This document shows, piece after piece, positions 1 through 64,000 of a stretch of 64,000 nucleotides of DNA. A program made the translations under genes and the position numbers. The stretch is from Cellulomonas fimi (GTDB lineage: Bacteria > Actinomycetota > Actinomycetes > Actinomycetales > Cellulomonadaceae). The DNA lies in the NCBI RefSeq assembly GCF_028583725.1, contig NZ_CP110680.1:3472001-3536000 (forward strand). The letters run 5' to 3'. The notes under the pieces were generated by a model. That model was not told where the DNA came from, ran no database searches, and was given only the letters and a program-made list of their open reading frames with translations. Each line of letters begins with the position of its first letter. Position 1 is the first letter of the stretch.

Positions 1-1146
1 CGGTGCCGATGCCGAACACCGTCATCGGCAGGACGAGCTGCCAGACGGGCACCTCGGGGCGGATGACGGCCGCGAGCCACGCGACGACGACCACGAGGAT
101 CGCGAAGCCGGTCGCGACGATCCACTTGGCGGGGACCCGGTCGGACATCCGGCCGGCGACGGGCGCGACGACGCCCGAGAGCAGCGAGCCGCCCAGGCCG
201 ATGAGCGCCGCGTGCAGCGGCGAGAGGCCGAGGACCAGCTGGGCGAAGATCGTGAACGGGAAGAAGATGCCGGTCATCGCGAAGGTCACGGCGAACCCGG
301 CGACGTTGGAGAGCGAGAAGTTGCGGACGTGGAACAGCCGCAGCGGCATCAGCGCGTCGTCGCCCAGGTGGCGCTGCCACAGCACGAACCCGACGAGGAC
401 CAGGACGCCCAACCCGACGATCTCCCAGATCGTGACCGGCCCGACGACGGTGCCCCAGTCGTAGGTGTCGCCCTCCTGCAGGCCGAACACGACGAGGAAC
501 ATGCCGAGCACGGACAGCACGACGCCGAGCCCGTCGAAGGTGCGCGCGTGCGTCGGCAGCGCGGGCAGCCGGCGCAGGGCCAGCCACAGTGCGACGACGC
601 CGACGGGCACGTTGACGTAGAAGATCCACTCCCAGCCGACGGTCTCGACGAGCAGGCCGCCGAGCACCGGGCCCGTGATCGTCGCGACACCCGCGACGGC
701 GCCCCAGACGCCCATCGCGGCACCGCGGCGCGCGGGCGGGAACACGCGCGTGATCATCGACATCGTCTGCGGGGTCATGAGCGCGCCGCCGACGCCCTGC
801 ACGGCCCGCGCCGCGATGAGCATGCCGATCGAGCCGGACAGGCCGCACCACAGCGACGCGAGCGTGAAGACGACGAGGCCGACGACGAACACCGGCTTGG
901 GGCCGAACCGGTCACCCAGGCGGCCGGTGACGAGCAGCAGGACCGCGAACGTCAGCAGGTACGCGCTGTTGACCCAGCCGACCTCGGTGAAGCTCGCGTC
1001 GAGCTCGGTGACGAGGGTGGGGACGGCGATGTTCACGATCGTGGTGTCGATCATGATCATGAAGAAGCCGAGGCACAGCGGCGGGAGCACGCTCCACGGG
1101 CTGCGCCCGTGCAGGTCGACGAGCGCGCGGGGCTGCTCGGTGGTCA
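1..1146 (-). CDS. DHA2-family MFS multidrug exporter, 3' end beyond the window
   Basis: Proton-driven drug/metabolite exporter of the inner membrane (DHA2, 14-TM type, EmrB/QacA-like). The first 382 residues are visible and the gene runs off the left edge. The N-terminal signature DTTIVNIAVP (about residues 34-43), motif A GRLGDRFGPKPVF (about 76-88) and motif C GPVLGG (about 159-164) are all readable, with helices following regularly. The ATG at 1144-1146 is preceded on the minus strand by a good GGAGG site. The gene lies 75 bases downstream of a PadR regulator on the same strand, so the two probably form one operon under that repressor. The substrate cannot be told from sequence. Confidence 0.93.
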
Positions 1147-1221
1147 TGGGTCCTCCGGGGACGGTCGGTGCGCGGTGGGTGCGGCGCGGGTCGGTGGCGT
1201 GGCGTGCCCCGACCTGCGGGG

Positions 1222-1845
1222 TCAGCGGCTGGGTGCGGTCGCCGCGGGGCGGCGGTGCCGGGCCTCGAGGAAGGCGGCGGGGAACGGGTCGTCCCAGCCG
1301 AGGGCGTCGTCGTCGAGCTCGGCGACGGTGCGGTCGAGCCACTCGACCTCGTGGCGCAGGTGCGCGACGTCGTGCTCGACGTCGAGCAGGTGGCGGCGCG
1401 GCAGGCCCTGCGCGCGCACGCGGGAGTAGGCGGACTCGAGCTCGGCGAGGCGCTCGGCCTCGCGCTCGCGGCGCCGGACGAGCGCCTCACGGACGACGTC
1501 GCGCGGCAGGTCGACGGCCTCGGCGAGGCCGACGGAGAAGACGGGGTGGACCGGGTGGTCGTCGCCCAGGAAGCTCGCGAGCCGCCGCTCGTACGCGGTG
1601 CGGCCGGCGTCGGTGAGGCGGTAGGTGGTGCGTTCGGGGCGGTTGCCGCTGCGCTCGGTGCCGAGCGCCTCGACGAGACCGTCGCGGGCCAGCCGCTCGA
1701 CCGCGTGGTAGACGGCGCCGGGGTTGACACGGACGAGCCGGGTGTCGCGACGCTCGACGAGCGTCTGGAAGACGTCGTAGGGGTGCCGCGGGTGCTCGCG
1801 CAGGAGGCCGAGGACGAGGACGGCGACGGCGGACAGCTCGGGCAC
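1222..1845 (-). CDS. PadR-family transcriptional regulator
   Basis: A 207-residue repressor with an N-terminal PadR winged helix (about residues 8-80, with PYDVFQTL and GAVYHAVERL) and a charged helical C-terminal dimerisation domain (about 95-190) of the Vir_act_alpha_C type. PadR proteins of this architecture commonly repress a neighbouring efflux pump and are released by aromatic or drug ligands. The exporter follows directly on the same strand, and a perfect palindrome lies 25 bases upstream of the start, which fits autoregulation of a padR-exporter operon. Its ligand is unknown. Confidence 0.93.
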   Translation of the reverse strand: MPELSAVAVLVLGLLREHPRHPYDVFQTLVERRDTRLVRVNPGAVYHAVERLARDGLVEALGTERSGNRPERTTYRLTDAGRTAYERRLASFLGDDHPVHPVFSVGLAEAVDLPRDVVREALVRRREREAERLAELESAYSRVRAQGLPRRHLLDVEHDVAHLRHEVEWLDRTVAELDDDALGWDDPFPAAFLEARHRRPAATAPSR

Positions 1846-1870
1846 GCGCGGCTCCTTCGTCCGGTCGAAC

Positions 1871-1886
1871 TATTCCAGCCGGAATA
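1871..1886. promoter_or_regulatory. Probable PadR operator
   Basis: Perfect inverted repeat: arms TATTCC and GGAATA separated by AGCC, just upstream of the PadR start. It is conspicuously AT-rich for this genome and sits where the -10 region of the padR-exporter operon should be, so binding there would block transcription. Assignment to PadR is inferred from position. Confidence 0.65.
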
Positions 1887-2082
1887 TACCGACGAGTAGC
1901 CTCCACCGCGATCCCTCGACCGCGCCGGCCCCTCGACACCGGGACAGTTGCGCAAGGTCACAGGTCGGTCTCGGACTTGCGGAATCGCTCCCACACCCTT
2001 CGAGCGGCTGCTTAGCATCGACGCATCCCGCGCCCGTCGCCCCGTCGGCGCGTGCTGACGACGAGGTCCCCCGGAGGCTCGA

Positions 2083-5000
2083 TTGGGCTGGACGCTGCGC
2101 GTGCTGCGGCACCGCGCCGCCGCGCAGAGCACGCTGCTGGCCGCCGTGCTCGCCGTCGCGCTCGTGGGCGCGACCCTGCTCGGTACGTTCGCGCTGCTGC
2201 TGCACACCAGCGAGACCCGCGCGCTCGGCGAGGCGCTCGGCCGGTCGTCCGCGACGGACACCGACATCGACGTGGTGCTGAGCCTCGGACGCGAGACGCC
2301 CGACGAGGCGCTGCCCGTCGCCGAGGACTACCTCGACGACCTGCTCGGCGGCGTCGAGTCCGACCGGTCCGTGTGGCTCACGTCCGCGCTGTACCACGTC
2401 GGCACCGGCAATCGGATCAGCCTGCCGATGGCGTACCTCGCGTCCGAGCCGACCATCCCGGAGCACGCGACGCTGCTCGCGGGCTCCTGGCCGGACGTCG
2501 CGGTCGACGCCGACGGTCGCGTCCCGGTCGCCGTCCCGCGCACCGCCGTGGACGCGCTCGGCTGGACGGTCGGCACCGTGCTCCCCGGCCGCAGCTCCGA
2601 GACGCGCCAGGCCCTGCCGATGGTCGTGGTCGGCGTGCACGAGCTCGACGGACCCGGCTCCGTGTGGACCCGGGACCTCCTCGACGGTGCGCAGTTCCAC
2701 CCGGCCTGGCCGATCCCCGGCACGTTCGGGTTCAACACCGCGCCGCTCTACGGACCCCTCGTGACCGTCCCCGAGGCGCTCACGGACGGCCCCGTGCAGG
2801 TCGCGACCGCACGCGTCGTCGCGGCACCACGGCTCGGCGACGCGTCCACGGCCGACGTCGACGCGCTGCGCACCGCGCTCACCGACGGGCAGGCGACGCT
2901 CAGCGCCGCCGCCTCACCCGTGTCGACCGGCGCGCGCCTCGCCACGTTCCTGCCGATGACCGTCGACGAGGCGGTCGCGGGCCTCGCGGTCACGCGGATC
3001 ACGCTCGTCGTCGTCGGGCTGCTCCTCGTCGTCCTCGCGGTGACGGTCCTGCTGCTCGCGGCGCGTCTGCTCGCCGAGCGTCGGGCCGCCGAGCAGACGC
3101 TCATGGCGTCGCGCGGCGCGACCACCGGCCAGATCCTGCGGCTCGCCGCGATCGAGGCCGCGGGTGTCGCCGCCGTCACCGCGCTCCTCGCGCCCTGGCT
3201 GGCCAGGCTCACCTACGACGCGATCACGCGGCTCGGCGTGCTGCGTGCCGCCGGCCTGCACCAGGACCCCGGCACACCCGCCTCGCTCTGGGTGACCTGC
3301 GCCGTCGCGGCCCTGCTGCTCGCGGGCGTCCTGCTGCTGCCGCTCCTGCGGCGGCGCGGCAGCGTCGTCGAGGCCGAGCAGCAGCTCGTCCGGCAGGACC
3401 GTCGCGGCGCGCTCGCCCGGTCCGGCGCCGACCTCGCGATCCTCGTGCTCGCCGGCCTCGGCATCTGGCAGCTCCAGGGCTACCGCTCCCCCGTGCTCGC
3501 CGGCACCGGACCCGCCCGGATCGACCCGGTGCTCGTCACCGCCCCCGCGCTGCTGCTGCTCGCGGGCGCCGTGCTCGCCCTGCGGCTCCTGCCGCTCGTC
3601 GCCGGGCTCGGCGAGCGCGTCGCGTCGCGCAGCCGGTCCCTCGTCGTGCCGCTCGGCGCGTGGGAGGTCGGCCGCCGGCCTGCGCGCGCGTCGGGGGCTG
3701 TGCTGCTCCTCACGCTCGCCGTCGCGGTCGCCTCCTTCGCGCAGGCCTTCCTCGGCACGTGGCGGACGTCGCAGCACGAGCAGGCCGACCTCGCGACGGG
3801 CACCGACCTGCGCCTCGACCGGCTGCCCGGCGCACCCGTCGAGCAGACCGCGCAGGTCGCGGCCGTCGAGGGGCCGACCGCCGTCAGCGCGGTCACCGAC
3901 CGGCAGGTCGCGGTCGGCGGCTCGATCGACACGCTCAGCGACGCGCGCCGCCCGTGGGCGCAGCTCCTCGCCGTCGACACCACGCACGCCGACGCGCTGC
4001 TGCGCGGCCGCCTCGCCGCCGGTTGGGCCGTCGCCGAGACGCTCGCGCCGGAGACCGCCGACGGGTCAGACGCGGTCGTGCTGCCCGGACAGGTCCGCGC
4101 GCTCGTCGTCGACCTCACGACGGACGCGAAGCCGGCGGCCGACGTGCTGGCGTCGGTCACGCTCGTCGTGCAGGACGCCCTCGGGGTCCGTACGCCGCTC
4201 GCCGTCCCGGGCACGTTCCGCCTCGGCGAGAGCGCCGACGACGTGCCGCTCGAGCTGCCCACGGCCGTCGACGGGCTGTCGCTCGTGGGTGCCGTCGTCG
4301 AGCTCGAGTCCGCCGACGACGAGGACGCGCCGGAGGACCGTGGCGCCCGGGTGCGGGGCGAGACCTCCGTGATGTCGGTCGCGCTCACCGACGTCCGCGT
4401 CGTCGCGCCCGGCGCCGACGGCAGCGCCACCGGCACCGTCACGCCCGTCCCGCTCGACGGCACCGCGTGGCACACCCGTCCCGCGGTGCTCGGCGCCCCG
4501 GAGCCGCCGGGCGTCGCGGTCGTGGACGGCAGCCTGCGCCTGGGTGTCAGCATGATCCCCGAGCTGCTGCGCGCGAACGGCGTCACGTTCGCGGGCACGA
4601 CGTTCGAGGCCCCCGAGGCCCTCCCGGCCGTCATCACCGACACGCTCGCGACCGCCACGGACGCCGAGGAGGGCGACGAGGTCGCGCTCGACCTCGGGGA
4701 CGGCCGGGCGGTGGCCGTCGAGGTCCAGCGGATCGTCCCGTACCTGCCCGGGCACCCCCGCGAGTCGGCGCTCCTCGTCGACCGCGACGCACTCTCGCGG
4801 GCCACGCTCGTGTGGGGCTGGGCCGACCCGATGCTCGACGAGTGGTGGTTCGCGGTGCCCGACGACGACGCCGCCGACGTCGCCGCGCAGATGGTGCGCG
4901 ACGAGCTCGGCGAGCCGACGACCCGCGTCGAGGCGCGCTCCGTCGCGACCGACGGCCCGCTGCGCGTCGGCGTCCAGGCCGCGCTGTGGGTCGTCACGAT

Positions 5001-5397
5001 CGCCGCGCTGGCCCTCGCGTTCGCGGGCTTCGCGATGAGCGCCACCGTGTCCGTCCGGACCCGCCGCCTGGAGCTCGCGCGGCTCCAGGCCCTCGGCGCC
5101 CCGCGCGGCGGCATCGTGCGCGCCGTGCTCGTCGAGCACGGGATCATCGGCGTGCTGGGCGTCGCCGCGGGGCTCGCCATCGGCGGGCTGCTCGCGAGCG
5201 TCGTCGGGCCGCTGCTCACGGTCTCGGGACAGGGGCGCCGCCCCGTGCCCCGCCCGCTCGTGCAGTGGGAGTGGCCCGCGCAGGCCGTGCTCGTCACGGT
5301 CCTCGTCGCGCTGGTCGCGCTCGCGGTCGCCACCACGACGAACGCCCTGGTGCGCCGCGCGTCCGGCACGCTGCTCCGGCTGGGGGACGAACGATGA
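2083..5397 (+). CDS. FtsX-like ABC transporter permease (large, first of pair)
   Basis: A 1104-residue membrane protein with two FtsX/MacB-type permease modules. It has one N-terminal helix (about residues 20-42), a large extracytoplasmic segment, then helices near 305-330, 355-375, 402-422, 450-465, 483-510 and 536-558, a second large loop, and a C-terminal three-helix FtsX module (about 963-985, 1020-1045, 1068-1090). Such proteins work with MacB/LolD-type ATPases to move lipids or peptides or to transduce force. The start is TTG with GGAGG six bases ahead. The stop overlaps the next start (ATGA). The cargo is unknown. Confidence 0.9.
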   Translation: MGWTLRVLRHRAAAQSTLLAAVLAVALVGATLLGTFALLLHTSETRALGEALGRSSATDTDIDVVLSLGRETPDEALPVAEDYLDDLLGGVESDRSVWLTSALYHVGTGNRISLPMAYLASEPTIPEHATLLAGSWPDVAVDADGRVPVAVPRTAVDALGWTVGTVLPGRSSETRQALPMVVVGVHELDGPGSVWTRDLLDGAQFHPAWPIPGTFGFNTAPLYGPLVTVPEALTDGPVQVATARVVAAPRLGDASTADVDALRTALTDGQATLSAAASPVSTGARLATFLPMTVDEAVAGLAVTRITLVVVGLLLVVLAVTVLLLAARLLAERRAAEQTLMASRGATTGQILRLAAIEAAGVAAVTALLAPWLARLTYDAITRLGVLRAAGLHQDPGTPASLWVTCAVAALLLAGVLLLPLLRRRGSVVEAEQQLVRQDRRGALARSGADLAILVLAGLGIWQLQGYRSPVLAGTGPARIDPVLVTAPALLLLAGAVLALRLLPLVAGLGERVASRSRSLVVPLGAWEVGRRPARASGAVLLLTLAVAVASFAQAFLGTWRTSQHEQADLATGTDLRLDRLPGAPVEQTAQVAAVEGPTAVSAVTDRQVAVGGSIDTLSDARRPWAQLLAVDTTHADALLRGRLAAGWAVAETLAPETADGSDAVVLPGQVRALVVDLTTDAKPAADVLASVTLVVQDALGVRTPLAVPGTFRLGESADDVPLELPTAVDGLSLVGAVVELESADDEDAPEDRGARVRGETSVMSVALTDVRVVAPGADGSATGTVTPVPLDGTAWHTRPAVLGAPEPPGVAVVDGSLRLGVSMIPELLRANGVTFAGTTFEAPEALPAVITDTLATATDAEEGDEVALDLGDGRAVAVEVQRIVPYLPGHPRESALLVDRDALSRATLVWGWADPMLDEWWFAVPDDDAADVAAQMVRDELGEPTTRVEARSVATDGPLRVGVQAALWVVTIAALALAFAGFAMSATVSVRTRRLELARLQALGAPRGGIVRAVLVEHGIIGVLGVAAGLAIGGLLASVVGPLLTVSGQGRRPVPRPLVQWEWPAQAVLVTVLVALVALAVATTTNALVRRASGTLLRLGDER

Positions 5398-8252
5398 CGA
5401 CCACCACGACCCGTCCCGGCACGCCCGCCGCGACGCCGACCGAGGAGCGACGTGGCGGTGCGCTGCGCTCGGCCACCGCGCTCGCGCCGCTCGTCAGCCG
5501 CCGGCGCAGCCGCGACGACGCCGGGCTGCTCGCGCTCGCCGCGGTGCTGCTCGCGGTGACCGTCCTGCTGTCCGTCGCGCTCCCGCGCCTGCAGGCACGA
5601 ACCGCCGACGCGACCGTGCGCGGCGTCGTCGCCGAGGCCGGGACGGACGCCGACGTGGCGATCCGGCTGGCGAACCGCGACGAGATCGGCCCCCGCGAGC
5701 CCGACCCGGACGAGGCGACGCTCGTCGCCAACCTCGCGTCGGAGGTGTGGGACGCGACGCCGCGGACGATCCGCGCCGTGACGTCACCCCCCGTGACCGG
5801 CGTCGAGACGATCACGCGGACGGCACGCGTCGCCGGCACCGGCCAGGTCATGCGGCTCGTGCACGTCGGCAGCCGCGAGGTCGGCGCACCGATCGTCCGC
5901 TGGGTGCAGGGCACCGCCCCGGGCGCGGCCGTCTGGGCCCCGACGCCCGAGGACACCGGGAGCTCGGGCCCCGCGATCATCGACCGGCCGGCACCCGAGC
6001 GGGAGATCCAGGTCGGCCTCGCCGCCCGCACGGCCGAGGAGCTCGGCATCGACGTCGGGACGCGGTTCCCCCTGACGCTGCCCGCCGCCGGTCGCGTCGT
6101 CGCACACGTGACCGGGTTCTTCGAGCCGCTCGACCCGGCAGCGGCGCAGTGGCAGCCGTACGACGACCTGCTCGCGCCGTACCCGGCCGCGACGGGCAGC
6201 CAGGCCGAGCACCGCGTCGCCTACCTCCTGTCCGACGAGTCGCTGCCCGACGCGATGGCAGCACTGCAGGTCACCGCGGTCTCGCGCCTCGTGCGGCTGC
6301 CCGCCGAGCCGGAGTCGTTCTCGGAGCGGGACGCGGCGACCGTGGCCCGCGACCTCTCGGTGCTGCTCGCGACGCCCGGCACCTACGCGACGCCGGACGG
6401 CCAGCCGGGCATCGAGACGAACCTGCCGACCGTCCTCGAGGACGCCGTCGACCGCCTCACCGCCGCGCGCGCGCAGGCGTCGGTGCTCCTGGTCGGCCTC
6501 GCGACGGTCGGGGCGCTCGCGCTCGTGCTCGCGGCACGGCTGCTCGTCGGGCGGCGCGAAGGACTGCTGCTCGCCGAGCGCGCGCGTGGCGCGTCGGTCG
6601 CGTCGGTCGTCGTGCGGGCGCTCACCGAGAGCGTCCCCGTCGGCGTGGTCGCCACCGCCGTCGGGGCGCTCGCCGCGGTCCTGCTCGTCCCCGGCACGGA
6701 GGGGAGCTGGCTGGTCGCCGGCACGGTCGCGGTCGTCGCGACGGTGGCACCGGCCGTGGCGTCGGCGCTCGTCGTCCGGCGCGCGTGGACCGGTGCGCGG
6801 CAGCCCGCCAACCGCAGCGACCGCGAGCGGATCGCCCGCCGGCGCGGTGCCCGACGGGTCACCGCGGAGCTCGCGCTCGCCGCAGTCGCCGCCGCCGCGG
6901 TCGTGTCGGTGCGGGGCCGCGGGCTGGTCCCGTCGGGCTCCGGCGACGTCGACCTCCTGCTCGCGGCCGCGCCCGCCCTCCTCGCGGCGGCCGCGACCGT
7001 GCTGGCCGCGCGCGTCCTGCCGCCCGTGCTACGTGGGCTCTCGCGCGCCGCGACCCGCCGCCGCGGTCTGGTCGGCGTCGTCGCGTCCGCCCGCGCCGCA
7101 CGCGCGACGGGCACGCTCGTGCCGATCCTCACGCTCACGACGGCCGTCGCGCTCGTCGTGTTCAGCGGGACGACCGCCGTCACCGTCCGGGCGGGGCAGG
7201 TGACCGCCGCGGACGTCGTGGTCGGCGCGACCGTCCGGCTCGACGGCCCCGTCACGACCGAGCAGGTCGACCTGCTGCGCGACGCGCCCGGTGTCACGGC
7301 CGTCGCGTCGGCGTCCGAGCGGATCGGGCGGTCCTTCGGGCGGTCGAGCGGCGTCAAGGCGCGCGTCCTCATGGTCGACGCGGTCGACATGGCGCGCGTG
7401 CTCGAGGCGCGCGGCGAGCCGGCGGACGGCTGGGCCGCGCTCGCCGACCCGTCGACCGGGGGCCTGCCGGCGCTGCTCACCCCCGAGCTCGCCCGCACCG
7501 CCCAGATCCTCGAGCCCGAGTTCATGGCCACCGACGGCTTCGTGCCGATCGACGTCCGCGGGACCGTCGACGACGTGCCGCGCGTCATGACGCTCGACGA
7601 CGAGACGATCGCCGAGCTGCCGGCAGGGGGCGCGGAGCCTGCGCTCGTGGTCGACCGCGCGCGCTACCAGGAGGTCGTCGGGTCCGCCGTCCCGCTCCAG
7701 GCCGTGTGGCTGGAGGGACCGGGAGCGGCGGCCGCGGTCCGCGCCGCCGGGCTGGAGGACAGGCCGGGTGTGAAGGTGACCGTGCGCGAGGAGTGGCTGG
7801 AGTCCGCCCGCTCGTCGCCGGTCGGGTCCGGGCTCACGGTCCTGCTGCTCGGGTCGGCCGCCGTCCTCGCGATGTACGCCGCGGTCGCGCTCGCGCTCAC
7901 GGTCGTCGCGACGTCCCGCGAGCGCGGTCGCACGCTCTCGGCGCTGCGGACGCAGGGGCTCGACGCCCGCACCGCGCGGGCTCTCACGCTCGGCGAGCTC
8001 GCGCCGCTGGCCGTCGTCTCCGTGATCGCGGGCACCGCCATCGGCGTCGTCGTCCCGTGGGCGCTGACCGACGCGCTCGGCCTGGACCTGCTCACCGGCG
8101 CCCCCGGCACCGCCGAGCTCCGGCTGACGTGGGTGCCCGTCGCGGGCGCCGCCGCCGTGATCGCCGTCAGCCTGGTCGCCGCCGTGCTCGTCGAGTCGGC
8201 GGTCCGCCGGCGGGACCGGCTCGGCGAGGTCCTCCGGGTCGGTGAACGATGA
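5394..8252 (+). CDS. FtsX-like ABC transporter permease (large, second of pair)
   Basis: A 952-residue permease of the same general architecture as the upstream gene but clearly diverged from it. It has a first helix at about residues 44-62, a long external domain, a central cluster of helices (about 362-384, 414-434, 439-461, 488-506, 519-543, 572-598), a second external domain, and a C-terminal FtsX triplet (about 812-840, 868-894, 915-938). The ATG overlaps the previous stop, so the two are translationally coupled. The same reading frame is open far upstream through the first permease gene. That is a GC-rich shadow, and the true start is the coupled ATG. Confidence 0.9.
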   Translation: MTTTTTRPGTPAATPTEERRGGALRSATALAPLVSRRRSRDDAGLLALAAVLLAVTVLLSVALPRLQARTADATVRGVVAEAGTDADVAIRLANRDEIGPREPDPDEATLVANLASEVWDATPRTIRAVTSPPVTGVETITRTARVAGTGQVMRLVHVGSREVGAPIVRWVQGTAPGAAVWAPTPEDTGSSGPAIIDRPAPEREIQVGLAARTAEELGIDVGTRFPLTLPAAGRVVAHVTGFFEPLDPAAAQWQPYDDLLAPYPAATGSQAEHRVAYLLSDESLPDAMAALQVTAVSRLVRLPAEPESFSERDAATVARDLSVLLATPGTYATPDGQPGIETNLPTVLEDAVDRLTAARAQASVLLVGLATVGALALVLAARLLVGRREGLLLAERARGASVASVVVRALTESVPVGVVATAVGALAAVLLVPGTEGSWLVAGTVAVVATVAPAVASALVVRRAWTGARQPANRSDRERIARRRGARRVTAELALAAVAAAAVVSVRGRGLVPSGSGDVDLLLAAAPALLAAAATVLAARVLPPVLRGLSRAATRRRGLVGVVASARAARATGTLVPILTLTTAVALVVFSGTTAVTVRAGQVTAADVVVGATVRLDGPVTTEQVDLLRDAPGVTAVASASERIGRSFGRSSGVKARVLMVDAVDMARVLEARGEPADGWAALADPSTGGLPALLTPELARTAQILEPEFMATDGFVPIDVRGTVDDVPRVMTLDDETIAELPAGGAEPALVVDRARYQEVVGSAVPLQAVWLEGPGAAAAVRAAGLEDRPGVKVTVREEWLESARSSPVGSGLTVLLLGSAAVLAMYAAVALALTVVATSRERGRTLSALRTQGLDARTARALTLGELAPLAVVSVIAGTAIGVVVPWALTDALGLDLLTGAPGTAELRLTWVPVAGAAAVIAVSLVAAVLVESAVRRRDRLGEVLRVGER

Positions 8253-8319
8253 CCGCCCCGCCGCGTGGTCCTGCCCGCCTGTCCGCCCCGCTCCCGCCCC
8301 GTCCCCCTCGGAGGTCCTC

Positions 8320-9339
8320 GTGAACGCCACGCCGACGGCACTCGCGCCGACGCTGGGCTCGCTGGAGGCGCGCGCCCGGCAGCGAACCGGCGCGTTCGGG
8401 GAGGACGCGCTCATCGTGTGCGACTCCCTCGTCCGGATCTACCAGTCCGAGGGCGTCGAGGTGCAGGCGCTGCAGGGTCTCGACCTGCTGGTCGAGCAGG
8501 GCGAGCTCGTCGCGATCGTCGGCGCGTCCGGCTCGGGCAAGTCGACGCTGCTGTCGGTGCTGTCGGGACTCGACGTCCCGACCGCGGGGCGCGTGCGGGT
8601 CGGCCCGTGGGACCTCATGTCGATGTCGGCGAAGCAGCGCGTCGCCTACCGGCGGTCGATGGTGGGCTTCGTCTGGCAGCAGACGGCGCGCAACATCGTC
8701 CCGTACCTCACGGCCGCCGAGAACGTGGAGTTCCCGCTGGCGCTCGCGGGTGCCCGCCGGAGGGTGCGACGCGCGCGGGCCACCGAGCTGCTCGACGTGC
8801 TCGGTGTGGGGTACTGCGCCGGTCGGCGTCCGTCGCAGATGTCGGGCGGCGAGCAGCAGCGCGTCGCGATCGCCGTGGCGCTCGCGAACAGCCCGCAGGT
8901 CCTGTTCGCGGACGAGCCCACCGGCGAGCTCGACACGGCGACGTCGCACGACGTCCTGGAAGGGCTACGGACGGTCAACCGCGAGCTGGGCACGACGGTC
9001 GTCGTCGTCACGCACGACGCGAGCGTGAGCGAGCACGTGCAGCGGACCGTCGCGATCCGTGACGGTCGGACCAGCTCAGAGGTCGTCCGCCGGACGCACA
9101 CGGCCGACGACGGCACCGAGCACGTCGTCGCCGAGGAGTTCGCGGTGCTCGACCGCGCCGGCCGCGTGCAGCTCCCCCGCGAGTACCGCGAGGCGCTGGA
9201 CCTGGTCGGGAAGGTGCGGCTCGCGCTCGAGTCGTCGCACGTCAGCGTGTGGCCCGACCGGCTGCCCGCGGACCGGCCGGAGCCACCGACACGCACCGGG
9301 CGTCACCGGGCCGTCCCCGTCCCCGAGGAGCAGCAGTGA
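8320..9339 (+). CDS. ABC transporter ATPase with AbrB-like C-terminal tail
   Basis: A 339-residue MacB/LolD-type ATPase. Walker A GASGSGKST is at about residues 68-76, signature MSGGEQQR at about 174-181, Walker B ending ADEPT at about 197-201, and the switch His in VTHD near 231. After the usual domain end, about 85 extra residues follow. Roughly 273-315 of these read like a SpoVT/AbrB swapped-hairpin (DRAGRVQLPREYREAL, then a beta-rich LALESSHVSV stretch). I chose the GTG at 8320 because GGAGG lies five bases ahead. An upstream in-frame GTG at 8242 would overlap the permease gene and add a Pro-rich, unconserved leader. It partners the two permeases. Confidence 0.92.
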   Translation: MNATPTALAPTLGSLEARARQRTGAFGEDALIVCDSLVRIYQSEGVEVQALQGLDLLVEQGELVAIVGASGSGKSTLLSVLSGLDVPTAGRVRVGPWDLMSMSAKQRVAYRRSMVGFVWQQTARNIVPYLTAAENVEFPLALAGARRRVRRARATELLDVLGVGYCAGRRPSQMSGGEQQRVAIAVALANSPQVLFADEPTGELDTATSHDVLEGLRTVNRELGTTVVVVTHDASVSEHVQRTVAIRDGRTSSEVVRRTHTADDGTEHVVAEEFAVLDRAGRVQLPREYREALDLVGKVRLALESSHVSVWPDRLPADRPEPPTRTGRHRAVPVPEEQQ

Positions 9340-10058
9340 CCACCACGACCGAGGCCCTCCGGGGCGGGACCGCACCGACGGGCGCTCCCCTCGTGCGCGT
9401 CGAGCACGTCGGGCGCACCTACGGCACGGGCAGCGCGGCGGTGCACGCCCTCCAGGACGTGTCGTTCACGATCGCGCCGGGGGAGCTCGTCGCGCTCGTC
9501 GGCCGCTCCGGGTCGGGCAAGACGACGCTGCTCAACATCATCGGCGGCCTCGACAAGCCCGACGCGGGTCGCGTCGTGGTCGACGGCCGGGAGGTGTCGT
9601 CGCTCGACGAGGGCGGGCTCGTCGAGCTCCGCCGCGACGTCGTGTCGTTCGTCTTCCAGACGTTCGGGCTCGTGCCCGTGCTGTCGGCCGCGGAGAACGT
9701 CGGCGTCCCCCTGCGGCTGCGCAGGCTGCCGACCGCGGACCGGGAGGCGCGCGTCGAGCTGCTGCTCGACCTCGTCGGGCTCGGCGCGCACGCGCAGCAG
9801 CGGCCGGGCGAGATGTCGGGCGGCCAGCAGCAGCGTGTCGCGATCGCCCGGGCGCTCGCGAACTCGCCCCGCCTGCTCGTCGCGGACGAGCCGACGGGGC
9901 AGCTCGACACGGAGACCGGGACCGCCGTCATGGCGCTCCTGCGCGCCGTCGTCGAGGCGGAGGGCATGACGGCGATCGTCTCGACGCACGACCCGCTCAT
10001 GATGTCGCTGGCCGACCGGGTGCTGCGGATCGCGGACGGCCGCCTGGTCGAGGGCTGA
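9336..10058 (+). CDS. ABC transporter ATPase (MacB/LolD type)
   Basis: A 240-residue ATPase closing the four-gene exporter operon. Walker A GRSGSGKTT is at about residues 56-64, Q-loop QTFGLVPVL follows, signature MSGGQQQR is at about 160-167, and Walker B ends in ADEPTGQLD. It has no C-terminal extension, unlike its neighbour. The GTG start overlaps the previous TGA (GTGA) and has GAGGAG ahead. Two different ATPases with two different permeases suggest a hetero-oligomeric complex or two parallel half-systems made from one mRNA. Substrate unknown. Confidence 0.93.
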   Translation: MTTTTEALRGGTAPTGAPLVRVEHVGRTYGTGSAAVHALQDVSFTIAPGELVALVGRSGSGKTTLLNIIGGLDKPDAGRVVVDGREVSSLDEGGLVELRRDVVSFVFQTFGLVPVLSAAENVGVPLRLRRLPTADREARVELLLDLVGLGAHAQQRPGEMSGGQQQRVAIARALANSPRLLVADEPTGQLDTETGTAVMALLRAVVEAEGMTAIVSTHDPLMMSLADRVLRIADGRLVEG

Positions 10059-10086
10059 GCCCGCCCCGCCTCGCCCGCCCGAGCGA

Positions 10087-10123
10087 ACGACGGCCCCCGA
10101 CCAGCACGGTCGGGGGCCGTCGT
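10087..10123. terminator. Bidirectional terminator hairpin
   Basis: Perfect 16-bp stem, arm ACGACGGCCCCCGACC, with loop AGCAC. It lies between the convergent ABC operon and the TM2 gene, so it can serve both. There is no U-tract, as is usual in actinobacteria. Confidence 0.85.
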
Positions 10124-10137
10124 GCGTGGTCAGCGGG

Positions 10138-10374
10138 TCACGTCCACTGCGTGAGGACGCGGCCCTCCTTGTCGGTGAACTTCCCGATGATGAGGACGAT
10201 CAGGTCGATGAGCGTCCAGATGCCGAGGCCACCCAGCGTCACGAGCATGAGGACGCCGGTGCCGATCTTCCCGACGAAGAACCGGTGCACACCGAGGGTG
10301 CCGAGGAAGAAGCAGAGCAGGACCGTGGGGAGCAGCAGCTTCGGGCTGGTGCCGGTCGCGACGGGAGCGGTCAT
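10138..10374 (-). CDS. TM2 domain membrane protein
   Basis: A 78-residue protein with a short polar N-terminus and two hydrophobic helices joined by the TM2-domain core (FLGTLGVHRFFVGK, then TLGGLGIWTLIDLIVLI), ending in KFTDKEG. The ATG at 10374 has GGAGG six bases ahead; the longer reading to 10464 lacks support. TM2 proteins are small and widespread, with no agreed function. It stands alone between the ABC operon and phoH. Confidence 0.9.
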   Translation of the reverse strand: MTAPVATGTSPKLLLPTVLLCFFLGTLGVHRFFVGKIGTGVLMLVTLGGLGIWTLIDLIVLIIGKFTDKEGRVLTQWT

Positions 10375-10525
10375 GGAGGGCCTCCTGGAGGGGGTGTGCG
10401 AGCCCCGGCGTCCGTGCCGGTCCCGCGATACGAGCGCAGCGTAGTGACGACTCAGGTCCCGCACGGGCGATTCGGCGGGCGACTTTCTCGGCGTCGCGCC
10501 GTCTGCGGGCGGACGCCCTCGGGCG

Positions 10526-10568
10526 CGCGACGACCGGCCGCGGTCGCACGCCGCAGCCGGTCGTCGCG
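10526..10568 (-). terminator. Possible terminator downstream of phoH
   Basis: Inverted repeat CGCGACGACCGGC and its complement, 13 bp with a 17-base loop, directly after the phoH stop on the minus strand. Confidence 0.45.
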
Positions 10569-10573
10569 GGCGG

Positions 10574-11962
10574 TCAGACCTCGATGCCCTCCAGCAGCTC
10601 GGTGACGAGCGCCGCGACGGGCGACCGCTCGGACCGGGTCAGCGTGACGTGCGCGAACAGCGGGTGCCCCTTGAGCGCCTCGATGACGGCGGCGATGCCG
10701 TCGTGCCGGCCGACGCGCAGGTTGTCGCGCTGCGCGACGTCGTGCGTGAGGACGACGCGCGACGACTGGCCGATGCGCGACAGCACGGTGAGCAGCACGT
10801 TGCGCTCGAGGGACTGGGCCTCGTCGACGATGACGAACGCGTCGTGCAGCGAGCGCCCGCGGATGTGCGTGAGCGGCAGGACCTCGAGGATGTCGCGGTC
10901 GAGGACCTCCTCGACGACCTCCTTCGACACGAGCGCGCCGAGCGTGTCGAACACCGCCTGCGCCCACGGGCTCATCTTCTCGGCCTCGCTCCCGGGCAGG
11001 TAGCCGAGCTCCTGGCCGCCGACGGCGTACAGCGGGCGGAACACCATGACCTTGCGGTGCTGGCGGCGCTCGAGCACGGCCTCGAGGCCCGCGCACAGCG
11101 CGAGCGCGGACTTGCCGGTGCCCGCGCGCCCGCCGAGCGAGACGATGCCGACCTCCTCGTCGAGCAGCAGGTCGATCGCGATGCGCTGCTCGGCGCTGCG
11201 GCCGTGCACGCCGAACACGTCCTGGTCGCCGCGGACGAGCTGCACGTGCTTGTCGGCCGTGACCCGGCCGAGCGCGGACCCGCGCGGGCTGTGCAGGACG
11301 AGGCCGGTGTGGCACGGCAGGTCGCGCGCGGCGGTGGCGACGCCGGACGCGTCGTAGTCGGCGACGTCCGCGAGCGCGAGGGACTCGTGCTCCCACAGGT
11401 CGCCCATCTGCTGCTCGGTGAGGTCGAGCGTGTCCATCCCGGTCCAGCCGGAGTCGACGGCGAGCTCGGCGCGGTACTCCTCGGCGCGCAGCCCCACGGC
11501 CGACGCCTTGACCCGCATGGGCAGGTCCTTGGAGACGACGGTGACGTCGCGGCCCTCGGCGGCCAGGTTGGCGGCGACGGACAGGATCCGGGTGTCGTTG
11601 TCGCCGAGCCGGAACCCGGCGGGCAGGACGCTCGGGTCGGTGTGGTTGAGCTCGACGCAGAGCGTGCCGCCCTGGTCGGTCATGGGCAGCGGGTGGTCGA
11701 GACGCCCGTGCTTGATGCGCAGGTCGTCGAGCATGCGCAGCGCGCTGCGGGCGAAGTAGCCGAGCTCGGCGTGGTGCCGCTTGGCCTCGAGCTCGGTGAT
11801 GACCACCACGGGGAGGACGACGTCGTGCTCGGCGAAGCGCAGGATCGCCCGCGGGTCGGACAGGAGCACCGAGGTGTCGAGCACGTACGTGATGCGCCCG
11901 GAGGGGTCCGGTGCCTCGGTGTCGTGCGACGTGCCCGGGGTGTGCTGTGCGTTGCTGACCAC
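10574..11962 (-). CDS. phoH2: PIN-PhoH protein (PhoH2-type RNA helicase/RNase)
   Basis: A 462-residue fusion of an N-terminal PIN nuclease domain (about residues 24-165) and a C-terminal PhoH ATPase (about 245-460). PIN acidic residues are visible in LDTSVL (D29), ITELE (E57) and GDNDTR (D121, D123). Walker [10 protein letters not shown] is at 277-285 and Walker B FVIVDEAQ at 376-383. PhoH2 proteins of mycobacteria are reported to unwind and cut RNA. Both active sites look intact. The GTG start at 11962 has GGAGG about nine bases ahead. The candidate promoter lies about 190 bases away, implying a long leader. Confidence 0.93.
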
Positions 11963-12398
11963 GGCAGGCTCCCTCCGGCGCTAGGTGCGCCGAGACGGAC
12001 GCGTCACGTCGGCAGCCCGCTCGCGCGGGCGGAGGGGCCGACGATCAGCGGCGGGACGGGGGCGGCCGGCCCGGTGCGTGAGGGCCGGGACCGACCCTCC
12101 TCCCGGAGCGCATGCTCCATGGGCTGGCCTCCCGGGGACGGCGGTCGCCGTCCTCTACGCGGAAACTAACCCCGGGCGCCCACACGTGACGCACGACACG
12201 CGCCGACGTCACGCATCGTTCACCGGGGCGCCACGGCGCCGTCCCCCGTCGACGGCCTCGGACCACCCGATCGGCGGCGCCGCGAGGGCCCGCGAACCGC
12301 GCGTCGCCCCCCGGGGACGCATGCGAGCACCCGGGTAACGAAGCCGCGCCCCCGCGAACCGCACCGCGCGGGTCACCCCGACGCGTCCCGCGTGCCGG
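11963..12398. other. Intergenic region: phoH promoter and long leader
   Basis: 436 bases without a convincing gene. On the minus strand a TAGTTT -10-like hexamer (12163-12168) is followed by a dyad with arms GGACGGCG and CGCCGTCC (12136-12153). A 39-codon open frame comes next (start 12120, stop 12004), with GGGAGG seven bases ahead of its ATG. It could be a leader peptide of phoH or chance; its sequence is low in complexity and I do not recognise it. I see nothing in the part next to the AraC gene. Confidence 0.4.
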
Positions 12399-13358
12399 TC
12401 ACCCGCGCAGCGTGCGGCTCGGCGGGACGCCGAACGCCTGCCGGTAGGCCGCCGCGAACCGGTCCGGCTTGACGAACCCCCACCGCAGAGCGACCTGGGC
12501 GACCGTGTCGCCCGCCGTCGGGTCGGCGGCCTGGAGGTCGCGGTGCGCACCCTCGAGGCGGGCGCGCCGGACGTACGCCATGGGCGTGACGCCGAGGTGC
12601 CGCCGGAACGCGCCCTGGAGCGCGCGTGCGCTCACGCCGGCGGCACCCGCGATGTCCGTCACGGTGATCGGCAGCGAGGCATGCCCGTCGATGAACGCGA
12701 CCGCACGGCGCACCGTGGACGGCGCGGCATAGCCGGGTCCGCGCACGAGCACGCCGTCGAGGGTCGTGTTCGGGAAGGTGGCCAGGGCGCCGGCGGCGAC
12801 CAGGTCGGCGAGCGCGGCGGCCGCGATCGGGTGCGCGGTCGGTGCGTCGTCGGCGAGCTGCGCGGAGACGAAGTGCGCGAGCCGGACCCACGCGCGGCCC
12901 GCGGCCGGGGACACGGGTTCGAGCCCGGTGAAGCGCAGGCCGTGCGCGCCGAGCGGCAGCCGCTCCGACGCGACACGCTCCACCACCGTCCGCGGCATCC
13001 GCATCACGTGGAGCTCGATGCCGTCCCAGGTGGCGGTCAGCGGGACGTCGTCGGGGAACCGGAACACCGAGCCGGCCCCGATGCGCACCTCGTCGCCGCC
13101 CACGTCGTAGCGCCCGGCGCCGACGACCCCGGTCGTGACGAGCAGGTAGTCGACGGGTGCGACCGTGCACTGCACGCCGGTCGAGAGGCGCACGGTGTCC
13201 GCACCGAGGTCACCGGCGTCGGTCGCCCGCAGGTCGCACAGGAAGGTGGGCGAGGCCGTGGCGAGCGTCAGACGCTGGTGCGGGCAGTACAAGTCCTTGA
13301 GGACCGTGTACGCGACGTCCGGCTGACGTGTGGAGACGGACAGGACCTGGACCGACAT
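12399..13358 (-). CDS. AraC-family transcriptional regulator
   Basis: About 319 residues. The N-terminal half is a cupin-like/AraC-binding-type domain (Thr/Val-rich beta strands, residues about 20-180). The C-terminal ~100 residues hold the two AraC helix-turn-helix motifs (ITVTDIAGAAGVSARALQGAFRRHLG, then TVAQVALRWGFVKPDRFAAAYRQAFG with the family ending PPS). The ATG at 13358 is used; a GTG three codons upstream (13367) is possible. The target is unknown. It is monocistronic, between phoH and uppS, and neither neighbour suggests an inducer. Confidence 0.88.
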   Translation of the reverse strand: MSVQVLSVSTRQPDVAYTVLKDLYCPHQRLTLATASPTFLCDLRATDAGDLGADTVRLSTGVQCTVAPVDYLLVTTGVVGAGRYDVGGDEVRIGAGSVFRFPDDVPLTATWDGIELHVMRMPRTVVERVASERLPLGAHGLRFTGLEPVSPAAGRAWVRLAHFVSAQLADDAPTAHPIAAAALADLVAAGALATFPNTTLDGVLVRGPGYAAPSTVRRAVAFIDGHASLPITVTDIAGAAGVSARALQGAFRRHLGVTPMAYVRRARLEGAHRDLQAADPTAGDTVAQVALRWGFVKPDRFAAAYRQAFGVPPSRTLRG

Positions 13359-13490
13359 CGACGGCACCCCCCGCGCTGCGCGCCAACGGGCCCGCAGCGC
13401 CCTGCCTCGGACCCGTCTCCATCGTCGTCGAGGCGCCGACGTCCCGCACCTGGTCAGTTGTCCGAGGCATCAGCCTGCGCCAGGTCCGGC

Positions 13491-14252
13491 TCAGCGGCCG
13501 AGCCGGCGCTCCCGGGCCGCGTAGGACCGGACCGCGCGCAGGAAGTCGACGCGGCGGAAGTCCGGCCAGTACGCCTCGCAGAAGTAGAACTCGGAGTGCA
13601 CGGACTGCCAGAGCAGGAAGCCGCCGAGGCGCTGCTCGCCCGACGTCCGGATGACGAGGTCCGGGTCGGGCTGGCCCTTGGTGTAGAGCCGCTCGGCGAT
13701 GTGCTCGACGTCGAACTGCTCGGCGAGCTCGTCGACGCTGGTCCCCGCGGCGGCGTGCTCGCGCAGGAAGGAGCGGACGGCGTCGGCGATCTCGTGACGT
13801 CCGCCGTAGCCGACGGCGACGTTGACGTGGAGCCCGTCGACGCCCGCGGTGGCGACCTCGGCCTCGTGCAGGGCGGCCGCGGTGCTCGCGGGGAGCAGGT
13901 CGAGCGACCCGACGGCCTGCACGCGCCAGCGGCCGGCGGCGGCGAGGTCGCGCACGGCGTGCTCGATGATGTCGAGCAGCGGGTCGAGCTCCTCGGCGGG
14001 CCGGTTGAGGTTGTCGGTCGAGAGCATCCAGAGGGTGACGACCTCGACGCCGACGTCCTCGCTCCACCCCAGCAGGTCGGCGATCTTGTCCGCGCCCGCC
14101 TGGTGACCGTGCCGGGTGGACTCGCCCATGCTGCGCGCCCAGCGACGGTTGCCGTCGAGGATGACGCCGACGTGCCGCGGCGCCCGGTCGCGTGGCAGCG
14201 AGGCGGCGAGTCGCTTCTCGTACAGCGAGTACACCGGGTGGGGCAGGCGCAC
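13491..14252 (-). CDS. uppS: (Z)-isoprenyl diphosphate synthase
   Basis: A 253-residue cis-prenyltransferase that condenses isopentenyl diphosphate onto an allylic primer. The catalytic motif ILDGNRRWAR (Asp near residue 33) and the C-terminal RTSGEQR substrate-binding motif are intact. M. tuberculosis has two such enzymes. Rv1086, a short-chain Z-farnesyl diphosphate synthase, sits beside a hemolysin III gene (Rv1085c), exactly as here. By position this is therefore more likely the Rv1086-like enzyme than the main undecaprenyl/decaprenyl synthase. That distinction is inference from context. Confidence 0.9.
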   Translation of the reverse strand: MRLPHPVYSLYEKRLAASLPRDRAPRHVGVILDGNRRWARSMGESTRHGHQAGADKIADLLGWSEDVGVEVVTLWMLSTDNLNRPAEELDPLLDIIEHAVRDLAAAGRWRVQAVGSLDLLPASTAAALHEAEVATAGVDGLHVNVAVGYGGRHEIADAVRSFLREHAAAGTSVDELAEQFDVEHIAERLYTKGQPDPDLVIRTSGEQRLGGFLLWQSVHSEFYFCEAYWPDFRRVDFLRAVRSYAARERRLGR

Positions 14253-14358
14253 GCGGACCTCTCCTTGGCGGGCGACGGCGGGAACCCGCTCACGGTACCC
14301 GTCCGTTGTGTCCGCAGGGGCTGGATCGGCGGCTGACCGGCCGCGTCGACAGCGCTAC

Positions 14359-14391
14359 CTACGGTGTCGTAACCTACGGGCTCGTAGGTTA
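14359..14391. promoter_or_regulatory. Tandem palindromic operator in the hlyIII promoter
   Basis: The main element is arms TAACCTACG and CGTAGGTTA around GGCT (14370-14391), a perfect 9-bp dyad. A second overlapping copy of the core (TACG-N4-CGTA) starts at 14360. The right arm contains TAGGTT, a plausible -10 for hlyIII, so binding would repress. The same arms occur upstream of the acyl-CoA ligase at 29836-29859. Confidence 0.7.
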
Positions 14392-14419
14392 TGTAGGACG
14401 ACAGAAGCGAGACCCGCCG

Positions 14420-15115
14420 ATGAGCTCCACCTCCGCGCACCAGTCCGGGCTCCCCAGCACCGTCGGCCAGGTGGCCGACGCGATCAAGCCCAAGCTGCGC
14501 GGGTGGATCCACGCCGGCGTCGCACCGCTCGTCCTGGCGGCGTCGATCGTCCTCGTCGTGCTGTCCCCCACCCCCGCGGCCAAGTGGTCCACCGCCGTCT
14601 TCGGGCTCACCGCGGTGATGCTCTTCGGCACGAGCGCCGTCTACCACCGCGGACGCTGGTCCCCGCGCGTGCAGGGCGTCCTGCGCCGCCTCGACCACAC
14701 GAACATCTTCCTCATCATCGCCGGCACCTACACGCCGCTCGCGGTCCTGCTGCTGCCCGCGTCGACCGCGAAGGTCCTGCTGATCATCGTCTGGTCGGGC
14801 GCGATCCTCGGCCTCCTCGCGCGCGTCCTGTGGCTCGGCGCACCCCGCTGGGTCTACGTGCCCGTCTACGTCGCGCTGGGCTGGGTCGCCGTCGCGTTCC
14901 TGCCGCAGTTCTGGCGGTCCGGCGGGCCCGTGATCGTCTGGCTCGTCGCCGCCGGGGGGCTCGCGTACACCGTCGGTGCCGTCGTCTACGGGCTCAAGCG
15001 CCCCAACCCGAGCCCGCGGTGGTTCGGGTTCCACGAGGTGTTCCACACGCTCACCGTCGTCGGGTACACCTGCCACTACATCGCCGTCTCGATCGCGTCC
15101 TACGGCTCGGCCTGA
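14420..15115 (+). CDS. Hemolysin III / YqfA-type PAQR membrane protein
   Basis: A 231-residue seven-helix membrane protein of the hemolysin III (PAQR-like) family. Signature residues are present: SAVYHRGRW after helix 2, LRRLDHTNIFLIIAGTYTP, and HEVFHTLTVVGYTCHY at the end, giving the conserved Ser/His/Asp/His-His set thought to bind zinc. Bacterial members are linked to membrane-fluidity or fatty-acid homeostasis rather than true haemolysis. The ATG at 14420 has a weak GAAGCGAG site ahead. Its promoter carries an operator shared with a fatty acyl-CoA ligase, which supports a lipid-related role. Confidence 0.93.
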   Translation: MSSTSAHQSGLPSTVGQVADAIKPKLRGWIHAGVAPLVLAASIVLVVLSPTPAAKWSTAVFGLTAVMLFGTSAVYHRGRWSPRVQGVLRRLDHTNIFLIIAGTYTPLAVLLLPASTAKVLLIIVWSGAILGLLARVLWLGAPRWVYVPVYVALGWVAVAFLPQFWRSGGPVIVWLVAAGGLAYTVGAVVYGLKRPNPSPRWFGFHEVFHTLTVVGYTCHYIAVSIASYGSA

Positions 15116-15130
15116 GCCCGCCGCAGTCCG

Positions 15131-15958
15131 TCAGTCGCGCGGGACGACCGCGTAGCGCCGGTTCGCGAGCGACGGGTTCGTCTCGCGCACCCGCGCGAGC
15201 AGCGCGCCGTCGACGTCCACCGTGCGCACGCCCGGCGTCTCGTCGAGCTCCAGCCCGACGACGCCGTCCGGCCCGACCACGAGCGACCGTCCGGTGACAC
15301 CCTTGCCCGCCTGCCCGACGGCGACCACGGCCGCGGTGTTCTCGATCGCGCGCGCGACCGCGAGCGACCGCCAGTGCCACGCCTTGAGCTCCCCCGCGGC
15401 CCACGCGGCCGGGTACACGAGCACCTGCGCGCCCGCGTCGACGACCCGGCGCGACGACTCCGGGAAGCGCAGGTCGTAGCACGTGAGCACGCCGAACCGC
15501 AGCCCCGCGACGTCGATGACGACCGGCGGCGCGTCCGCCGGGCCCGCCTCGAGCCGGTCGGACTCCCGGTGCCCGAACGCGTCGTACAGGTGCACCTTGC
15601 GGTAGACGCCCGCGACCTCGCCGCCGCCGTCGACCGCCACGACCGCGTTGACCGCGCGGTCGCCCGTCCCCGGCAGCGTCGCGCCCGCGACGACCGCCAC
15701 GCCCGTCGCGGCCGCCCGCTCGCACAGCAGCCGCACGAACGGACCGTCGAGCGGCTCGGCGTGCTCGGGCCCGACGCCGCGCGGGTCGAACCCGGACGCG
15801 TACTCGGGCAGCACGAGCAGGTCCGCGCGGGCGCGCTCCGCGACGGCGAACGCGTCGCGGACCATCTCGCGGTTCGCAGCGTGGTCGTCGCTGACGGCGA
15901 CCTGCGCGACCGTGACCCGCACCGCCGGACGGACCGGCGGCTCCGGGCGCGAGCTCAC
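15131..15958 (-). CDS. Nitrilase-superfamily carbon-nitrogen hydrolase
   Basis: A 275-residue amidohydrolase with the Glu-Lys-Cys triad: E52 in VLPEY, K121 in VYRKVHLYD and C160 in LTCYDLRFPE. The closest general type is the omega-amidase/deaminated-glutathione amidase branch; the substrate cannot be fixed. The GTG start overlaps the stop of the small membrane protein gene (GTGA), so it is the last cistron of an mca operon. A role in clearing amide or thiol by-products beside mycothiol amidase is possible but inferred. It ends 15 bases from the convergent hlyIII stop. Confidence 0.9.
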   Translation of the reverse strand: MSSRPEPPVRPAVRVTVAQVAVSDDHAANREMVRDAFAVAERARADLLVLPEYASGFDPRGVGPEHAEPLDGPFVRLLCERAAATGVAVVAGATLPGTGDRAVNAVVAVDGGGEVAGVYRKVHLYDAFGHRESDRLEAGPADAPPVVIDVAGLRFGVLTCYDLRFPESSRRVVDAGAQVLVYPAAWAAGELKAWHWRSLAVARAIENTAAVVAVGQAGKGVTGRSLVVGPDGVVGLELDETPGVRTVDVDGALLARVRETNPSLANRRYAVVPRD

Positions 15959-16281
15959 CGGCCCCCGCCGGCGGCACCCGGCCCGTCCGGGCGGCCGGAC
16001 GCGTCGGGCGTCCCGGTCGGGCCCGCGTCGCCGTCGGCCGCACCGCCACGCCCGCCACCGTCGACGTCGCCGTCGTCGTCCAGCCCCAGCTGCTTCGCGC
16101 GCCGGTCGACGACCCGCAGCTGCTTGGTCAGCGACAGGAACAGCCCGATCGCCGCCACGGCCAGCAGGAACGTCACGACGAACCCGATGAACCCGGGCGA
16201 GCCGCCGCCGGGCGCGGTGAGCTCGACGTCGCTCGGCGACGGGCTCGGCGCCGTCGCGAGCAGGGACACGACGCCGCTCAC
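15955..16281 (-). CDS. Small single-TM membrane protein (Rv1083-like position)
   Basis: About 108 residues: a short external N-terminus, one hydrophobic helix (about residues 32-52, [21 protein letters not shown]), then a basic segment [18 protein letters not shown] and a Gly/Asp/Pro-rich tail. It is coupled on both sides: GTG overlaps the mca TGA, and its TGA overlaps the nitrilase GTG. M. tuberculosis has a small conserved gene (Rv1083) directly after mca, and this looks like its counterpart by position and size. Function unknown. Confidence 0.75.
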
Positions 16282-17162
16282 GCGCCCACCACCCGCTCGA
16301 TGCCCGCGAACAGGTCGTCCTCGGGGGTCGTCGTCGGCACGTGCGAGTGCGCGAGCTCGAACTCCTCGGTCGGCCACTGCGCGAGCTCGATCTCGCGCGG
16401 GATCGCGAAGAAGAACCCGTCGGGGTCGATCTGCGTCGCGTGCGCGCGCAGGGCGGCGTCGCGCTGCGGGAAGTAGTCCGCGACCGGCACGAACGTGGTC
16501 GCGGTCCGCTCCGGGATCTCGCGGGCCTGCCGCGAGTCGATCCAGTCGCCGAACGGCGACTCGCGTCCGGCGGCGACCAGGGCGTCGTGCATCGCGCGCA
16601 TCCGCCGCAGCGAGAACCCGTGGTTGTAGTACAGCTTGAGCGGCGTCCAGGGCGCGCCCCGGTCGCGGTAGCGCTCGGGGTCGCCGGCCGCGTGGTACGC
16701 CTCGTACGCGACGCGGTGGCACATGATGTGGTCGGGGTGCGGGTACCCGCCCGACGGGTCGTACGTCGTCATCACGTGCGGCCGGAACTCGCGCACGAGC
16801 TCGACGAGCGGCGCCGACGCGACCTCGAGCGGCTGGAGCGCGAAGCACCCGTCCGGCAGGGGCGGCAGCGGGTCGCCCTCCGGCAGCCCCGAGTCGACGA
16901 AGCCCAGCCAGTGCTGCCGGACGCCGAGCGCGCGGGCGGCCGCGGCCATCTCGGCGGTCCGCACCACCCGCATGCCCTCGATGCCACCCGCGACCTCGCC
17001 GTACGACGGGTTGAGCACGTCGCCGCGCTCACCGCCCGTGCACGTCACGACGAGCACGTCGACGCCCTTGTCGGCGTACATCGCGGTCGTGGCCGCGCCC
17101 TTGCTCGACTCGTCGTCGGGGTGGGCGTGCACCGCCATCAGGCGCAGCCGCTCTCCGGTCAC
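16278..17162 (-). CDS. mca: Mycothiol S-conjugate amidase
   Basis: A 294-residue zinc amidase that splits mycothiol S-conjugates into AcCys adducts and GlcN-inositol, detoxifying electrophiles. The LmbE-fold metal motif HPDDE (residues 14-18) and the third zinc site in GGYPHPDH are visible. The stretches [18 protein letters not shown] and [12 protein letters not shown] are typical of Mca rather than the deacetylase MshB. The GTG at 17162 has GGAGG six bases ahead and gives the standard N-terminus. A TTG at 17204 would add an unconserved leader. It heads a three-gene coupled operon, and the order mca, DUF4307 gene, greA matches M. tuberculosis. Confidence 0.93.
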
Positions 17163-17256
17163 CGAGGGCCTCCGTTTCGGGACGTGCGGGGGGACGAGGG
17201 ACAATGATCGCGCACACGACGCGCGCTGCCCGCCCGTCCCGTCGCCGAGGAGTCCT

Positions 17257-17664
17257 GTGAGCCAGTCCCCCGCCGTGCGCCCGCCCGCCGGGCGCTACGG
17301 ACCCGAGCCTACGTCGCGGTCGACCACGCTCCGGCGCGTCGGCCTGGGGGCGCTCGTGCTGGTCGCGGTCGTGGTGCTCGCGTGGGTCGGGATCGGCGTG
17401 ATGCGCGAGCCGGTGCAGTGGAAGGACGTCGGGTTCCGCGTCGACGGGCCGACGTCGACCCAGGTGACGTTCGAGGTCACCAAGGACCCGGACGCGACCG
17501 TGACGTGCCAGGTGCAGGCGCTGTCGGAGTCGTACGCGCAGGTCGGCGTCCGGTCGGTCGAGGTCGGTCCGGCGGACACCGCGACGCAGCGCGTCACGGC
17601 CACCGTGCAGACGGCCGAGCTCGCCGTCTCGGGCGTCGTCGCGGGCTGCACGCCCGTCGACTGA
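17257..17664 (+). CDS. DUF4307 membrane protein (Rv1081c-like)
   Basis: A 135-residue protein: an N-terminal PPAGRYG segment characteristic of DUF4307, one membrane helix (about residues 29-48), then an extracytoplasmic beta-rich domain with two cysteines (TVTCQVQA and VAGCTP) that could form a disulfide. The start is GTG with a GAGGAG site. It is divergent from mca and upstream of greA, the order seen in mycobacteria (Rv1081c between mca and greA). Function unknown. Confidence 0.85.
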
Positions 17665-17871
17665 CCTCCGCGGCGGGGTCCGGCGACCCCTGTGCGCTAT
17701 CCTGGTCGTTTCACACGCCGCCCCGGTCCGGCGTGACCGCTGGTCGACGCGACCGAGTGGGAACGGCGTGCACCTCATCACCGTGCCTCACCACGCGCGT
17801 GCCGACCACGGCGCGGCACCCGGGGCGAACCGCCGGTCCCCGACCGGCACGCATGCATGGAAGGAGCGATC

Positions 17872-18357
17872 GTGACCGACACGACTGCGGGCACGTGGCT
17901 GACGCAGGAGGCCTACGACCGGCTCACGGCCGAGCTCGACCGCCTCAAGGGCGAGGGGCGTAGCGAGATCGCGGAGCGGATCGCCGCGGCCCGCGACGAG
18001 GGCGACCTCAAGGAGAACGGCGGCTACCACGCCGCGCGCGAGGAGCAGGCGAAGCAGGAGGCCCGCATCCGCGAGCTCGAGGCCAAGCTCCGCAACGTCC
18101 AGATCGGCACGCCCCCCGACGACGGCGTCGTCGAGCCGGGCATGGTCGTGACCGCCGAGGTCGCGGGCGACGAGATGGTCTTCCTGCTGGGCTCGCGCGA
18201 GATCGCGGGCACCGCGGACATCGACGTGTTCTCGCCGACCTCGCCGCTCGGCGCGGCGATCAACGGGACGAAGGTCGGCGACAAGACGTCGTACACCGCC
18301 CCGAACGGGAACGACATCCCGGTCACGATCCTCGGCGCCAAGCCGTTCGACGCCTGA
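17872..18357 (+). CDS. greA: Transcription elongation factor GreA
   Basis: A 161-residue factor that rescues backtracked RNA polymerase by stimulating transcript cleavage. It has an N-terminal antiparallel coiled coil (about residues 10-80) with the acidic tip DEGDLKEN (D42, E43) that coordinates magnesium in the polymerase channel, and a C-terminal FKBP-like domain. The GTG at 17872 is preceded by AAGGAG at ideal spacing; the ATG 15 bases earlier overlaps that site and is less likely. A TATCCT hexamer near 17698 may be its -10. A strong terminator follows. Confidence 0.95.
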   Translation: MTDTTAGTWLTQEAYDRLTAELDRLKGEGRSEIAERIAAARDEGDLKENGGYHAAREEQAKQEARIRELEAKLRNVQIGTPPDDGVVEPGMVVTAEVAGDEMVFLLGSREIAGTADIDVFSPTSPLGAAINGTKVGDKTSYTAPNGNDIPVTILGAKPFDA

Positions 18358-18369
18358 CCTCACGGTCCT

Positions 18370-18406
18370 CGACGCGGCGCTCCCCCACCCGGGGAGCGCC
18401 GCGTCG
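18370..18406. terminator. greA terminator hairpin
   Basis: Perfect 16-bp stem (left arm CGACGCGGCGCTCCCC) with a five-base loop. It lies between greA and the convergent ilvA and probably works in both directions. Confidence 0.85.
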
Positions 18407-18435
18407 TCGTTCGCGGGCCGTGCGGCCGCGGCGGC

Positions 18436-19632
18436 TCAGTCGCCCTGGACCTGGTAGCCCGTCGCCCGCAGGTGCGCCATGACCTGCGCACAGTGCTCGG
18501 GCCCCTTCGTCTCGACCTGCGCCGAGACCGTCACCTGGTCGAACGCCAGGTCGGAGCCCGTGCGCGCGTGCGTGAGGTGCATGACGTTCCCGCCGGCGCC
18601 CGCGATGTCCTGCAGCAGCGACGCGAGCGCGCCCGGACGGTCGTCGATGCGTACCCGCAGGGCGAGGAAGCGCCCCGCCGACGCGAGGCCGTGCCGGACG
18701 ACGTGCAGGAGCACCTGCGGGTCGATGTTGCCACCGGACAGGATCGCGACGACCGGGCCGTCGAACGCCCCCGGGTCCGCCATGAGCGCGGCCACGGCGA
18801 CCGCGCCGGACGGCTCGACGAGCAGCTTGGCGCGCTCGGCGACCAGCAGCACGGCGCGGGAGATGTCCTCCTCCGAGACCGTGCGGACCTCGAGGCGGTG
18901 CCGGTCGAGCACCTCGAACGGCACGCTGCCCGGCACCCCGACCGCGATGCCGTCGGCCATGGTCCGCAGCTCGGGAGCGGGCAGCGGCCGGTGCGCCGCG
19001 AGCGACGCCGGGTAGGCCGCGGCGCGCGCGGCCTGCACGCCGACGACACGCACGTCGGGACGGACCTGGGCGAGCGCCTCGACGACGCCTGCCGCGAGGC
19101 CGCCCCCACCGACGGGCACGACGACGGTCGCGACATCGGGCACCTGCTCGACGATCTCGAGCGCGATCGTCCCCTGCCCCGCGACCACGTCGGGGTGGTC
19201 GAACGGGTGCACGAGGACGGCGCCGGTGCGCTCGGCGTGCTCACGCGCGTGCACGAGCGCCTCGTCGACCGACGTCCCGACGAGCTCGACGTGCGCGCCG
19301 TAGTCGCGGGTGGCCGCGATCTTCGGCAACGCCGCGTCGACCGGCATGTAGACGACGGCCTCGATGCCGAGGATGCGGGCCGCGAGCGCGACGCCCTGCG
19401 CGTGGTTGCCGGCGGACGCCGCGACCACCCCGCGGGCGCGCTCGTCGTCGCTGAGCCGGGCCATGCGCGTGTAGGCGCCGCGGATCTTGAACGAGCCGGC
19501 GCGCTGGAGGTTCTCGCACTTGAGCCACACCTCGGCGCCCGCGATCTGGCTGACGGCGCGGCTGCGCTGCACGGGCGTGCGCTCGGCGACGCCGTCGAGC
19601 AGGCGCGCGGCCGCGGCGACGTCGAGGCTCAC
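18436..19632 (-). CDS. ilvA: Threonine ammonia-lyase (dehydratase)
   Basis: A 398-residue PLP enzyme converting threonine to 2-oxobutanoate, the entry to isoleucine synthesis. The PLP lysine is K49 in AGSFKIRGAY and the phosphate loop is VPVGGGGLAAG. The catalytic domain is followed by a C-terminal ACT-like domain (about residues 325-395, LALRVRIDDRPGALASLL), suggesting allosteric control. One ACT domain is the short form also seen in catabolic TdcB-like enzymes, so biosynthetic versus catabolic use is not settled. The GTG overlaps the upstream TGA (GTGA), coupling it to the AI-2E-family gene and, through that, to metB. Confidence 0.92.
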   Translation of the reverse strand: MSLDVAAAARLLDGVAERTPVQRSRAVSQIAGAEVWLKCENLQRAGSFKIRGAYTRMARLSDDERARGVVAASAGNHAQGVALAARILGIEAVVYMPVDAALPKIAATRDYGAHVELVGTSVDEALVHAREHAERTGAVLVHPFDHPDVVAGQGTIALEIVEQVPDVATVVVPVGGGGLAAGVVEALAQVRPDVRVVGVQAARAAAYPASLAAHRPLPAPELRTMADGIAVGVPGSVPFEVLDRHRLEVRTVSEEDISRAVLLVAERAKLLVEPSGAVAVAALMADPGAFDGPVVAILSGGNIDPQVLLHVVRHGLASAGRFLALRVRIDDRPGALASLLQDIAGAGGNVMHLTHARTGSDLAFDQVTVSAQVETKGPEHCAQVMAHLRATGYQVQGD

Positions 19633-21020
19633 CGCGTCCCGCCGTCGGGCGTCGTCCCGCGACCGGGCCGCTCGCCGGCGCCCTGCACGGTCGCGGCCTC
19701 GTCCTCGCCCGTGGCCGGGCCGGCGCCGAGCTCCTCGTCGGTGCGCCCGGTGGCGACGCGCTCCGACTCGCGCTCGGCGACCTGCGCGACGGCCCGGTCG
19801 AGCATCGGGTGGCCGCGGCCGCGGACCGGCACGTGGTCGTGCGTGCCGAGCTGCGGGAACTTGTCGTGCCCGTGCAGGTAGAGGACGACGGTGTTGAGGA
19901 CCGCCGCGACGGGCACGGCGAACAGCGCGCCGACGATCCCGGCGACGAACGACCCGGCGGCCACCGAGAGCAGCACCGCGACGGGGTGCAACGACACGGC
20001 GTGGCCCATGAGGAACGGCTGCAGGACGTGCCCCTCGAGCTGCTGCACGCCGAGCACGATCGCGAGCATGATGATCGCCGCGCCCGGGCCCTGGGACACG
20101 AGCGCGACGAGCACCGCGATCGACCCGGTGACGACGGCGCCGACGATCGGCACGAACGACCCGAGGAACACGAGGATCGCGAGCGGCAGCGCGAGCGGGA
20201 CGCCGAGGATCGCGGCGCCGACGCCGATGCCGATCGCGTCGACCGCGGCCACGAGGATCTGCGTGCGCGTGTAGGCGCCGAGCGTGACGACGCCGCGCCG
20301 GGCGGCCTGGTGGACGTGCTCGCGCGAGCCGCGCGGCAGCAGCCCGACGACCCAGGCCCAGATGGCGCGGCCGTCGAGCAGGAAGAAGAACGTGCAGAAC
20401 AGCGCGATGATCGCGCCCGCGAGGACGTGCCCGACGGTCGTCGCACCGGTCACCACGCCCGACAGCACGCTCGACCCGGCACCCGACGCCGACTCCTGGA
20501 TGCGGTCCACCCAGGTCTGCATGTCCTCGGTGGACAGCTGCAGCGGCCCCGTCGCGAGCCAGTCGAGGATCGTGTCGACACCCTCGGACGCCTGCGACCA
20601 CAGGTCGCCGATGCCGCGCACGACCGACCGCCCGGCGAGGCCGAGCAGCGTGCCGACGACGGCGACGAGCGCGACGACGGCGAGGCCTGCCGCCGCCCCG
20701 CGCGGCAGCCGCAGCCGGTGGTGCAGCCACCCGACGAACGGCGTCAGCAGCACGGTGAGCAGCAGCGCGACCGCGACGGGGACGACGACGACCTTGAGCT
20801 GTGCGACGAGCCACAGCAGCACGGCCAGCGCCGCGCCGATGAGCAGGAGCCGCCACGACCACGACGCGGCGGCGCGCACCGACGGCGGCACCGACTCGGC
20901 ACCGGCGCGGGCACGCCGCTCGGGGTCGGGGAGCGTCGCGGACGTCGCCGCGAGCGCGGCCGGCGCCGCGTCGACGACCGAGGCGGTGGCGTCCTGCGCG
21001 GAGGACTTGTCGAGGGTCAC
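19629..21020 (-). CDS. AI-2E family transporter (PerM-like permease)
   Basis: A 463-residue protein of the AI-2E exporter/PerM family with about eight helices. A pair lies near residues 55-95, one near 105-125, and a central loop carries an amphipathic segment. The family core LVPIVGA/VTG-type stretch (FVPIVGAVVTGSIAVLV) and the C-terminal motif HAVSLHPVAVLLSVAAGSFVAGIVGALFAVP are present. The N-terminus (about 50 residues) and the C-terminal ~75 residues are polar and low in complexity. Members have been tied to quorum-signal export, cation/proton exchange and pH homeostasis; the substrate here is unknown. It is coupled at both ends by GTGA overlaps. Confidence 0.88.
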   Translation of the reverse strand: MTLDKSSAQDATASVVDAAPAALAATSATLPDPERRARAGAESVPPSVRAAASWSWRLLLIGAALAVLLWLVAQLKVVVVPVAVALLLTVLLTPFVGWLHHRLRLPRGAAAGLAVVALVAVVGTLLGLAGRSVVRGIGDLWSQASEGVDTILDWLATGPLQLSTEDMQTWVDRIQESASGAGSSVLSGVVTGATTVGHVLAGAIIALFCTFFFLLDGRAIWAWVVGLLPRGSREHVHQAARRGVVTLGAYTRTQILVAAVDAIGIGVGAAILGVPLALPLAILVFLGSFVPIVGAVVTGSIAVLVALVSQGPGAAIIMLAIVLGVQQLEGHVLQPFLMGHAVSLHPVAVLLSVAAGSFVAGIVGALFAVPVAAVLNTVVLYLHGHDKFPQLGTHDHVPVRGRGHPMLDRAVAQVAERESERVATGRTDEELGAGPATGEDEAATVQGAGERPGRGTTPDGGTR

Positions 21021-22249
21021 GCGCCACGCCCTGCGGCGAGCGCGCGGTCGAGGTCGGCGATCAGGTCGTCGGCGTCCTCGATGCCCACGGACAGGCGGAC
21101 GAGGTCGTCGGGGACCTCCAGCGCCGTACCGGCGACCGAGCCGTGCGTCATGCGGCCGGGGTGCTCGACGAGCGACTCGACGCCGCCCAGCGACTCCGCG
21201 AGCGTGAACACCTCGGTCGCGCCGCACACCGCCAGCGCCGACGCCTCGCTGCCCGTGCGGAACGACACCATGCCGCCGAACCCGCGCATCTGGCGCGCGG
21301 CGAGCTCGTGCCCGGGGTGCGACTCCAGGCCGGGGTAGATGACGGACGTGACGGCGTCGTGCGCCTGCAGGAACTCGGCGACCCGCTGCGCGTTGGCGAC
21401 GTGCCGGTCCATCCGGACGGCGAGCGTGCGCAGGCCGCGCAGCGTGAGCCAGGCGTCGAAGGGCCCGGCGACCGCACCGGAGGCGTTCTGGTGGAACCGG
21501 ACGGCGTCCGCGAGGTGCGTCGTCCCGGTCGGTCCCTCGAGCCCGACGGGCAGCTGTGCGCCGTCCGCGACGACGAGCGCGCCGCCGACCACGTCGGAGT
21601 GCCCGCCGACGTACTTGGTCGTCGAGTGCACGACCACGTCGGCGCCGAGCGCGAGCGGCTGCTGCAGGTACGGGGTCGCGAACGTGTTGTCGACGGCGAG
21701 CAGCGCGCCGACGCCGCGCGCGAGCGCGGAGATCGCCGCGATGTCGGCGACGTTGAGCAGGGGGTTGGTCGGCGTCTCGACCCAGACGAGCTTGGTGCGC
21801 CCGGGCTGGATCGCGGCGGACACCGCGCCGGCGTCGGTGAGGTCGACGGGCGTGTGCTCGATCCCCCACGGCCCGAACACCCGCGCGAACAGCCGGTAGG
21901 TGCCGCCGTAGGCGTCGTCGGGCACCACGACGTGGTCGCCGGGGCGCAGCGCGGCGCGCAGCAGCGTGTCCTCCGCGGCGAGGCCGGACGCGAACGCGAA
22001 CCCGGCGGCGCCGAGCTCGAGGTCCGCGAGCGCCGCCTCGAGCGCCGTGCGCGTCGGGTTGGCCGAGCGCGAGTACTCGTAGCCGCCGCGCAGGCCGCCG
22101 ACACCGTCCTGCTTGTACGTCGAGACCTGGTAGATCGGCGGGACGACCGCGCCCGTCGTGGGGTCGGGGTCCTGACCTGCGTGGATGGCGCGGGTCGCGA
22201 AGCCGGCGGTGGGTCGGTCGTCGCCGTCGGTGCTGTGTGGGGTGGTCAC
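21017..22249 (-). CDS. metB: Cystathionine gamma-synthase (or gamma-lyase)
   Basis: A 410-residue PLP enzyme of the Cys/Met metabolism family, acting on O-acylhomoserine plus cysteine in transsulfuration. Visible features are YSRSANPTR, the PLP lysine K212 in VVHSTTKYVGGH, ETPTNP and SLGGVESL near the C-terminus. Synthase and gamma-lyase are hard to separate by eye. Its position next to greA matches Rv1079 (metB) of M. tuberculosis, and a cystathionine beta-synthase gene lies 9 kb away. The GTG start has no ribosome-binding site, but a TAGCCT hexamer ends six bases ahead, so the mRNA is probably leaderless. Confidence 0.9.
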   Translation of the reverse strand: MTTPHSTDGDDRPTAGFATRAIHAGQDPDPTTGAVVPPIYQVSTYKQDGVGGLRGGYEYSRSANPTRTALEAALADLELGAAGFAFASGLAAEDTLLRAALRPGDHVVVPDDAYGGTYRLFARVFGPWGIEHTPVDLTDAGAVSAAIQPGRTKLVWVETPTNPLLNVADIAAISALARGVGALLAVDNTFATPYLQQPLALGADVVVHSTTKYVGGHSDVVGGALVVADGAQLPVGLEGPTGTTHLADAVRFHQNASGAVAGPFDAWLTLRGLRTLAVRMDRHVANAQRVAEFLQAHDAVTSVIYPGLESHPGHELAARQMRGFGGMVSFRTGSEASALAVCGATEVFTLAESLGGVESLVEHPGRMTHGSVAGTALEVPDDLVRLSVGIEDADDLIADLDRALAAGRGA

Positions 22250-22255
22250 CGCCCC

Positions 22256-22261
22256 AGGCTA
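22256..22261 (-). promoter_or_regulatory. Probable -10 element, leaderless metB transcript
   Basis: TAGCCT on the minus strand, with six bases to the GTG start codon and no Shine-Dalgarno. This is the spacing expected if transcription starts at the start codon itself. Confidence 0.5.
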
Positions 22262-22433
22262 GGCCGTGGGGCCCCGGGACTGCCCCTGGGACGCGCGCCC
22301 GGGTCGGCGGGAGCGCGCGCGGGGGCGCGGGTCACGGCGCGTCGCCGCCCGGGAACACCGGACGTGTGCGCACGGTTGTGCAGGCCGGGATGGACCAGGC
22401 GAACCGCCGGTCTCCCGGAGAGGACCAGCGACC

Positions 22434-23102
22434 ATGAACTGGCTTTTCGGCTCAGCCCTCCGCTCGACGATGGTGGCCCCGGAGCGGGCCCTCGCGGGCC
22501 GCGACGGCTACGCGTACACCGTCCCGACGACGCACACCGTGCTCGGCACCCCGCTCGCGGGCCCGTGGCCCGAGGGCACGCGCGTCCTGTACGTCGCGAT
22601 GGGCTGTTTCTGGGGCGCGGAGCGCGCCTTCTGGCAGCTGCCCGGCGTCGTCACGACGGCCGTCGGCTACCAGGGCGGCTACACGCCCTACCCGACGTAC
22701 GAGGAGACGTGCACGGGCATGACCGGGCACACCGAGATGGTGCTCGTCGCGTACGACCCGACCGTGCTGTCCGACGAGGACGTGCTGCGCACGTTCTGGG
22801 AGTCGCACGACCCGACCCAGGGCTACCGCCAGGGCAACGACGTCGGCACCCAGTACCGCTCGGCGGTCTACACGACCACGCCCGAGCAGGCCGAGGCGGC
22901 CGTCCGCACGCGTGACGAGTACCAGCCGCGCCTGACGCGCGCCGGGTTCGGCGACATCACGACGGAGATCCGCACGGCCGACGAGGCCGGGCCGTTCTTC
23001 TACGCCGAGGGCTACCACCAGCAGTACCTCGACAAGAACCCGAACGGCTACTGCGGCCTGGGCGGCACCGGCGTCTCCTGCCCCCGCCCGACGGGCGCCT
23101 GA
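22434..23102 (+). CDS. msrA: Peptide methionine (S)-S-oxide reductase
   Basis: A 222-residue repair enzyme reducing methionine-S-sulfoxide in proteins. The active-site motif GCFWGAE carries the nucleophilic Cys58, with TGHTE, ESHDPTQ and QYRS nearby. The C-terminal tail [14 protein letters not shown] holds two recycling cysteines. The N-terminal ~40 residues are the extension typical of the longer MsrA form. The ATG at 22434 has GGAGAGG at good spacing. It is divergent from metB. Confidence 0.95.
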
Positions 23103-23109
23103 CCGCCCG

Positions 23110-23149
23110 CCCCGGACGTCCCGCCGCGCTCGGCGCGGGACGTCCGGGG
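23110..23149. terminator. msrA terminator hairpin
   Basis: Perfect 15-bp stem (arm CCCCGGACGTCCCGC) with a ten-base loop, eight bases past the msrA stop. In the remaining 250 bases before the Rdx gene I see only a 12-bp palindrome, GGACCGCGGTCC (23335-23346). Confidence 0.85.
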
Positions 23150-23398
23150 GACGTCTCGGGTGGGCGGACGGTGAGGAGCGCCCCTCTCCCATACCGTCCG
23201 CCCACCCTGCGGCTGGTCGCGGGCCCCCGTGACCGCCTGACCTGCCGCCTCCGGTGAAGGCCTGCGTCCGCCGCGAAGGTAGCCCGCGCGGATGACGCCG
23301 GTCCACGCCTGTCCACGTGGGACCGGACCGCGGTCCAGGACGTCTGCGCAGGTCGGACGGGCTGACAGGGTGGTCAGCGGGCCGGTGCGGCGAGTCCC

Positions 23399-23818
23399 TC
23401 AGAGGCCGTCGGAGTGCCCGAGCGGCTTGTCGGGCGCGACGACGTCGCGGATCCGGCGCTTGAGCACCGTGATCTCCGGGAAGCCGCCCTCGACCTTGCG
23501 GTCCCACACGACCTGCCCGTCGGCCTCGACCGTGAAGACGCCACCGTTGCCCGGGCGCAGCGCGACCTCGCCGATCTCGCGGTGGAACGTCGTGAGCAGC
23601 TCCTGGGTGTACCAGGCGGCGCGCAGGAGCCAGCGGCACTGGGTGCAGTAGGTGAGGACGACGCGGGGCAGCGTCGAGGCGAGCGCCTCGGGCACGACCG
23701 CGACCTCGGCGGGCTGCTCGGGGCTGGGGGCGTCGGCACGTCCCGCGGTGGCGGGCCGGTCGGCGGGGCTGTCGGTGGGCTGGTCGGCGGGTGCGCCGGA
23801 GGGCTGGTCGTCGGGCAT
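23399..23818 (-). CDS. Rdx (SelW/SelT/SelH-like) family protein
   Basis: A 139-residue protein. The N-terminal ~45 residues are an Asp/Pro/Ala-rich disordered leader. The rest is the thioredoxin-like Rdx fold with a CxxC redox motif in LTYCTQCRWLLRAAWYTQELL, then GGVFTVEADGQVVWDRK and a terminal GHSDGL. The family includes selenoproteins W/T/H; here both positions are Cys, so no selenocysteine is needed. Redox partners are unknown. The ATG at 23818 precedes the only open continuation that fits the family. It converges with msrA, which is also a redox gene. Confidence 0.88.
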   Translation of the reverse strand: MPDDQPSGAPADQPTDSPADRPATAGRADAPSPEQPAEVAVVPEALASTLPRVVLTYCTQCRWLLRAAWYTQELLTTFHREIGEVALRPGNGGVFTVEADGQVVWDRKVEGGFPEITVLKRRIRDVVAPDKPLGHSDGL

Positions 23819-23881
23819 CCGCACAGCGTTCCACCCCGCGACGGGTCGCGGGGACGACGTCCCGCCCCGCAGACTGCACGG

Positions 23882-24754
23882 GTGGACGCCGCCCCGATCG
23901 ACGCCCCTGCCGCCCCGACGACCCCGGACGTCCCGCGCCTGACGTGGGCCCCGCGCGACGTGCTGCGCGTGCTCGCCGCCGCGCTGGTGTGCGGGTCGGC
24001 CGTGCTGCTGTTCGCGGTGCACGTGCGGCCCCTGGGGTACGTGCCGCTCGTCGCGGGCGTCCTCGTGGCGGTCGCGGTCGACCGCGCGCTGGGCCGCGAC
24101 CTCGCCGTCGTCGGGCTGGGCATGGCGATCATCACGACGATCTCGCTGAAGGCCGACCTGTCCGACGCGGGCATCGCACGGTTCGCGGTCGTGCTGTCGG
24201 CGGCCGTGCTGGTGCCGTACGTCGTGCACCGGTACCTCCTGAAGCAGGACGTGATCCGCTTCCCCGTCCGCACGGGCCGGCGCTGGACCCGCACGCAGGT
24301 CGTCTACCTGCTGGTCGTCGTGGTGCTCGCGTACCTGATCCTGCCCTGGTACTTCCTCGGGTCGGGTGCGTACCTCAACTGGCCGGTCGTCGACACGGGG
24401 CAGGAGGTCGCGCGGCTGTTCGTCGGCGTGAACGCGGTCGGCATCTGGGACGAGCTGTTCTTCGTCTGCACGGTCCTCGCGCTGCTGCGCGTGCACTTCC
24501 CGTTCCCGGTGGCGAACGTGCTGCAGGCGGCGGTCTTCGTGTCGTTCCTGTGGGAGCTCGGCTACCGCGAGTGGGGGCCGCTCCTGACGATCCCGTTCGC
24601 GCTGGTGCAGGGCTGGATCTTCCGGAAGACGGCGTCGCTGACGTACGTGGTGTCCGTGCACCTGCTGTTCGACCTCGTCGTGTTCATGGTGCTCGTGCAC
24701 GCGCACGAGCCGTCCCTGTTCGACGTCTTCGTGACGGCGCCCTCGTCCTGGTGA
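23882..24754 (+). CDS. CPBP-like polytopic membrane protein
   Basis: About 290 residues with roughly eight hydrophobic helices. It resembles the CPBP/Abi intramembrane protease fold: a WDELFF segment in a helix could be a weakened version of the EExxxR motif, and HLLFDLVVF near the C-terminus resembles the last histidine motif. The usual second glutamate is Asp and the arginine at +3 is absent, so protease activity is doubtful. The GTG start lacks a clear ribosome-binding site. It is divergent from the Rdx gene and followed 50 bases later by the alditol oxidase gene. Confidence 0.7.
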   Translation: MDAAPIDAPAAPTTPDVPRLTWAPRDVLRVLAAALVCGSAVLLFAVHVRPLGYVPLVAGVLVAVAVDRALGRDLAVVGLGMAIITTISLKADLSDAGIARFAVVLSAAVLVPYVVHRYLLKQDVIRFPVRTGRRWTRTQVVYLLVVVVLAYLILPWYFLGSGAYLNWPVVDTGQEVARLFVGVNAVGIWDELFFVCTVLALLRVHFPFPVANVLQAAVFVSFLWELGYREWGPLLTIPFALVQGWIFRKTASLTYVVSVHLLFDLVVFMVLVHAHEPSLFDVFVTAPSSW

Positions 24755-24804
24755 CCGTAGGTTGGGGTGATCCCCCCAGCCGCACGACGAGAGGACCCCG
24801 CCCC

Positions 24805-26058
24805 GTGAGCCTGACGAACTGGGCCGGCAACTACACCTACCGCGCGCCGCGGGTGCTCGCGCCGACCACGGTCGAGGAGCTCCAGGAGGTGGTGGCCGGT
24901 GAGGACCGCGTGCGCGCCCTGGGCACGCGGCACTGCTTCAACGACCTCGCCGACGGCCCGGCGGCGCTCGTCTCGCTCGAGGGCCTGGAACCGGCGATCA
25001 CGCTCGACGAGGACGCGCGCACGGTCACGGTGACGGGCGGGACCCGGTACGGGACGCTCGCGCGGTACCTGCACGACGCGGGCTGGGCGGTGCACAACCT
25101 CGCGTCGCTCCCGCACATCTCGGTGGCCGGGGCCGTCGCGACCGCGACGCACGGGTCGGGCGACCGGTCGCGCAACCTGTCGACGGCGGTCGCGGCGCTC
25201 GACCTCGTCGGGCCCGACGGCTCGCTGCGGCACGTCGCGCGCGGCGACGACGACTTCGCGGGTTCCGTCGTCGCGCTCGGTGCCCTCGGGGTGGCGGCAC
25301 GCGTGACCCTCGACGTCGAGCCGACGTTCCTCGTCGCGCAGGAGGTGCACGTCGACCTGCCATGGGACGCGGTGCTGGCCGACCTGGACGCGATCACGTC
25401 GAGCGCCGACTCGGTGAGTCTCTTCACGGACTGGACGGGCGACGCGGTCCAGCAGGTGTGGCGCAAGACGCGCGTCGGCGCGGACGGCTACGAGCGCCGC
25501 GCGGAGCTGTTCGGCGCGACGCCCGCGGACGGCCCGCGCCACCCGCTGCCGGGCATCGACCCCGTGAACTGCACGCAGCAGCTCGGCGTGCCCGGCCCGT
25601 GGCACGAGCGCCTGCCGCACTTCCGCCTCGAGTTCACGCCGAGCAACGGCGACGAGCTGCAGTCCGAGTACCTCGTGCCGCGCACGCACGCGGTCGACGC
25701 GCTGCAGGCGGTCCGCGGCCTGGCGGACGTCGTGGCGCCGCTGCTGCAGGTCAGCGAGGTCCGCACGATCGCCGCCGACGACCTGTGGCTGTCGACGGCC
25801 TACGGCGACGACCGCGTCGGCCTGCACTTCACGTGGAAGCCGCTCCAGCCGCAGGTCGAGGCCGTCCTGCCGACGCTGGAGGCCGCGCTGCGGCCGTTCG
25901 ACGCGCGCCCGCACTGGGGCAAGCTCTTCGCCGACCCGGGCCGGGACCTCGCGCGCCTGTACCCGCGGTGGGACGACTTCACGGCGCTCGTCGCACGGAC
26001 CGACCCGGACGGGAAGTTCCGCAACGACTTCGTCGAGCGGCACGTGCTGCGCGGCTGA
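24805..26058 (+). CDS. Alditol oxidase (AldO/xylitol oxidase-like)
   Basis: A 417-residue VAO-type FAD oxidase that oxidises the terminal hydroxyl of sugar alcohols (xylitol, sorbitol) to aldoses with release of hydrogen peroxide. It aligns along its whole length with Streptomyces AldO as I recall that sequence: TNWAGN at the start, the covalent-FAD histidine (H43 in GTRHCFND), ASLPHISVAGAVATATHGSG, VNCTQQLGVPGPWHERLPHFRLEFTPS, and HWGKLF near the end. The GTG at 24805 has GAGAGG about nine bases ahead. Peroxide production fits the nearby msrA, but that link is only positional. Confidence 0.9.
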   Translation: MSLTNWAGNYTYRAPRVLAPTTVEELQEVVAGEDRVRALGTRHCFNDLADGPAALVSLEGLEPAITLDEDARTVTVTGGTRYGTLARYLHDAGWAVHNLASLPHISVAGAVATATHGSGDRSRNLSTAVAALDLVGPDGSLRHVARGDDDFAGSVVALGALGVAARVTLDVEPTFLVAQEVHVDLPWDAVLADLDAITSSADSVSLFTDWTGDAVQQVWRKTRVGADGYERRAELFGATPADGPRHPLPGIDPVNCTQQLGVPGPWHERLPHFRLEFTPSNGDELQSEYLVPRTHAVDALQAVRGLADVVAPLLQVSEVRTIAADDLWLSTAYGDDRVGLHFTWKPLQPQVEAVLPTLEAALRPFDARPHWGKLFADPGRDLARLYPRWDDFTALVARTDPDGKFRNDFVERHVLRG

Positions 26059-26068
26059 CGGCACGACA

Positions 26069-26100
26069 CGGCCCCCGTCGCTCGCGGGCGACGGGGGCCG
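26069..26100. terminator. Bidirectional terminator hairpin
   Basis: Perfect 13-bp stem (arm CGGCCCCCGTCGC) with a six-base loop. It lies between the convergent alditol oxidase and FKBP genes. Confidence 0.85.
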
Positions 26101-26147
26101 GTGCGTGCTCGGCGGCGCGCGTCAGGGCTGCCGCGTGCGGGGACGCG

Positions 26148-26555
26148 TCAGCGGCTGGTGCCGACGATGTCGACGACGAAGACGAGCGTGTCGCCGCCCT
26201 TGATGCCGGCCTGCGGCACGCCGCGGTCGCCGTAGCCCAGGTGCGACGGGATCGAGAGCAGCACGCGCGAGCCGACCTGCTGGCCGACGAGACCCTCGTC
26301 CCAGCCCGCGATGACCTGGCCGACGCCGATGCCGAACGAGATCGTCGAGCGGCGGTCGTAGGAGTTGTCGAAGACGCCTCCCTGCCACGACTGGCCCAGG
26401 TAGTGCACCTCGATGTCGTCGCCGGCCTCGACCAGCTCGCCGTCGCCGCGCGACAGCACGACCACCTCGAGCTCGCCGGACGGCTGCGCGTCGGGGAACG
26501 TCAGCGTGGGCTTGTCGCCGAACGACCCCGAGACCTCGGGCAGCGCTGCGGACAT
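26148..26555 (-). CDS. FKBP-type peptidyl-prolyl cis-trans isomerase
   Basis: A 135-residue single-domain FKBP without a signal peptide, so a cytoplasmic proline isomerase. The conserved core is intact: VHYLGQSWQGGVFDNSYDR, GQVIAGWDEGLVGQQVGSR, IPSHLGYGDRGVPQAGIKGGDTLVFVVDIV. The ATG has AAGGAG seven bases ahead. It is monocistronic and divergent from the hydrolase-TetR operon. Confidence 0.95.
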   Translation of the reverse strand: MSAALPEVSGSFGDKPTLTFPDAQPSGELEVVVLSRGDGELVEAGDDIEVHYLGQSWQGGVFDNSYDRRSTISFGIGVGQVIAGWDEGLVGQQVGSRVLLSIPSHLGYGDRGVPQAGIKGGDTLVFVVDIVGTSR

Positions 26556-26645
26556 GACGGAACTCCTTCGGTGGGTGACAGTGCCGGTCCATCGTGCCGC
26601 ACCTCGCGGGGTCACGCCGTGCGCGAACACCCTTGCGGCGCGATG

Positions 26646-26662
26646 GCTAATGGCATTAGCTT
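26646..26662 (+). promoter_or_regulatory. Probable TetR operator overlapping a leaderless -10
   Basis: A perfect 15-bp palindrome, GCTAATG-G-CATTAGC, at 26646-26660. A TAGCTT hexamer (26657-26662) overlaps its right end and stops seven bases before the hydrolase ATG. Size and position fit autoregulation by the TetR protein encoded at the end of this operon. Confidence 0.65.
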
Positions 26663-26669
26663 TGCTCCC

Positions 26670-27509
26670 ATGACGACGACCCAGCACCTCCAGCGCCCGT
26701 TCGGACGGCTCGCCTACACCGTCGACGGCCCCGCCGACGGGCCTCTCGTGGTGCTCGTGCCGGGCATGGGCGACCTCCGCTCGACCTGGGCCCCGGTCCT
26801 GCCGGAGCTCCACGCGCACGGCTACCGCACCGCGGCGCTCGACCTGCGCGGCCACGGCGAGACCGACCCCGTCGGCCCCGACGGCCACGGCGTCGAGGGG
26901 ATCGCCGCCGACGCGCTCGCGCTCGCCCAGCACCTCGGCGCGACGCCTCAGCAGCCCGCGGTCCTGGTCGGCAGCTCGGTCGGCGCCGGTGGTGTCGCGC
27001 GCGCCGCCGCCGACCGCCCCGACCTCGTCGCGGGGGTCGCGCTGCTCGCCTACGCCGCCAACGACGGTGCCGCGTCGGGTGCCGTGCGCGCCCAGGTCCA
27101 CGTCCTGCTCCGCCGCCCGTGGGGCCCTCGTGCCTGGGCGTGGTTCTACAGCACCCTCGTCAAGGCACCGGTCGACGTGCGGTCCCACCTCGGCGCCCTG
27201 CGGCGGGACCTCGCCCGGCCCGGTCACCTCGAGCAGCTCCGCACCCTCGCCCTGCGGCTGCTCTTGGGCCACGAGGACACGCGCCTCGCCGACGTCACCG
27301 TCCCCGTGCTCGCGATCACCGGGAGCGCGGACCCCGAGTCCCCCGACCCCGCCGCTACGCTGCGCGGCGTGGCCGAGACCGCACCCCACGTGACCCCCGT
27401 CCTGCTCGACGGCGTCGGGCACTACCCCCAGCGCGAGGCACCCGCAGCCGTCGCCGAGCACCTCGTCGCGCTCGTCGACCGCGTCACCGGGGCGGACCGG
27501 CGTGCCTAG
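26670..27509 (+). CDS. Alpha/beta hydrolase in a TetR-controlled operon
   Basis: A 279-residue alpha/beta hydrolase: oxyanion region VPGMGD, strand-turn DLRGHGET, nucleophile elbow GSSVG (S103), acid in ITGSADPE and His in DGVGHYPQ. It is probably an esterase or lipase-like enzyme of broad specificity; the substrate is unknown. The start codon has no Shine-Dalgarno and lies seven bases after a -10-like TAGCTT, suggesting a leaderless mRNA. The TetR gene overlaps its last eight bases, so enzyme and regulator are co-expressed and the enzyme may metabolise the TetR ligand. Confidence 0.9.
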   Translation: MTTTQHLQRPFGRLAYTVDGPADGPLVVLVPGMGDLRSTWAPVLPELHAHGYRTAALDLRGHGETDPVGPDGHGVEGIAADALALAQHLGATPQQPAVLVGSSVGAGGVARAAADRPDLVAGVALLAYAANDGAASGAVRAQVHVLLRRPWGPRAWAWFYSTLVKAPVDVRSHLGALRRDLARPGHLEQLRTLALRLLLGHEDTRLADVTVPVLAITGSADPESPDPAATLRGVAETAPHVTPVLLDGVGHYPQREAPAAVAEHLVALVDRVTGADRRA

Positions 27510-28098
27510 GGCCGGCCTCGACCGGTCGGCCGTCGTCGGGCTCGCGCTCGCGGTCCTCGACGACTCCCCCGGCGGGCTCGGCGACCTCACGCTCGCGGCC
27601 GTCGCCGCGCGCGCCGGGGTCGCCGTGCCGAGCCTCTACAAGCACGTCGACGGCCTGCCCGGGCTGCGCCGGGACGTCGCGCGCGCGTGCGTCGAGGACT
27701 TCACCGAGGTCCTGGAGGAGGCGGCCCCGGCGGGCACCGAGCCCGAGCAGCGGCTGCGCGCCATGGCCGATGCCCTGCGCGGCTACGCCCGCACGCACCC
27801 CGGCCGCTACCGGGCCGTGCAGGTCGGGGGCTGGCCGCAGGACGACGACGCGACCGCCGTCAAGGTCGCGGCCGCCCGCACGGTCGCGCTCATGTCCGAG
27901 ACCGTCGCCGGGCTCGGGGTCCGCGCCGAGCGGCACGTCGACGCCGTGCGGGCCGTCCGCGCGGCGCTGCACGGGTTCGTCGTGCTCGAGCTCGACGGCG
28001 GCTTCGGCATGCCCGACGACGTCGACGCGAGCTACCGCTTCCTCGTCGACGGCCTGGTCCGCGGCCTCCTCGCGACGGCGGACGCCCCGGTCGCCTGA
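27502..28098 (+). CDS. TetR-family transcriptional regulator
   Basis: A 198-residue regulator with an N-terminal TetR helix-turn-helix (residues about 8-55: LTLAAVAARAGVAVPSLYKHVDG) and a helical ligand-binding domain ending in the WHG-type C-terminal pattern (ALHGFVVLELDGGFGMP). The GTG start overlaps the hydrolase stop. It likely binds the GCTAATG-G-CATTAGC palindrome in front of the operon. It is convergent with, not adjacent to the promoter of, the acyl-CoA ligase. That promoter has a different operator sequence, so this TetR is not the obvious regulator there. Confidence 0.92.
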   Translation: MPRAGLDRSAVVGLALAVLDDSPGGLGDLTLAAVAARAGVAVPSLYKHVDGLPGLRRDVARACVEDFTEVLEEAAPAGTEPEQRLRAMADALRGYARTHPGRYRAVQVGGWPQDDDATAVKVAAARTVALMSETVAGLGVRAERHVDAVRAVRAALHGFVVLELDGGFGMPDDVDASYRFLVDGLVRGLLATADAPVA

Positions 28099-28135
28099 CG
28101 CGGCCCGACGGCCCGCCGGGCCGGTCCGGATCTCG

Positions 28136-29827
28136 TCAGGCGGCGCCGCCCGTGAGCACCTGCTCGCGCACGACCCGACGCAGGACCTTGCCGACCTGCG
28201 ACCGCGGGAGCTCGGTGAGCACGACGAGACGGCGCGGCAGCGCGTACCGGGCGAGCCGCTGCTCGCACCACTCCCGGACGGCGGCCAGGTCGACGCCCGA
28301 CGCACCGTCGGCGAGCACCACGGCCGCGACGACGGACTCGCCGAGGTCGCCGCCCGGCACCCCGACGACGGCCACGTCGGCGATCCCCGGCATGCCGCGC
28401 AGGTGGTCCTCGACCTGCGACGGGTACACCTTGAACCCGCCGGTGACGATCATCTCCTTCATGCGGTCGACCAGGACGACGCTGCCGTCGACGACCTGCA
28501 CGACGTCGCCCGTGCGCAGCCACCCGCCGGGCAGGAGCTGGTGGGCGGTCTCCTCGGGGCGCTGCCAGTAGCCCTGGAACACCTGCGGCCCGCGGATGAG
28601 GAGCTCGCCGCCGGTCGCGGGGTCGACGTCGCGCGTCGGGTCCTCCTGGTCGACGACGCGCACCTCGGTGCTCGGGAACGGCAGGCCGAGCGTGCCGGGC
28701 CGGCGCTCGGCCGTGAGCGGGTTGCCGAGCGCGACGGGCGACGTCTCCGTCATGCCGTAGCCCTCGACGACGAGCCCCCCGGTCGCCGCCTCCCAGCGGC
28801 GCGCGGTCTCGGCCGGCAGCGCCATCGCGCCCGAGATCGCGTGCGTGAACGAGGACAGGTCAGCCCCGGCCTCGTCCGCGGCCGTGACGAGCCGGTCGAG
28901 CATGGGCGGGACCGCGGGCAGGAACGTGCCGGGGCGGCGGCGCTGCGCCGCGACGACCATCGCCGGGTCGAACGACGGGAACACGACGAGCGTCGCGCCG
29001 ACGCGCACCGCGTACGACAGGCACAGCGTCAGGCCGAACGCGTGGAAGAACGGCAGCACGCCGTACACGACCTCGGTGCCCGGTTCGACGCCGGTCCACG
29101 CGTGGCCCTGGACGGCGTTGGCGACGAGGTTGCGGTGGCTGAGGACCGCGGCCTTGGGCGTGCCGGTCGTGCCGCCGGTGTACTGCAGGAGCGCGACGTC
29201 GTCGGGCTCGGGCTGCGGGACGGCGGGGTCGAGCGGCCGCGCGTCGGCGACGAGGCGGTGCCACGACGGGACGTCGGGCGGGACCGGACCCTGCATCGCG
29301 GCGCGCGTGCGGCGGGCCTTCGCGACGGGGAGCCTCAGGGCCAGGCGGGAGCGCCACGGCAGGTCGGCCGCGAGGTCGACGGCCACGACGGTGCGGAGGT
29401 CGGTCCGGTCGCGCGTGGCGAGCACGGCGGGGAGCGTCTTCTGCCAGACGAGCGCGACGACCGCGCCGGAGTCGGCGAGCTGGTGCGCGAGCTCGTCGGC
29501 GGTGTAGGTCGGGTTGTGCTCGACGACGACCGCGCCGACGCGCAGGACGGCCTGGAACGCCACGACGTGCGCGGGGCAGTTCGGCATCGCGAGCGCGACG
29601 CGGTCCCCGGGGCGGACGCCGAGGTCGAGCAGCACCTGCGCGGCACGGGCGACGTCGTCGGCGAGCGCGCGGTAGGTCGTCGTCGCTCCGAGGAAGTCGA
29701 GCGCGACGCGGTCCGGCCAGGTGGCCGCCGCGCGGTCGAGGGCGGCGGTGAGCGGCTCGGCGGGGACGTCGACGTGCCGCGGGACCCCGGGCGGGAGGTC
29801 GAACGTGAGGGGGCGCGCGCTGTCCAT
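28136..29827 (-). CDS. fadD: Long-chain fatty acid-CoA ligase
   Basis: A 563-residue ANL-superfamily enzyme activating fatty acids through acyl-AMP to acyl-CoA. Visible are the P-loop YTGGTTGTPKA, the HAFGLTL region, the adenine-binding GYGMTETSP, LRTGDVV, and the hinge/C-terminal GGFKVYPSQVED, with the catalytic Lys in SQVGKVLRR. The ATG at 29827 comes only about ten bases after a TAGGTT -10-like element lying inside a palindromic operator. The same operator occurs before hlyIII, so it probably responds to fatty acid or acyl-CoA status. That response is inference. Confidence 0.92.
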   Translation of the reverse strand: MDSARPLTFDLPPGVPRHVDVPAEPLTAALDRAAATWPDRVALDFLGATTTYRALADDVARAAQVLLDLGVRPGDRVALAMPNCPAHVVAFQAVLRVGAVVVEHNPTYTADELAHQLADSGAVVALVWQKTLPAVLATRDRTDLRTVVAVDLAADLPWRSRLALRLPVAKARRTRAAMQGPVPPDVPSWHRLVADARPLDPAVPQPEPDDVALLQYTGGTTGTPKAAVLSHRNLVANAVQGHAWTGVEPGTEVVYGVLPFFHAFGLTLCLSYAVRVGATLVVFPSFDPAMVVAAQRRRPGTFLPAVPPMLDRLVTAADEAGADLSSFTHAISGAMALPAETARRWEAATGGLVVEGYGMTETSPVALGNPLTAERRPGTLGLPFPSTEVRVVDQEDPTRDVDPATGGELLIRGPQVFQGYWQRPEETAHQLLPGGWLRTGDVVQVVDGSVVLVDRMKEMIVTGGFKVYPSQVEDHLRGMPGIADVAVVGVPGGDLGESVVAAVVLADGASGVDLAAVREWCEQRLARYALPRRLVVLTELPRSQVGKVLRRVVREQVLTGGAA

Positions 29828-29835
29828 GCTTCAGC

Positions 29836-29872
29836 GTAACCTACGCCACCGTAAGTTACTACTCCGTAACTT
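29836..29872. promoter_or_regulatory. Tandem palindromic operator in the fadD promoter
   Basis: Arms GTAACCTACG and CGTAAGTTAC around CCAC (29836-29859; one mismatch between arms). A second overlapping dyad, AAGTTACT and CGTAACTT around ACTC, ends at 29872. The minus-strand -10 candidate TAGGTT lies in the first dyad. It matches the element at 14359-14391 in arm sequence, four-base spacer and tandem layout. Confidence 0.7.
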
Positions 29873-29910
29873 CGGCTCGCGGTCGGCGGTCCCGTCCGCG
29901 ATCGCTCCGC

Positions 29911-30945
29911 TCAGCGCACCGCGGCGCCCGGTGCCACCTCGGCCTCCGCAGCCGCGAGCACCGACGGCAGCCAGCGCAGCTGACGTTCGAGCTGGTGCGC
30001 CTGGCCGCCCTCGTGCTGGTTGAACGTGTAGACCTCGATGTCGGTGCGCGGCCGCCCGCCGGTCAGGCCCGCGTAGTGGTTGTAGGCCGCGAACACCGTC
30101 GACGGCGGGCACGTCATGTCGCGCAGCGCGACCGAGAACAGCGCGGGCGCGGTCGCGCGCCGGGCCAGGTGCACACCGTCGAAGTAGGCCATCGTGCGGA
30201 ACACGCGCTCCTCGGCGCCGCGGTGCACCGCGAGGTACTGGACGAGCTCGCCGTACGGGAACGCGTCGGTGATGTCGACCGCCCGGCGGTAGTGGCACAG
30301 GAACGGCACGTCGGGCATCGCCGCCGCGAGCCCGTCGGACAGACCGGCCGCCGCGAGCGCGACGCCGCCGCCCTGGCTGATCCCCGCGACGGTCACGCGC
30401 CGCGGGTCGACGCCCGGCAGCGCGCGCACCGCGTCGACCGCGCGCACCGCGTCCGTCATGAGCCGGCGGTAGTAGTGCTGCTCCGGGTCGTGGATGCCGC
30501 GCGTCATGACGCCCGGCGACGCCGGTCCCGAGCCCGCCGGGTCGGGCGTGTGGCCGCCGTTGCCCCAGGTCGAGCCCTGCCCGCGCGTGTCCATGACGAC
30601 GTGCACGAAGCCCGCCGTCGCCCACGCGAGCCGCTCGTGCGCGAACCCGCGGCCACCGCCGTAGCCGATGTACTCGACGACCGCCGGCAGCAGCTCGCCC
30701 GACTCGGCGCTCCCCGCCGGGCGGGTCACCCACGCGCGCACCGGCTGGCCGTCGAAGCCCGCGAACGTCAGGTCGTCGACGTCGACCAGGCGCAGGCCCG
30801 CGTCGGTCCGCGTCACGTCGACCAGCACCTCGTGACGGCGGGCCTCGGCGAGCGTGGTCGCCCAGAAGTCGTCGAGGTCGGCGGGCTCGTCGAGCTCGGG
30901 CCGGTACCGCTCGAGCTCGGGCAGGGGCAGGTCGAACAGGGCCAT
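29911..30945 (-). CDS. Acetylxylan esterase / cephalosporin-C deacetylase family (CE7-like)
   Basis: A 344-residue alpha/beta hydrolase of the AXE1/CE7 type, removing acetyl groups from xylo-oligosaccharides and other acetylated compounds. Family features are the RGQG motif in MDTRGQGS, nucleophile elbow GISQGGG (S190), and the His in NQHEGG. No signal peptide is seen, so it should act in the cytoplasm on imported oligomers, complementing the secreted xylanase encoded 22 kb away. The ATG has a GAAGGAG site. It is monocistronic. Confidence 0.9.
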   Translation of the reverse strand: MALFDLPLPELERYRPELDEPADLDDFWATTLAEARRHEVLVDVTRTDAGLRLVDVDDLTFAGFDGQPVRAWVTRPAGSAESGELLPAVVEYIGYGGGRGFAHERLAWATAGFVHVVMDTRGQGSTWGNGGHTPDPAGSGPASPGVMTRGIHDPEQHYYRRLMTDAVRAVDAVRALPGVDPRRVTVAGISQGGGVALAAAGLSDGLAAAMPDVPFLCHYRRAVDITDAFPYGELVQYLAVHRGAEERVFRTMAYFDGVHLARRATAPALFSVALRDMTCPPSTVFAAYNHYAGLTGGRPRTDIEVYTFNQHEGGQAHQLERQLRWLPSVLAAAEAEVAPGAAVR

Positions 30946-31061
30946 CGTGCTCCTTCGGCGATGACGTGCGGACGCGCAGCGCGCCGCGGACGGCGCACGT
31001 CGGGACGCTACCCCGCCGCCACCACCCCCAGGAAACCGCCTCCCACCCCCGCCGCGCCCGA

Positions 31062-31116
31062 CGACCCGGCGACTGTGACCGGAACACCCGCCGAACCGGT
31101 CACCAGACCCGGGTCG
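31062..31116. repeat. Nested inverted repeats between cbs and the acetyl esterase gene
   Basis: Outer arms CGACCCGG (31062-31069) and CCGGGTCG (31109-31116) enclose inner arms GTGACCGG (31075-31082) and CCGGTCAC (31096-31103). They lie past the cbs stop and upstream of the esterase start on the same strand, so they could be a terminator, an operator pair or both. Confidence 0.5.
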
Positions 31117-31165
31117 ACGGCGCGCGGCGCGTGGAGGACGGCGGGACGGGCCCGGGCGGTCCGGG

Positions 31166-32572
31166 TCAGCGGGCCAGGAAGCCGAGGAGGTCGTGGCGGG
31201 TGAGGACGCCGACGGGCTCGCCGTCGTCGACCACCATGAGCGCGTCGGCCTTCTGCAGCGCCTCGCGTGCGTCCTGCACGGACTCCCCCGACCCGATGAG
31301 CGGGAACGCCGCGGACATGTGCCGGTCGACGCGGTCGGACAGCGCGGCAGCCCCGGAGAAGACGGCGTCGAGCAGGTCGCGCTCGCTCACGGACCCGGCG
31401 ACCTCGCCGACCTTGACGGGCGGCTCGGCCCCGACGACCGGCATCTGCGAGACGCCGTACTCGTGCAGGATCTCGATCGCGTCGCGCACGGTCTCGGTGG
31501 GGTGCGTGTGCACGAGCGACGGGAGCGACCCGGTCTTGGTCCGCAGGACGTCGGCGACGGTCGCGCCCTGGTCGTCGGCGAGGAACCCGTACGACCGCAT
31601 CCACGAGTCGTTGAAGATCTTCGACAGGTAGCCGCGCCCGCTGTCGGGGAGGATCACGACGAACACCGCCCGCGCGGCGGCCTCGGGGTCGCGCTCCTGC
31701 AGCTCGCGGGCGTAGCGCAGCGTCGCCTCGACGGCCATGCCGCACGAGCCGCCGACGAGCAGCCCCTCCTCGCGCGCGAGCCGGCGGGTCATGGCGAACG
31801 AGTCCGCGTCGGAGACGGCGACGATCGCGTCGGGCACCGACGGGTCGTACGCGGCGGGCCAGAAGTCCTCGCCGACCCCCTCGACGAGGTACGGGCGCCC
31901 GTCGCCGCCGGAGTAGACCGAGCCCGCCGGGTCGGCGCCGACGACGACCACGCGGCCGCCGTCCGCCTCGGGCCGGTCCGCCGACACGTCGTGCAGATAC
32001 CGGCCCGTGCCGGTGATCGTGCCGCCCGTGCCGACGCCCGCGACGAGGTGCGTGATCCGCCCGTCGGTGTCGGCCCAGATCTCCGGGCCCGTCGACTCGT
32101 AGTGGCTCGCGGGGCCGTTCGGGTTGGCGTACTGGTTCGGCTTCCAGGCGCCCTCGATCTCGCGCGTGAGCCGGTCGGACACCGAGTAGTAGGAGTCGGG
32201 GTGGTCCGGGGGCACGGCGGTCGGCGTGACGACGACGTCGGCGCCGTACGCGCGCAGCACGTCACGCTTGTCCTGGCTCACCTTGTCGGGGCACACGAAC
32301 ACGCAGCGGTAGCCCTTGCGCTGCGCGACGAGCGCGAGCCCCACGCCGGTGTTGCCGGAGGTCGGCTCGACGATCGTGCCGCCCGGGCGGAGCGCACCGC
32401 TCGCCTCGGCGGCCTCGACCATCTTGAGCGCGATCCGGTCCTTCACGGACCCGCCGGGGTTCATGTACTCGACCTTGGCCAGGATCGTGGCGCTCAGGCC
32501 CGCGGTGACCGACGACAGCCGGACGAGCGGCGTGCCGCCGACCAGCTCGGAGATGTGCTCGGCGTACTTCAC
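31166..32572 (-). CDS. cbs: Cystathionine beta-synthase
   Basis: A 468-residue PLP enzyme condensing homocysteine and serine to cystathionine. The PLP lysine is K44 in MNPGGSVKDR. TSGNTGVG, the GTGGTITG phosphate loop and SDADSFAMTRRLAREEGLLVGGSCGMA are intact. Two C-terminal CBS (Bateman) domains (about residues 345-465) are present, though the haem-binding N-terminus of animal enzymes is absent. It closely resembles Rv1077 of M. tuberculosis as I recall it. The GTG at 32572 gives the family N-terminus and follows a TAACGT hexamer by seven bases with no ribosome-binding site, so the transcript is probably leaderless. Confidence 0.95.
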   Translation of the reverse strand: MKYAEHISELVGGTPLVRLSSVTAGLSATILAKVEYMNPGGSVKDRIALKMVEAAEASGALRPGGTIVEPTSGNTGVGLALVAQRKGYRCVFVCPDKVSQDKRDVLRAYGADVVVTPTAVPPDHPDSYYSVSDRLTREIEGAWKPNQYANPNGPASHYESTGPEIWADTDGRITHLVAGVGTGGTITGTGRYLHDVSADRPEADGGRVVVVGADPAGSVYSGGDGRPYLVEGVGEDFWPAAYDPSVPDAIVAVSDADSFAMTRRLAREEGLLVGGSCGMAVEATLRYARELQERDPEAAARAVFVVILPDSGRGYLSKIFNDSWMRSYGFLADDQGATVADVLRTKTGSLPSLVHTHPTETVRDAIEILHEYGVSQMPVVGAEPPVKVGEVAGSVSERDLLDAVFSGAAALSDRVDRHMSAAFPLIGSGESVQDAREALQKADALMVVDDGEPVGVLTRHDLLGFLAR

Positions 32573-32579
32573 CGACACG

Positions 32580-32621
32580 ACGTTACCGGCCGGTAGCGCA
32601 GGAGACGCGCTACCGGCCGGT
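32580..32621 (-). terminator. Terminator hairpin overlapping the cbs promoter
   Basis: Perfect 15-bp stem (arm ACCGGCCGGTAGCGC, 32585-32599 and 32607-32621) with a seven-base loop, after the Bax1-like gene. Its 3' arm merges with TAACGT (32580-32585), the presumed -10 of cbs. Each arm also contains the palindrome ACCGGCCGGT. Confidence 0.7.
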
Positions 32622-32660
32622 GAGGTCGTGCGAGGGGTCGTCGCGGGCGACGCCCCGCGG

Positions 32661-33485
32661 TCAGTCGCCGCGCAGGATCGCGAGCAGGCGGAGCAGCTCG
32701 AGGTAGAGCCACACCAGCGTGACGACCAGGCCGAACGCGGCCGACCACGCGAGCTTGCGGGGCACGCCCGCGTCGACGCCGCGCTTGATCGCGTCGAAGT
32801 CGACGATGAGGCTCGCCGCGGCAAGACCCACGGCGAGCAGGCCGACGGCCACGCCGATCCAGCCGCTGCGCAGCGGGCCGAACTCGCCACCGCCCACGTT
32901 GAAGAGCATGAGCACGACGTTGACGAGCGAGAAGACCAGGTACCCGACGAGCGCGAGGATCAGCCAGCGCGTGAACTTGGGCGTGACGCGGACGCGGCCC
33001 GAGCGGAACAGGAACAGCGACGCGGCGAACACCGCGAACGTCGCGAGGACGGCCTGGACGACGAGGCCCGGCCAGCGCTGCTCGAAGTAGAGGCTGATGC
33101 CACCGAGGAACACGCCCTGCGCGACGGCGTACAGCGAGATGAGGACCGGGCTGGGCTCGCGCTTGAACGCGTTGACGAGGCCGAGCACGAGGCCCACGAC
33201 CGCGCCGACGACCCACAGGCCCGGCACGAGCGTCCACGTGATCGCGGCGCTCACGACGAGCATCGCGAACAGGCCCGCCGTCTTGATGATGACGTCGTCG
33301 TACGTGAGGCGCCCGGTGTCCCGCGCGGTGGCCGACGGGGCCGCGTACATCTGGTCGAGCGTCGCCGCGTCGACCGTCTGCGTGGCCATGGCACCGGCGC
33401 CGGCGCCGGCCTGTGCCCGGCCGCGGTTGCGCCGGTCGTTCGGGTCCCCGAAGACGGGACTGTTGCTGAAGACGGGGTTGCTCAT
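32661..33485 (-). CDS. Bax inhibitor-1 / YccA family membrane protein
   Basis: A 274-residue protein with a polar N-terminus (about 65 residues) and seven membrane helices in the BI-1-like pattern, including DDVIIKTAGLFAMLVVSAAITW and a C-terminal DFDAIKRGVDAGVPRKLAWSAAFGLVVTLVWLYLELLRLLAIL. The conserved Asp in DFDAI belongs to the family's pH-sensing/calcium-leak site. Bacterial members are proton/calcium channels or have unknown roles. The ATG has GGAGG six bases ahead. It ends at a strong terminator and is divergent from the second ABC exporter. Confidence 0.9.
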   Translation of the reverse strand: MSNPVFSNSPVFGDPNDRRNRGRAQAGAGAGAMATQTVDAATLDQMYAAPSATARDTGRLTYDDVIIKTAGLFAMLVVSAAITWTLVPGLWVVGAVVGLVLGLVNAFKREPSPVLISLYAVAQGVFLGGISLYFEQRWPGLVVQAVLATFAVFAASLFLFRSGRVRVTPKFTRWLILALVGYLVFSLVNVVLMLFNVGGGEFGPLRSGWIGVAVGLLAVGLAAASLIVDFDAIKRGVDAGVPRKLAWSAAFGLVVTLVWLYLELLRLLAILRGD

Positions 33486-33614
33486 GGCGTCCTCCGGGAC
33501 GGCTTGGGCAGGCGTTCGGTCACTGGTGGGGCACGCCGGGTTCGGGCGTTCATCGTACGGAACGTCGGTCGTCCCCAGATCGTTCCAAGGGAGGAGCACG
33601 CCCGCCACCCTGAT

Positions 33615-33663
33615 CCGTCGTCAGGGTGACCCTGACCTGGATCTCAGGTCTTCCGACGGATGA
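33615..33663. promoter_or_regulatory. Compound dyad between the Bax1-like gene and the ABC exporter
   Basis: Outer arms ATCCGTCG (33615-33622) and CGACGGAT (33656-33663) enclose two adjoining palindromes. These are GTCAGGGT-G-ACCCTGAC (33622-33638) and GACCTG/CAGGTC with spacer GATCT (33636-33652). A TAGGGT -10 candidate for the ABC genes follows at 33684-33689, placing the dyads at an operator position. As RNA it could also fold as a three-way junction. Confidence 0.5.
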
Positions 33664-33728
33664 CCCGCACGTTCGCGCGGGCCTAGGGTCGAGCACGGCC
33701 ACACGCTCCCCGACTTTGAGGAAAGACG

Positions 33729-34673
33729 ATGATCGAGGCACAGGGCCTGACCAAGAGATACGGCAGCAAGACCGCGGTGAACGACATCTCGTTCACGGTC
33801 CAGCCCGGCAAGGTGACGGGCTTCCTGGGTCCGAACGGCGCCGGCAAGTCCACGACGATGCGCATGATCGTCGGGCTCGACCGCCCGACGCACGGCACGG
33901 TGACCGTCAACGGCCGCCCGTACGCGCAGCACCGGTCGCCGCTCACCGAGGTGGGCGCGCTCCTCGAGGCGAAGGCCGTCCACACGGGCCGCTCCGCGCG
34001 CAACCACCTGCGGGCGCTCGCCGCGACGCACGGCATCCCCGAGAAGCGCGTGACCGAGGTCATCGGCATGACCGGTCTCGACGGCGTCGCCAAGCGACGG
34101 GTCGGCGGCTTCTCGCTCGGCATGGGCCAGCGCCTCGGCATCGCGGCCGCCCTGCTCGGCGACCCGCGCACGCTCATCCTCGACGAGCCCGTCAACGGAC
34201 TCGACCCCGAGGGCGTGCTGTGGGTCCGCAACCTCGTCAAGTATCTCGCCTCCGAGGGGCGGACGGTCTTCCTGTCGTCGCACCTCATGAGCGAGATGGC
34301 GCTCACCGCCGACCACCTCGTCGTCATCGGCAAGGGCCGGATCATCGCCGACGGGCCCGTGTCCGACGTCGTCGCCCGCGCGACGCGCTCGACGGTCCGG
34401 GTCCGCTCGCCGCAGGCGACGCAGCTCGCGCAGCTGCTGGCCGGCCCGGAGGTCACCGTGAACCCCGTCGAGCCCGGTGTGCTCGAGGTGCTCGGTGCGA
34501 CGTCGGAGGGCGTCGGCGAGGCCGCGGCCGCCGCGCGCATCGTCCTGCACGAGCTCACGCCCGTCACCGGGTCGCTCGAGGACGCGTACATGAGCCTCAC
34601 GCAGGACGCCGTCGAGTACCACTCCGCCACCGTGCCCGGCACGGCCCCGACCGCCCAGGAGCAGTCCGCATGA
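33729..34673 (+). CDS. ABC transporter ATPase (DrrA/BcrA-like)
   Basis: A 314-residue ATPase of the ABC-2 exporter class. Walker A GPNGAGKST is at residues 34-42, signature GFSLGMGQR near 128-136, Walker B ends in LDEPVNGLDPEG, and the switch is in SSHLM. A C-terminal ~90-residue domain (ARATRSTVRVRSPQ onward) is usual for drug/bacteriocin exporters. The ATG has GAGGAAAG ahead and probably a 30-40 base leader. The stop overlaps the permease start (ATGA). Confidence 0.93.
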   Translation: MIEAQGLTKRYGSKTAVNDISFTVQPGKVTGFLGPNGAGKSTTMRMIVGLDRPTHGTVTVNGRPYAQHRSPLTEVGALLEAKAVHTGRSARNHLRALAATHGIPEKRVTEVIGMTGLDGVAKRRVGGFSLGMGQRLGIAAALLGDPRTLILDEPVNGLDPEGVLWVRNLVKYLASEGRTVFLSSHLMSEMALTADHLVVIGKGRIIADGPVSDVVARATRSTVRVRSPQATQLAQLLAGPEVTVNPVEPGVLEVLGATSEGVGEAAAAARIVLHELTPVTGSLEDAYMSLTQDAVEYHSATVPGTAPTAQEQSA

Positions 34674-35536
34674 GCACCGCGACCCTGTCCCCCACCGCCC
34701 CGGCCAAGGCGCCGTCGGCGAGCCCCTACCGGGTGACGTTCGGGCACCTGCTGCGCGCCGAGTGGATCAAGCTCTGGACGGTCCGCTCGACCATCTGGAC
34801 GCTCGCGATGACCGTCGTCGTGATGGTCGGCCTCGTGGCCGCCGTCGCGGGCGTCATGTCGAGCCAGATCGACGACGCCCCGTCGGGCGCGGAGGCCATC
34901 GACCTCGGCCTGACGCCGTTCCTGCCCGCCGTGCAGATGGCGTCGATCGCCGTCGTCGTGCTCGGCGTGCTCGCGATCTCGGGCGAGTACACGACCGGCA
35001 TGATCCGGTCGAGCGTCGCCGCGGCCCCGCGCCGCACGCCCGTCCTGTGGTCGAAGCTCGCGGTCCTGACGGCCACGATCCTCGTGGTCGCGACGGTCGC
35101 CGTGGCCCTCGGCTGGGTCGTCGCGTCGCTGTTCCTCTCGCGCGTCGACCTCGCCCCCGAGCTGTCGGAGCCGCAGGTCCTGCGGGTCCTCGGCGGGTGC
35201 GCGCTCTACCTCGCGACGATCGCCGCGTTCGCGTTCGCGATCGGTGCGCTGCTGCGCCACTCGGCCGCGGCGCTCGCCACGATCCTCGCGCTGCTGCTCG
35301 TCATCGAGAACGTCGTCGCGGCCATCCCGTGGGAGCCGCTGCAGTACGTGAGCCCGTTCCTGCCGGCGACGGCGGGGTCGAAGATCACGCAGACCGACAT
35401 GACGGTCGACATGATGAACTCGATGTCCGAGCACGGCGCGAACCTCACCGCGTGGCAGGGCTACGGCGTCCTCGTGGCGTGGGTGGTCGTGCTGCTGGCC
35501 GTCGCCGCGGTCCTGATGAAGCGCCGCGACGTCTGA
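34670..35536 (+). CDS. ABC-2 type transporter permease
   Basis: A 288-residue permease with six helices: LRAEWIKLWTVRSTIWTLAMTVVVMVGLVAAV at the start, then four internal helices, and a last one ending in VLMKRRDV. The EWIKLWTVRST segment is the usual ATPase-contacting motif of this actinobacterial group. It is coupled to the upstream ATPase and together they form a two-gene exporter for an unknown substrate, in many relatives a peptide or drug. A terminator with a long loop follows. Confidence 0.92.
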   Translation: MSTATLSPTAPAKAPSASPYRVTFGHLLRAEWIKLWTVRSTIWTLAMTVVVMVGLVAAVAGVMSSQIDDAPSGAEAIDLGLTPFLPAVQMASIAVVVLGVLAISGEYTTGMIRSSVAAAPRRTPVLWSKLAVLTATILVVATVAVALGWVVASLFLSRVDLAPELSEPQVLRVLGGCALYLATIAAFAFAIGALLRHSAAALATILALLLVIENVVAAIPWEPLQYVSPFLPATAGSKITQTDMTVDMMNSMSEHGANLTAWQGYGVLVAWVVVLLAVAAVLMKRRDV

Positions 35537-35544
35537 CGTCCTGA

Positions 35545-35593
35545 CGGTCGGTCCCGTCGTCACCTCCTCCGGGCGCGGCGACGGGACCGACCG
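35545..35593 (+). terminator. Terminator of the second ABC exporter
   Basis: Perfect 15-bp stem (arm CGGTCGGTCCCGTCG) with a 19-base loop, nine bases after the permease stop. Confidence 0.75.
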
Positions 35594-35699
35594 CCGCACG
35601 GGCGCGACACCGCCCGTCGAGCCGCCGCTCGACGCGCCGGTGCCGCGCCCGTCGCGTTCCGGCCCCCTGCCCCGCCCCTGCTGATCGGAGGACCGAGCC

Positions 35700-36806
35700 G
35701 TGACCGAGCTGCTCGCGCCGACCCCGGCGGACGGCCCCGTCCCCGCAGCGGTCGTGCTGGCCGTAGTGGTGCTCGCGCTGATGGTCGCGGTGACCGCGCT
35801 CGCCGCGCGCGCACGCCGCCCCACGCTGGCCGCGGGAATGACGGGCGACGTCGCGCTGGGCACCGCCGTGCGCGCCGCCCTCCCCGGCGTGCGGGCCCAC
35901 CGCCTCGCCGTCGCCGTCGTGGACGACGGGCGCGTCACGTTCGCCGGCTTCGGCGCGGACGAGCGGACGGTCTTCGAGATCGGGTCGGTGACCAAGGCGC
36001 TGACCGGGCTCCTGCTCGCCGACGCGGTCGACCGGGGCGAGGTGACGCTCGACGACCGGCTCGGCGACCACCTCGACCTCGGCGACACCGCCGTGGCGGG
36101 CGTGCTGCTGGGCGACGCGGCCGCGCACGCGGGACGGCTGCCCCGGCTGCCCGTCGACCCGCGCCTGCTGGTGCGCGGCACCTGGGCGTCGGTGACGGGC
36201 CGCAACCCGTACGCGGGCCTCGACGTCGCCGCCCTGCTGGCGGCGGCCGCCCGCACGCCGCTCGCCACCACGACGACCCCGCAGTACTCGAACCTCGGCG
36301 CGGCGCTCGTGGGCCAGGCGCTCGCGGCGCGCGCGGGGACGACCTACGCCGGGCTGCTGGCGGACCGCCTCACGGGTCCGCTCGGCATGACGGCGACGAC
36401 GACGCCCGCCGTCCGGCCCGCCGACGACCCGATGGAGACCGGGTCGAGCAGGCGCGGTCGCGCGCAGGAGCCGTGGACGATGGACGGCTTCGCGCCCGCG
36501 GGAGGCGTACGGTCGACGACCGCGGACCTCGCGGTGCTGCTGGCGGCGCTGCTCGACGGCACGGCCCCGGGCGGGTGGGCGCTGGACGCGCGCGCCGACC
36601 TGGACGCCATTGAGCGGGTCGGCCTGTTCTGGCTGACCCGCTCGACGGACGGCGGCGCGATGACCTGGCACAACGGCATGACGGGCGGGTTCGCGTCGTT
36701 CGTGGGCCTCGACCCCGCGGCGGGACGCGGTGTCGTCGTGCTGTCGGACGTCGCGTCGAGCGTCGACGTGCTGGGCACGCGGCTGCTCGCGGCGGAGCGC
36801 GTCTGA
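35700..36806 (+). CDS. Beta-lactamase-family serine hydrolase, membrane-anchored
   Basis: A 368-residue class C beta-lactamase/D-Ala-D-Ala-carboxypeptidase-like (AmpH/Pbp4*-type) protein. An N-terminal hydrophobic helix (about residues 16-37) likely anchors it with the domain outside. The catalytic SxxK is SVTK (S96, K99), the YxN motif is YSN in TPQYSNLG, and the third motif is HNGMTGG. All are intact, but resistance function is unlikely; cell-wall or esterase activity is more usual. The GTG at 35700 has GGAGGA ahead. Confidence 0.9.
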   Translation: MTELLAPTPADGPVPAAVVLAVVVLALMVAVTALAARARRPTLAAGMTGDVALGTAVRAALPGVRAHRLAVAVVDDGRVTFAGFGADERTVFEIGSVTKALTGLLLADAVDRGEVTLDDRLGDHLDLGDTAVAGVLLGDAAAHAGRLPRLPVDPRLLVRGTWASVTGRNPYAGLDVAALLAAAARTPLATTTTPQYSNLGAALVGQALAARAGTTYAGLLADRLTGPLGMTATTTPAVRPADDPMETGSSRRGRAQEPWTMDGFAPAGGVRSTTADLAVLLAALLDGTAPGGWALDARADLDAIERVGLFWLTRSTDGGAMTWHNGMTGGFASFVGLDPAAGRGVVVLSDVASSVDVLGTRLLAAERV

Positions 36807-36916
36807 GGCCCGGCCTCCGGGTGGCCGGCCCGCCGGCGACCCGCGCCATGCAGGTCCTCGGGTCGACGTCGTCGGCAGGATGGCCTGGACCAGACACTCA
36901 TCCGGAAGGAGCGGTC

Positions 36917-37372
36917 ATGGACGACGCCGTCGCCGACGTCGAGGAGCAGGTCGCGCTCCTGCTGCGCCTCGCCGACCGCAACCGTCGCCGCAGCAGCCGG
37001 CTCGAGGGCACGCTCGACCGGTCGGCGTACATCGCGCTGCGGCACCTGACCGTCGCCGGGCCGTCCGGGATCAACGACCTCGCGGACCGGCTGCGGCTCG
37101 ACGCGTCCACCGTGACCCGGCAGGTCGTCGCCATGGAGGCCGACGGCTACGTCACGCGCGGCCGCGACAGCACCGACGGCCGCCGGGCCGTCGTGACCGC
37201 GACCCCCGCCGGCGAGCGCGCGCTCGCGCACACGCGGGCCGTCCGCGCCGAGGTCTACGACGAGATCCTGCGCCGCTGGTCCCCCGCGGACCGCCGGGTG
37301 CTCGCCGACGCCCTCGCCCGGCTCAACGCGGACCTCGACGCCGACCTCGACCGCGCGGCGGAGGACCGCTGA
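36917..37372 (+). CDS. MarR-family transcriptional regulator
   Basis: A 151-residue regulator with the MarR winged helix: SGINDLADRLRLDASTVTRQVVAMEADGYVTRGRDSTDGRRAVVTATPAGE (about residues 55-105), with the DxRA-type wing, and flanking dimerisation helices. The ATG has GGAAGGAG at ideal distance. The siderophore-interacting protein gene follows on the same strand after 78 bases with its own apparent promoter, so the two need not be one operon. Confidence 0.92.
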   Translation: MDDAVADVEEQVALLLRLADRNRRRSSRLEGTLDRSAYIALRHLTVAGPSGINDLADRLRLDASTVTRQVVAMEADGYVTRGRDSTDGRRAVVTATPAGERALAHTRAVRAEVYDEILRRWSPADRRVLADALARLNADLDADLDRAAEDR

Positions 37373-37438
37373 CCGGCCGCGCGCGGCCGCACCCACGGCG
37401 CCGGTCGGAGCGGCCCGGCAGCCCTCAGCAGCGGCGGC

Positions 37439-37444
37439 TACGGT
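37439..37444 (+). promoter_or_regulatory. Probable -10, leaderless siderophore-interacting protein gene
   Basis: TACGGT with six bases to the GTG start and no Shine-Dalgarno. Confidence 0.4.
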
Positions 37445-37450
37445 GACCCG

Positions 37451-38317
37451 GTGACCGACGCTCCCGCCCGTCCCCGGCCCGCCCCGATCGTCGCCGAGGT
37501 GCTGCGCACCGAACGCCTCTCGCCGTCGTTCGTGCGGGTCGTCGTCGGCGGGTCCGGGCTCGACGCGTTCGAGCCGTCGCCCCACGCCGACTCCTACGTC
37601 AAGCTCGTCTTCCTCCCGCCCGCCGCCGACGGGCACCGGCCCCGGCGCGACGACGGGCGCCTCGACCTCGACGCCGTGCGGGCCGCCCTCGACCCCGCGG
37701 ACGCCCCGCGCCTGCGCTCGTACACCGTGCGGGCGTTCGACCCCGCGACGCGCGAGCTCACGCTCGACTTCGTGGTGCACGGCGACGAGGGCGTCGCGGG
37801 ACCGTGGGCCGCGTCCGCCGAGCCCGGCGACGAGGTGCTGGTCGTGGGTCCCGGCGGTGGCTGGTCGCCCGACCCGACGGCCGCGTCGCACCTGCTCGTC
37901 GGCGACGCGAGCGCGCTGCCCGCGATCGCCGTCGCGCTCGAGCGGCTGCCCTCCGGCGCCGTCGGGCACGTCGTCGTCGAGGTCCACGACCCGCACGACG
38001 AGCTGCCCCTCGCGGCACCCGCCGGCGTGCGCGTGCAGTGGGTGCACAGCGGGCTCGGCGTCCCCGGCGTCGCGCTCGTCGAGGCCGTGCTCGCGCTGCC
38101 GCCGCTCCCCACGCCCGTGAGCGCGTTCCTGCACGGCGAGGCGGGCGCCGTCCGTGAGCTGCGCCGCCACCTGCGCACCGACCGCGGCGTGACCCGCGAG
38201 CAGCTCTCCGTGTCGGGCTACTGGCGCCTCGGGACCGACGACGAGGGCTGGCGCGCGGGCAAGCGCGCGTGGCTCGCCGACATCGAGGAGTCGGAGGCCG
38301 TCGCCGGGCTCGCCTGA
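37451..38317 (+). CDS. Siderophore-interacting protein (NAD(P)H-dependent ferric reductase)
   Basis: A 288-residue flavoprotein of the SIP/ViuB family that reduces ferric siderophores in the cytoplasm to release iron. The FAD-binding motif RSYTVR is at residues 89-94. DFVVHGDEGVAGPWAASAEPGD and VVGPGGGW form the FAD/nucleotide region, and the C-terminal NAD(P)H domain includes FLHGEAGAVRELRRHL and the family signature SGYWRLGTDDEGWR. It looks complete. No transporter or siderophore synthesis genes are next to it. Confidence 0.95.
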   Translation: MTDAPARPRPAPIVAEVLRTERLSPSFVRVVVGGSGLDAFEPSPHADSYVKLVFLPPAADGHRPRRDDGRLDLDAVRAALDPADAPRLRSYTVRAFDPATRELTLDFVVHGDEGVAGPWAASAEPGDEVLVVGPGGGWSPDPTAASHLLVGDASALPAIAVALERLPSGAVGHVVVEVHDPHDELPLAAPAGVRVQWVHSGLGVPGVALVEAVLALPPLPTPVSAFLHGEAGAVRELRRHLRTDRGVTREQLSVSGYWRLGTDDEGWRAGKRAWLADIEESEAVAGLA

Positions 38318-38439
38318 GCGGCGTCGCCGCACCCGGCGCGGGACGGCCCGACGCCGGGACGTCGCCCGTGGCGGAGGCGGCACGGCCGGGGATGCGGCGC
38401 GGTCCGGGATGTCGCCGGGCCCGGGACCCCGGTGGCTCG

Positions 38440-38445
38440 TAGGGT
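38440..38445 (+). promoter_or_regulatory. Probable -10, leaderless HNH gene
   Basis: TAGGGT, seven bases before the ATG at 38453, with no ribosome-binding site. Confidence 0.5.
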
Positions 38446-38452
38446 CGGGCCG

Positions 38453-38812
38453 ATGGCCACCACCCGCAGCACCCGCCGCGTCCGCGCGGACCGACGGCGG
38501 CGCCGACGCCTCGCGCAGGTCGACCACGACCTCAGCGCGGCCGACTGGGCCGCCCTGCGCGACGCGTGGGCCGGCTGCGCGTACTGCGGCGTCGCGACGG
38601 TCGACCTGCAGCGCGACTGCGTGCTGCCGATCTCGCGCGGCGGTCGCTACACGCTCCTCAACGTCGTCCCCGCGTGCCGGGCGTGCAACGCGAGCAAGTG
38701 CAACGCCGAGGTCACCACGTGGATGCGCCGGAAGCGTCTCGACGAGCGCGCGTTCCTCGTCCGCCAGGCGCAGGTCGTCGCGCTGCTCACCGCGGCCCCC
38801 GTCGAGCCGTGA
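38453..38812 (+). CDS. HNH-domain protein with substituted catalytic His
   Basis: A 119-residue HNH-type protein: an Arg-rich N-terminus (residues 5-20), a first zinc pair CAYC (C42, C45), the core DCVLPISRGGRYTLLNVVPACRACN with Asn70, and a second zinc pair C75/C78. In the family the first core pair is normally Asp-His, the His being the general base. Here it is Asp55-Cys56, so nuclease activity may be lost or altered. Its stop overlaps the start of the next gene (GTGA), tying an HNH protein to a reductase-like gene. It appears leaderless. Confidence 0.85.
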   Translation: MATTRSTRRVRADRRRRRRLAQVDHDLSAADWAALRDAWAGCAYCGVATVDLQRDCVLPISRGGRYTLLNVVPACRACNASKCNAEVTTWMRRKRLDERAFLVRQAQVVALLTAAPVEP

Positions 38813-40029
38813 CCGGCCGGGAGCACGACGTCGTCCTGCTCGGCGCGACCGGGTTCGTCGGCAGGCTCGTCGCCCGGCACCTCGCGCTGCACGCGCCGGC
38901 GGGGACGCGCGTCGCGCTCGCCGGGCGGTCCGCCGACCGGCTCGCGGAGGTCCGGGACGCGCTCCCGTCGCGGGCGCACACGTGGCCGCTCGTCCTCGCG
39001 GACTCCCACGACGACGCGACGCTCGCGGACCTCGCCGCGTCGGCGCGCGTCGTCGTCAGCACGGTCGGCCCCTACGCGCGGCACGGCCTGCCCCTCGTCG
39101 CGGCGTGCGCACGGGCGGGGACGCACTACGCCGACCTCACGGGCGAGACGCCGTTCGTCCGCGAGGCCGCCGACCGCCACGACGCCGTCGCGCGCTCCAC
39201 CGGCGCCCGGCTCGTGCACGCCTGCGGGTACGACTCCGTCCCGTCGGACCTCGGCGTGCTCGTGCTGCACCGCAGCGCGTCGTCCGACGGCGCCGGGCCG
39301 CTGCGAGACGTGCGGCTGCTCGCGCGGGCGCGCGGCGGGGTCAGCGGCGGCACGGTCGAGTCCGCGCTGGGGATCGTCGAGCATGCCGCCCGCTCGGCCG
39401 CGGTGCGCCGACTGCTGGCCGACCCGTACGCACTGAGCCCGGACCGCGCCGCCGAGCCGTCGACGCCGCAGCCCCCCGACGTGCAGCCCGTGCGCGTGCT
39501 GCCCGGCGGGCGGTGGGCGGCCCCGTTCCCCATGGCGTCGTTCAACTCACGCGTCGTGCGGCGCAGCAACGCGCTGCAGGGCTGGGCCTACGGCCGCGAG
39601 CTGCGCTACGCCGAGGCGATGGGCGTGGGCCGTGGGCTGCGGGGCGCGGTGGCCGTCGTCGGGATCACCGCCGGGCTCGGCGTCGGTGTGGCCGCCCTCG
39701 CGCTCCCCCCGACGCGTGCACTGGTCCGCCGTGCGCTCCCGGCCGGCTCGGGCCCGAGCGAGGCGACCCGCGAGAGCGGCTGGTTCCGCATGGACCTCGT
39801 CGGCGTCACCGCGGACGGCCGGCACTACCGCGCCGAGGTCGCCGGTCCCGGTGACCCGGGCTACGCGGCGACCGGCGTCATGCTCGGCGAGGCCGCGCTC
39901 GCGCTCGCGCTCGACGAGGACCGGCTCCCCGACCGCGCGGGTTCGCTCACCCCGGCGGCGGGTCTCGGCGACGTCCTGGTCGACCGGCTCCGCGCGGCCG
40001 GTCACACCTACGCGGCTGCCGCCCGCTGA
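38809..40029 (+). CDS. Saccharopine dehydrogenase-like / trans-acting enoyl reductase family protein
   Basis: A 406-residue protein with an N-terminal Rossmann motif LLGATGFVGRLVA (about residues 8-20), the STVGPYARHGLPLVAACARAGTHYADLTGE region typical of the family, and a C-terminal half with a hydrophobic segment (about 275-300). Relatives include mycobacterial enoyl reductases that act on phthiocerol-type lipid synthesis (Rv2449c/Rv2953 group), but most members have no proven reaction. The GTG is coupled to the HNH stop. No polyketide synthase is nearby. Confidence 0.87.
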   Translation: MTGREHDVVLLGATGFVGRLVARHLALHAPAGTRVALAGRSADRLAEVRDALPSRAHTWPLVLADSHDDATLADLAASARVVVSTVGPYARHGLPLVAACARAGTHYADLTGETPFVREAADRHDAVARSTGARLVHACGYDSVPSDLGVLVLHRSASSDGAGPLRDVRLLARARGGVSGGTVESALGIVEHAARSAAVRRLLADPYALSPDRAAEPSTPQPPDVQPVRVLPGGRWAAPFPMASFNSRVVRRSNALQGWAYGRELRYAEAMGVGRGLRGAVAVVGITAGLGVGVAALALPPTRALVRRALPAGSGPSEATRESGWFRMDLVGVTADGRHYRAEVAGPGDPGYAATGVMLGEAALALALDEDRLPDRAGSLTPAAGLGDVLVDRLRAAGHTYAAAAR

Positions 40030-40048
40030 GGGGTGTGTGCCGACGTCG

Positions 40049-40570
40049 TCAGCGCACGGTCGAGACGAGGTGACGCCCCCACTCCCACGCGCGCTCGACC
40101 TCGCCCTCCGACGGGCCGCCGGACGTGCCGACGACGCGGAACGTCTCCGGCGGCACCACCAGCCGACCGCGCAGGGCGAGCAGGCGCTCGGCGATCACCG
40201 CCGACGCGGACCCGCCGTCGACCGTGCCCCACGCGGTGTCGAACGCCGCGACCGGGAGCGTCCCGACCGTGCGCGCCGCCGCGGCCGCGAGCCAGCGGTC
40301 GAGCCCCGTCAGTCCGGAGACGACCTCGCCGTGCGCCCGGGCGGTCGCGCGTGTCGTCTCCGTGCTCAGCCCCCGCCGGTGCGTCGGGCCGCCGACGACG
40401 AGCAGCAGGACGTCGTCCGGCCACCACGGCGCGCGCTCGCCGTCGCCGACCACACGGCCCACCTCGACGACGTCGGTGGGCAGGCCGCACGACGCGATCC
40501 CTGCCCCGACGGACTCCGCGACGGCCTGGGTGCCGCCGAACATCGACTCGAACACCACGATCGCTGTCAT
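40049..40570 (-). CDS. Flavodoxin-family protein
   Basis: A 173-residue flavodoxin-like domain. The FMN phosphate-binding loop is in VVFESMFGGTQAVAESVGAGI (residues about 5-25, with Gly-Gly-Thr), and VVGGPTHRRGLSTETTR forms the second FMN loop. It has the length and layout of a stand-alone flavodoxin/flavodoxin-like oxidoreductase; the partner is unknown. The ATG is at 40570. It converges with the reductase-like gene, with a gap of only 19 bases. Confidence 0.88.
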   Translation of the reverse strand: MTAIVVFESMFGGTQAVAESVGAGIASCGLPTDVVEVGRVVGDGERAPWWPDDVLLLVVGGPTHRRGLSTETTRATARAHGEVVSGLTGLDRWLAAAAARTVGTLPVAAFDTAWGTVDGGSASAVIAERLLALRGRLVVPPETFRVVGTSGGPSEGEVERAWEWGRHLVSTVR

Positions 40571-40682
40571 GACCCCACGGTCCTCGCCGTCCGCGGTGAC
40601 CGCCGCGGCCGTTGGTCCCGGGTCGGACGCGCGTCTGACCAGGCGCGACGCGCCGGCCGGCACCCCCGCAAGCGGGCGACGT

Positions 40683-41243
40683 CTACCAGCACCACCCGAC
40701 CGTCAGCGGCTCCTCGCGCAGGCGGCGCTCCGCCGCCCGTCCCGCCGGGCTGAGGAAACGCATCATCCGCAGGTCCGGGCTCGGTCCGTCCGCGCCGTCC
40801 TCGACCGTCCCGCCCGGGCACGTCGACCAGCCGGACCGGGCGTAGAACGACTCGAGCGACGGAGCGCAGAACAGCCCGGCGACGTCGAACCCGCCCCCGT
40901 CGACCAGCGCGCCGGCCGCGCGCAGCACGGCGGACCCACACCCCTCCCCGCGGTACGGCGGAGACGTGACGACGCTGGCGACGCCCGCCACGCGCAGTCC
41001 GGTCCGGTGCACCTCGTCCGGCACCCGCAGCACGACCGCGTGGGACAGCAGCACCTCGCCGTGCCGCAGCACGACGTACCGGGGTGCGACGTCGTCCTCG
41101 AACGGGCGCGTGATCCAGCGCAGGCCGCCGTCGAAGAGCCCGGGCCACTCGCTGCGCATGAGCGTCACGGCCTGCCACGTCACCGACTCGGGCACGTCGT
41201 CGTCCGTGAAGACCTCGACCGTCGTCCCCGCCACGCTGCCCAT
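40683..41243 (-). CDS. GNAT N-acetyltransferase, distantly AAC(2')-like
   Basis: A 186-residue GNAT fold: beta strand HAVVLRV, then VAGVASVVTSPPYRGEGCGSAVLRAAG with the acetyl-CoA loop (R/QxxGxG-type RGEGCG), and LFCAPSLESFYARSGW. Overall length, the ARxxYxxRGW-like segment and a C-terminus ending in Trp recall aminoglycoside 2'-acetyltransferases of mycobacteria. Identity is too low to claim that activity by eye. The ATG is at 41243. A tRNA gene lies upstream on the same strand. Confidence 0.85.
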   Translation of the reverse strand: MGSVAGTTVEVFTDDDVPESVTWQAVTLMRSEWPGLFDGGLRWITRPFEDDVAPRYVVLRHGEVLLSHAVVLRVPDEVHRTGLRVAGVASVVTSPPYRGEGCGSAVLRAAGALVDGGGFDVAGLFCAPSLESFYARSGWSTCPGGTVEDGADGPSPDLRMMRFLSPAGRAAERRLREEPLTVGWCW

Positions 41244-41331
41244 GCGCGGACGGTAGGGGCGGGGGTGCGGAAATGGGAAGTCGTCGACCGACCGAGCACG
41301 ACCCTCCGGCCGGTCGGGGACGGCCGCGCGG

Positions 41332-41405
41332 TGCCCCCGCCGGGGCTCGAACCCGGACTGGGCCGGGTTTAAGCCGGCTGCCTCTGCCGATTGGGCTACG
41401 GGGGC
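41332..41405 (-). tRNA. tRNA with UAA anticodon in a class I (short variable arm) body
   Basis: A 74-base cloverleaf. Acceptor stem GCCCCCG/CGGGGGC with discriminator A73, U8-A9, a D-arm with a three-pair stem and GG in the loop, anticodon stem GCCGG/CCGGC with loop CUUAAAC (anticodon UAA at 41371-41369), variable loop of five bases (CCAGU), T-stem CCGGG/CCCGG and T-loop UUCGAGC. CCA is not encoded. UAA should read the leucine codon UUA, but bacterial leucine tRNAs are class II with a long variable arm, and this one is not. Its amino-acid identity is therefore uncertain. Confidence 0.85.
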
Positions 41406-41494
41406 ATCGTCCACCACCCGCCGCGAGCGGCACGGCGGTCGGCGCGCACGCTCATCCTGCCAGCGGTCCGACCGGGCGTGTCGGTGGTCGCGTC

Positions 41495-41500
41495 TAGGGT
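41495..41500 (+). promoter_or_regulatory. Probable -10, leaderless hydrolase gene
   Basis: TAGGGT, seven bases before the GTG at 41508, with no Shine-Dalgarno. Confidence 0.5.
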
Positions 41501-41507
41501 CCGGCGC

Positions 41508-42329
41508 GTGCACATCGAGGAGCGCGGGGCCGGGATGCCCGTCGTGATGATCCACGGGTTCGGCGTGGATCACCGGATCATGCTGCCGCTCGACCCGGTG
41601 CTCGCCGGGCACGGGCCGTGGCGACGGCTCTACGTCTCGCTGCCGTGGACGGACCGCACGCCGCTGGGCGCGATCCGGAGCAGCGAGGACGTGGCGGCGG
41701 CGCTGCGCGACGCGGTGCGCGCACGGCTGGGCGACGAGCCGTTCGCCGTCGTCGGCAGCTCCTACGGCGGCATGCTCGCCCGCCGGCTCGCGCACGACCT
41801 GCGCGACCAGGTGCTCGGCCTCGCGACCGTGGCGGGGCTCTGGGCCGGCGAGGTCGACGCGCGCGTGCTGCCGCAGCGCACCGTGCTCCGCGAGGACCCG
41901 GCTGCGCTCCGCGACGTCGACCCGGTGGTCGCCGCCGGCTACCGCGCGATGGCCGTCGTCGAGTCGCGGGCGGGCCTGGACGCGTACCGCCGCTTCGTGC
42001 AGCCGGGCGAGGACGCGGCGGACCAGGGAGCGCTCGACACGCTGCGCGCCCGGTACCCGTTCGACGTCGAGCCCGAGGACGCGTCGCCCGAGCCGTTCAC
42101 CGCGCCGACGCTCGTGCTGTGCGGGCGTCAGGACCACGTGGTCGGGTACGCGGACGCGTGGCGGCGGCTCGACCACTACCCGCGCGCGTCGTACGTGGTG
42201 CTCGACGCGGCCGGGCACAACGTGCACCTGGACCAGCCGCGCGCGACCGCCGCCGCGCTGGCGGCGTGGCTCGACGAGGTCGCCGAGGTCTCGCGCTCGC
42301 GTCCGGCGGTGGTCCCGGCCGGGGCCTGA
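41508..42329 (+). CDS. Alpha/beta hydrolase
   Basis: A 273-residue alpha/beta hydrolase: HGFG oxyanion loop (IHGFGVDHRI), nucleophile elbow GSSYGG, catalytic Asp in LCGRQDHVVGY and His in AAGHNVHLDQP. A lid segment follows strand 6. The substrate is unknown. The GTG start lies seven bases after TAGGGT and has no ribosome-binding site, so the mRNA is probably leaderless. It is monocistronic and converges on ndh through a shared terminator. Confidence 0.9.
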   Translation: MHIEERGAGMPVVMIHGFGVDHRIMLPLDPVLAGHGPWRRLYVSLPWTDRTPLGAIRSSEDVAAALRDAVRARLGDEPFAVVGSSYGGMLARRLAHDLRDQVLGLATVAGLWAGEVDARVLPQRTVLREDPAALRDVDPVVAAGYRAMAVVESRAGLDAYRRFVQPGEDAADQGALDTLRARYPFDVEPEDASPEPFTAPTLVLCGRQDHVVGYADAWRRLDHYPRASYVVLDAAGHNVHLDQPRATAAALAAWLDEVAEVSRSRPAVVPAGA

Positions 42330-42399
42330 TCCCGCGGTCGTCGCTGCCGACCGCCCGTCCCGTCCCGGCGCGAGCGTCAGGGAGGGGCCCGCGCAGACG

Positions 42400-42441
42400 C
42401 GACGAGGCCCGGCTCCCGTCGCGGGGAACCGGGCCTCGTCG
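42400..42441. terminator. Bidirectional terminator hairpin
   Basis: 13-bp stem (arm CGACGAGGCCCGG) around a 16-base loop that can pair further (TCCC with GGGA). It separates the convergent hydrolase and ndh genes. Confidence 0.8.
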
Positions 42442-42456
42442 GACGCGGTCAGGTCG

Positions 42457-43959
42457 TCAGCTGGCGCTCTTCGCGGCCTGGCCGCTGCCCGTCGACTGCT
42501 GCTTCTCGGCGGGCGAGCCGGCCTCGGCCTTCTGCGGCGGCAGCGCGGCGGTGTCGACCGCGCGCGGCTTCGGCGGGACGGCCGCGGCGCGGAACTCGGC
42601 GCGCGGGTCGTGCACCGAGCCGAGCGCCACGACCTCGCGGCGCAGCAGGATCGAGCCGGTCCAGCCGGCCATGATGCGCAGCTTCCGGTTGATCGTCGGC
42701 ATCGCGTACACGTGGTACGTGCGGTGCAGGAACCAGGCCAGCACGCCGCGGACCTTGATCTTGCCGAACATCTGCGCGACGCCCTTGTACATCCCGAGGG
42801 ACGCGACGGCGCCGATGTTCTTGTGCTTGTACTCGGTCAGCTCGGCCGAGCGGAGCACGCGCGCCAGGTTGTCGCCGAGGTGCTTGCCCTCGCGGACGGC
42901 GTGCTGGGCGTTCGGCGGGCAGAAGGCGCCCGGGTTGTAGAGGTCCGGCACGGCGGCGCAGTCGCCCGCGGCGTACGCGTCGGGGACGACGGTGCCGTCG
43001 GCGTCGACGACCTGCAGGAACGCGTCGGTGGTGACGCGGCCCATCTTGTCGAGGGGCAGGTCGGACTGCTGCAGGACGGGGTTGGCCTTGACGCCCGCGG
43101 TCCAGATGATCGTCTCGGCGTCGAACTCCTGGCCGTTCGACAGCACGACGTGCCCGTCGACGCACGAGTTGAGGAACGTCGAGAGGAAGATCTCGATGTC
43201 GCGCTTGCGCAGCTGCTCGAGCGTGTAGCCGCCGAGCTCCTCGCTGACCTCGGGGAGGATGCGCGGCGAGCCCTCGACCAGCACGAACCGCAGCTCGTCC
43301 TGCTCGATCTGGTTGTAGTGGCGCACCGAGTAGCGCGCCATGTCCTCGACCTCGGCGAGCGCCTCGATGCCGGCGAACCCGCCGCCGACGAAGACGAACG
43401 TGAGCATCCGCTTGCGGAGCTCGGGGTCCCAGGTGCTGGAGGCGACGTCGATGCGGTTCAGCACGTGGTTGCGGACCGCGATGGCCTCCTCCACGTTCTT
43501 GAAGCCGATGCCCTGCTCCGCGAGGCCCGGGATGGGCAGCGTGCGGGCGACCGAGCCGAGGCCGACGACCAGGTGGTCGTAGGTGATCCAGTACGCGTCG
43601 CCCTCCTCGGGCGTGATCTCCACGGTCCGCTCGGCGTGGTGGATCTGCGTGACCTTGCCCTGCAGCACGTCGACGCCCTTGAGGGCGCGGCGGTGCGGGG
43701 CGACGACGTTGCGCGCGTCGATCGAGCCGGCCGCGGCCTCGGGCAGGAACGGCGCGTACGTCATGTACGGACGGGGGTCCACGACGACGATCGCGGCCTC
43801 ACGCTTGCCGAGGCGCTTGCGCAGACGGCGGGCGGTCGTGAGGCCGACCGAGCCGCCGCCGAGGATCACGACGCGCGGGACCTTGCGGGGCTTGCCACGG
43901 GGGACGACCGCACCGGCCGCGGGTGCGGCGTCGACCGGGGTCTGGGCAGAAGTCGGCAT
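42457..43959 (-). CDS. ndh: Type II NADH dehydrogenase
   Basis: A 500-residue single-subunit, non-proton-pumping NADH:quinone oxidoreductase. Two Rossmann folds are seen: FAD site VVILGGGSVGLTTARRL (about residues 29-45) and NADH site FVFVGGGFAGIEALAEVEDM. The AAGDCAAVPD motif binds FAD, and the quinone-site region CPPNAQHAVREGKHLGDNL follows. A C-terminal amphipathic/hydrophobic stretch (GVLAWFLHRTYHVYAMPTINRKLRIMAGWTGSILLRR) should tether it to the membrane, and a ~60-residue Ala/Pro/Lys tail follows. The ATG at 43959 has TGGAG close ahead. Confidence 0.95.
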   Translation of the reverse strand: MPTSAQTPVDAAPAAGAVVPRGKPRKVPRVVILGGGSVGLTTARRLRKRLGKREAAIVVVDPRPYMTYAPFLPEAAAGSIDARNVVAPHRRALKGVDVLQGKVTQIHHAERTVEITPEEGDAYWITYDHLVVGLGSVARTLPIPGLAEQGIGFKNVEEAIAVRNHVLNRIDVASSTWDPELRKRMLTFVFVGGGFAGIEALAEVEDMARYSVRHYNQIEQDELRFVLVEGSPRILPEVSEELGGYTLEQLRKRDIEIFLSTFLNSCVDGHVVLSNGQEFDAETIIWTAGVKANPVLQQSDLPLDKMGRVTTDAFLQVVDADGTVVPDAYAAGDCAAVPDLYNPGAFCPPNAQHAVREGKHLGDNLARVLRSAELTEYKHKNIGAVASLGMYKGVAQMFGKIKVRGVLAWFLHRTYHVYAMPTINRKLRIMAGWTGSILLRREVVALGSVHDPRAEFRAAAVPPKPRAVDTAALPPQKAEAGSPAEKQQSTGSGQAAKSAS

Positions 43960-44031
43960 ATCTCCACGGTATCCGCCGCCGTCGAACCACGCCGTCCGGT
44001 GGACGGTGACGCTGCGCACACGGGCTGGGAA

Positions 44032-44057
44032 AGGGCTGTGAGCCTGGTCTCAGCCCT
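44032..44057 (-). terminator. Possible terminator after the beta-glucosidase gene
   Basis: AGGGCT and AGCCCT arms with an inner GAG/CTC pair, between the beta-glucosidase stop and the ndh start. Confidence 0.35.
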
Positions 44058-44094
44058 CGCCGTCGAGCCGTGGTCCCCGGTGCGTCCGCCCCGG

Positions 44095-45615
44095 TCAGGC
44101 GGGTGGGACGGCCCGCTGCGCGACGACGTCGGCGTACCAGCGTGCGCTGTTCTTCGGGGTGCGCTCCTGCGTCTCGAAGTCGACGTGCACGAGCCCCCAG
44201 CGCTGGTCCAGCCCCTCGGCCCACTCGAAGTTGTCGAGCAACGACCACGCGTAGTACGCCCGCACGTCGACGCCGGCGTCGACCGCTCTCGCCACCTGCT
44301 GCAGGTGCGCGCGGAGGAACTCGACGCGCTCGGCGTCGTCGGTCGTCCCCTCGGACGTGCGGTCCGGGATGCCGTTCTCCGTGATCACGAGCGGAGGGAC
44401 GCCCGGGTAGTCGTCGCGGACGCGGACGAGCGTCTCGTACATCCCCTCGGGGTGGAGCTGCTGCCAGGGCGCGTCCGACGTGGGGTACAGCTGGACGTTC
44501 TGACCGCTGACGTCGACGCCCGTGACGCCGTAGTACTGGATCGCGAGCACGTCGAGGGGCGCGCTCACGGTCGCGAGGTCGCCGTCCTGGACGAGCGCGT
44601 CGAGCACCCCGGGGTCGGCGCGAATCTGACCGGGCTCGTCACCGATCGCGTCGTCGGGGTACGTGCCCCGCAGGACGGGGTCGAGGAACAGCCGGTTCTC
44701 GACGGCGTCGGCACGCACGGCCGCGTCCTGCGCCCCGGGACCGGCGGCGTACACGGGCTGGAGGTTGAGCGCGATCCCGACCCGGCCCGACGCGCCCGAC
44801 GCCCGGAACGCCTCGACCGCGAGGCCGTGGCCGAGGAGCTGGTGGTGGACGGCCGCGATCATCTGGTCGACGTCGCTGACGCCGGGCGCGTGGTAGCCGC
44901 TGCCGTACCCGACGTAGGCGGTGGTCTTCGGCTCGTTGATCGTGAGCCACGGTCCCGGGACGTCCCGCAGCGCGTCGAAGACGACCGCCGCGTAGTCCGC
45001 GAACCGTGCGGCGGTGTCGCGCGCCGCCCACCCGCCGCGGTCCTGCAGCGGCTGCGGGAGGTCCCAGTGGTAGAGCGTCACGGCGGGCTCGACGCCGCGC
45101 TCCAGCAGCCGGTCGACGAGCCGTCGGTAGAAGTCGACGCCCGCCCGGTTCACCGGTCCGGAGCCCGTCGGCTGGATGCGGGGCCACGCGACCGAGAACC
45201 GGTAGCCGTCGAGGCCCAGCCCCGTCATGAGGTCGACGTCCTGCTCCCAGCGGCGGTAGTGGTCCGCGGCGGGGTCGCCCGTCGCACCGCCGCGCACGTT
45301 GCCCGGTTGCGCGGCGAACGTGTCCCAGATCGACGCGCCCCGGCCGTCGGCGGTCGTCGACCCCTCGACCTGGAACGCGGAGGTCGCCGCTCCGAGCACG
45401 AACCCGTCGGGCAGGCGCATCGGCTCGGCGGGCGGCGTCCACGACGGGGTGCCGCTCGCACCGGGAGACGGCGAGGCGTCGCCGCCCGGCGTGCACGCGG
45501 CGAGCGCGCCGATCGCGAGCGCTCCCCCGCCGAGCCGCAGCACGTCGCGGCGCGAGACGGGCCGGGAGGCCGCCCACGTCGTCCGTCGGACGGTGCTGTC
45601 GGGCACGTCTCGCAT
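44095..45615 (-). CDS. GH1 beta-glucosidase with Tat lipoprotein signal
   Basis: A 506-residue GH1 enzyme hydrolysing cellobiose and other beta-glucosides. The acid/base Glu is in LTINEPKT and the nucleophile Glu in VITENGIPD. FQVEGSTTADGRG near the N-terminus and YYAWSLLDNFEW near the end are standard. Unusually, the N-terminus is an export signal: twin arginines SRRDVLRLG (R22, R23), a hydrophobic core, and a lipobox ending ALAAC with Cys41, then a Ser/Pro-rich spacer. It should therefore be a folded enzyme exported by Tat and anchored to the outer face of the membrane. The ATG is at 45615. Confidence 0.94.
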   Translation of the reverse strand: MRDVPDSTVRRTTWAASRPVSRRDVLRLGGGALAIGALAACTPGGDASPSPGASGTPSWTPPAEPMRLPDGFVLGAATSAFQVEGSTTADGRGASIWDTFAAQPGNVRGGATGDPAADHYRRWEQDVDLMTGLGLDGYRFSVAWPRIQPTGSGPVNRAGVDFYRRLVDRLLERGVEPAVTLYHWDLPQPLQDRGGWAARDTAARFADYAAVVFDALRDVPGPWLTINEPKTTAYVGYGSGYHAPGVSDVDQMIAAVHHQLLGHGLAVEAFRASGASGRVGIALNLQPVYAAGPGAQDAAVRADAVENRLFLDPVLRGTYPDDAIGDEPGQIRADPGVLDALVQDGDLATVSAPLDVLAIQYYGVTGVDVSGQNVQLYPTSDAPWQQLHPEGMYETLVRVRDDYPGVPPLVITENGIPDRTSEGTTDDAERVEFLRAHLQQVARAVDAGVDVRAYYAWSLLDNFEWAEGLDQRWGLVHVDFETQERTPKNSARWYADVVAQRAVPPA

Positions 45616-45625
45616 GCTCCCACCT

Positions 45626-45652
45626 GCGGCGACGCGCCGTCCAGGTCGCCGC
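45626..45652 (-). terminator. Terminator of the PadR-HAAS operon
   Basis: 8-bp stem (arms GCGGCGAC and GTCGCCGC) with an 11-base loop, 15 bases past the membrane-protein stop. Confidence 0.5.
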
Positions 45653-45667
45653 GGACCCGCTCGGCGG

Positions 45668-46843
45668 TCAGGGTCCTGACGTCTCACCGACGACGGGGCC
45701 GGCCGGTCCGGCACCTGCCGTCCCCGCCTCGGCGCCCGCGGCTCCGACGCCGTCCTCGCCGTCCGCCACGACGCTCCCGCCGGACGGCGTCGCGCCCGTC
45801 GCGGGGACGTCGACCGCCGGGGCCTTCGCGAAGGGCAGCGGCGGGAGCGTCGCGCGGGAACCCGCGACGAGGACGGTGCGCCCGTCCTCCTCGTCGTAGG
45901 TGAACTGCGACATCGGGCCGCCGCGCAGCGGGTAGACGTTCCACTGCGTGCGCCCGTCGGCGGCGGTGGCCCCGACGAACTGCCACGGCTCGACCACGCC
46001 CGGGAGCCGCCAGTACCCGGTGCCGTCGTCGAACGTCGTCCGGACGGGCCGGCCGCGGTCGTCGAAGATCTGCACGTCGCTCAGCGGGTTGCCCTCGGCG
46101 TCGTACACGAACAGGTTGCTCACCTGCATCCCGTCGACGACGACGCCGTCGACGGCCGTCTCGCGGTACTCCACGACGGTGCCGGCGTCGGACGTCGGGT
46201 ACCACCGGGCGGTCCGGACGTCGTCCTGCAGCGTCGAGAGGACCGGGAGGACGGCGACGACCGCGACCGCGTTCGCGACGACCGGCAGCCATCGCGCCCG
46301 GCGGGACGTCGTCCAGGCGCCCCGGCCCCACTGCACGCTCGCGACGACGGCCGTGGCGAGCAGCAGCCACGCCCACGCGGTGCGCGGGACCCACTGGTAG
46401 CCGCCGACGAGCGCGACGAGCAGGACGTAGACCACCCAGGCGCGCGCGACCCACCACACGGGCCGCAGCGAGACGGCGAAGGACTCCACGGGTGCCCACC
46501 AGGCGTGCTGCCGCAGCGTCGCGAGGGTGCGGCGGCCGAGCTCACGCGTCCGGCGGACCGGCCACGCGAGGGCGTCCCGGACGGGGCGCCGGGCACGCGG
46601 CGCCGCGGGGGCGTCGAGGCCCGCGGCGGTGCGCAGGTCGGTCGCGTACCGCTCGGGTGCGCCGAGCAGCTCGGCGAGCGTGCGGCCGTGGCCGACGCGC
46701 CGCTCGTCGTCGAGGGCGTCCTGGAGGTCGAGCTCGAGGTCCTCGGTGAGGTCCTCGACCTGCTCGGCGGTGAGGTCCGCGAGGTGCTCGCGCACGGTCG
46801 TGGCGTACTGCGCGACGTCCGAGGTGACGGCCTGCGTGCTCAT
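45668..46843 (-). CDS. HAAS-domain (DUF1700-like) membrane protein
   Basis: A 391-residue protein. The N-terminal ~60 residues (REHLADLTAEQVEDLTEDLELDLQDALDD, then LAELLGAPERYATDLR) form the helical HAAS/DUF1700 module commonly encoded beside PadR regulators. Three to four membrane helices follow (about residues 125-215), then an external beta-rich domain of ~150 residues (VQIFDDRGRPVRTTFDDGTGYWRLPG) and a Gly/Ala/Pro tail. The start overlaps the PadR stop (ATGA). Such pairs may adjust envelope functions; no direct function is known. Confidence 0.82.
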   Translation of the reverse strand: MSTQAVTSDVAQYATTVREHLADLTAEQVEDLTEDLELDLQDALDDERRVGHGRTLAELLGAPERYATDLRTAAGLDAPAAPRARRPVRDALAWPVRRTRELGRRTLATLRQHAWWAPVESFAVSLRPVWWVARAWVVYVLLVALVGGYQWVPRTAWAWLLLATAVVASVQWGRGAWTTSRRARWLPVVANAVAVVAVLPVLSTLQDDVRTARWYPTSDAGTVVEYRETAVDGVVVDGMQVSNLFVYDAEGNPLSDVQIFDDRGRPVRTTFDDGTGYWRLPGVVEPWQFVGATAADGRTQWNVYPLRGGPMSQFTYDEEDGRTVLVAGSRATLPPLPFAKAPAVDVPATGATPSGGSVVADGEDGVGAAGAEAGTAGAGPAGPVVGETSGP

Positions 46844-47196
46844 CGCGTTCCCTTCCGGCCCCGCGCTCCGCCCGGGACGTCCGTGTCGAGCAGCCGGGAC
46901 ATGGTGCCCGCGAACTCCTGCCAGTCCTTGCGCTGGGCCTCGAGCATCGCCCGGCCCTGGGCGTTGATGCCGTAGTACTTGCGGTGCGGCCCCTCGTCGC
47001 TCGGCACGACGTACGAGGTCAGCGCACCCGACGAGTACAGCCGGCGCAGCGTCCCGTACACGGACGCGTCGCCGACCTCCTCGATGCCCGCGGCGCGCAG
47101 CCGGCGCACCACGTCGTACCCGTACCCGTCCTCGTCGGCCACGACCGCGAGCACGGCGAGGTCGAGCACCCCCTTGAGCAGCTGGGTCGTGTCCAT
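46840..47196 (-). CDS. PadR-family transcriptional regulator (short form)
   Basis: A 118-residue PadR protein consisting essentially of the winged helix: TTQLLKGVLDLAVLAVVADEDGYGYDVVRRL, then DASVYGTLRRLYSSGALTSY and HRKYYGINAQGRAML, with a short C-terminal helix. It is typical of the PadR-s2 group that pairs with HAAS membrane proteins, and indeed overlaps that gene. It likely represses its own operon. The ATG is at 47196. Confidence 0.92.
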   Translation of the reverse strand: MDTTQLLKGVLDLAVLAVVADEDGYGYDVVRRLRAAGIEEVGDASVYGTLRRLYSSGALTSYVVPSDEGPHRKYYGINAQGRAMLEAQRKDWQEFAGTMSRLLDTDVPGGARGRKGTR

Positions 47197-47253
47197 CGGC
47201 CCGCCTCCGTCCGCCTGGTTGCGGCGCCCGTCCTGCGGGGCCGTCGAGTGCTG

Positions 47254-47283
47254 GTGCGGGAGCCTCCCTCCAGGCTCCCGCAC
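47254..47283 (-). terminator. Perfect hairpin between ppx and padR
   Basis: 12-bp perfect stem (arm GTGCGGGAGCCT, loop of six). It may terminate the ppx transcript, but it also sits at the very start of the expected padR leader. Confidence 0.5.
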
Positions 47284-47289
47284 GACGCA

Positions 47290-47310
47290 CACTATTACAC
47301 AGTGCGCACT
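47290..47310. promoter_or_regulatory. Candidate PadR operator/promoter
   Basis: An AT-rich stretch with CACT and AGTG arms around ATTACAC (47290-47304), merging with the palindrome AGTGCGCACT (47301-47310). The minus strand reads TAATAGT there, a plausible -10 for the padR operon. Confidence 0.45.
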
Positions 47311-47396
47311 AGCGGGGCCGTTCCGCAGCGTGTCGTGCGAGGGGGCCCGACGACAGCTCCGGCACGGCGCGGGCGCTGGTCGGACCGGGACGCCGG

Positions 47397-48350
47397 TCAG
47401 GCGGGGACGGCGCTCCAGGCGATGCCGTCGAGGATGTCGTGCTCCGACGTCACGACCTCGGTGAGCGCACCTCCGGCTGCGGCCACCTCGTCGCGCACGC
47501 GCGTGACGACGTCGTGCCACACCAGCGCGCCCGCACCGATCACGTCGACGCGGCCGGGATGCATGAAGCCGAGCGCCGCGCGGCCCTCGCGGGTCCGCCC
47601 GAGCAGGTCGTCGCAGGCCGCGAGCACGGTGTCGACCGACAGCACGGCCCCGTCGATGCGCTCGGGCCGGTAGCGGTCGAGCCCCAGCGCGTGCGCGGTC
47701 ACCGTCGTCACCGACCCGGCGAGACCCACGAGCGTCACGGCCTTGCCGAGCGGCACGACCCCCGCGGCCACGTCCAGCGCGGCGGCGACGTCGGCGTGCG
47801 CACCCGCGACCTCGTCGGACGTCGGCGGGTCGGACAGCAGGTGACGCTCGGTGAGGCGCACGCAGCCGACGTCCATCGAGTACGCCGCCTCCGGCGCCGA
47901 GGTGCCGAGCACGAGCTCGGTCGAGCCGCCACCCAGGTCCACCACGAGGAACGGGCCGGGGTGGGTCGCCGCGAGCACGCCGGTCGCGCCGCGGAACGAC
48001 AGCGCGGCCTCCTCCTCGCCCCCGACGACCTCCGGCTCGACGCCCAGCAGCGACCGCACGCCGTCGACGAAGTCCGCGCGGTTCTCCGCGTCGCGCGACG
48101 CCGACGTCGCGACGAACCTGATCGCCTCGACGCCCAGGTCGTCGCACACGTCCGCGTACCGGCGCGCCGCGTCGAGCGTCCGCGCGAGGGCCTCGGGAGC
48201 GATCCGGCCGGTGCGGTCGACGCCCTGGCCGAGCCGGACGACCTCCATGCGCCGGTCCAGGTCGACGAGCGTCCCGGCGCCCGGGTCGACGTCGGCCACC
48301 AGGAGCCGGATGGAGTTGGTCCCGCAGTCGATGGCAGCCACACGCGTCAC
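47397..48350 (-). CDS. ppx: Ppx/GppA-family phosphatase (exopolyphosphatase)
   Basis: A 317-residue ASKHA-fold enzyme of the short actinobacterial Ppx/GppA type, acting on polyphosphate or (p)ppGpp. The phosphate loops DCGTNSIRLLV (residues about 8-18) and VVDLGGGSTEL are intact, as is LAGSVTT. The C-terminal HD domain of long Ppx proteins is absent. M. tuberculosis Rv1026 has the same size and the same neighbours (DUF501, FtsB-like, eno). The GTG at 48350 has GAGG eight bases ahead. Confidence 0.92.
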   Translation of the reverse strand: MTRVAAIDCGTNSIRLLVADVDPGAGTLVDLDRRMEVVRLGQGVDRTGRIAPEALARTLDAARRYADVCDDLGVEAIRFVATSASRDAENRADFVDGVRSLLGVEPEVVGGEEEAALSFRGATGVLAATHPGPFLVVDLGGGSTELVLGTSAPEAAYSMDVGCVRLTERHLLSDPPTSDEVAGAHADVAAALDVAAGVVPLGKAVTLVGLAGSVTTVTAHALGLDRYRPERIDGAVLSVDTVLAACDDLLGRTREGRAALGFMHPGRVDVIGAGALVWHDVVTRVRDEVAAAGGALTEVVTSEHDILDGIAWSAVPA

Positions 48351-48433
48351 CGGCACATCCTCGCACCCGGCGCGAGCCACCTCGCGCCGGACCCGACGCA
48401 CGTGCGGCCGAGGACGTGACGCGGGCGCCCCGG

Positions 48434-48937
48434 TCAGCAGGTGCAGCGGTCGGGGCGCCACTCGTCGCGCACCAGGGCCAGGACCTCGTCGCCGATCGGG
48501 TTGACGCCCGGACCGGCCGCGAGCGCGTGCCCCGCGAGCACGTGCAGGCACTTCACGCGCGTCGGCATGCCGCCCGCCGAGATCCCGGCGATCTCCTCGA
48601 CGTGCCCGAGCTCCTCGCGGTCCGCGAGGTACGCCTCGTGCGCGCGGCGGTACGCGGCCGCGAGCTCCTCGTCCTCCGTGAGCCGCGCCGTGAGGTCCTT
48701 CATGAGCCCCGACGCCTCGAGCGTGCTCACCGCCGCGACCGCGGGCGGGCACGTGAGGTAGTACGTCGTCGGGAACGGCGTGCCGTCGTCGAGCCGGGGC
48801 GCCGTCCGGACGACGAGCGGGCGCCCGCACACGCAGCGCGCGGCGATCCCCACGACACCGCGCGGAGGGCGGCCGAGCTGCTCGGCCAGCACGACGAGGT
48901 CCTGGTCGGTCACGGCGGTGGCGGCGGTCGGGGTCAC
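48434..48937 (-). CDS. DUF501 protein
   Basis: About 167 residues, with the DUF501 pattern: LAEQLGRPPRGVVGIAARCVCGRPLVVRTAPRLDDGTPFPTTYYLTCP, then MPTRVKCLHVLAGHALAAGPGVNPIGDEVL. Four or five conserved Cys/His residues (RCVCG, LTCP, KCLH) suggest a metal or redox site. The start is uncertain: the GTG at 48937 is used, and 48913 is possible. It lies between ftsB and ppx as in mycobacteria. Function unknown. Confidence 0.88.
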   Translation of the reverse strand: MTPTAATAVTDQDLVVLAEQLGRPPRGVVGIAARCVCGRPLVVRTAPRLDDGTPFPTTYYLTCPPAVAAVSTLEASGLMKDLTARLTEDEELAAAYRRAHEAYLADREELGHVEEIAGISAGGMPTRVKCLHVLAGHALAAGPGVNPIGDEVLALVRDEWRPDRCTC

Positions 48938-49103
48938 GACGGTCCGATCGGGTCGGGGGCGGTGGTCGGGCGCCGGCGCGGCACCCGCTGTACGCATTCT
49001 CCCCCGGCCGACGACGCGAGCCCGCACCGACCGCCGGGCCGGCGGCTCGTGGCCGCTCGCGCACCCCGTCGTCAGGGGCGTCGAGGCGCCCGCGTCGCGC
49101 GGC

Positions 49104-49862
49104 CTACGGCGCCGGCGTCGGCTGCGTGCCGCCGTCGGGCGTCGTGGGCTGCTCGGTCGTCGGGGCACGCTCCTGGCTCGGCGCGGTGCCGGCGATCTCG
49201 ACCGACTGCCACACGGACGTGTACCAGGGCTGGGTGGCGCTCTCGTCGAGCACCGTGGACGACGGGCCCGGGTCGACGGCGGGCGTGTCCGGCACGGACT
49301 CGGGGTCGAGGACGCGGAACGCCTTCTCCCCCGGCAGGACGAAGGACAGGCGCTCGCGGGCCTGCGCGGCGACGTAGGCCGGGTCGTCCCACCGCCCCTT
49401 CTCGGCCTCGAGGTCGGCGTTGCGCCGCTCGGCGGCGGCGACCTGCGCACGCAGCTCGGCGAGCTCCTGCTGCTGCTGCAGGTAGGAGTGCAGCGTCGGG
49501 TAGACCAGCACGAACGCGAGGAGCAGGACGAGCGAGAAGACGAGGACGCGCACGGTGAACAGCCGGGGCAGGCGCACCTGCACGCGCTCGGTCCTCGGGG
49601 TGCCGCGCGGCGGTGTCGCCGACGACCCGCGCGAGGCGGGGCGGGCGGACGCCGAGGGACGCGCCGACGGACGCGACCCGCTCGGCGGTCCCCCGACGCG
49701 GGGCACCGGACCGGACCGCGGTGCGGACGGGCGCGTCGCGGCACGGGCCGACGGGTTGCCCGTCGCGGGGGTGCCGGCCGCCGGCGTCGCGGGAGCCGGC
49801 CGGGGCGACGCCGGGCGTCGACCCGGGCCGCTCGGCGGCACGGGACGGCGCGGGGAGGGCAT
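49104..49862 (-). CDS. ftsB: FtsB/DivIC-like septum formation initiator
   Basis: A 252-residue cell-division protein. The cytoplasmic N-terminus is ~95 residues of Pro/Ser/Arg/Gly-rich disordered sequence. One membrane helix follows (about 103-122, VRVLVFSLVLLLAFVLVYP), then an external coiled coil, SYLQQQQELAELRAQVAAAERRNADLEAEKGRWDDPAYVAAQARERLSFVLPGE, which is the DivIC/FtsB signature, and a Pro/Thr-rich tail. It belongs to the FtsQ-L-B divisome complex. It sits downstream of eno, the usual actinobacterial position (Rv1024). Confidence 0.9.
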   Translation of the reverse strand: MPSPRRPVPPSGPGRRPASPRPAPATPAAGTPATGNPSARAATRPSAPRSGPVPRVGGPPSGSRPSARPSASARPASRGSSATPPRGTPRTERVQVRLPRLFTVRVLVFSLVLLLAFVLVYPTLHSYLQQQQELAELRAQVAAAERRNADLEAEKGRWDDPAYVAAQARERLSFVLPGEKAFRVLDPESVPDTPAVDPGPSSTVLDESATQPWYTSVWQSVEIAGTAPSQERAPTTEQPTTPDGGTQPTPAP

Positions 49863-49931
49863 GGCGTCGATTGTGCCCTGCGGCGACGCCACCAGCCCGG
49901 ACGTGCCTCGGGCGGGTCGCGCCCGGGACGG

Positions 49932-49968
49932 CCGAGGCCGGCCCCCCGCGTGGGGTGACCGGCCTCGG
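49932..49968 (-). terminator. eno terminator hairpin
   Basis: Arms CCGAGGCCGG and CCGGCCTCGG, with a further CCCC/GGGG pair inside the loop, after the eno stop. Confidence 0.65.
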
Positions 49969-49983
49969 GTCGTGCGTGCGGGC

Positions 49984-51294
<1,311 letters not shown>

Positions 51295-51358
51295 TTACGA
51301 CCTCACCCTAGTGGGGTCGCCGGAGGACCGTGCTGGGACGTCCGGCCTTGGACACGGC

Positions 51359-51403
51359 TGCGCCGCGCGGGTAGGGGCTCGCCCCTGTCCCCCGCGCGGC
51401 GCA
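51359..51403 (-). terminator. Xylanase terminator hairpin
   Basis: 13-bp perfect stem (arm TGCGCCGCGCGGG) with a second hairpin, AGGGG-CTCG-CCCCT, inside the loop. It isolates the xylanase transcript from eno. Confidence 0.8.
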
Positions 51404-51424
51404 ACGCCGGTGCTCCGTCTGCGG

Positions 51425-53470
51425 TCAGCGCACCACGCATGCCGTGCCGTTGAGGCCGGCCGCCGTCGGATTCGCGGCCGGCGTCGCCGTCGACGTGCCG
51501 ATGAACCCGAACGTCGTCGACCCGCCGGAGGCGGCGAGCCGGGAGTTCCACGACAGGTTCGTCGCGGTGACGGTGCTGCCGGACTGCGTCGCGGCGGCGC
51601 TCCAGACCTGCGTGAGCCGCTCGCCCGCACCGAACGTCCACCGGACGGTCCAGCCGTCGACGGCCGTGGGGCCGGTGTTGACGACCGTCACCTGCCCGAC
51701 GAACCCGCCCGGCCAGGCGCTGGTCACCTGGTAGTCGACGATGCACGCCCCGCCCGACGTCGGCGTGGGCGTGGGGGTGGGGGTCGTCGGGGTGGGGGTG
51801 GGCGTCGTCGGCGTGGGGGTGGGGGTCGTCGGCGTCGGGGTGGGGGTCGTCGGCGTCGGGGTCGGCGTGCCCTCGATCCGCGACGGGTCGACGAGGCCCC
51901 AGTACGCGGGCTTGGCCGTGAGCGTCCCGTCGAAGAGCAGCGGCGCGGCACCCGAGCGCAGCCACGTGCGGCTGTCGTCGAGACCCCACAGGGTGACCGA
52001 CGTGAGCGACGACGCGTGCTTCTTCAGCATCGCGAAGACGTCCCGGTAGTAGTACCCCTGCTCGACCAGCCGGGACTGCGGCGGGGTCGTCCACGACTCC
52101 CCCGACGACGTGTAGGTCGACACGTCGAGCTCGGTGACGGCCTGCGTCACGGGCAGGGCCTCGAACGCGGTGATCGTCGCCTCCATGCCGGAGATCGACC
52201 GCCCGACCTCGACGTGCAGCTGGTGGCCGACGCCGTCGACGGGCACGCCCTGCGCCAGCAGATCCTCGACGAGCGCGAGGTACGGCGCGCGCTTGTTCGA
52301 GAACTCGGTGTTGTAGTCGTTGATGAACAGCAGCACGTCGGGCCCGAACGCGGCGCGCGCGTAGCGGAACGCGTCGGCGATGTACGACGGGCCGAGCACG
52401 CGGTACCACTCGCTGCGGCGCAGGCCGTCGGCCTGGTTCTCGTCGATCACCTCGTTCACGACGTCGATCGCGAAGATCGGGTTGCCCGCGGTGCCGTACT
52501 CGCCGTACGTGGTCCGGAAGTGGTCCGCGAACGTCTGGATGTGCGTCTGGAGCCGCGACCGGAGCAGCGCCTGGTCCTCGGCGCTCGTCGTGAGCGCGGA
52601 GCCGTCGGCGCGCTGGAAGAACCACGCCGGCGTCTGCTGGTGCCACAGGAGCGTGTGCCCGTAGACGGGGAGGTCGTGGTCGACGGCGTAGTCGACGATC
52701 TGGTCGGCGCCGGCGAACGTCCAGGTGCCCTCGGTGGGGTGCGTCGCGTCGGGCTTCATCGCGTTGCCGACGGTGACCTGGCCGAAGTGGCGCAGCAGCA
52801 GGTCGGACCGGGCACCGAGCGTCTCGGGCGCCTCGACCGCCGCGCCGAGCGGGAACGACGAGGCCCACGTCTCGCGCAGCGACGGCAGCGTCAGGTCGGG
52901 CGTGAGGGCGGTGCTGGTGACGAGGACGTCGTCGACGAGCAGGTCGGCGAGCGAGCCGGTCGTCTCGACGTAGAGCGACGCGGTCGCGAACGGGCCCGGC
53001 GTGTAGGACCCGGTGACCTGCGCCCAGGAGCCCGAGCTCACGCTGCTGTTCGTCGCGATCGTGTCGTACGACGTGCCGCTCGGGTTGTCGCGCTGCGCGG
53101 ACAGGCGCACGCCGGCGACGCCCGACGACCCGTTCGGCAGCCGCACCCACGCCGACACGGTGTACGTCGTGCCGGGCTCGAACAGGGTCGTGACGTCACG
53201 CGCGGTGCCGTTCCAGGAGGCCGTGCGGCCGGTGACCTTGAGGCTCTGCGTGCCCCGCGGGGCGTCCGTGCTGTCGAGCGCGACGGTCGCAGCGCCGCGT
53301 CCGCCCCAGCCGGCGAGCCCCGACTCGAAGTCGTCCGAGAGCACGGTGACGGTCGCGGCGGCGGCGGGCTGCGCGCGCAGCGCGGCGAGCACGCCGGTGA
53401 GGACGAGCGCGAGGGCCGCGACGAGGACGGTCGCGGTGCGCAGCGGCGTGCGGGTGCCGGGGTGGACCAT
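51425..53470 (-). CDS. Secreted modular GH10 endo-1,4-beta-xylanase
   Basis: A 681-residue exported enzyme. Order of parts: signal peptide (about 1-38, cleavage after AAA); a CBM4/9/22-like beta-sandwich (about 40-190, DDFESGLAGWGGRG to LLVDDVLVTS); the GH10 barrel (about 195-530) with acid/base Glu in VVNEVID and nucleophile Glu in VTELDVS; a Pro/Thr linker of PTPTPTT units (about 533-573); and a CBM2 (574-681) with paired Cys and surface Trp residues. It cleaves xylan while bound to plant cell walls. The promoter region has a LacI-type half-palindrome. It stands alone between pntB and eno. Confidence 0.96.
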   Translation of the reverse strand: MVHPGTRTPLRTATVLVAALALVLTGVLAALRAQPAAAATVTVLSDDFESGLAGWGGRGAATVALDSTDAPRGTQSLKVTGRTASWNGTARDVTTLFEPGTTYTVSAWVRLPNGSSGVAGVRLSAQRDNPSGTSYDTIATNSSVSSGSWAQVTGSYTPGPFATASLYVETTGSLADLLVDDVLVTSTALTPDLTLPSLRETWASSFPLGAAVEAPETLGARSDLLLRHFGQVTVGNAMKPDATHPTEGTWTFAGADQIVDYAVDHDLPVYGHTLLWHQQTPAWFFQRADGSALTTSAEDQALLRSRLQTHIQTFADHFRTTYGEYGTAGNPIFAIDVVNEVIDENQADGLRRSEWYRVLGPSYIADAFRYARAAFGPDVLLFINDYNTEFSNKRAPYLALVEDLLAQGVPVDGVGHQLHVEVGRSISGMEATITAFEALPVTQAVTELDVSTYTSSGESWTTPPQSRLVEQGYYYRDVFAMLKKHASSLTSVTLWGLDDSRTWLRSGAAPLLFDGTLTAKPAYWGLVDPSRIEGTPTPTPTTPTPTPTTPTPTPTTPTPTPTTPTPTPTPTSGGACIVDYQVTSAWPGGFVGQVTVVNTGPTAVDGWTVRWTFGAGERLTQVWSAAATQSGSTVTATNLSWNSRLAASGGSTTFGFIGTSTATPAANPTAAGLNGTACVVR
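51761..51870 (-). repeat. Tandem 21-bp repeats encoding the xylanase linker
   Basis: About five imperfect units of 21 bases, each coding PTPTPTT. Third-position G/C changes break exact identity. This is a coding linker repeat, not a CRISPR array. Confidence 0.85.
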
Positions 53471-53545
53471 GCGGGGTCGCTCCTTCGCGACGGCGGCGGG
53501 GGCGCGCGCGACGCTACGGAGCGGCTCGTCCGGCGGTCCAGGTGT

Positions 53546-53555
53546 GAAGCGTTTC
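53546..53555. promoter_or_regulatory. Candidate LacI-type operator upstream of the xylanase gene
   Basis: GAAGCGTTTC, one mismatch from a perfect dyad around a central CG, 76 bases before the xylanase start. LacI-family sugar regulators favour such GAAA/TTTC arms around CG. Confidence 0.4.
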
Positions 53556-53618
53556 GACCGCGCGTCCGCCCAGGTCGCACGGGTTTCGTGCCGCGACGAC
53601 GACCTCCCGGCACGCGTA

Positions 53619-53648
53619 CGGGCGGTGCGCGTCGGTGCGCACCGCCCG
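53619..53648 (-). terminator. pntAB terminator hairpin
   Basis: Perfect 12-bp stem (arm CGGGCGGTGCGC) with a six-base loop, 40 bases past the pntB stop. Confidence 0.8.
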
Positions 53649-53688
53649 CAGCGGTCTCCTGCCGGTCGGGGGTCACCGGCCAGGACGG

Positions 53689-55074
53689 TCACACGGCGTG
53701 GACGATCTTCTCCGTCTGCTCCTTGGCGTCGCCGAACAGCATCGCGGTGTTGTCCCGGAAGAACAGCGGGTTCTGCACGCCCGCGTAGCCGGTCGCCATC
53801 GAGCGCTTGAAGACGACGACCTGCTTGGCGTGCCACACCTCGAGCACGGGCATGCCCGCGATGGGCGAGCCCGGGTCGTCGAGCGCCGCGGGGTTCACGG
53901 TGTCGTTCGCGCCGATGACGAGCACGACGTCGGTGTCGCCGAAGTCGTCGTTGATCTCGTCCATCTCGAGCACGATGTCGTACGGCACCTTGGCCTCGGC
54001 GAGCAGCACGTTCATGTGCCCGGGCAGGCGGCCGGCGACGGGGTGCACGCCGAACCGGACCTCGATGCCGCGCGCCCGCAGCTTCGTCACGAGCTCCGCG
54101 ACGGGGTACTGCGCCTTCGCGACGGCCATGCCGTAGCCGGGCGTGATGACGACGCGCTTGGCGTCGCGCAGCACGTCGGCGACGTCCTGCGCCGACATCT
54201 CGCGGTGCTCGCCGTAGTCCTGCGCCCCGCTGACGACCGTGCCGCCCTCGGCGCCGAAGCCGCCGAGGATGACGCTGATGAACGACCTGTTCATCGCCCG
54301 GCACATGATGTAGCTGAGGATCGCACCGGACGACCCGACGAGGGCGCCGGTGACGATCAGCAGGTCGTTGCTCAGCATGAAGCCCGCGGCGGCCGCGGCC
54401 CACCCGGAGTACGAGTTGAGCATCGACACGACGACGGGCATGTCGCCGCCGCCGATGGACGCCACCAGGTGCCAGCCGAGCGCCAGCGACACGACGGTCA
54501 TGAGCAGCAGCGGCACGATCGACGGCGACGCCACGAACCATGCGCCGAGGCCCGCGCTGACGACGAGCGCGCCGAGGTTCAGCGTGTTGCGGCGCGGCAG
54601 CATGAGCGGCGCCGACGCGATCCGTGCGGACAGCTTGAGGTAGGCGACGATCGAGCCGGTGAAGGTCACCGCACCGATGAGCACGCCCAGGAACACCTCG
54701 ATGAGGTGCACGGGGTCGGCGGGCTCGGTGAGGTAGGAGTTGAACCCGACGAGCACCGCGGCGAGGCCGACGAAGCTGTGCAGGATCGCGATGAGCTCGG
54801 GCATCTGCGTCATCTCGACGCGCCGGGCCTGCCACGTGCCGACGACGACGCCGACCAGCAGCACGAGCGCGATGAGGATCGCGGTGACGACGACCTGACG
54901 CTCGCTGCCGTCGAGGCTCAGCGCGACGGTGGCCGCGAGCGCGAGGCCCATGCCGACCATCCCGAACAGGTTCCCGCGACGTGCCGTCTCCTGCCGGGAC
55001 AGCCCGGCGAGCGACAGGATGAACAGGACCGCGGCGACGAGGTAGACCGCCTGCGCGACGGACGTGAGCGACAT
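53689..55074 (-). CDS. pntB: NAD(P) transhydrogenase subunit beta
   Basis: A 461-residue membrane subunit of the proton-translocating transhydrogenase, coupling NADH-to-NADP hydride transfer to proton entry. About nine helices make up residues 1-260. The C-terminal NADP-binding domain III carries [70 protein letters not shown] and [10 protein letters not shown]. Its start overlaps the pntA stop by one base (TGATG), and a strong terminator follows. Confidence 0.96.
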
Positions 55075-56636
55075 CAGGCGTCCTTCCGGAACATGCGGAT
55101 CATGCGGTTCGCCACGAGGAAGCCGCCGAAGATGTTGATGCTCGCGACCGCCGCGGCGACGCACGCGAGCGCGGTGACGAGCCAGTCGTCGGACCCGATC
55201 TGCAGCAGGGCGCCGACGAGGATGATCCCGGAGATCGCGTTCGTCTGGGCCATGAGCGGCGTGTGCAGCGAGTGGCTCACGTTCGAGATGACGTAGTAGC
55301 CGACGAACACCGCGAGCACGAACACCGTGAAGTGCCCGAGGAACTCGGTCGGTGCGAACGAGATCGCGAGCGCGACGAGGACCGCGGCCAGCGCGAACGT
55401 CACCGTGCGGCGCTGCTTGCGGCGCTCGGCGACCGCGTGCGCGGCGGCCTCGGCGGCGGCGATCTCCTCGAGGCTGGGCGCGGCGTCCGCGGGCGGCGGC
55501 ATCGCGGCCGAGACGGCGACGGGCGGCGGCGGCCACAGCACCTCACCGGCCCGCGTGACGGTCATGCCGCGCTGCACCGGGTCGTCCAGGTCGAGGACGA
55601 GCGCGCCGTCCTTGCCGGGCGTGAGGAGCTGCATCAGGTGCACGACGTTGGTGCCGAACAGCTGCGACGTGTGCTGCGGGAGGCGCCCCGCGAGGTCCGT
55701 CCAGCCGAGGATCACGACGCCGTTCTCGGTGACGACGCGCTCCCCCGGCACGGTGAGCTCGCAGTTCCCGCCGCCCGACGCGGCGAGGTCGACGACCACG
55801 CTGCCCGGTCGCATGCCCGCGACCATCGCCGCGGTGATCGTCCGCGGCGCGGTGCCGCGCACGAGCGCGGTCGTGATGACCACGTCGGCGGCGGCCGTCT
55901 CCGCGGCGTACACGGCGGCGGTCGCGGCCTCCTGGTCCTCGGTGAGCGCCGAGGCGTACCCGTCGGCGCTGACCTGCTGCTGCGCGGACTCGGCGCGCAC
56001 GAACGTCGCGCCCATCGACTCGATCTGCTCGCCGACCTCGGGCCGCACGTCGAACGCGCGCACCTGCGCGCCGAGGCTGTCGGCGGCGCCGATCGCCGCG
56101 AGACCCGCGACGCCGGCGCCGATGACGAAGACCTTCGCCGGCGGGGTCTTGCCGGCGGCGGTGACCTGGCCCGCGAACATGCCGCCGTACTCCTGCGCGG
56201 CCTCGACGACCGCGCGGTAGCCCGCGACGTTCGAGAGCGTCGAGAGCACGTCGAGGCTCTGCGCGCGGGAGATGCGCGGCACGGCGTCGAGCGAGAGGGC
56301 CGTGACCCCGCGCGCGGTGAGCGCCTCGACGAGGTCGGCCCGACCGCCGGGGTTGAGCATCGCGACGAGGACCGCGTCGGGTCGCAGCGCCGCGACCTGC
56401 TCCGCGTCCGGGGCGCCGACGGCGGTGACGACGTCCGCGCCCCACGCCTGCGCGGCGTCCCCGATGGTCGCTCCCGCGGCCTCGTAGGCGGCGTCGTCGA
56501 ACGTCGCCGCGGCGCCGGCGTCGTGCTCGACGAGCACGTCGTAGCCGAGCGCGCGCAGCTGGGCGACGGTCTTGGGCGTCGCGGCCACCAGCCGCTCGCC
56601 GGGTCGCGTCTCGCGCGGCACCCCGATGGTCGTCAC
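55074..56636 (-). CDS. pntA: NAD(P) transhydrogenase subunit alpha
   Basis: A 520-residue subunit of the fused E. coli-like type. The NAD-binding domain I occupies about residues 1-375 ([63 protein letters not shown], with the RQD-loop region following). An acidic linker and four C-terminal helices (about 420-515) follow. Many actinobacteria split this gene in two; here it is one. The GTG at 56636 has GGAGG five bases ahead. It is first of the pntAB operon, which supplies NADPH. Confidence 0.95.
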
Positions 56637-56812
56637 ACGTACCTCCGTCGGTTCGGGCGACCGGGTCGTGCCGGTCACGGTGGAAGAGTATCTGGGAAAG
56701 CGCCTTCCGACGAGTGACCTTGGTCCGGGAAGGACATCGATCCTTCTGGGACGATGCGGGGTTCCCGCAGGTCGCACGGTGCGTCCCGCACACCACACGG
56801 GCGCACGTCGCC

Positions 56813-57478
56813 CTACAGCCCGGCCGCGCGGTGCTCCCGCTCCCACGCGGCGGTCGCGCGCCGCAGCTCGCCCTCCGCGTCGACGCCCGCCGCACGCGCC
56901 TCCGCGACGAGCGCGAGCAGCCGCTCGCCGATCGGCCCGTCGGGCGCGGGCACCGGCAGCGCCACGCGGTGACCGCCGCGCTCGGCACGGGTCACGAGCT
57001 TCTGCGCCCGCGCGAGCGCCCCCATCCCCAGCGGCACGCCGTCGAACACGGACGTGCGCTGCTTCTCCGCCCGCTTGGCCCGGTCCCAGGCGACGTGCTG
57101 GCCCTCCTCGTCGTGCACCGCCTCCGCGTCGCCGAACACGTGCGGGTGCCGGCGGACGAGCTTGGCGACGAGATCGGCGGCGACGTCCTGCACGTCGAAC
57201 GGGTCGTCGGCGTCCTCCTGCGCGATGCGCGCGTGGAACACGACCTGCAGCAGCAGGTCGCCGAGCTCCTCGCGCAGCCCGGCGCGGTCGTCGGACTCGA
57301 CCGCCTCGGCGAGCTCCGCGGCCTCCTCGAGCGCGTACGGGACCAGCGAGCGGTGCGTCTGCTGCGCGTCCCACGGGCAGCCGCCCGGCGAGCGCAGCCG
57401 GTCCATGACCGCGACGAGCACCGCGAGCGCGTCACCGCGCGGCGCGACGGGCCCCGCGGCGGCGTCGGCCCCGGCCAT
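56813..57478 (-). CDS. mazG: MazG nucleotide pyrophosphohydrolase
   Basis: A 221-residue house-cleaning enzyme hydrolysing (d)NTPs or damaged nucleotides to monophosphates. The MazG signature is intact: [36 protein letters not shown], with the metal-binding EEAxE and then [20 protein letters not shown]. Only the first MazG domain is full. The C-terminal part is shortened compared with the two-domain E. coli protein, as in many actinobacteria. The ATG is at 57478, six bases after the SurA-like gene, so the two are probably one operon with mfd upstream. Confidence 0.94.
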
Positions 57479-57484
57479 CGCGCG

Positions 57485-58090
57485 TCAGGACGCCGACGGG
57501 CTGGGCGCCGGTGCGGGCTCGGTGCCGTCACCCTGACCGGCGTCGGCCGCCGGCACGACGATCCAGGGCCGGGTCGTCGGCCCGACGATCGTGTTCGCGT
57601 CGTCCGCCGAGCCGAACCGCGGGTTGACCTCGACGTCGAGCTCGCCGATGCGCGCCAGGGCGTCGCCGAGCACCTCCTGCGCGTCCGGCAGGTCCTGCAG
57701 GCGCGTGTACGCGAGCGAGTACCGGGCGACGTCGATCGACGGCTGCGAGAACGTCACGTGCGCCTCGGGGTCCCGCTGCTGGGCGACCGAGTCGAGCAGC
57801 TCGACGGCCTCCTCGTCCGAGACGCCCACGCCGTTCTCCTCGGCGATCGCGGTGATCGTCGGCTCGTGCACCAGCACGGTGAGCACGTTCGACGGCGACA
57901 CGTCCTGCAGGTAGGGCCGGAGCTCGTCGGACGCGAGCCGCACGTCGGACGTGGGGATCGCCGTCCCGTCGACGACCGCCGCCGCACCGGGCTGCCCCGC
58001 GCACCCGGCGAGCACGCCCGCGGCCACGCCGCCGGCGACCAGCACGCCGACCCGTCGCACGCCCGTACCCGCACGCCACTGCACCGCCAC
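57485..58090 (-). CDS. SurA N-terminal-domain-like lipoprotein
   Basis: About 201 residues: a basic start, a hydrophobic core, and a lipobox VLAGC, making it a membrane-anchored lipoprotein. The mature part (AAVVDGTAIPTSDVRLASDELRPYLQ onward) has the SurA_N-like helical pattern of periplasmic chaperones but lacks a parvulin domain. It ends in a Pro/Ala/Ser tail. I use the GTG at 58090 because GGAGG lies six bases ahead; an ATG at 58129 lacks one. It sits between mfd and mazG, a place where such genes often occur in actinobacteria. Confidence 0.82.
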   Translation of the reverse strand: MAVQWRAGTGVRRVGVLVAGGVAAGVLAGCAGQPGAAAVVDGTAIPTSDVRLASDELRPYLQDVSPSNVLTVLVHEPTITAIAEENGVGVSDEEAVELLDSVAQQRDPEAHVTFSQPSIDVARYSLAYTRLQDLPDAQEVLGDALARIGELDVEVNPRFGSADDANTIVGPTTRPWIVVPAADAGQGDGTEPAPAPSPSAS

Positions 58091-58211
58091 CTGGGACCTC
58101 CTGCGTCGTCGCTCGTCGATCGGCGTCATCGTAGGCGGTCCGCCCGTGCATCCCGCACCTCCCGCCGCCGTCCGGGCGCACCTGGCGTCACCCGGGGGCG
58201 ACTGAGGGGTG

Positions 58212-58250
58212 TCGATGACTTTCCCGACAGGCAAGTCATCGATAGACTTG
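58212..58250. promoter_or_regulatory. Operator cluster and leaderless promoter of the winged-helix operon
   Basis: Three GACTT/AAGTC half-sites. TCGATGACTT pairs with AAGTCATCGA (58212-58221, 58233-58242), and CAAGTC pairs with GACTTG across ATCGATA (58232-58250). TAGACT (58243-58248) lies seven bases before the ATG and would be covered by a bound regulator. Confidence 0.6.
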
Positions 58251-58255
58251 CCCAC

Positions 58256-58747
58256 ATGGAAAACGACTTCGAGGCCACCGACCGTGCGCCCCGGCCCACC
58301 CCGGCCGAGGCCCGCGACGCGCTCGCCGGCCTCGCGACCGACCGCGCGACGCTCGCCGCCCGCGTCGTCACGCCGTGGTGGTACCACCCGACGCTCGGGG
58401 CGGTCGTCGCGCTGATCGTCTGCACGCAGGCCCTGCCGTCCCCGGCGTCGCTCGTCCTGCTGCCCGTCGCGCTCCTCGGGCTGCCCGCGCTCGTCGTCCT
58501 CTACCGCCGGCGCTACGGCGTCTGGGTCAGCGAGCCCGCCGGTCCGCTCTCGCGGCGGATCTACCGCGCCCTGATCGTCGTCCTCGTGCTCGTCTTCGGC
58601 GCCCTGCTGGTCGTCAAGCTCACCGCGGTCGAGTACCGGTGGGTGCTGCTGCCCGCCGTCGTCGGGTTCGTCGCAGCCGTCGTGCTGGGCCCCTGGTACG
58701 ACGACGCGCAGCGGCGCGAGCTCGCGACGGAGCAGCCCCGCCGATGA
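58256..58747 (+). CDS. Four-helix membrane protein partnered with a winged-helix regulator
   Basis: A 163-residue membrane protein: a polar N-terminus of ~40 residues, then two helix pairs (about 46-80 and 100-145) separated by a basic loop YRRRYGVWVSEPAGPLSRRIYR. There are no catalytic motifs, and I do not recognise a characterised family. The start has no Shine-Dalgarno and follows TAGACT by seven bases (leaderless). Its stop overlaps the regulator start (ATGA). The pairing suggests a membrane protein whose level is set by its partner regulator. Confidence 0.8.
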   Translation: MENDFEATDRAPRPTPAEARDALAGLATDRATLAARVVTPWWYHPTLGAVVALIVCTQALPSPASLVLLPVALLGLPALVVLYRRRYGVWVSEPAGPLSRRIYRALIVVLVLVFGALLVVKLTAVEYRWVLLPAVVGFVAAVVLGPWYDDAQRRELATEQPRR

Positions 58748-59052
58748 GCGCCGACGTCGTCCCCGCGTTCGACGAGGTCATCCACTCCCCCGCCCGGCTG
58801 CGGATCGCCGGGGTGCTGCGGCGCGGCGCGGAGCTCGAGTTCGCCGTCCTGCGCGACACGCTCGGCCTGAGCGACACGAGCCTGTCCAAGAACCTGCGGG
58901 TGCTCGCCGACGCCGGCTACGTCGACGTGCGCAAGGAGCGGTCCCCTGCCCGCAGCGACGCGCGCCGCCTCACCTGGGTGACGCTCACGCCGGACGGACG
59001 GCGCGCCGTCGAGGCGCACCTCGCCGCGCTCGCGGAGATCGCCCGCGGCTGA
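58744..59052 (+). CDS. Winged-helix DNA-binding protein (HTH_34 type)
   Basis: A 102-residue protein that is almost entirely a winged helix of the MarR/ArsR-like HTH_34 group: FDEVIHSPARLRIAGVLRRGAELEFAVLRDTLGLSDTSLSKNLRVLADAGYVDVRKERSPARSDARRLTWVTLTPDGRRAVEAHLAAL. There is no sensor domain, though small ligands can bind such folds. It is coupled to the membrane-protein gene and probably autoregulates through the AAGTC/GACTT sites at 58212-58250. Confidence 0.9.
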   Translation: MSADVVPAFDEVIHSPARLRIAGVLRRGAELEFAVLRDTLGLSDTSLSKNLRVLADAGYVDVRKERSPARSDARRLTWVTLTPDGRRAVEAHLAALAEIARG

Positions 59053-59092
59053 CGGCGCGCGCGAGGTCGGACCGCCGTCCGTCGACCCCGCG

Positions 59093-62776
<3,684 letters not shown>

Positions 62777-62834
62777 GGTTCCTTCGCGGAGGGCTCGACG
62801 GAGCGCTGGCGACCGGGTCCGGGCACAGCACGAA

Positions 62835-62862
62835 CGCCCCGGATCCGTGGGGATCCGGGGTG
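62835..62862 (-). terminator. Terminator of the cytidylyltransferase-like gene
   Basis: 10-bp perfect core (CCCCGGATCC / GGATCCGGGG, 62837-62860) with loop GTGG, extendable by a G-U and a G-C pair. It lies between this gene and mfd. Confidence 0.75.
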
Positions 62863-62908
62863 CACGACGAGTCTACGAGCCCCCGCCGACACCGCCCGCG
62901 GGAGGGCG

Positions 62909-63361
62909 TCAGCCGACCTCGGACGCGACGAGCTCCTCCGGGCCGTCGATCGCCGCGAGCGCGCGCCGCAGCGCCGTGCTCGACGTGTGCACGGTGTACG
63001 GGAAGTAGATGACCTCGACGCCGACGGCCGCGAAGTCGCGCTCGAGCCGGTCACCCTTCGGGGTGCCGCGCCAGTCGTCGCCCTTGAAGATCACGTCGAA
63101 CCCGACGCTGCGCCAGGTCTCGACCTTGTCGGGCTGGACCTCGGCGACGACCTCGTCGACGTACGAGATGTGCCGCAGGATCTCCATGCGCTCGGCCAGC
63201 GGGATGATCGGCCGGCGACCCTTGGTCAGCTCGAGCACCTCGTCCGCGACCACGCCGGCGATGAGGTAGTCGCAGCGCCGCTTCGCGTGCCGGAGGATGT
63301 TGAGGTGTCCCACGTGGAACAGGTCGTACGCGCCGGGCGCGTACCCCACGATGCGTGCCAT
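62909..63361 (-). CDS. Cytidylyl/adenylyltransferase (TagD/glycerol-3-phosphate CTase-like)
   Basis: A 150-residue single-domain nucleotidyltransferase. The nucleotide motif GAYDLFHVGHL (residues about 9-19) and the C-terminal HTSSTALRRAL (the family RTxGISTT-like site) are present, with FKGDDWRGTPKGD in between. Size and motifs match glycerol-3-phosphate cytidylyltransferase and sugar-phosphate nucleotidyltransferases of surface polymer synthesis. The substrate is not certain. The ATG has AGGAGGG seven bases ahead. It is divergent from a polysaccharide chain-length gene, fitting a role in cell-surface glycan supply. Confidence 0.88.
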   Translation of the reverse strand: MARIVGYAPGAYDLFHVGHLNILRHAKRRCDYLIAGVVADEVLELTKGRRPIIPLAERMEILRHISYVDEVVAEVQPDKVETWRSVGFDVIFKGDDWRGTPKGDRLERDFAAVGVEVIYFPYTVHTSSTALRRALAAIDGPEELVASEVG

Positions 63362-63770
63362 GCAACACCCTCCTGCTGACGAGACGGACCACGGGCCCGC
63401 GCCGTCGAGGACCTCCTGTCGCGGGCTGCACTGCCGCAACCCGACCAGGCGACTGTAGAGGGAATCCCCCCAACCCGGACATAGCGCACCCTCGACGTCA
63501 CCCTCCCGAACCGTTTTTCACCCACTTGTCCGGCTCACGACCACGATCGGGGTCCTGCGGCTCGGCGATCGGGTGGACCTGCGGCGTCACGGTGGGCCGA
63601 CCGGGCGAAAACCACCGAGGTTTCACATTTCGCCCACACCGGCGCAGGGCTTTCCGGGGCAGGATCGTCGACAATCAAGAGCACTGACCAACGGTGGGGG
63701 GCAGCTCGGGCGACGCGATCCCCGGTGTACGTCCAGCGCGGGGGTGCACCGTCAGGAGAGGGGATCAGGC
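63362..63770. promoter_or_regulatory. Long divergent intergenic region before the Wzz-type gene
   Basis: 409 bases without a credible gene and less GC-rich than its surroundings. It holds a nested dyad. Outer arms GGGCGAAA (63603-63610) and TTTCGCCC (63628-63635) enclose AAACC (63609-63613) and GGTTT (63619-63623); the two pairs share two bases. This lies about 135 bases before the Wzz-type start, so it may be an operator or part of a structured leader. No known riboswitch consensus was recognised. Confidence 0.45.
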
Positions 63771-64000
63771 ATGGAGCCTGCGGAGTACCTCGCAGCGCTG
63801 CGCAAGCACTGGCTGCTCATCGGCGTGCTCGCTGCGCTCGGGTTCGCGGCCGGCTACGCCTACTCGACCACGCTCCCGTCGAGCTACCGCGCGACGTCCA
63901 GCGTGTACGTGACGGCGACCGGCACCAGCTCCCCCGGCGAGCTCGTCCAGGGCTCCACCTACGCGCTCAACCGCATCGAGAACTACGCGCAGCTCGCCAC
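63771..64000 (+). CDS. Wzz-type polysaccharide chain-length/co-polymerase protein, 3' end beyond the window
   Basis: The first 76 residues are visible. A short cytoplasmic start (EPAEYLAALRKHW) is followed by a membrane helix (about 15-32, LLIGVLAALGFAAGYAYS) and an external TLPSSYRATSSVYVTATGT segment, the N-terminal pattern of Wzz/CapA/tyrosine-kinase-adaptor proteins that control surface polysaccharide length. The ATG has GGAGAGGGG ahead. It probably opens an exopolysaccharide cluster continuing to the right. Whether a C-terminal kinase domain exists cannot be seen. Confidence 0.85.
   Translation, partial: MEPAEYLAALRKHWLLIGVLAALGFAAGYAYSTTLPSSYRATSSVYVTATGTSSPGELVQGSTYALNRIENYAQLA

Follow-up and report, generated by a model that had tools for sequence, protein, structure and literature searches.

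The tRNA gene at positions 41332 to 41405 on the minus strand of the window (i.e. the whole 64,000-nucleotide stretch of DNA analysed here) very probably encodes a working tRNA-Leu that would decode UUA, and possibly UUG by wobble. Judging from its sequence features, the one leucyl-tRNA synthetase (LeuRS) of the cell would charge this tRNA with leucine though it has no long variable arm, and short-armed class I and long-armed class II forms would replace each other in evolution, one isoacceptor at a time.

ARAGORN calls a tRNA-Leu(taa) at 41330-41405 (minus strand), the full Rfam model RF00005 matches 41332-41405 on the same strand with 54.2 bits (cut-off 29; E 7e-09), and both agree that this is the sole tRNA of the window. 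The gene measures 74 nt up to the discriminator A73 and carries, by ARAGORN and from its sequence, the anticodon UAA (41369-41371, minus strand) within the loop CUUAAAC (41367-41373). All pairs of the acceptor (7/7), anticodon (5/5) and T stems (5/5) are in place. The D arm (tRNA positions 10-25; 41380-41396, minus strand) consists of a three-pair stem with C13-A22 left open, and of a loop with A14, A15, G18, G19 and one extra base (20a), a layout also seen in the class II tRNA-Leu of the same genome. The variable loop, CCAGU (41357-41361, minus strand), contains a U48 that is able to pair with A15 and comprises five nucleotides, in place of the 10 or more that define a class II variable arm. 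At the 3' end, CCA is encoded in part only (CC then G, as read from the sequence). A preliminary description of this DNA had given the same coordinates, 74-base length, UAA anticodon, cloverleaf shape, five-base variable loop and fully paired stems except for the D stem, all of which we can confirm; the strand, which is minus, was absent from it. The cloverleaf is not the minimum of a single-sequence RNA fold, and the call as a tRNA gene therefore rests on the Rfam match and on the covariation presented below.

The genome comprises 4,486,221 bases in one contig and has 45 RF00005 matches; ARAGORN, applied to the stretches around these, returned 45 tRNAs. Five of them are leucine tRNAs, of which CAG, GAG and TAG belong to class II (15-base variable region) and CAA and UAA to class I. 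The class I tRNA-Leu(CAA), located at G000:C1:2364574-2364647 (G000 being the genome of the window; locus L176), matches the UAA tRNA in the layout of its D arm. The premise of the preliminary description that bacterial tRNA-Leu are class II thus fails here, as both UUR leucine tRNAs are class I. A separate class II tRNA-Leu(UAA), for which it had advised to look, was found neither by Rfam nor by ARAGORN nor by a class II UUR tRNA pattern, which had zero matches in the genome, so that the UUR box is left to short-armed tRNAs alone. This is hard to reconcile with the orphan tRNA considered beforehand: there is no class II tRNA-Leu(UAA) in the genome to do the job, and the CAA partner is itself class I.

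In the passages of Giege and Eriani (PMC9976931) that deal with leucine, E. coli identity is attributed to A73, A15-U48, G18G19 and A20a; leucylation in E. coli did not correlate with how the long arm folds or with its sequence, and variants without anticodon and variable arms stayed active in leucylation. According to the same passages, human mitochondrial tRNA-Leu(UUR) is charged without a long arm, essentially via A73 and A14 (PMC9976931). That tRNA, likewise a UUR leucine tRNA lacking the long arm, is organellar and has a weak anticodon branch, whereas the tRNA described here is bacterial and has G+C-rich stems. When tested against the E. coli elements, the UAA tRNA proved to have the discriminator A73, A14 and A15-U48, as well as G18 G19, A20a, the three-pair D stem and the open 13-22, the latter set matching the class II tRNA-Leu of the genome. 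Of the 45 tRNAs, none but the five for leucine unite A14, A15, U48, open 13-22 and A73, in a comparison table that merges three Met tRNAs, which have G15. LeuRS presumably recognises A73 together with the corner into which the D loop, the T loop and A15-U48 fold, elements that the UAA tRNA has retained throughout, and if this is what LeuRS reads, the variable arm would be dispensable. With A73, A14, A15-U48, G18G19 and the extra D-loop base intact, a misacylated tRNA, a genetic-code oddity or a molecule that LeuRS does not accept, as suggested in the preliminary description, would not be expected.

Simple identity outside the anticodon arm gave the best scores with the class I CAA tRNA (28), Arg-UCU (28), Lys-CUU (27) and Arg-ACG (27), and by this measure the class II leucine tRNAs do not resemble the UAA tRNA any more than Arg, Lys, Asn or Thr tRNAs do; unlike the UAA tRNA, however, Arg-UCU, Lys-CUU and Arg-ACG have 13-22 paired. 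The UAA tRNA may thus have arisen either through deletion of the arm or by recruiting a different class I tRNA. With the class II leucine tRNAs of its own genome the UAA tRNA shares A14, A15 and the open 13-22, yet its variable loop has five rather than 15 bases, and it has C13 and C12-G23 where the CAG and GAG tRNAs have G13 and G12-C23.

As for conservation, a DNA search produced matches in 94 of 98 genomes (own included). Throughout the genus (60/60 genomes), the class I UUR pattern was recovered, as UAA in 58 and as CAA in 56 genomes. Those without a patterned UAA are G013 (89% complete) and G014 (99% complete), the latter having a UAA tRNA by DNA search and ARAGORN, which brings the gene to at least 59 of the 60. 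In this G014 tRNA-Leu(UAA) (L335; G014:C1:2683768-2683842), G occupies, by our reading, both 15 and 48, the A15-U48 pair is broken, and the molecule is possibly decaying or compensated. A patterned CAA is missing from four genomes, two of which (G039, G047) carry a class II CAA, while G046 and G054 are 81% and 61% complete, respectively.

The class I pattern scan extended to at least 119 loci. Because its pattern fixed most of the D arm (A14 and A15 included), this arm was to some extent bound to look invariant, whereas U48, A73, the variable loop and the remaining stems were left free. Of the 149 loci L001-L149, 146 have a UAA tRNA according to ARAGORN (L003 being that of the window; none in L086, L131 and L134). 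Among the matches listed, the 146 UAA tRNAs (own included) have U48 without exception, and A73 and a five-base variable loop in 145 cases each. Setting aside the 75-nt tRNA of L143 and merging duplicates left 105 distinct 74-base UAA sequences (own included; among the matches listed), in which 2094 of 2100 helix cells are paired, with many two-sided changes. This rules out a chance fold and, along with the presence of the class I UUR pattern in 60/60 genus genomes, contradicts the earlier idea of a degraded copy. Named loci with a class I UAA tRNA derive mostly from Actinomycetota, namely Mycobacterium, Nocardia, Rhodococcus, Corynebacterium, Arthrobacter, Microbacterium, Pseudonocardia and others.

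Upstream of the gene, starting 57 nt before it, lies the element TGGCAGGATG (41453-41462, minus strand), a candidate -10-like promoter sequence. TGGCA[GC]GAT is found at most 110 nt upstream of the tRNA in 27 of 30 genus loci (own included), and a locus of 1.9-3.1 kb contains GGCANGAT 0-3 times on the tRNA strand; in our reading, TGGCA[GC]GAT might be the promoter -10 region. Scans of 41230-41600 for a sigma-70 consensus promoter and for a terminator returned nothing. Among the neighbours of the tRNA gene, at 40683-41243 and 42457-44019 of the window and both on the minus strand, are a GNAT acetyltransferase and a pyridine nucleotide-disulphide oxidoreductase. For the divergent frame at 41513-42329, Pfam gave no match at E 0.001, and the flanking protein at 41391-42329 had no relative in a scan of viral contigs.

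To view the two classes across the phylum, we sampled 296 of its genomes, for which a completeness of 90% or more had been requested; named relatives such as L098 and L114 point to Actinomycetota as the phylum and to Cellulomonas as the genus. The class I UUR pattern was present in 84 of them (UAA in 71, CAA in 27, both in 14, leaving 13 with CAA alone), and the class II UAA pattern in 138. Not one of the 71 genomes with a class I UAA also had the class II form, where ∼33 of the 296 would have been expected to have both if the forms were independent, in a calculation that ignores relatedness. These exclusion counts rest on strict patterns and related genomes, and both the zero overlap and the figures 71, 13, 14 and 27 were taken manually from the pattern-search rows; in 87 of the 296 genomes neither UAA pattern was found, so the patterns miss some. 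A reversed-pattern control hit one genome in the class I search (G174) and one in the class II search (G235). For CAA, where class II counts per genome were obtained as class II UUR matches minus class II UAA matches, both classes coincided in two of the 27 phylum genomes (G328, G372) and in the genus genome G004. Besides, both UAA forms exist within one genus, in different species, in at least three genera (g138, g132, g87). Zero co-occurrence is what would be expected if each form does the same work, and the class I and class II UAA tRNAs are best read as two interchangeable forms, the short one standing in for the class II tRNA-Leu(UAA); either of them may have come first.

The CAA gene offers an instance of exchange at one slot. 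Class II UUR tRNAs were detected in three of the 60 genus genomes and are CAA in each case, G039 and G047 having no class I CAA by pattern and G004 having both. A stretch of ∼4.85 kb lies ahead of the class II CAA gene in G047 and, in the same orientation, ahead of the class I CAA gene in G003 (two aligned pieces, 86% identity); 2.2 kb of it is found before the class I CAA gene of the window's genome as well, at 77.5%. Beyond the CAA tRNA, no alignment exceeded the thresholds. The flank of the CAA locus is present in G039, too, yet inverted relative to the tRNA, and the CAA locus of G017 (L339) had no flank in common with other CAA loci above the alignment thresholds. Beyond the CAA tRNA of G003 lies a protein with an integrase-core match below the Pfam cut-off, and island traffic may therefore have brought the class change.

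One LeuRS over the family cut-off (975 aa) was found in the window's genome, and it is 81% identical to its counterpart in G003 and 82% to that in G047. LeuRS is a single full-length gene in these three genomes and appears as two overlapping pieces in G039 and as three in G004. As genomes with a class I and with a class II CAA each have a single LeuRS of 81-82% identity, the same kind of enzyme appears to serve either class, and the class swaps represent a natural experiment on what LeuRS reads. A more far-reaching claim, for and against which we see about equal weight, is that the class of tRNA-Leu is freely exchangeable in Actinomycetota, with repeated replacement, separately for UAA and CAA, within genera, at one slot and under one unchanged type of LeuRS. 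The long arm would then not be under leucine-specific selection, and the UAA form, persisting in the genus of the window with almost no codons to read, would be a short-armed counterpart of bldA.

The preliminary description was right in holding UUA codons to be extremely rare. There is none among the 14,127 codons of the 35 genes called in the window, and strict gene calls (978 genes over 1.664 Mb, or 37% of the genome with the window counted in) contain 15 UUA among 404,020 codons, next to 443 UUG and 133 CUA, by a simple reading-frame caller with a G+C-by-position filter whose strict setting favours G+C-rich third positions. A relaxed set of 97 further frames, many of them doubtful, added 10 UUA among 32,653 codons. 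The caller often sets starts too early and retains spurious frames; since 11 of the 15 UUA codons lie no further than 130 codons into their frames, each read from its earliest possible start, true UUA use may be lower. With UUA nearly absent, the need for a UAA tRNA is not obvious, and the gene may be kept for UUG wobble, for a few UUA codons elsewhere, or for bldA-like control. The latter would make it a leucine-charged regulatory tRNA retained chiefly to gate a few UUA-bearing genes, which we deem rather unlikely. It has the anticodon UAA in common with class II tRNA-Leu(UAA) such as Streptomyces bldA, and the loop CUUAAAC in common with the class II UAA tRNAs of the family f21 genomes (6-10 Mb), which we take to be Streptomyces. 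A very rare cognate codon is a bldA-like trait as well, and the combination of a gene in at least 59 of 60 genus genomes with next to no UUA fits such a role, but the strict calls over 37% of the genome contained no convincing UUA-bearing regulatory gene, and the 11 codons close to the first possible starts may be untranslated. Either way, a regulatory role adds to a working leucine tRNA and does not oppose it.

A tRNA charged with a different amino acid would misread UUA, and by D-arm sequence, Lys, Asn and Thr tRNAs of the genome come nearest to the UAA tRNA. This scenario strikes us as very improbable, since 13-22 is paired in all three, the D arm is one base shorter in Lys, Asn and two of three Thr tRNAs, and the discriminators are G73 in Asn and U73 in Thr (Lys has A73, like the UAA tRNA). 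Nor is UAA an anticodon of theirs, and recognition by LysRS and AsnRS depends on the anticodon. The absence of genomes with both UAA classes among the 296 of the phylum speaks against mischarging, too, as do the Corynebacterium loci that also carry a class I UAA tRNA; Corynebacterium genomes use UUA more. Barely credible is the idea of a pseudogene or of a mobile-element remnant. Similar sequences do reside in 20 phage records, 14 actinobacterial plasmid records and the tRNA arrays of two metagenome-assembled genomes (MAGs), and the genome hardly uses UUA. However, the gene is conserved across the genus, its stems are paired, an upstream element precedes it, no other UAA tRNA was found in its genome, and the four flanking proteins that were scanned contain no phage domain. 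Two of the 20 phage records were checked and hold class I tRNA-Leu, with anticodon CAA in Corynebacterium phage StAB and UAG in Streptomyces phage WRightOn (loci L328 and L329).

A working tRNA-Leu without the long arm runs counter to common usage. In reviews, a long variable arm is given as the rule for leucine tRNAs, tRNA-Leu being listed under class II (PMC7609411), and the tRNAscan-SE 2.0 paper treats a missing arm as a sign that an apparent human tRNA-Leu or fungal tRNA-Ser belies its anticodon (PMC8450103). Should short-armed forms prove to be the norm across much of a phylum, such reasoning would misjudge working genes. In searches of open-licence literature, from which most subscription papers are absent, we came across no source that explicitly assigns the UUR leucine tRNAs of actinobacteria to class I; ARAGORN plainly calls such genes tRNA-Leu, so specialists may know them. 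For M. tuberculosis, a passage of PMC11541572 describes long variable loops "especially" in Leu-2, 3 and 5, with 5 as the highest Leu number, which suggests two short-armed leucine tRNAs in this organism. From the class I UAA genes in our Mycobacterium loci, we infer that these may be the UUR ones. Genomes of the Mycobacterium mucogenicum clade have, according to another source (PMC6582537), a tRNA-Leu(TAG) with a short variable loop in a tRNA cluster. There, it is an extra copy beside a normal long-armed one, whereas the genome studied here yielded no UAA tRNA other than the short one.

Outside Actinomycetota, the class I pattern was found in 16 of 119 Planctomycetota genomes, including G389, for whose own locus ARAGORN confirmed the call. 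MAGs of Chloroflexi and Pyrinomonadaceae have class I UUR tRNAs in arrays, and in each of the two MAGs the class II UUR pattern matched at least once. In these arrays (L091 and L097, with 15 and 21 tRNAs in 8 kb, respectively), class I tRNA-Leu(UAA) and tRNA-Leu(CAA) are adjacent, the class II UUR matches lying elsewhere in the genomes. The CAA locus L331 has one flank, in common with L338, that includes an ANTAR response regulator, while the other flank varies among CAA loci (an HTH/integrase-core protein in L338, a PIN-domain protein in L339), in the manner of an island insertion site. Of note, at locus L332 (contig C69 of G004), a class II tRNA-Leu(CAA) and a class I tRNA-Leu(GAG) occupy 85-169 and 173-246 on the minus strand, three bases apart; by our own reading, position 33 of the latter is C instead of U. 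This arrangement may reflect an exchange of class within the CUN box, or the two genes may be mobile as a pair.
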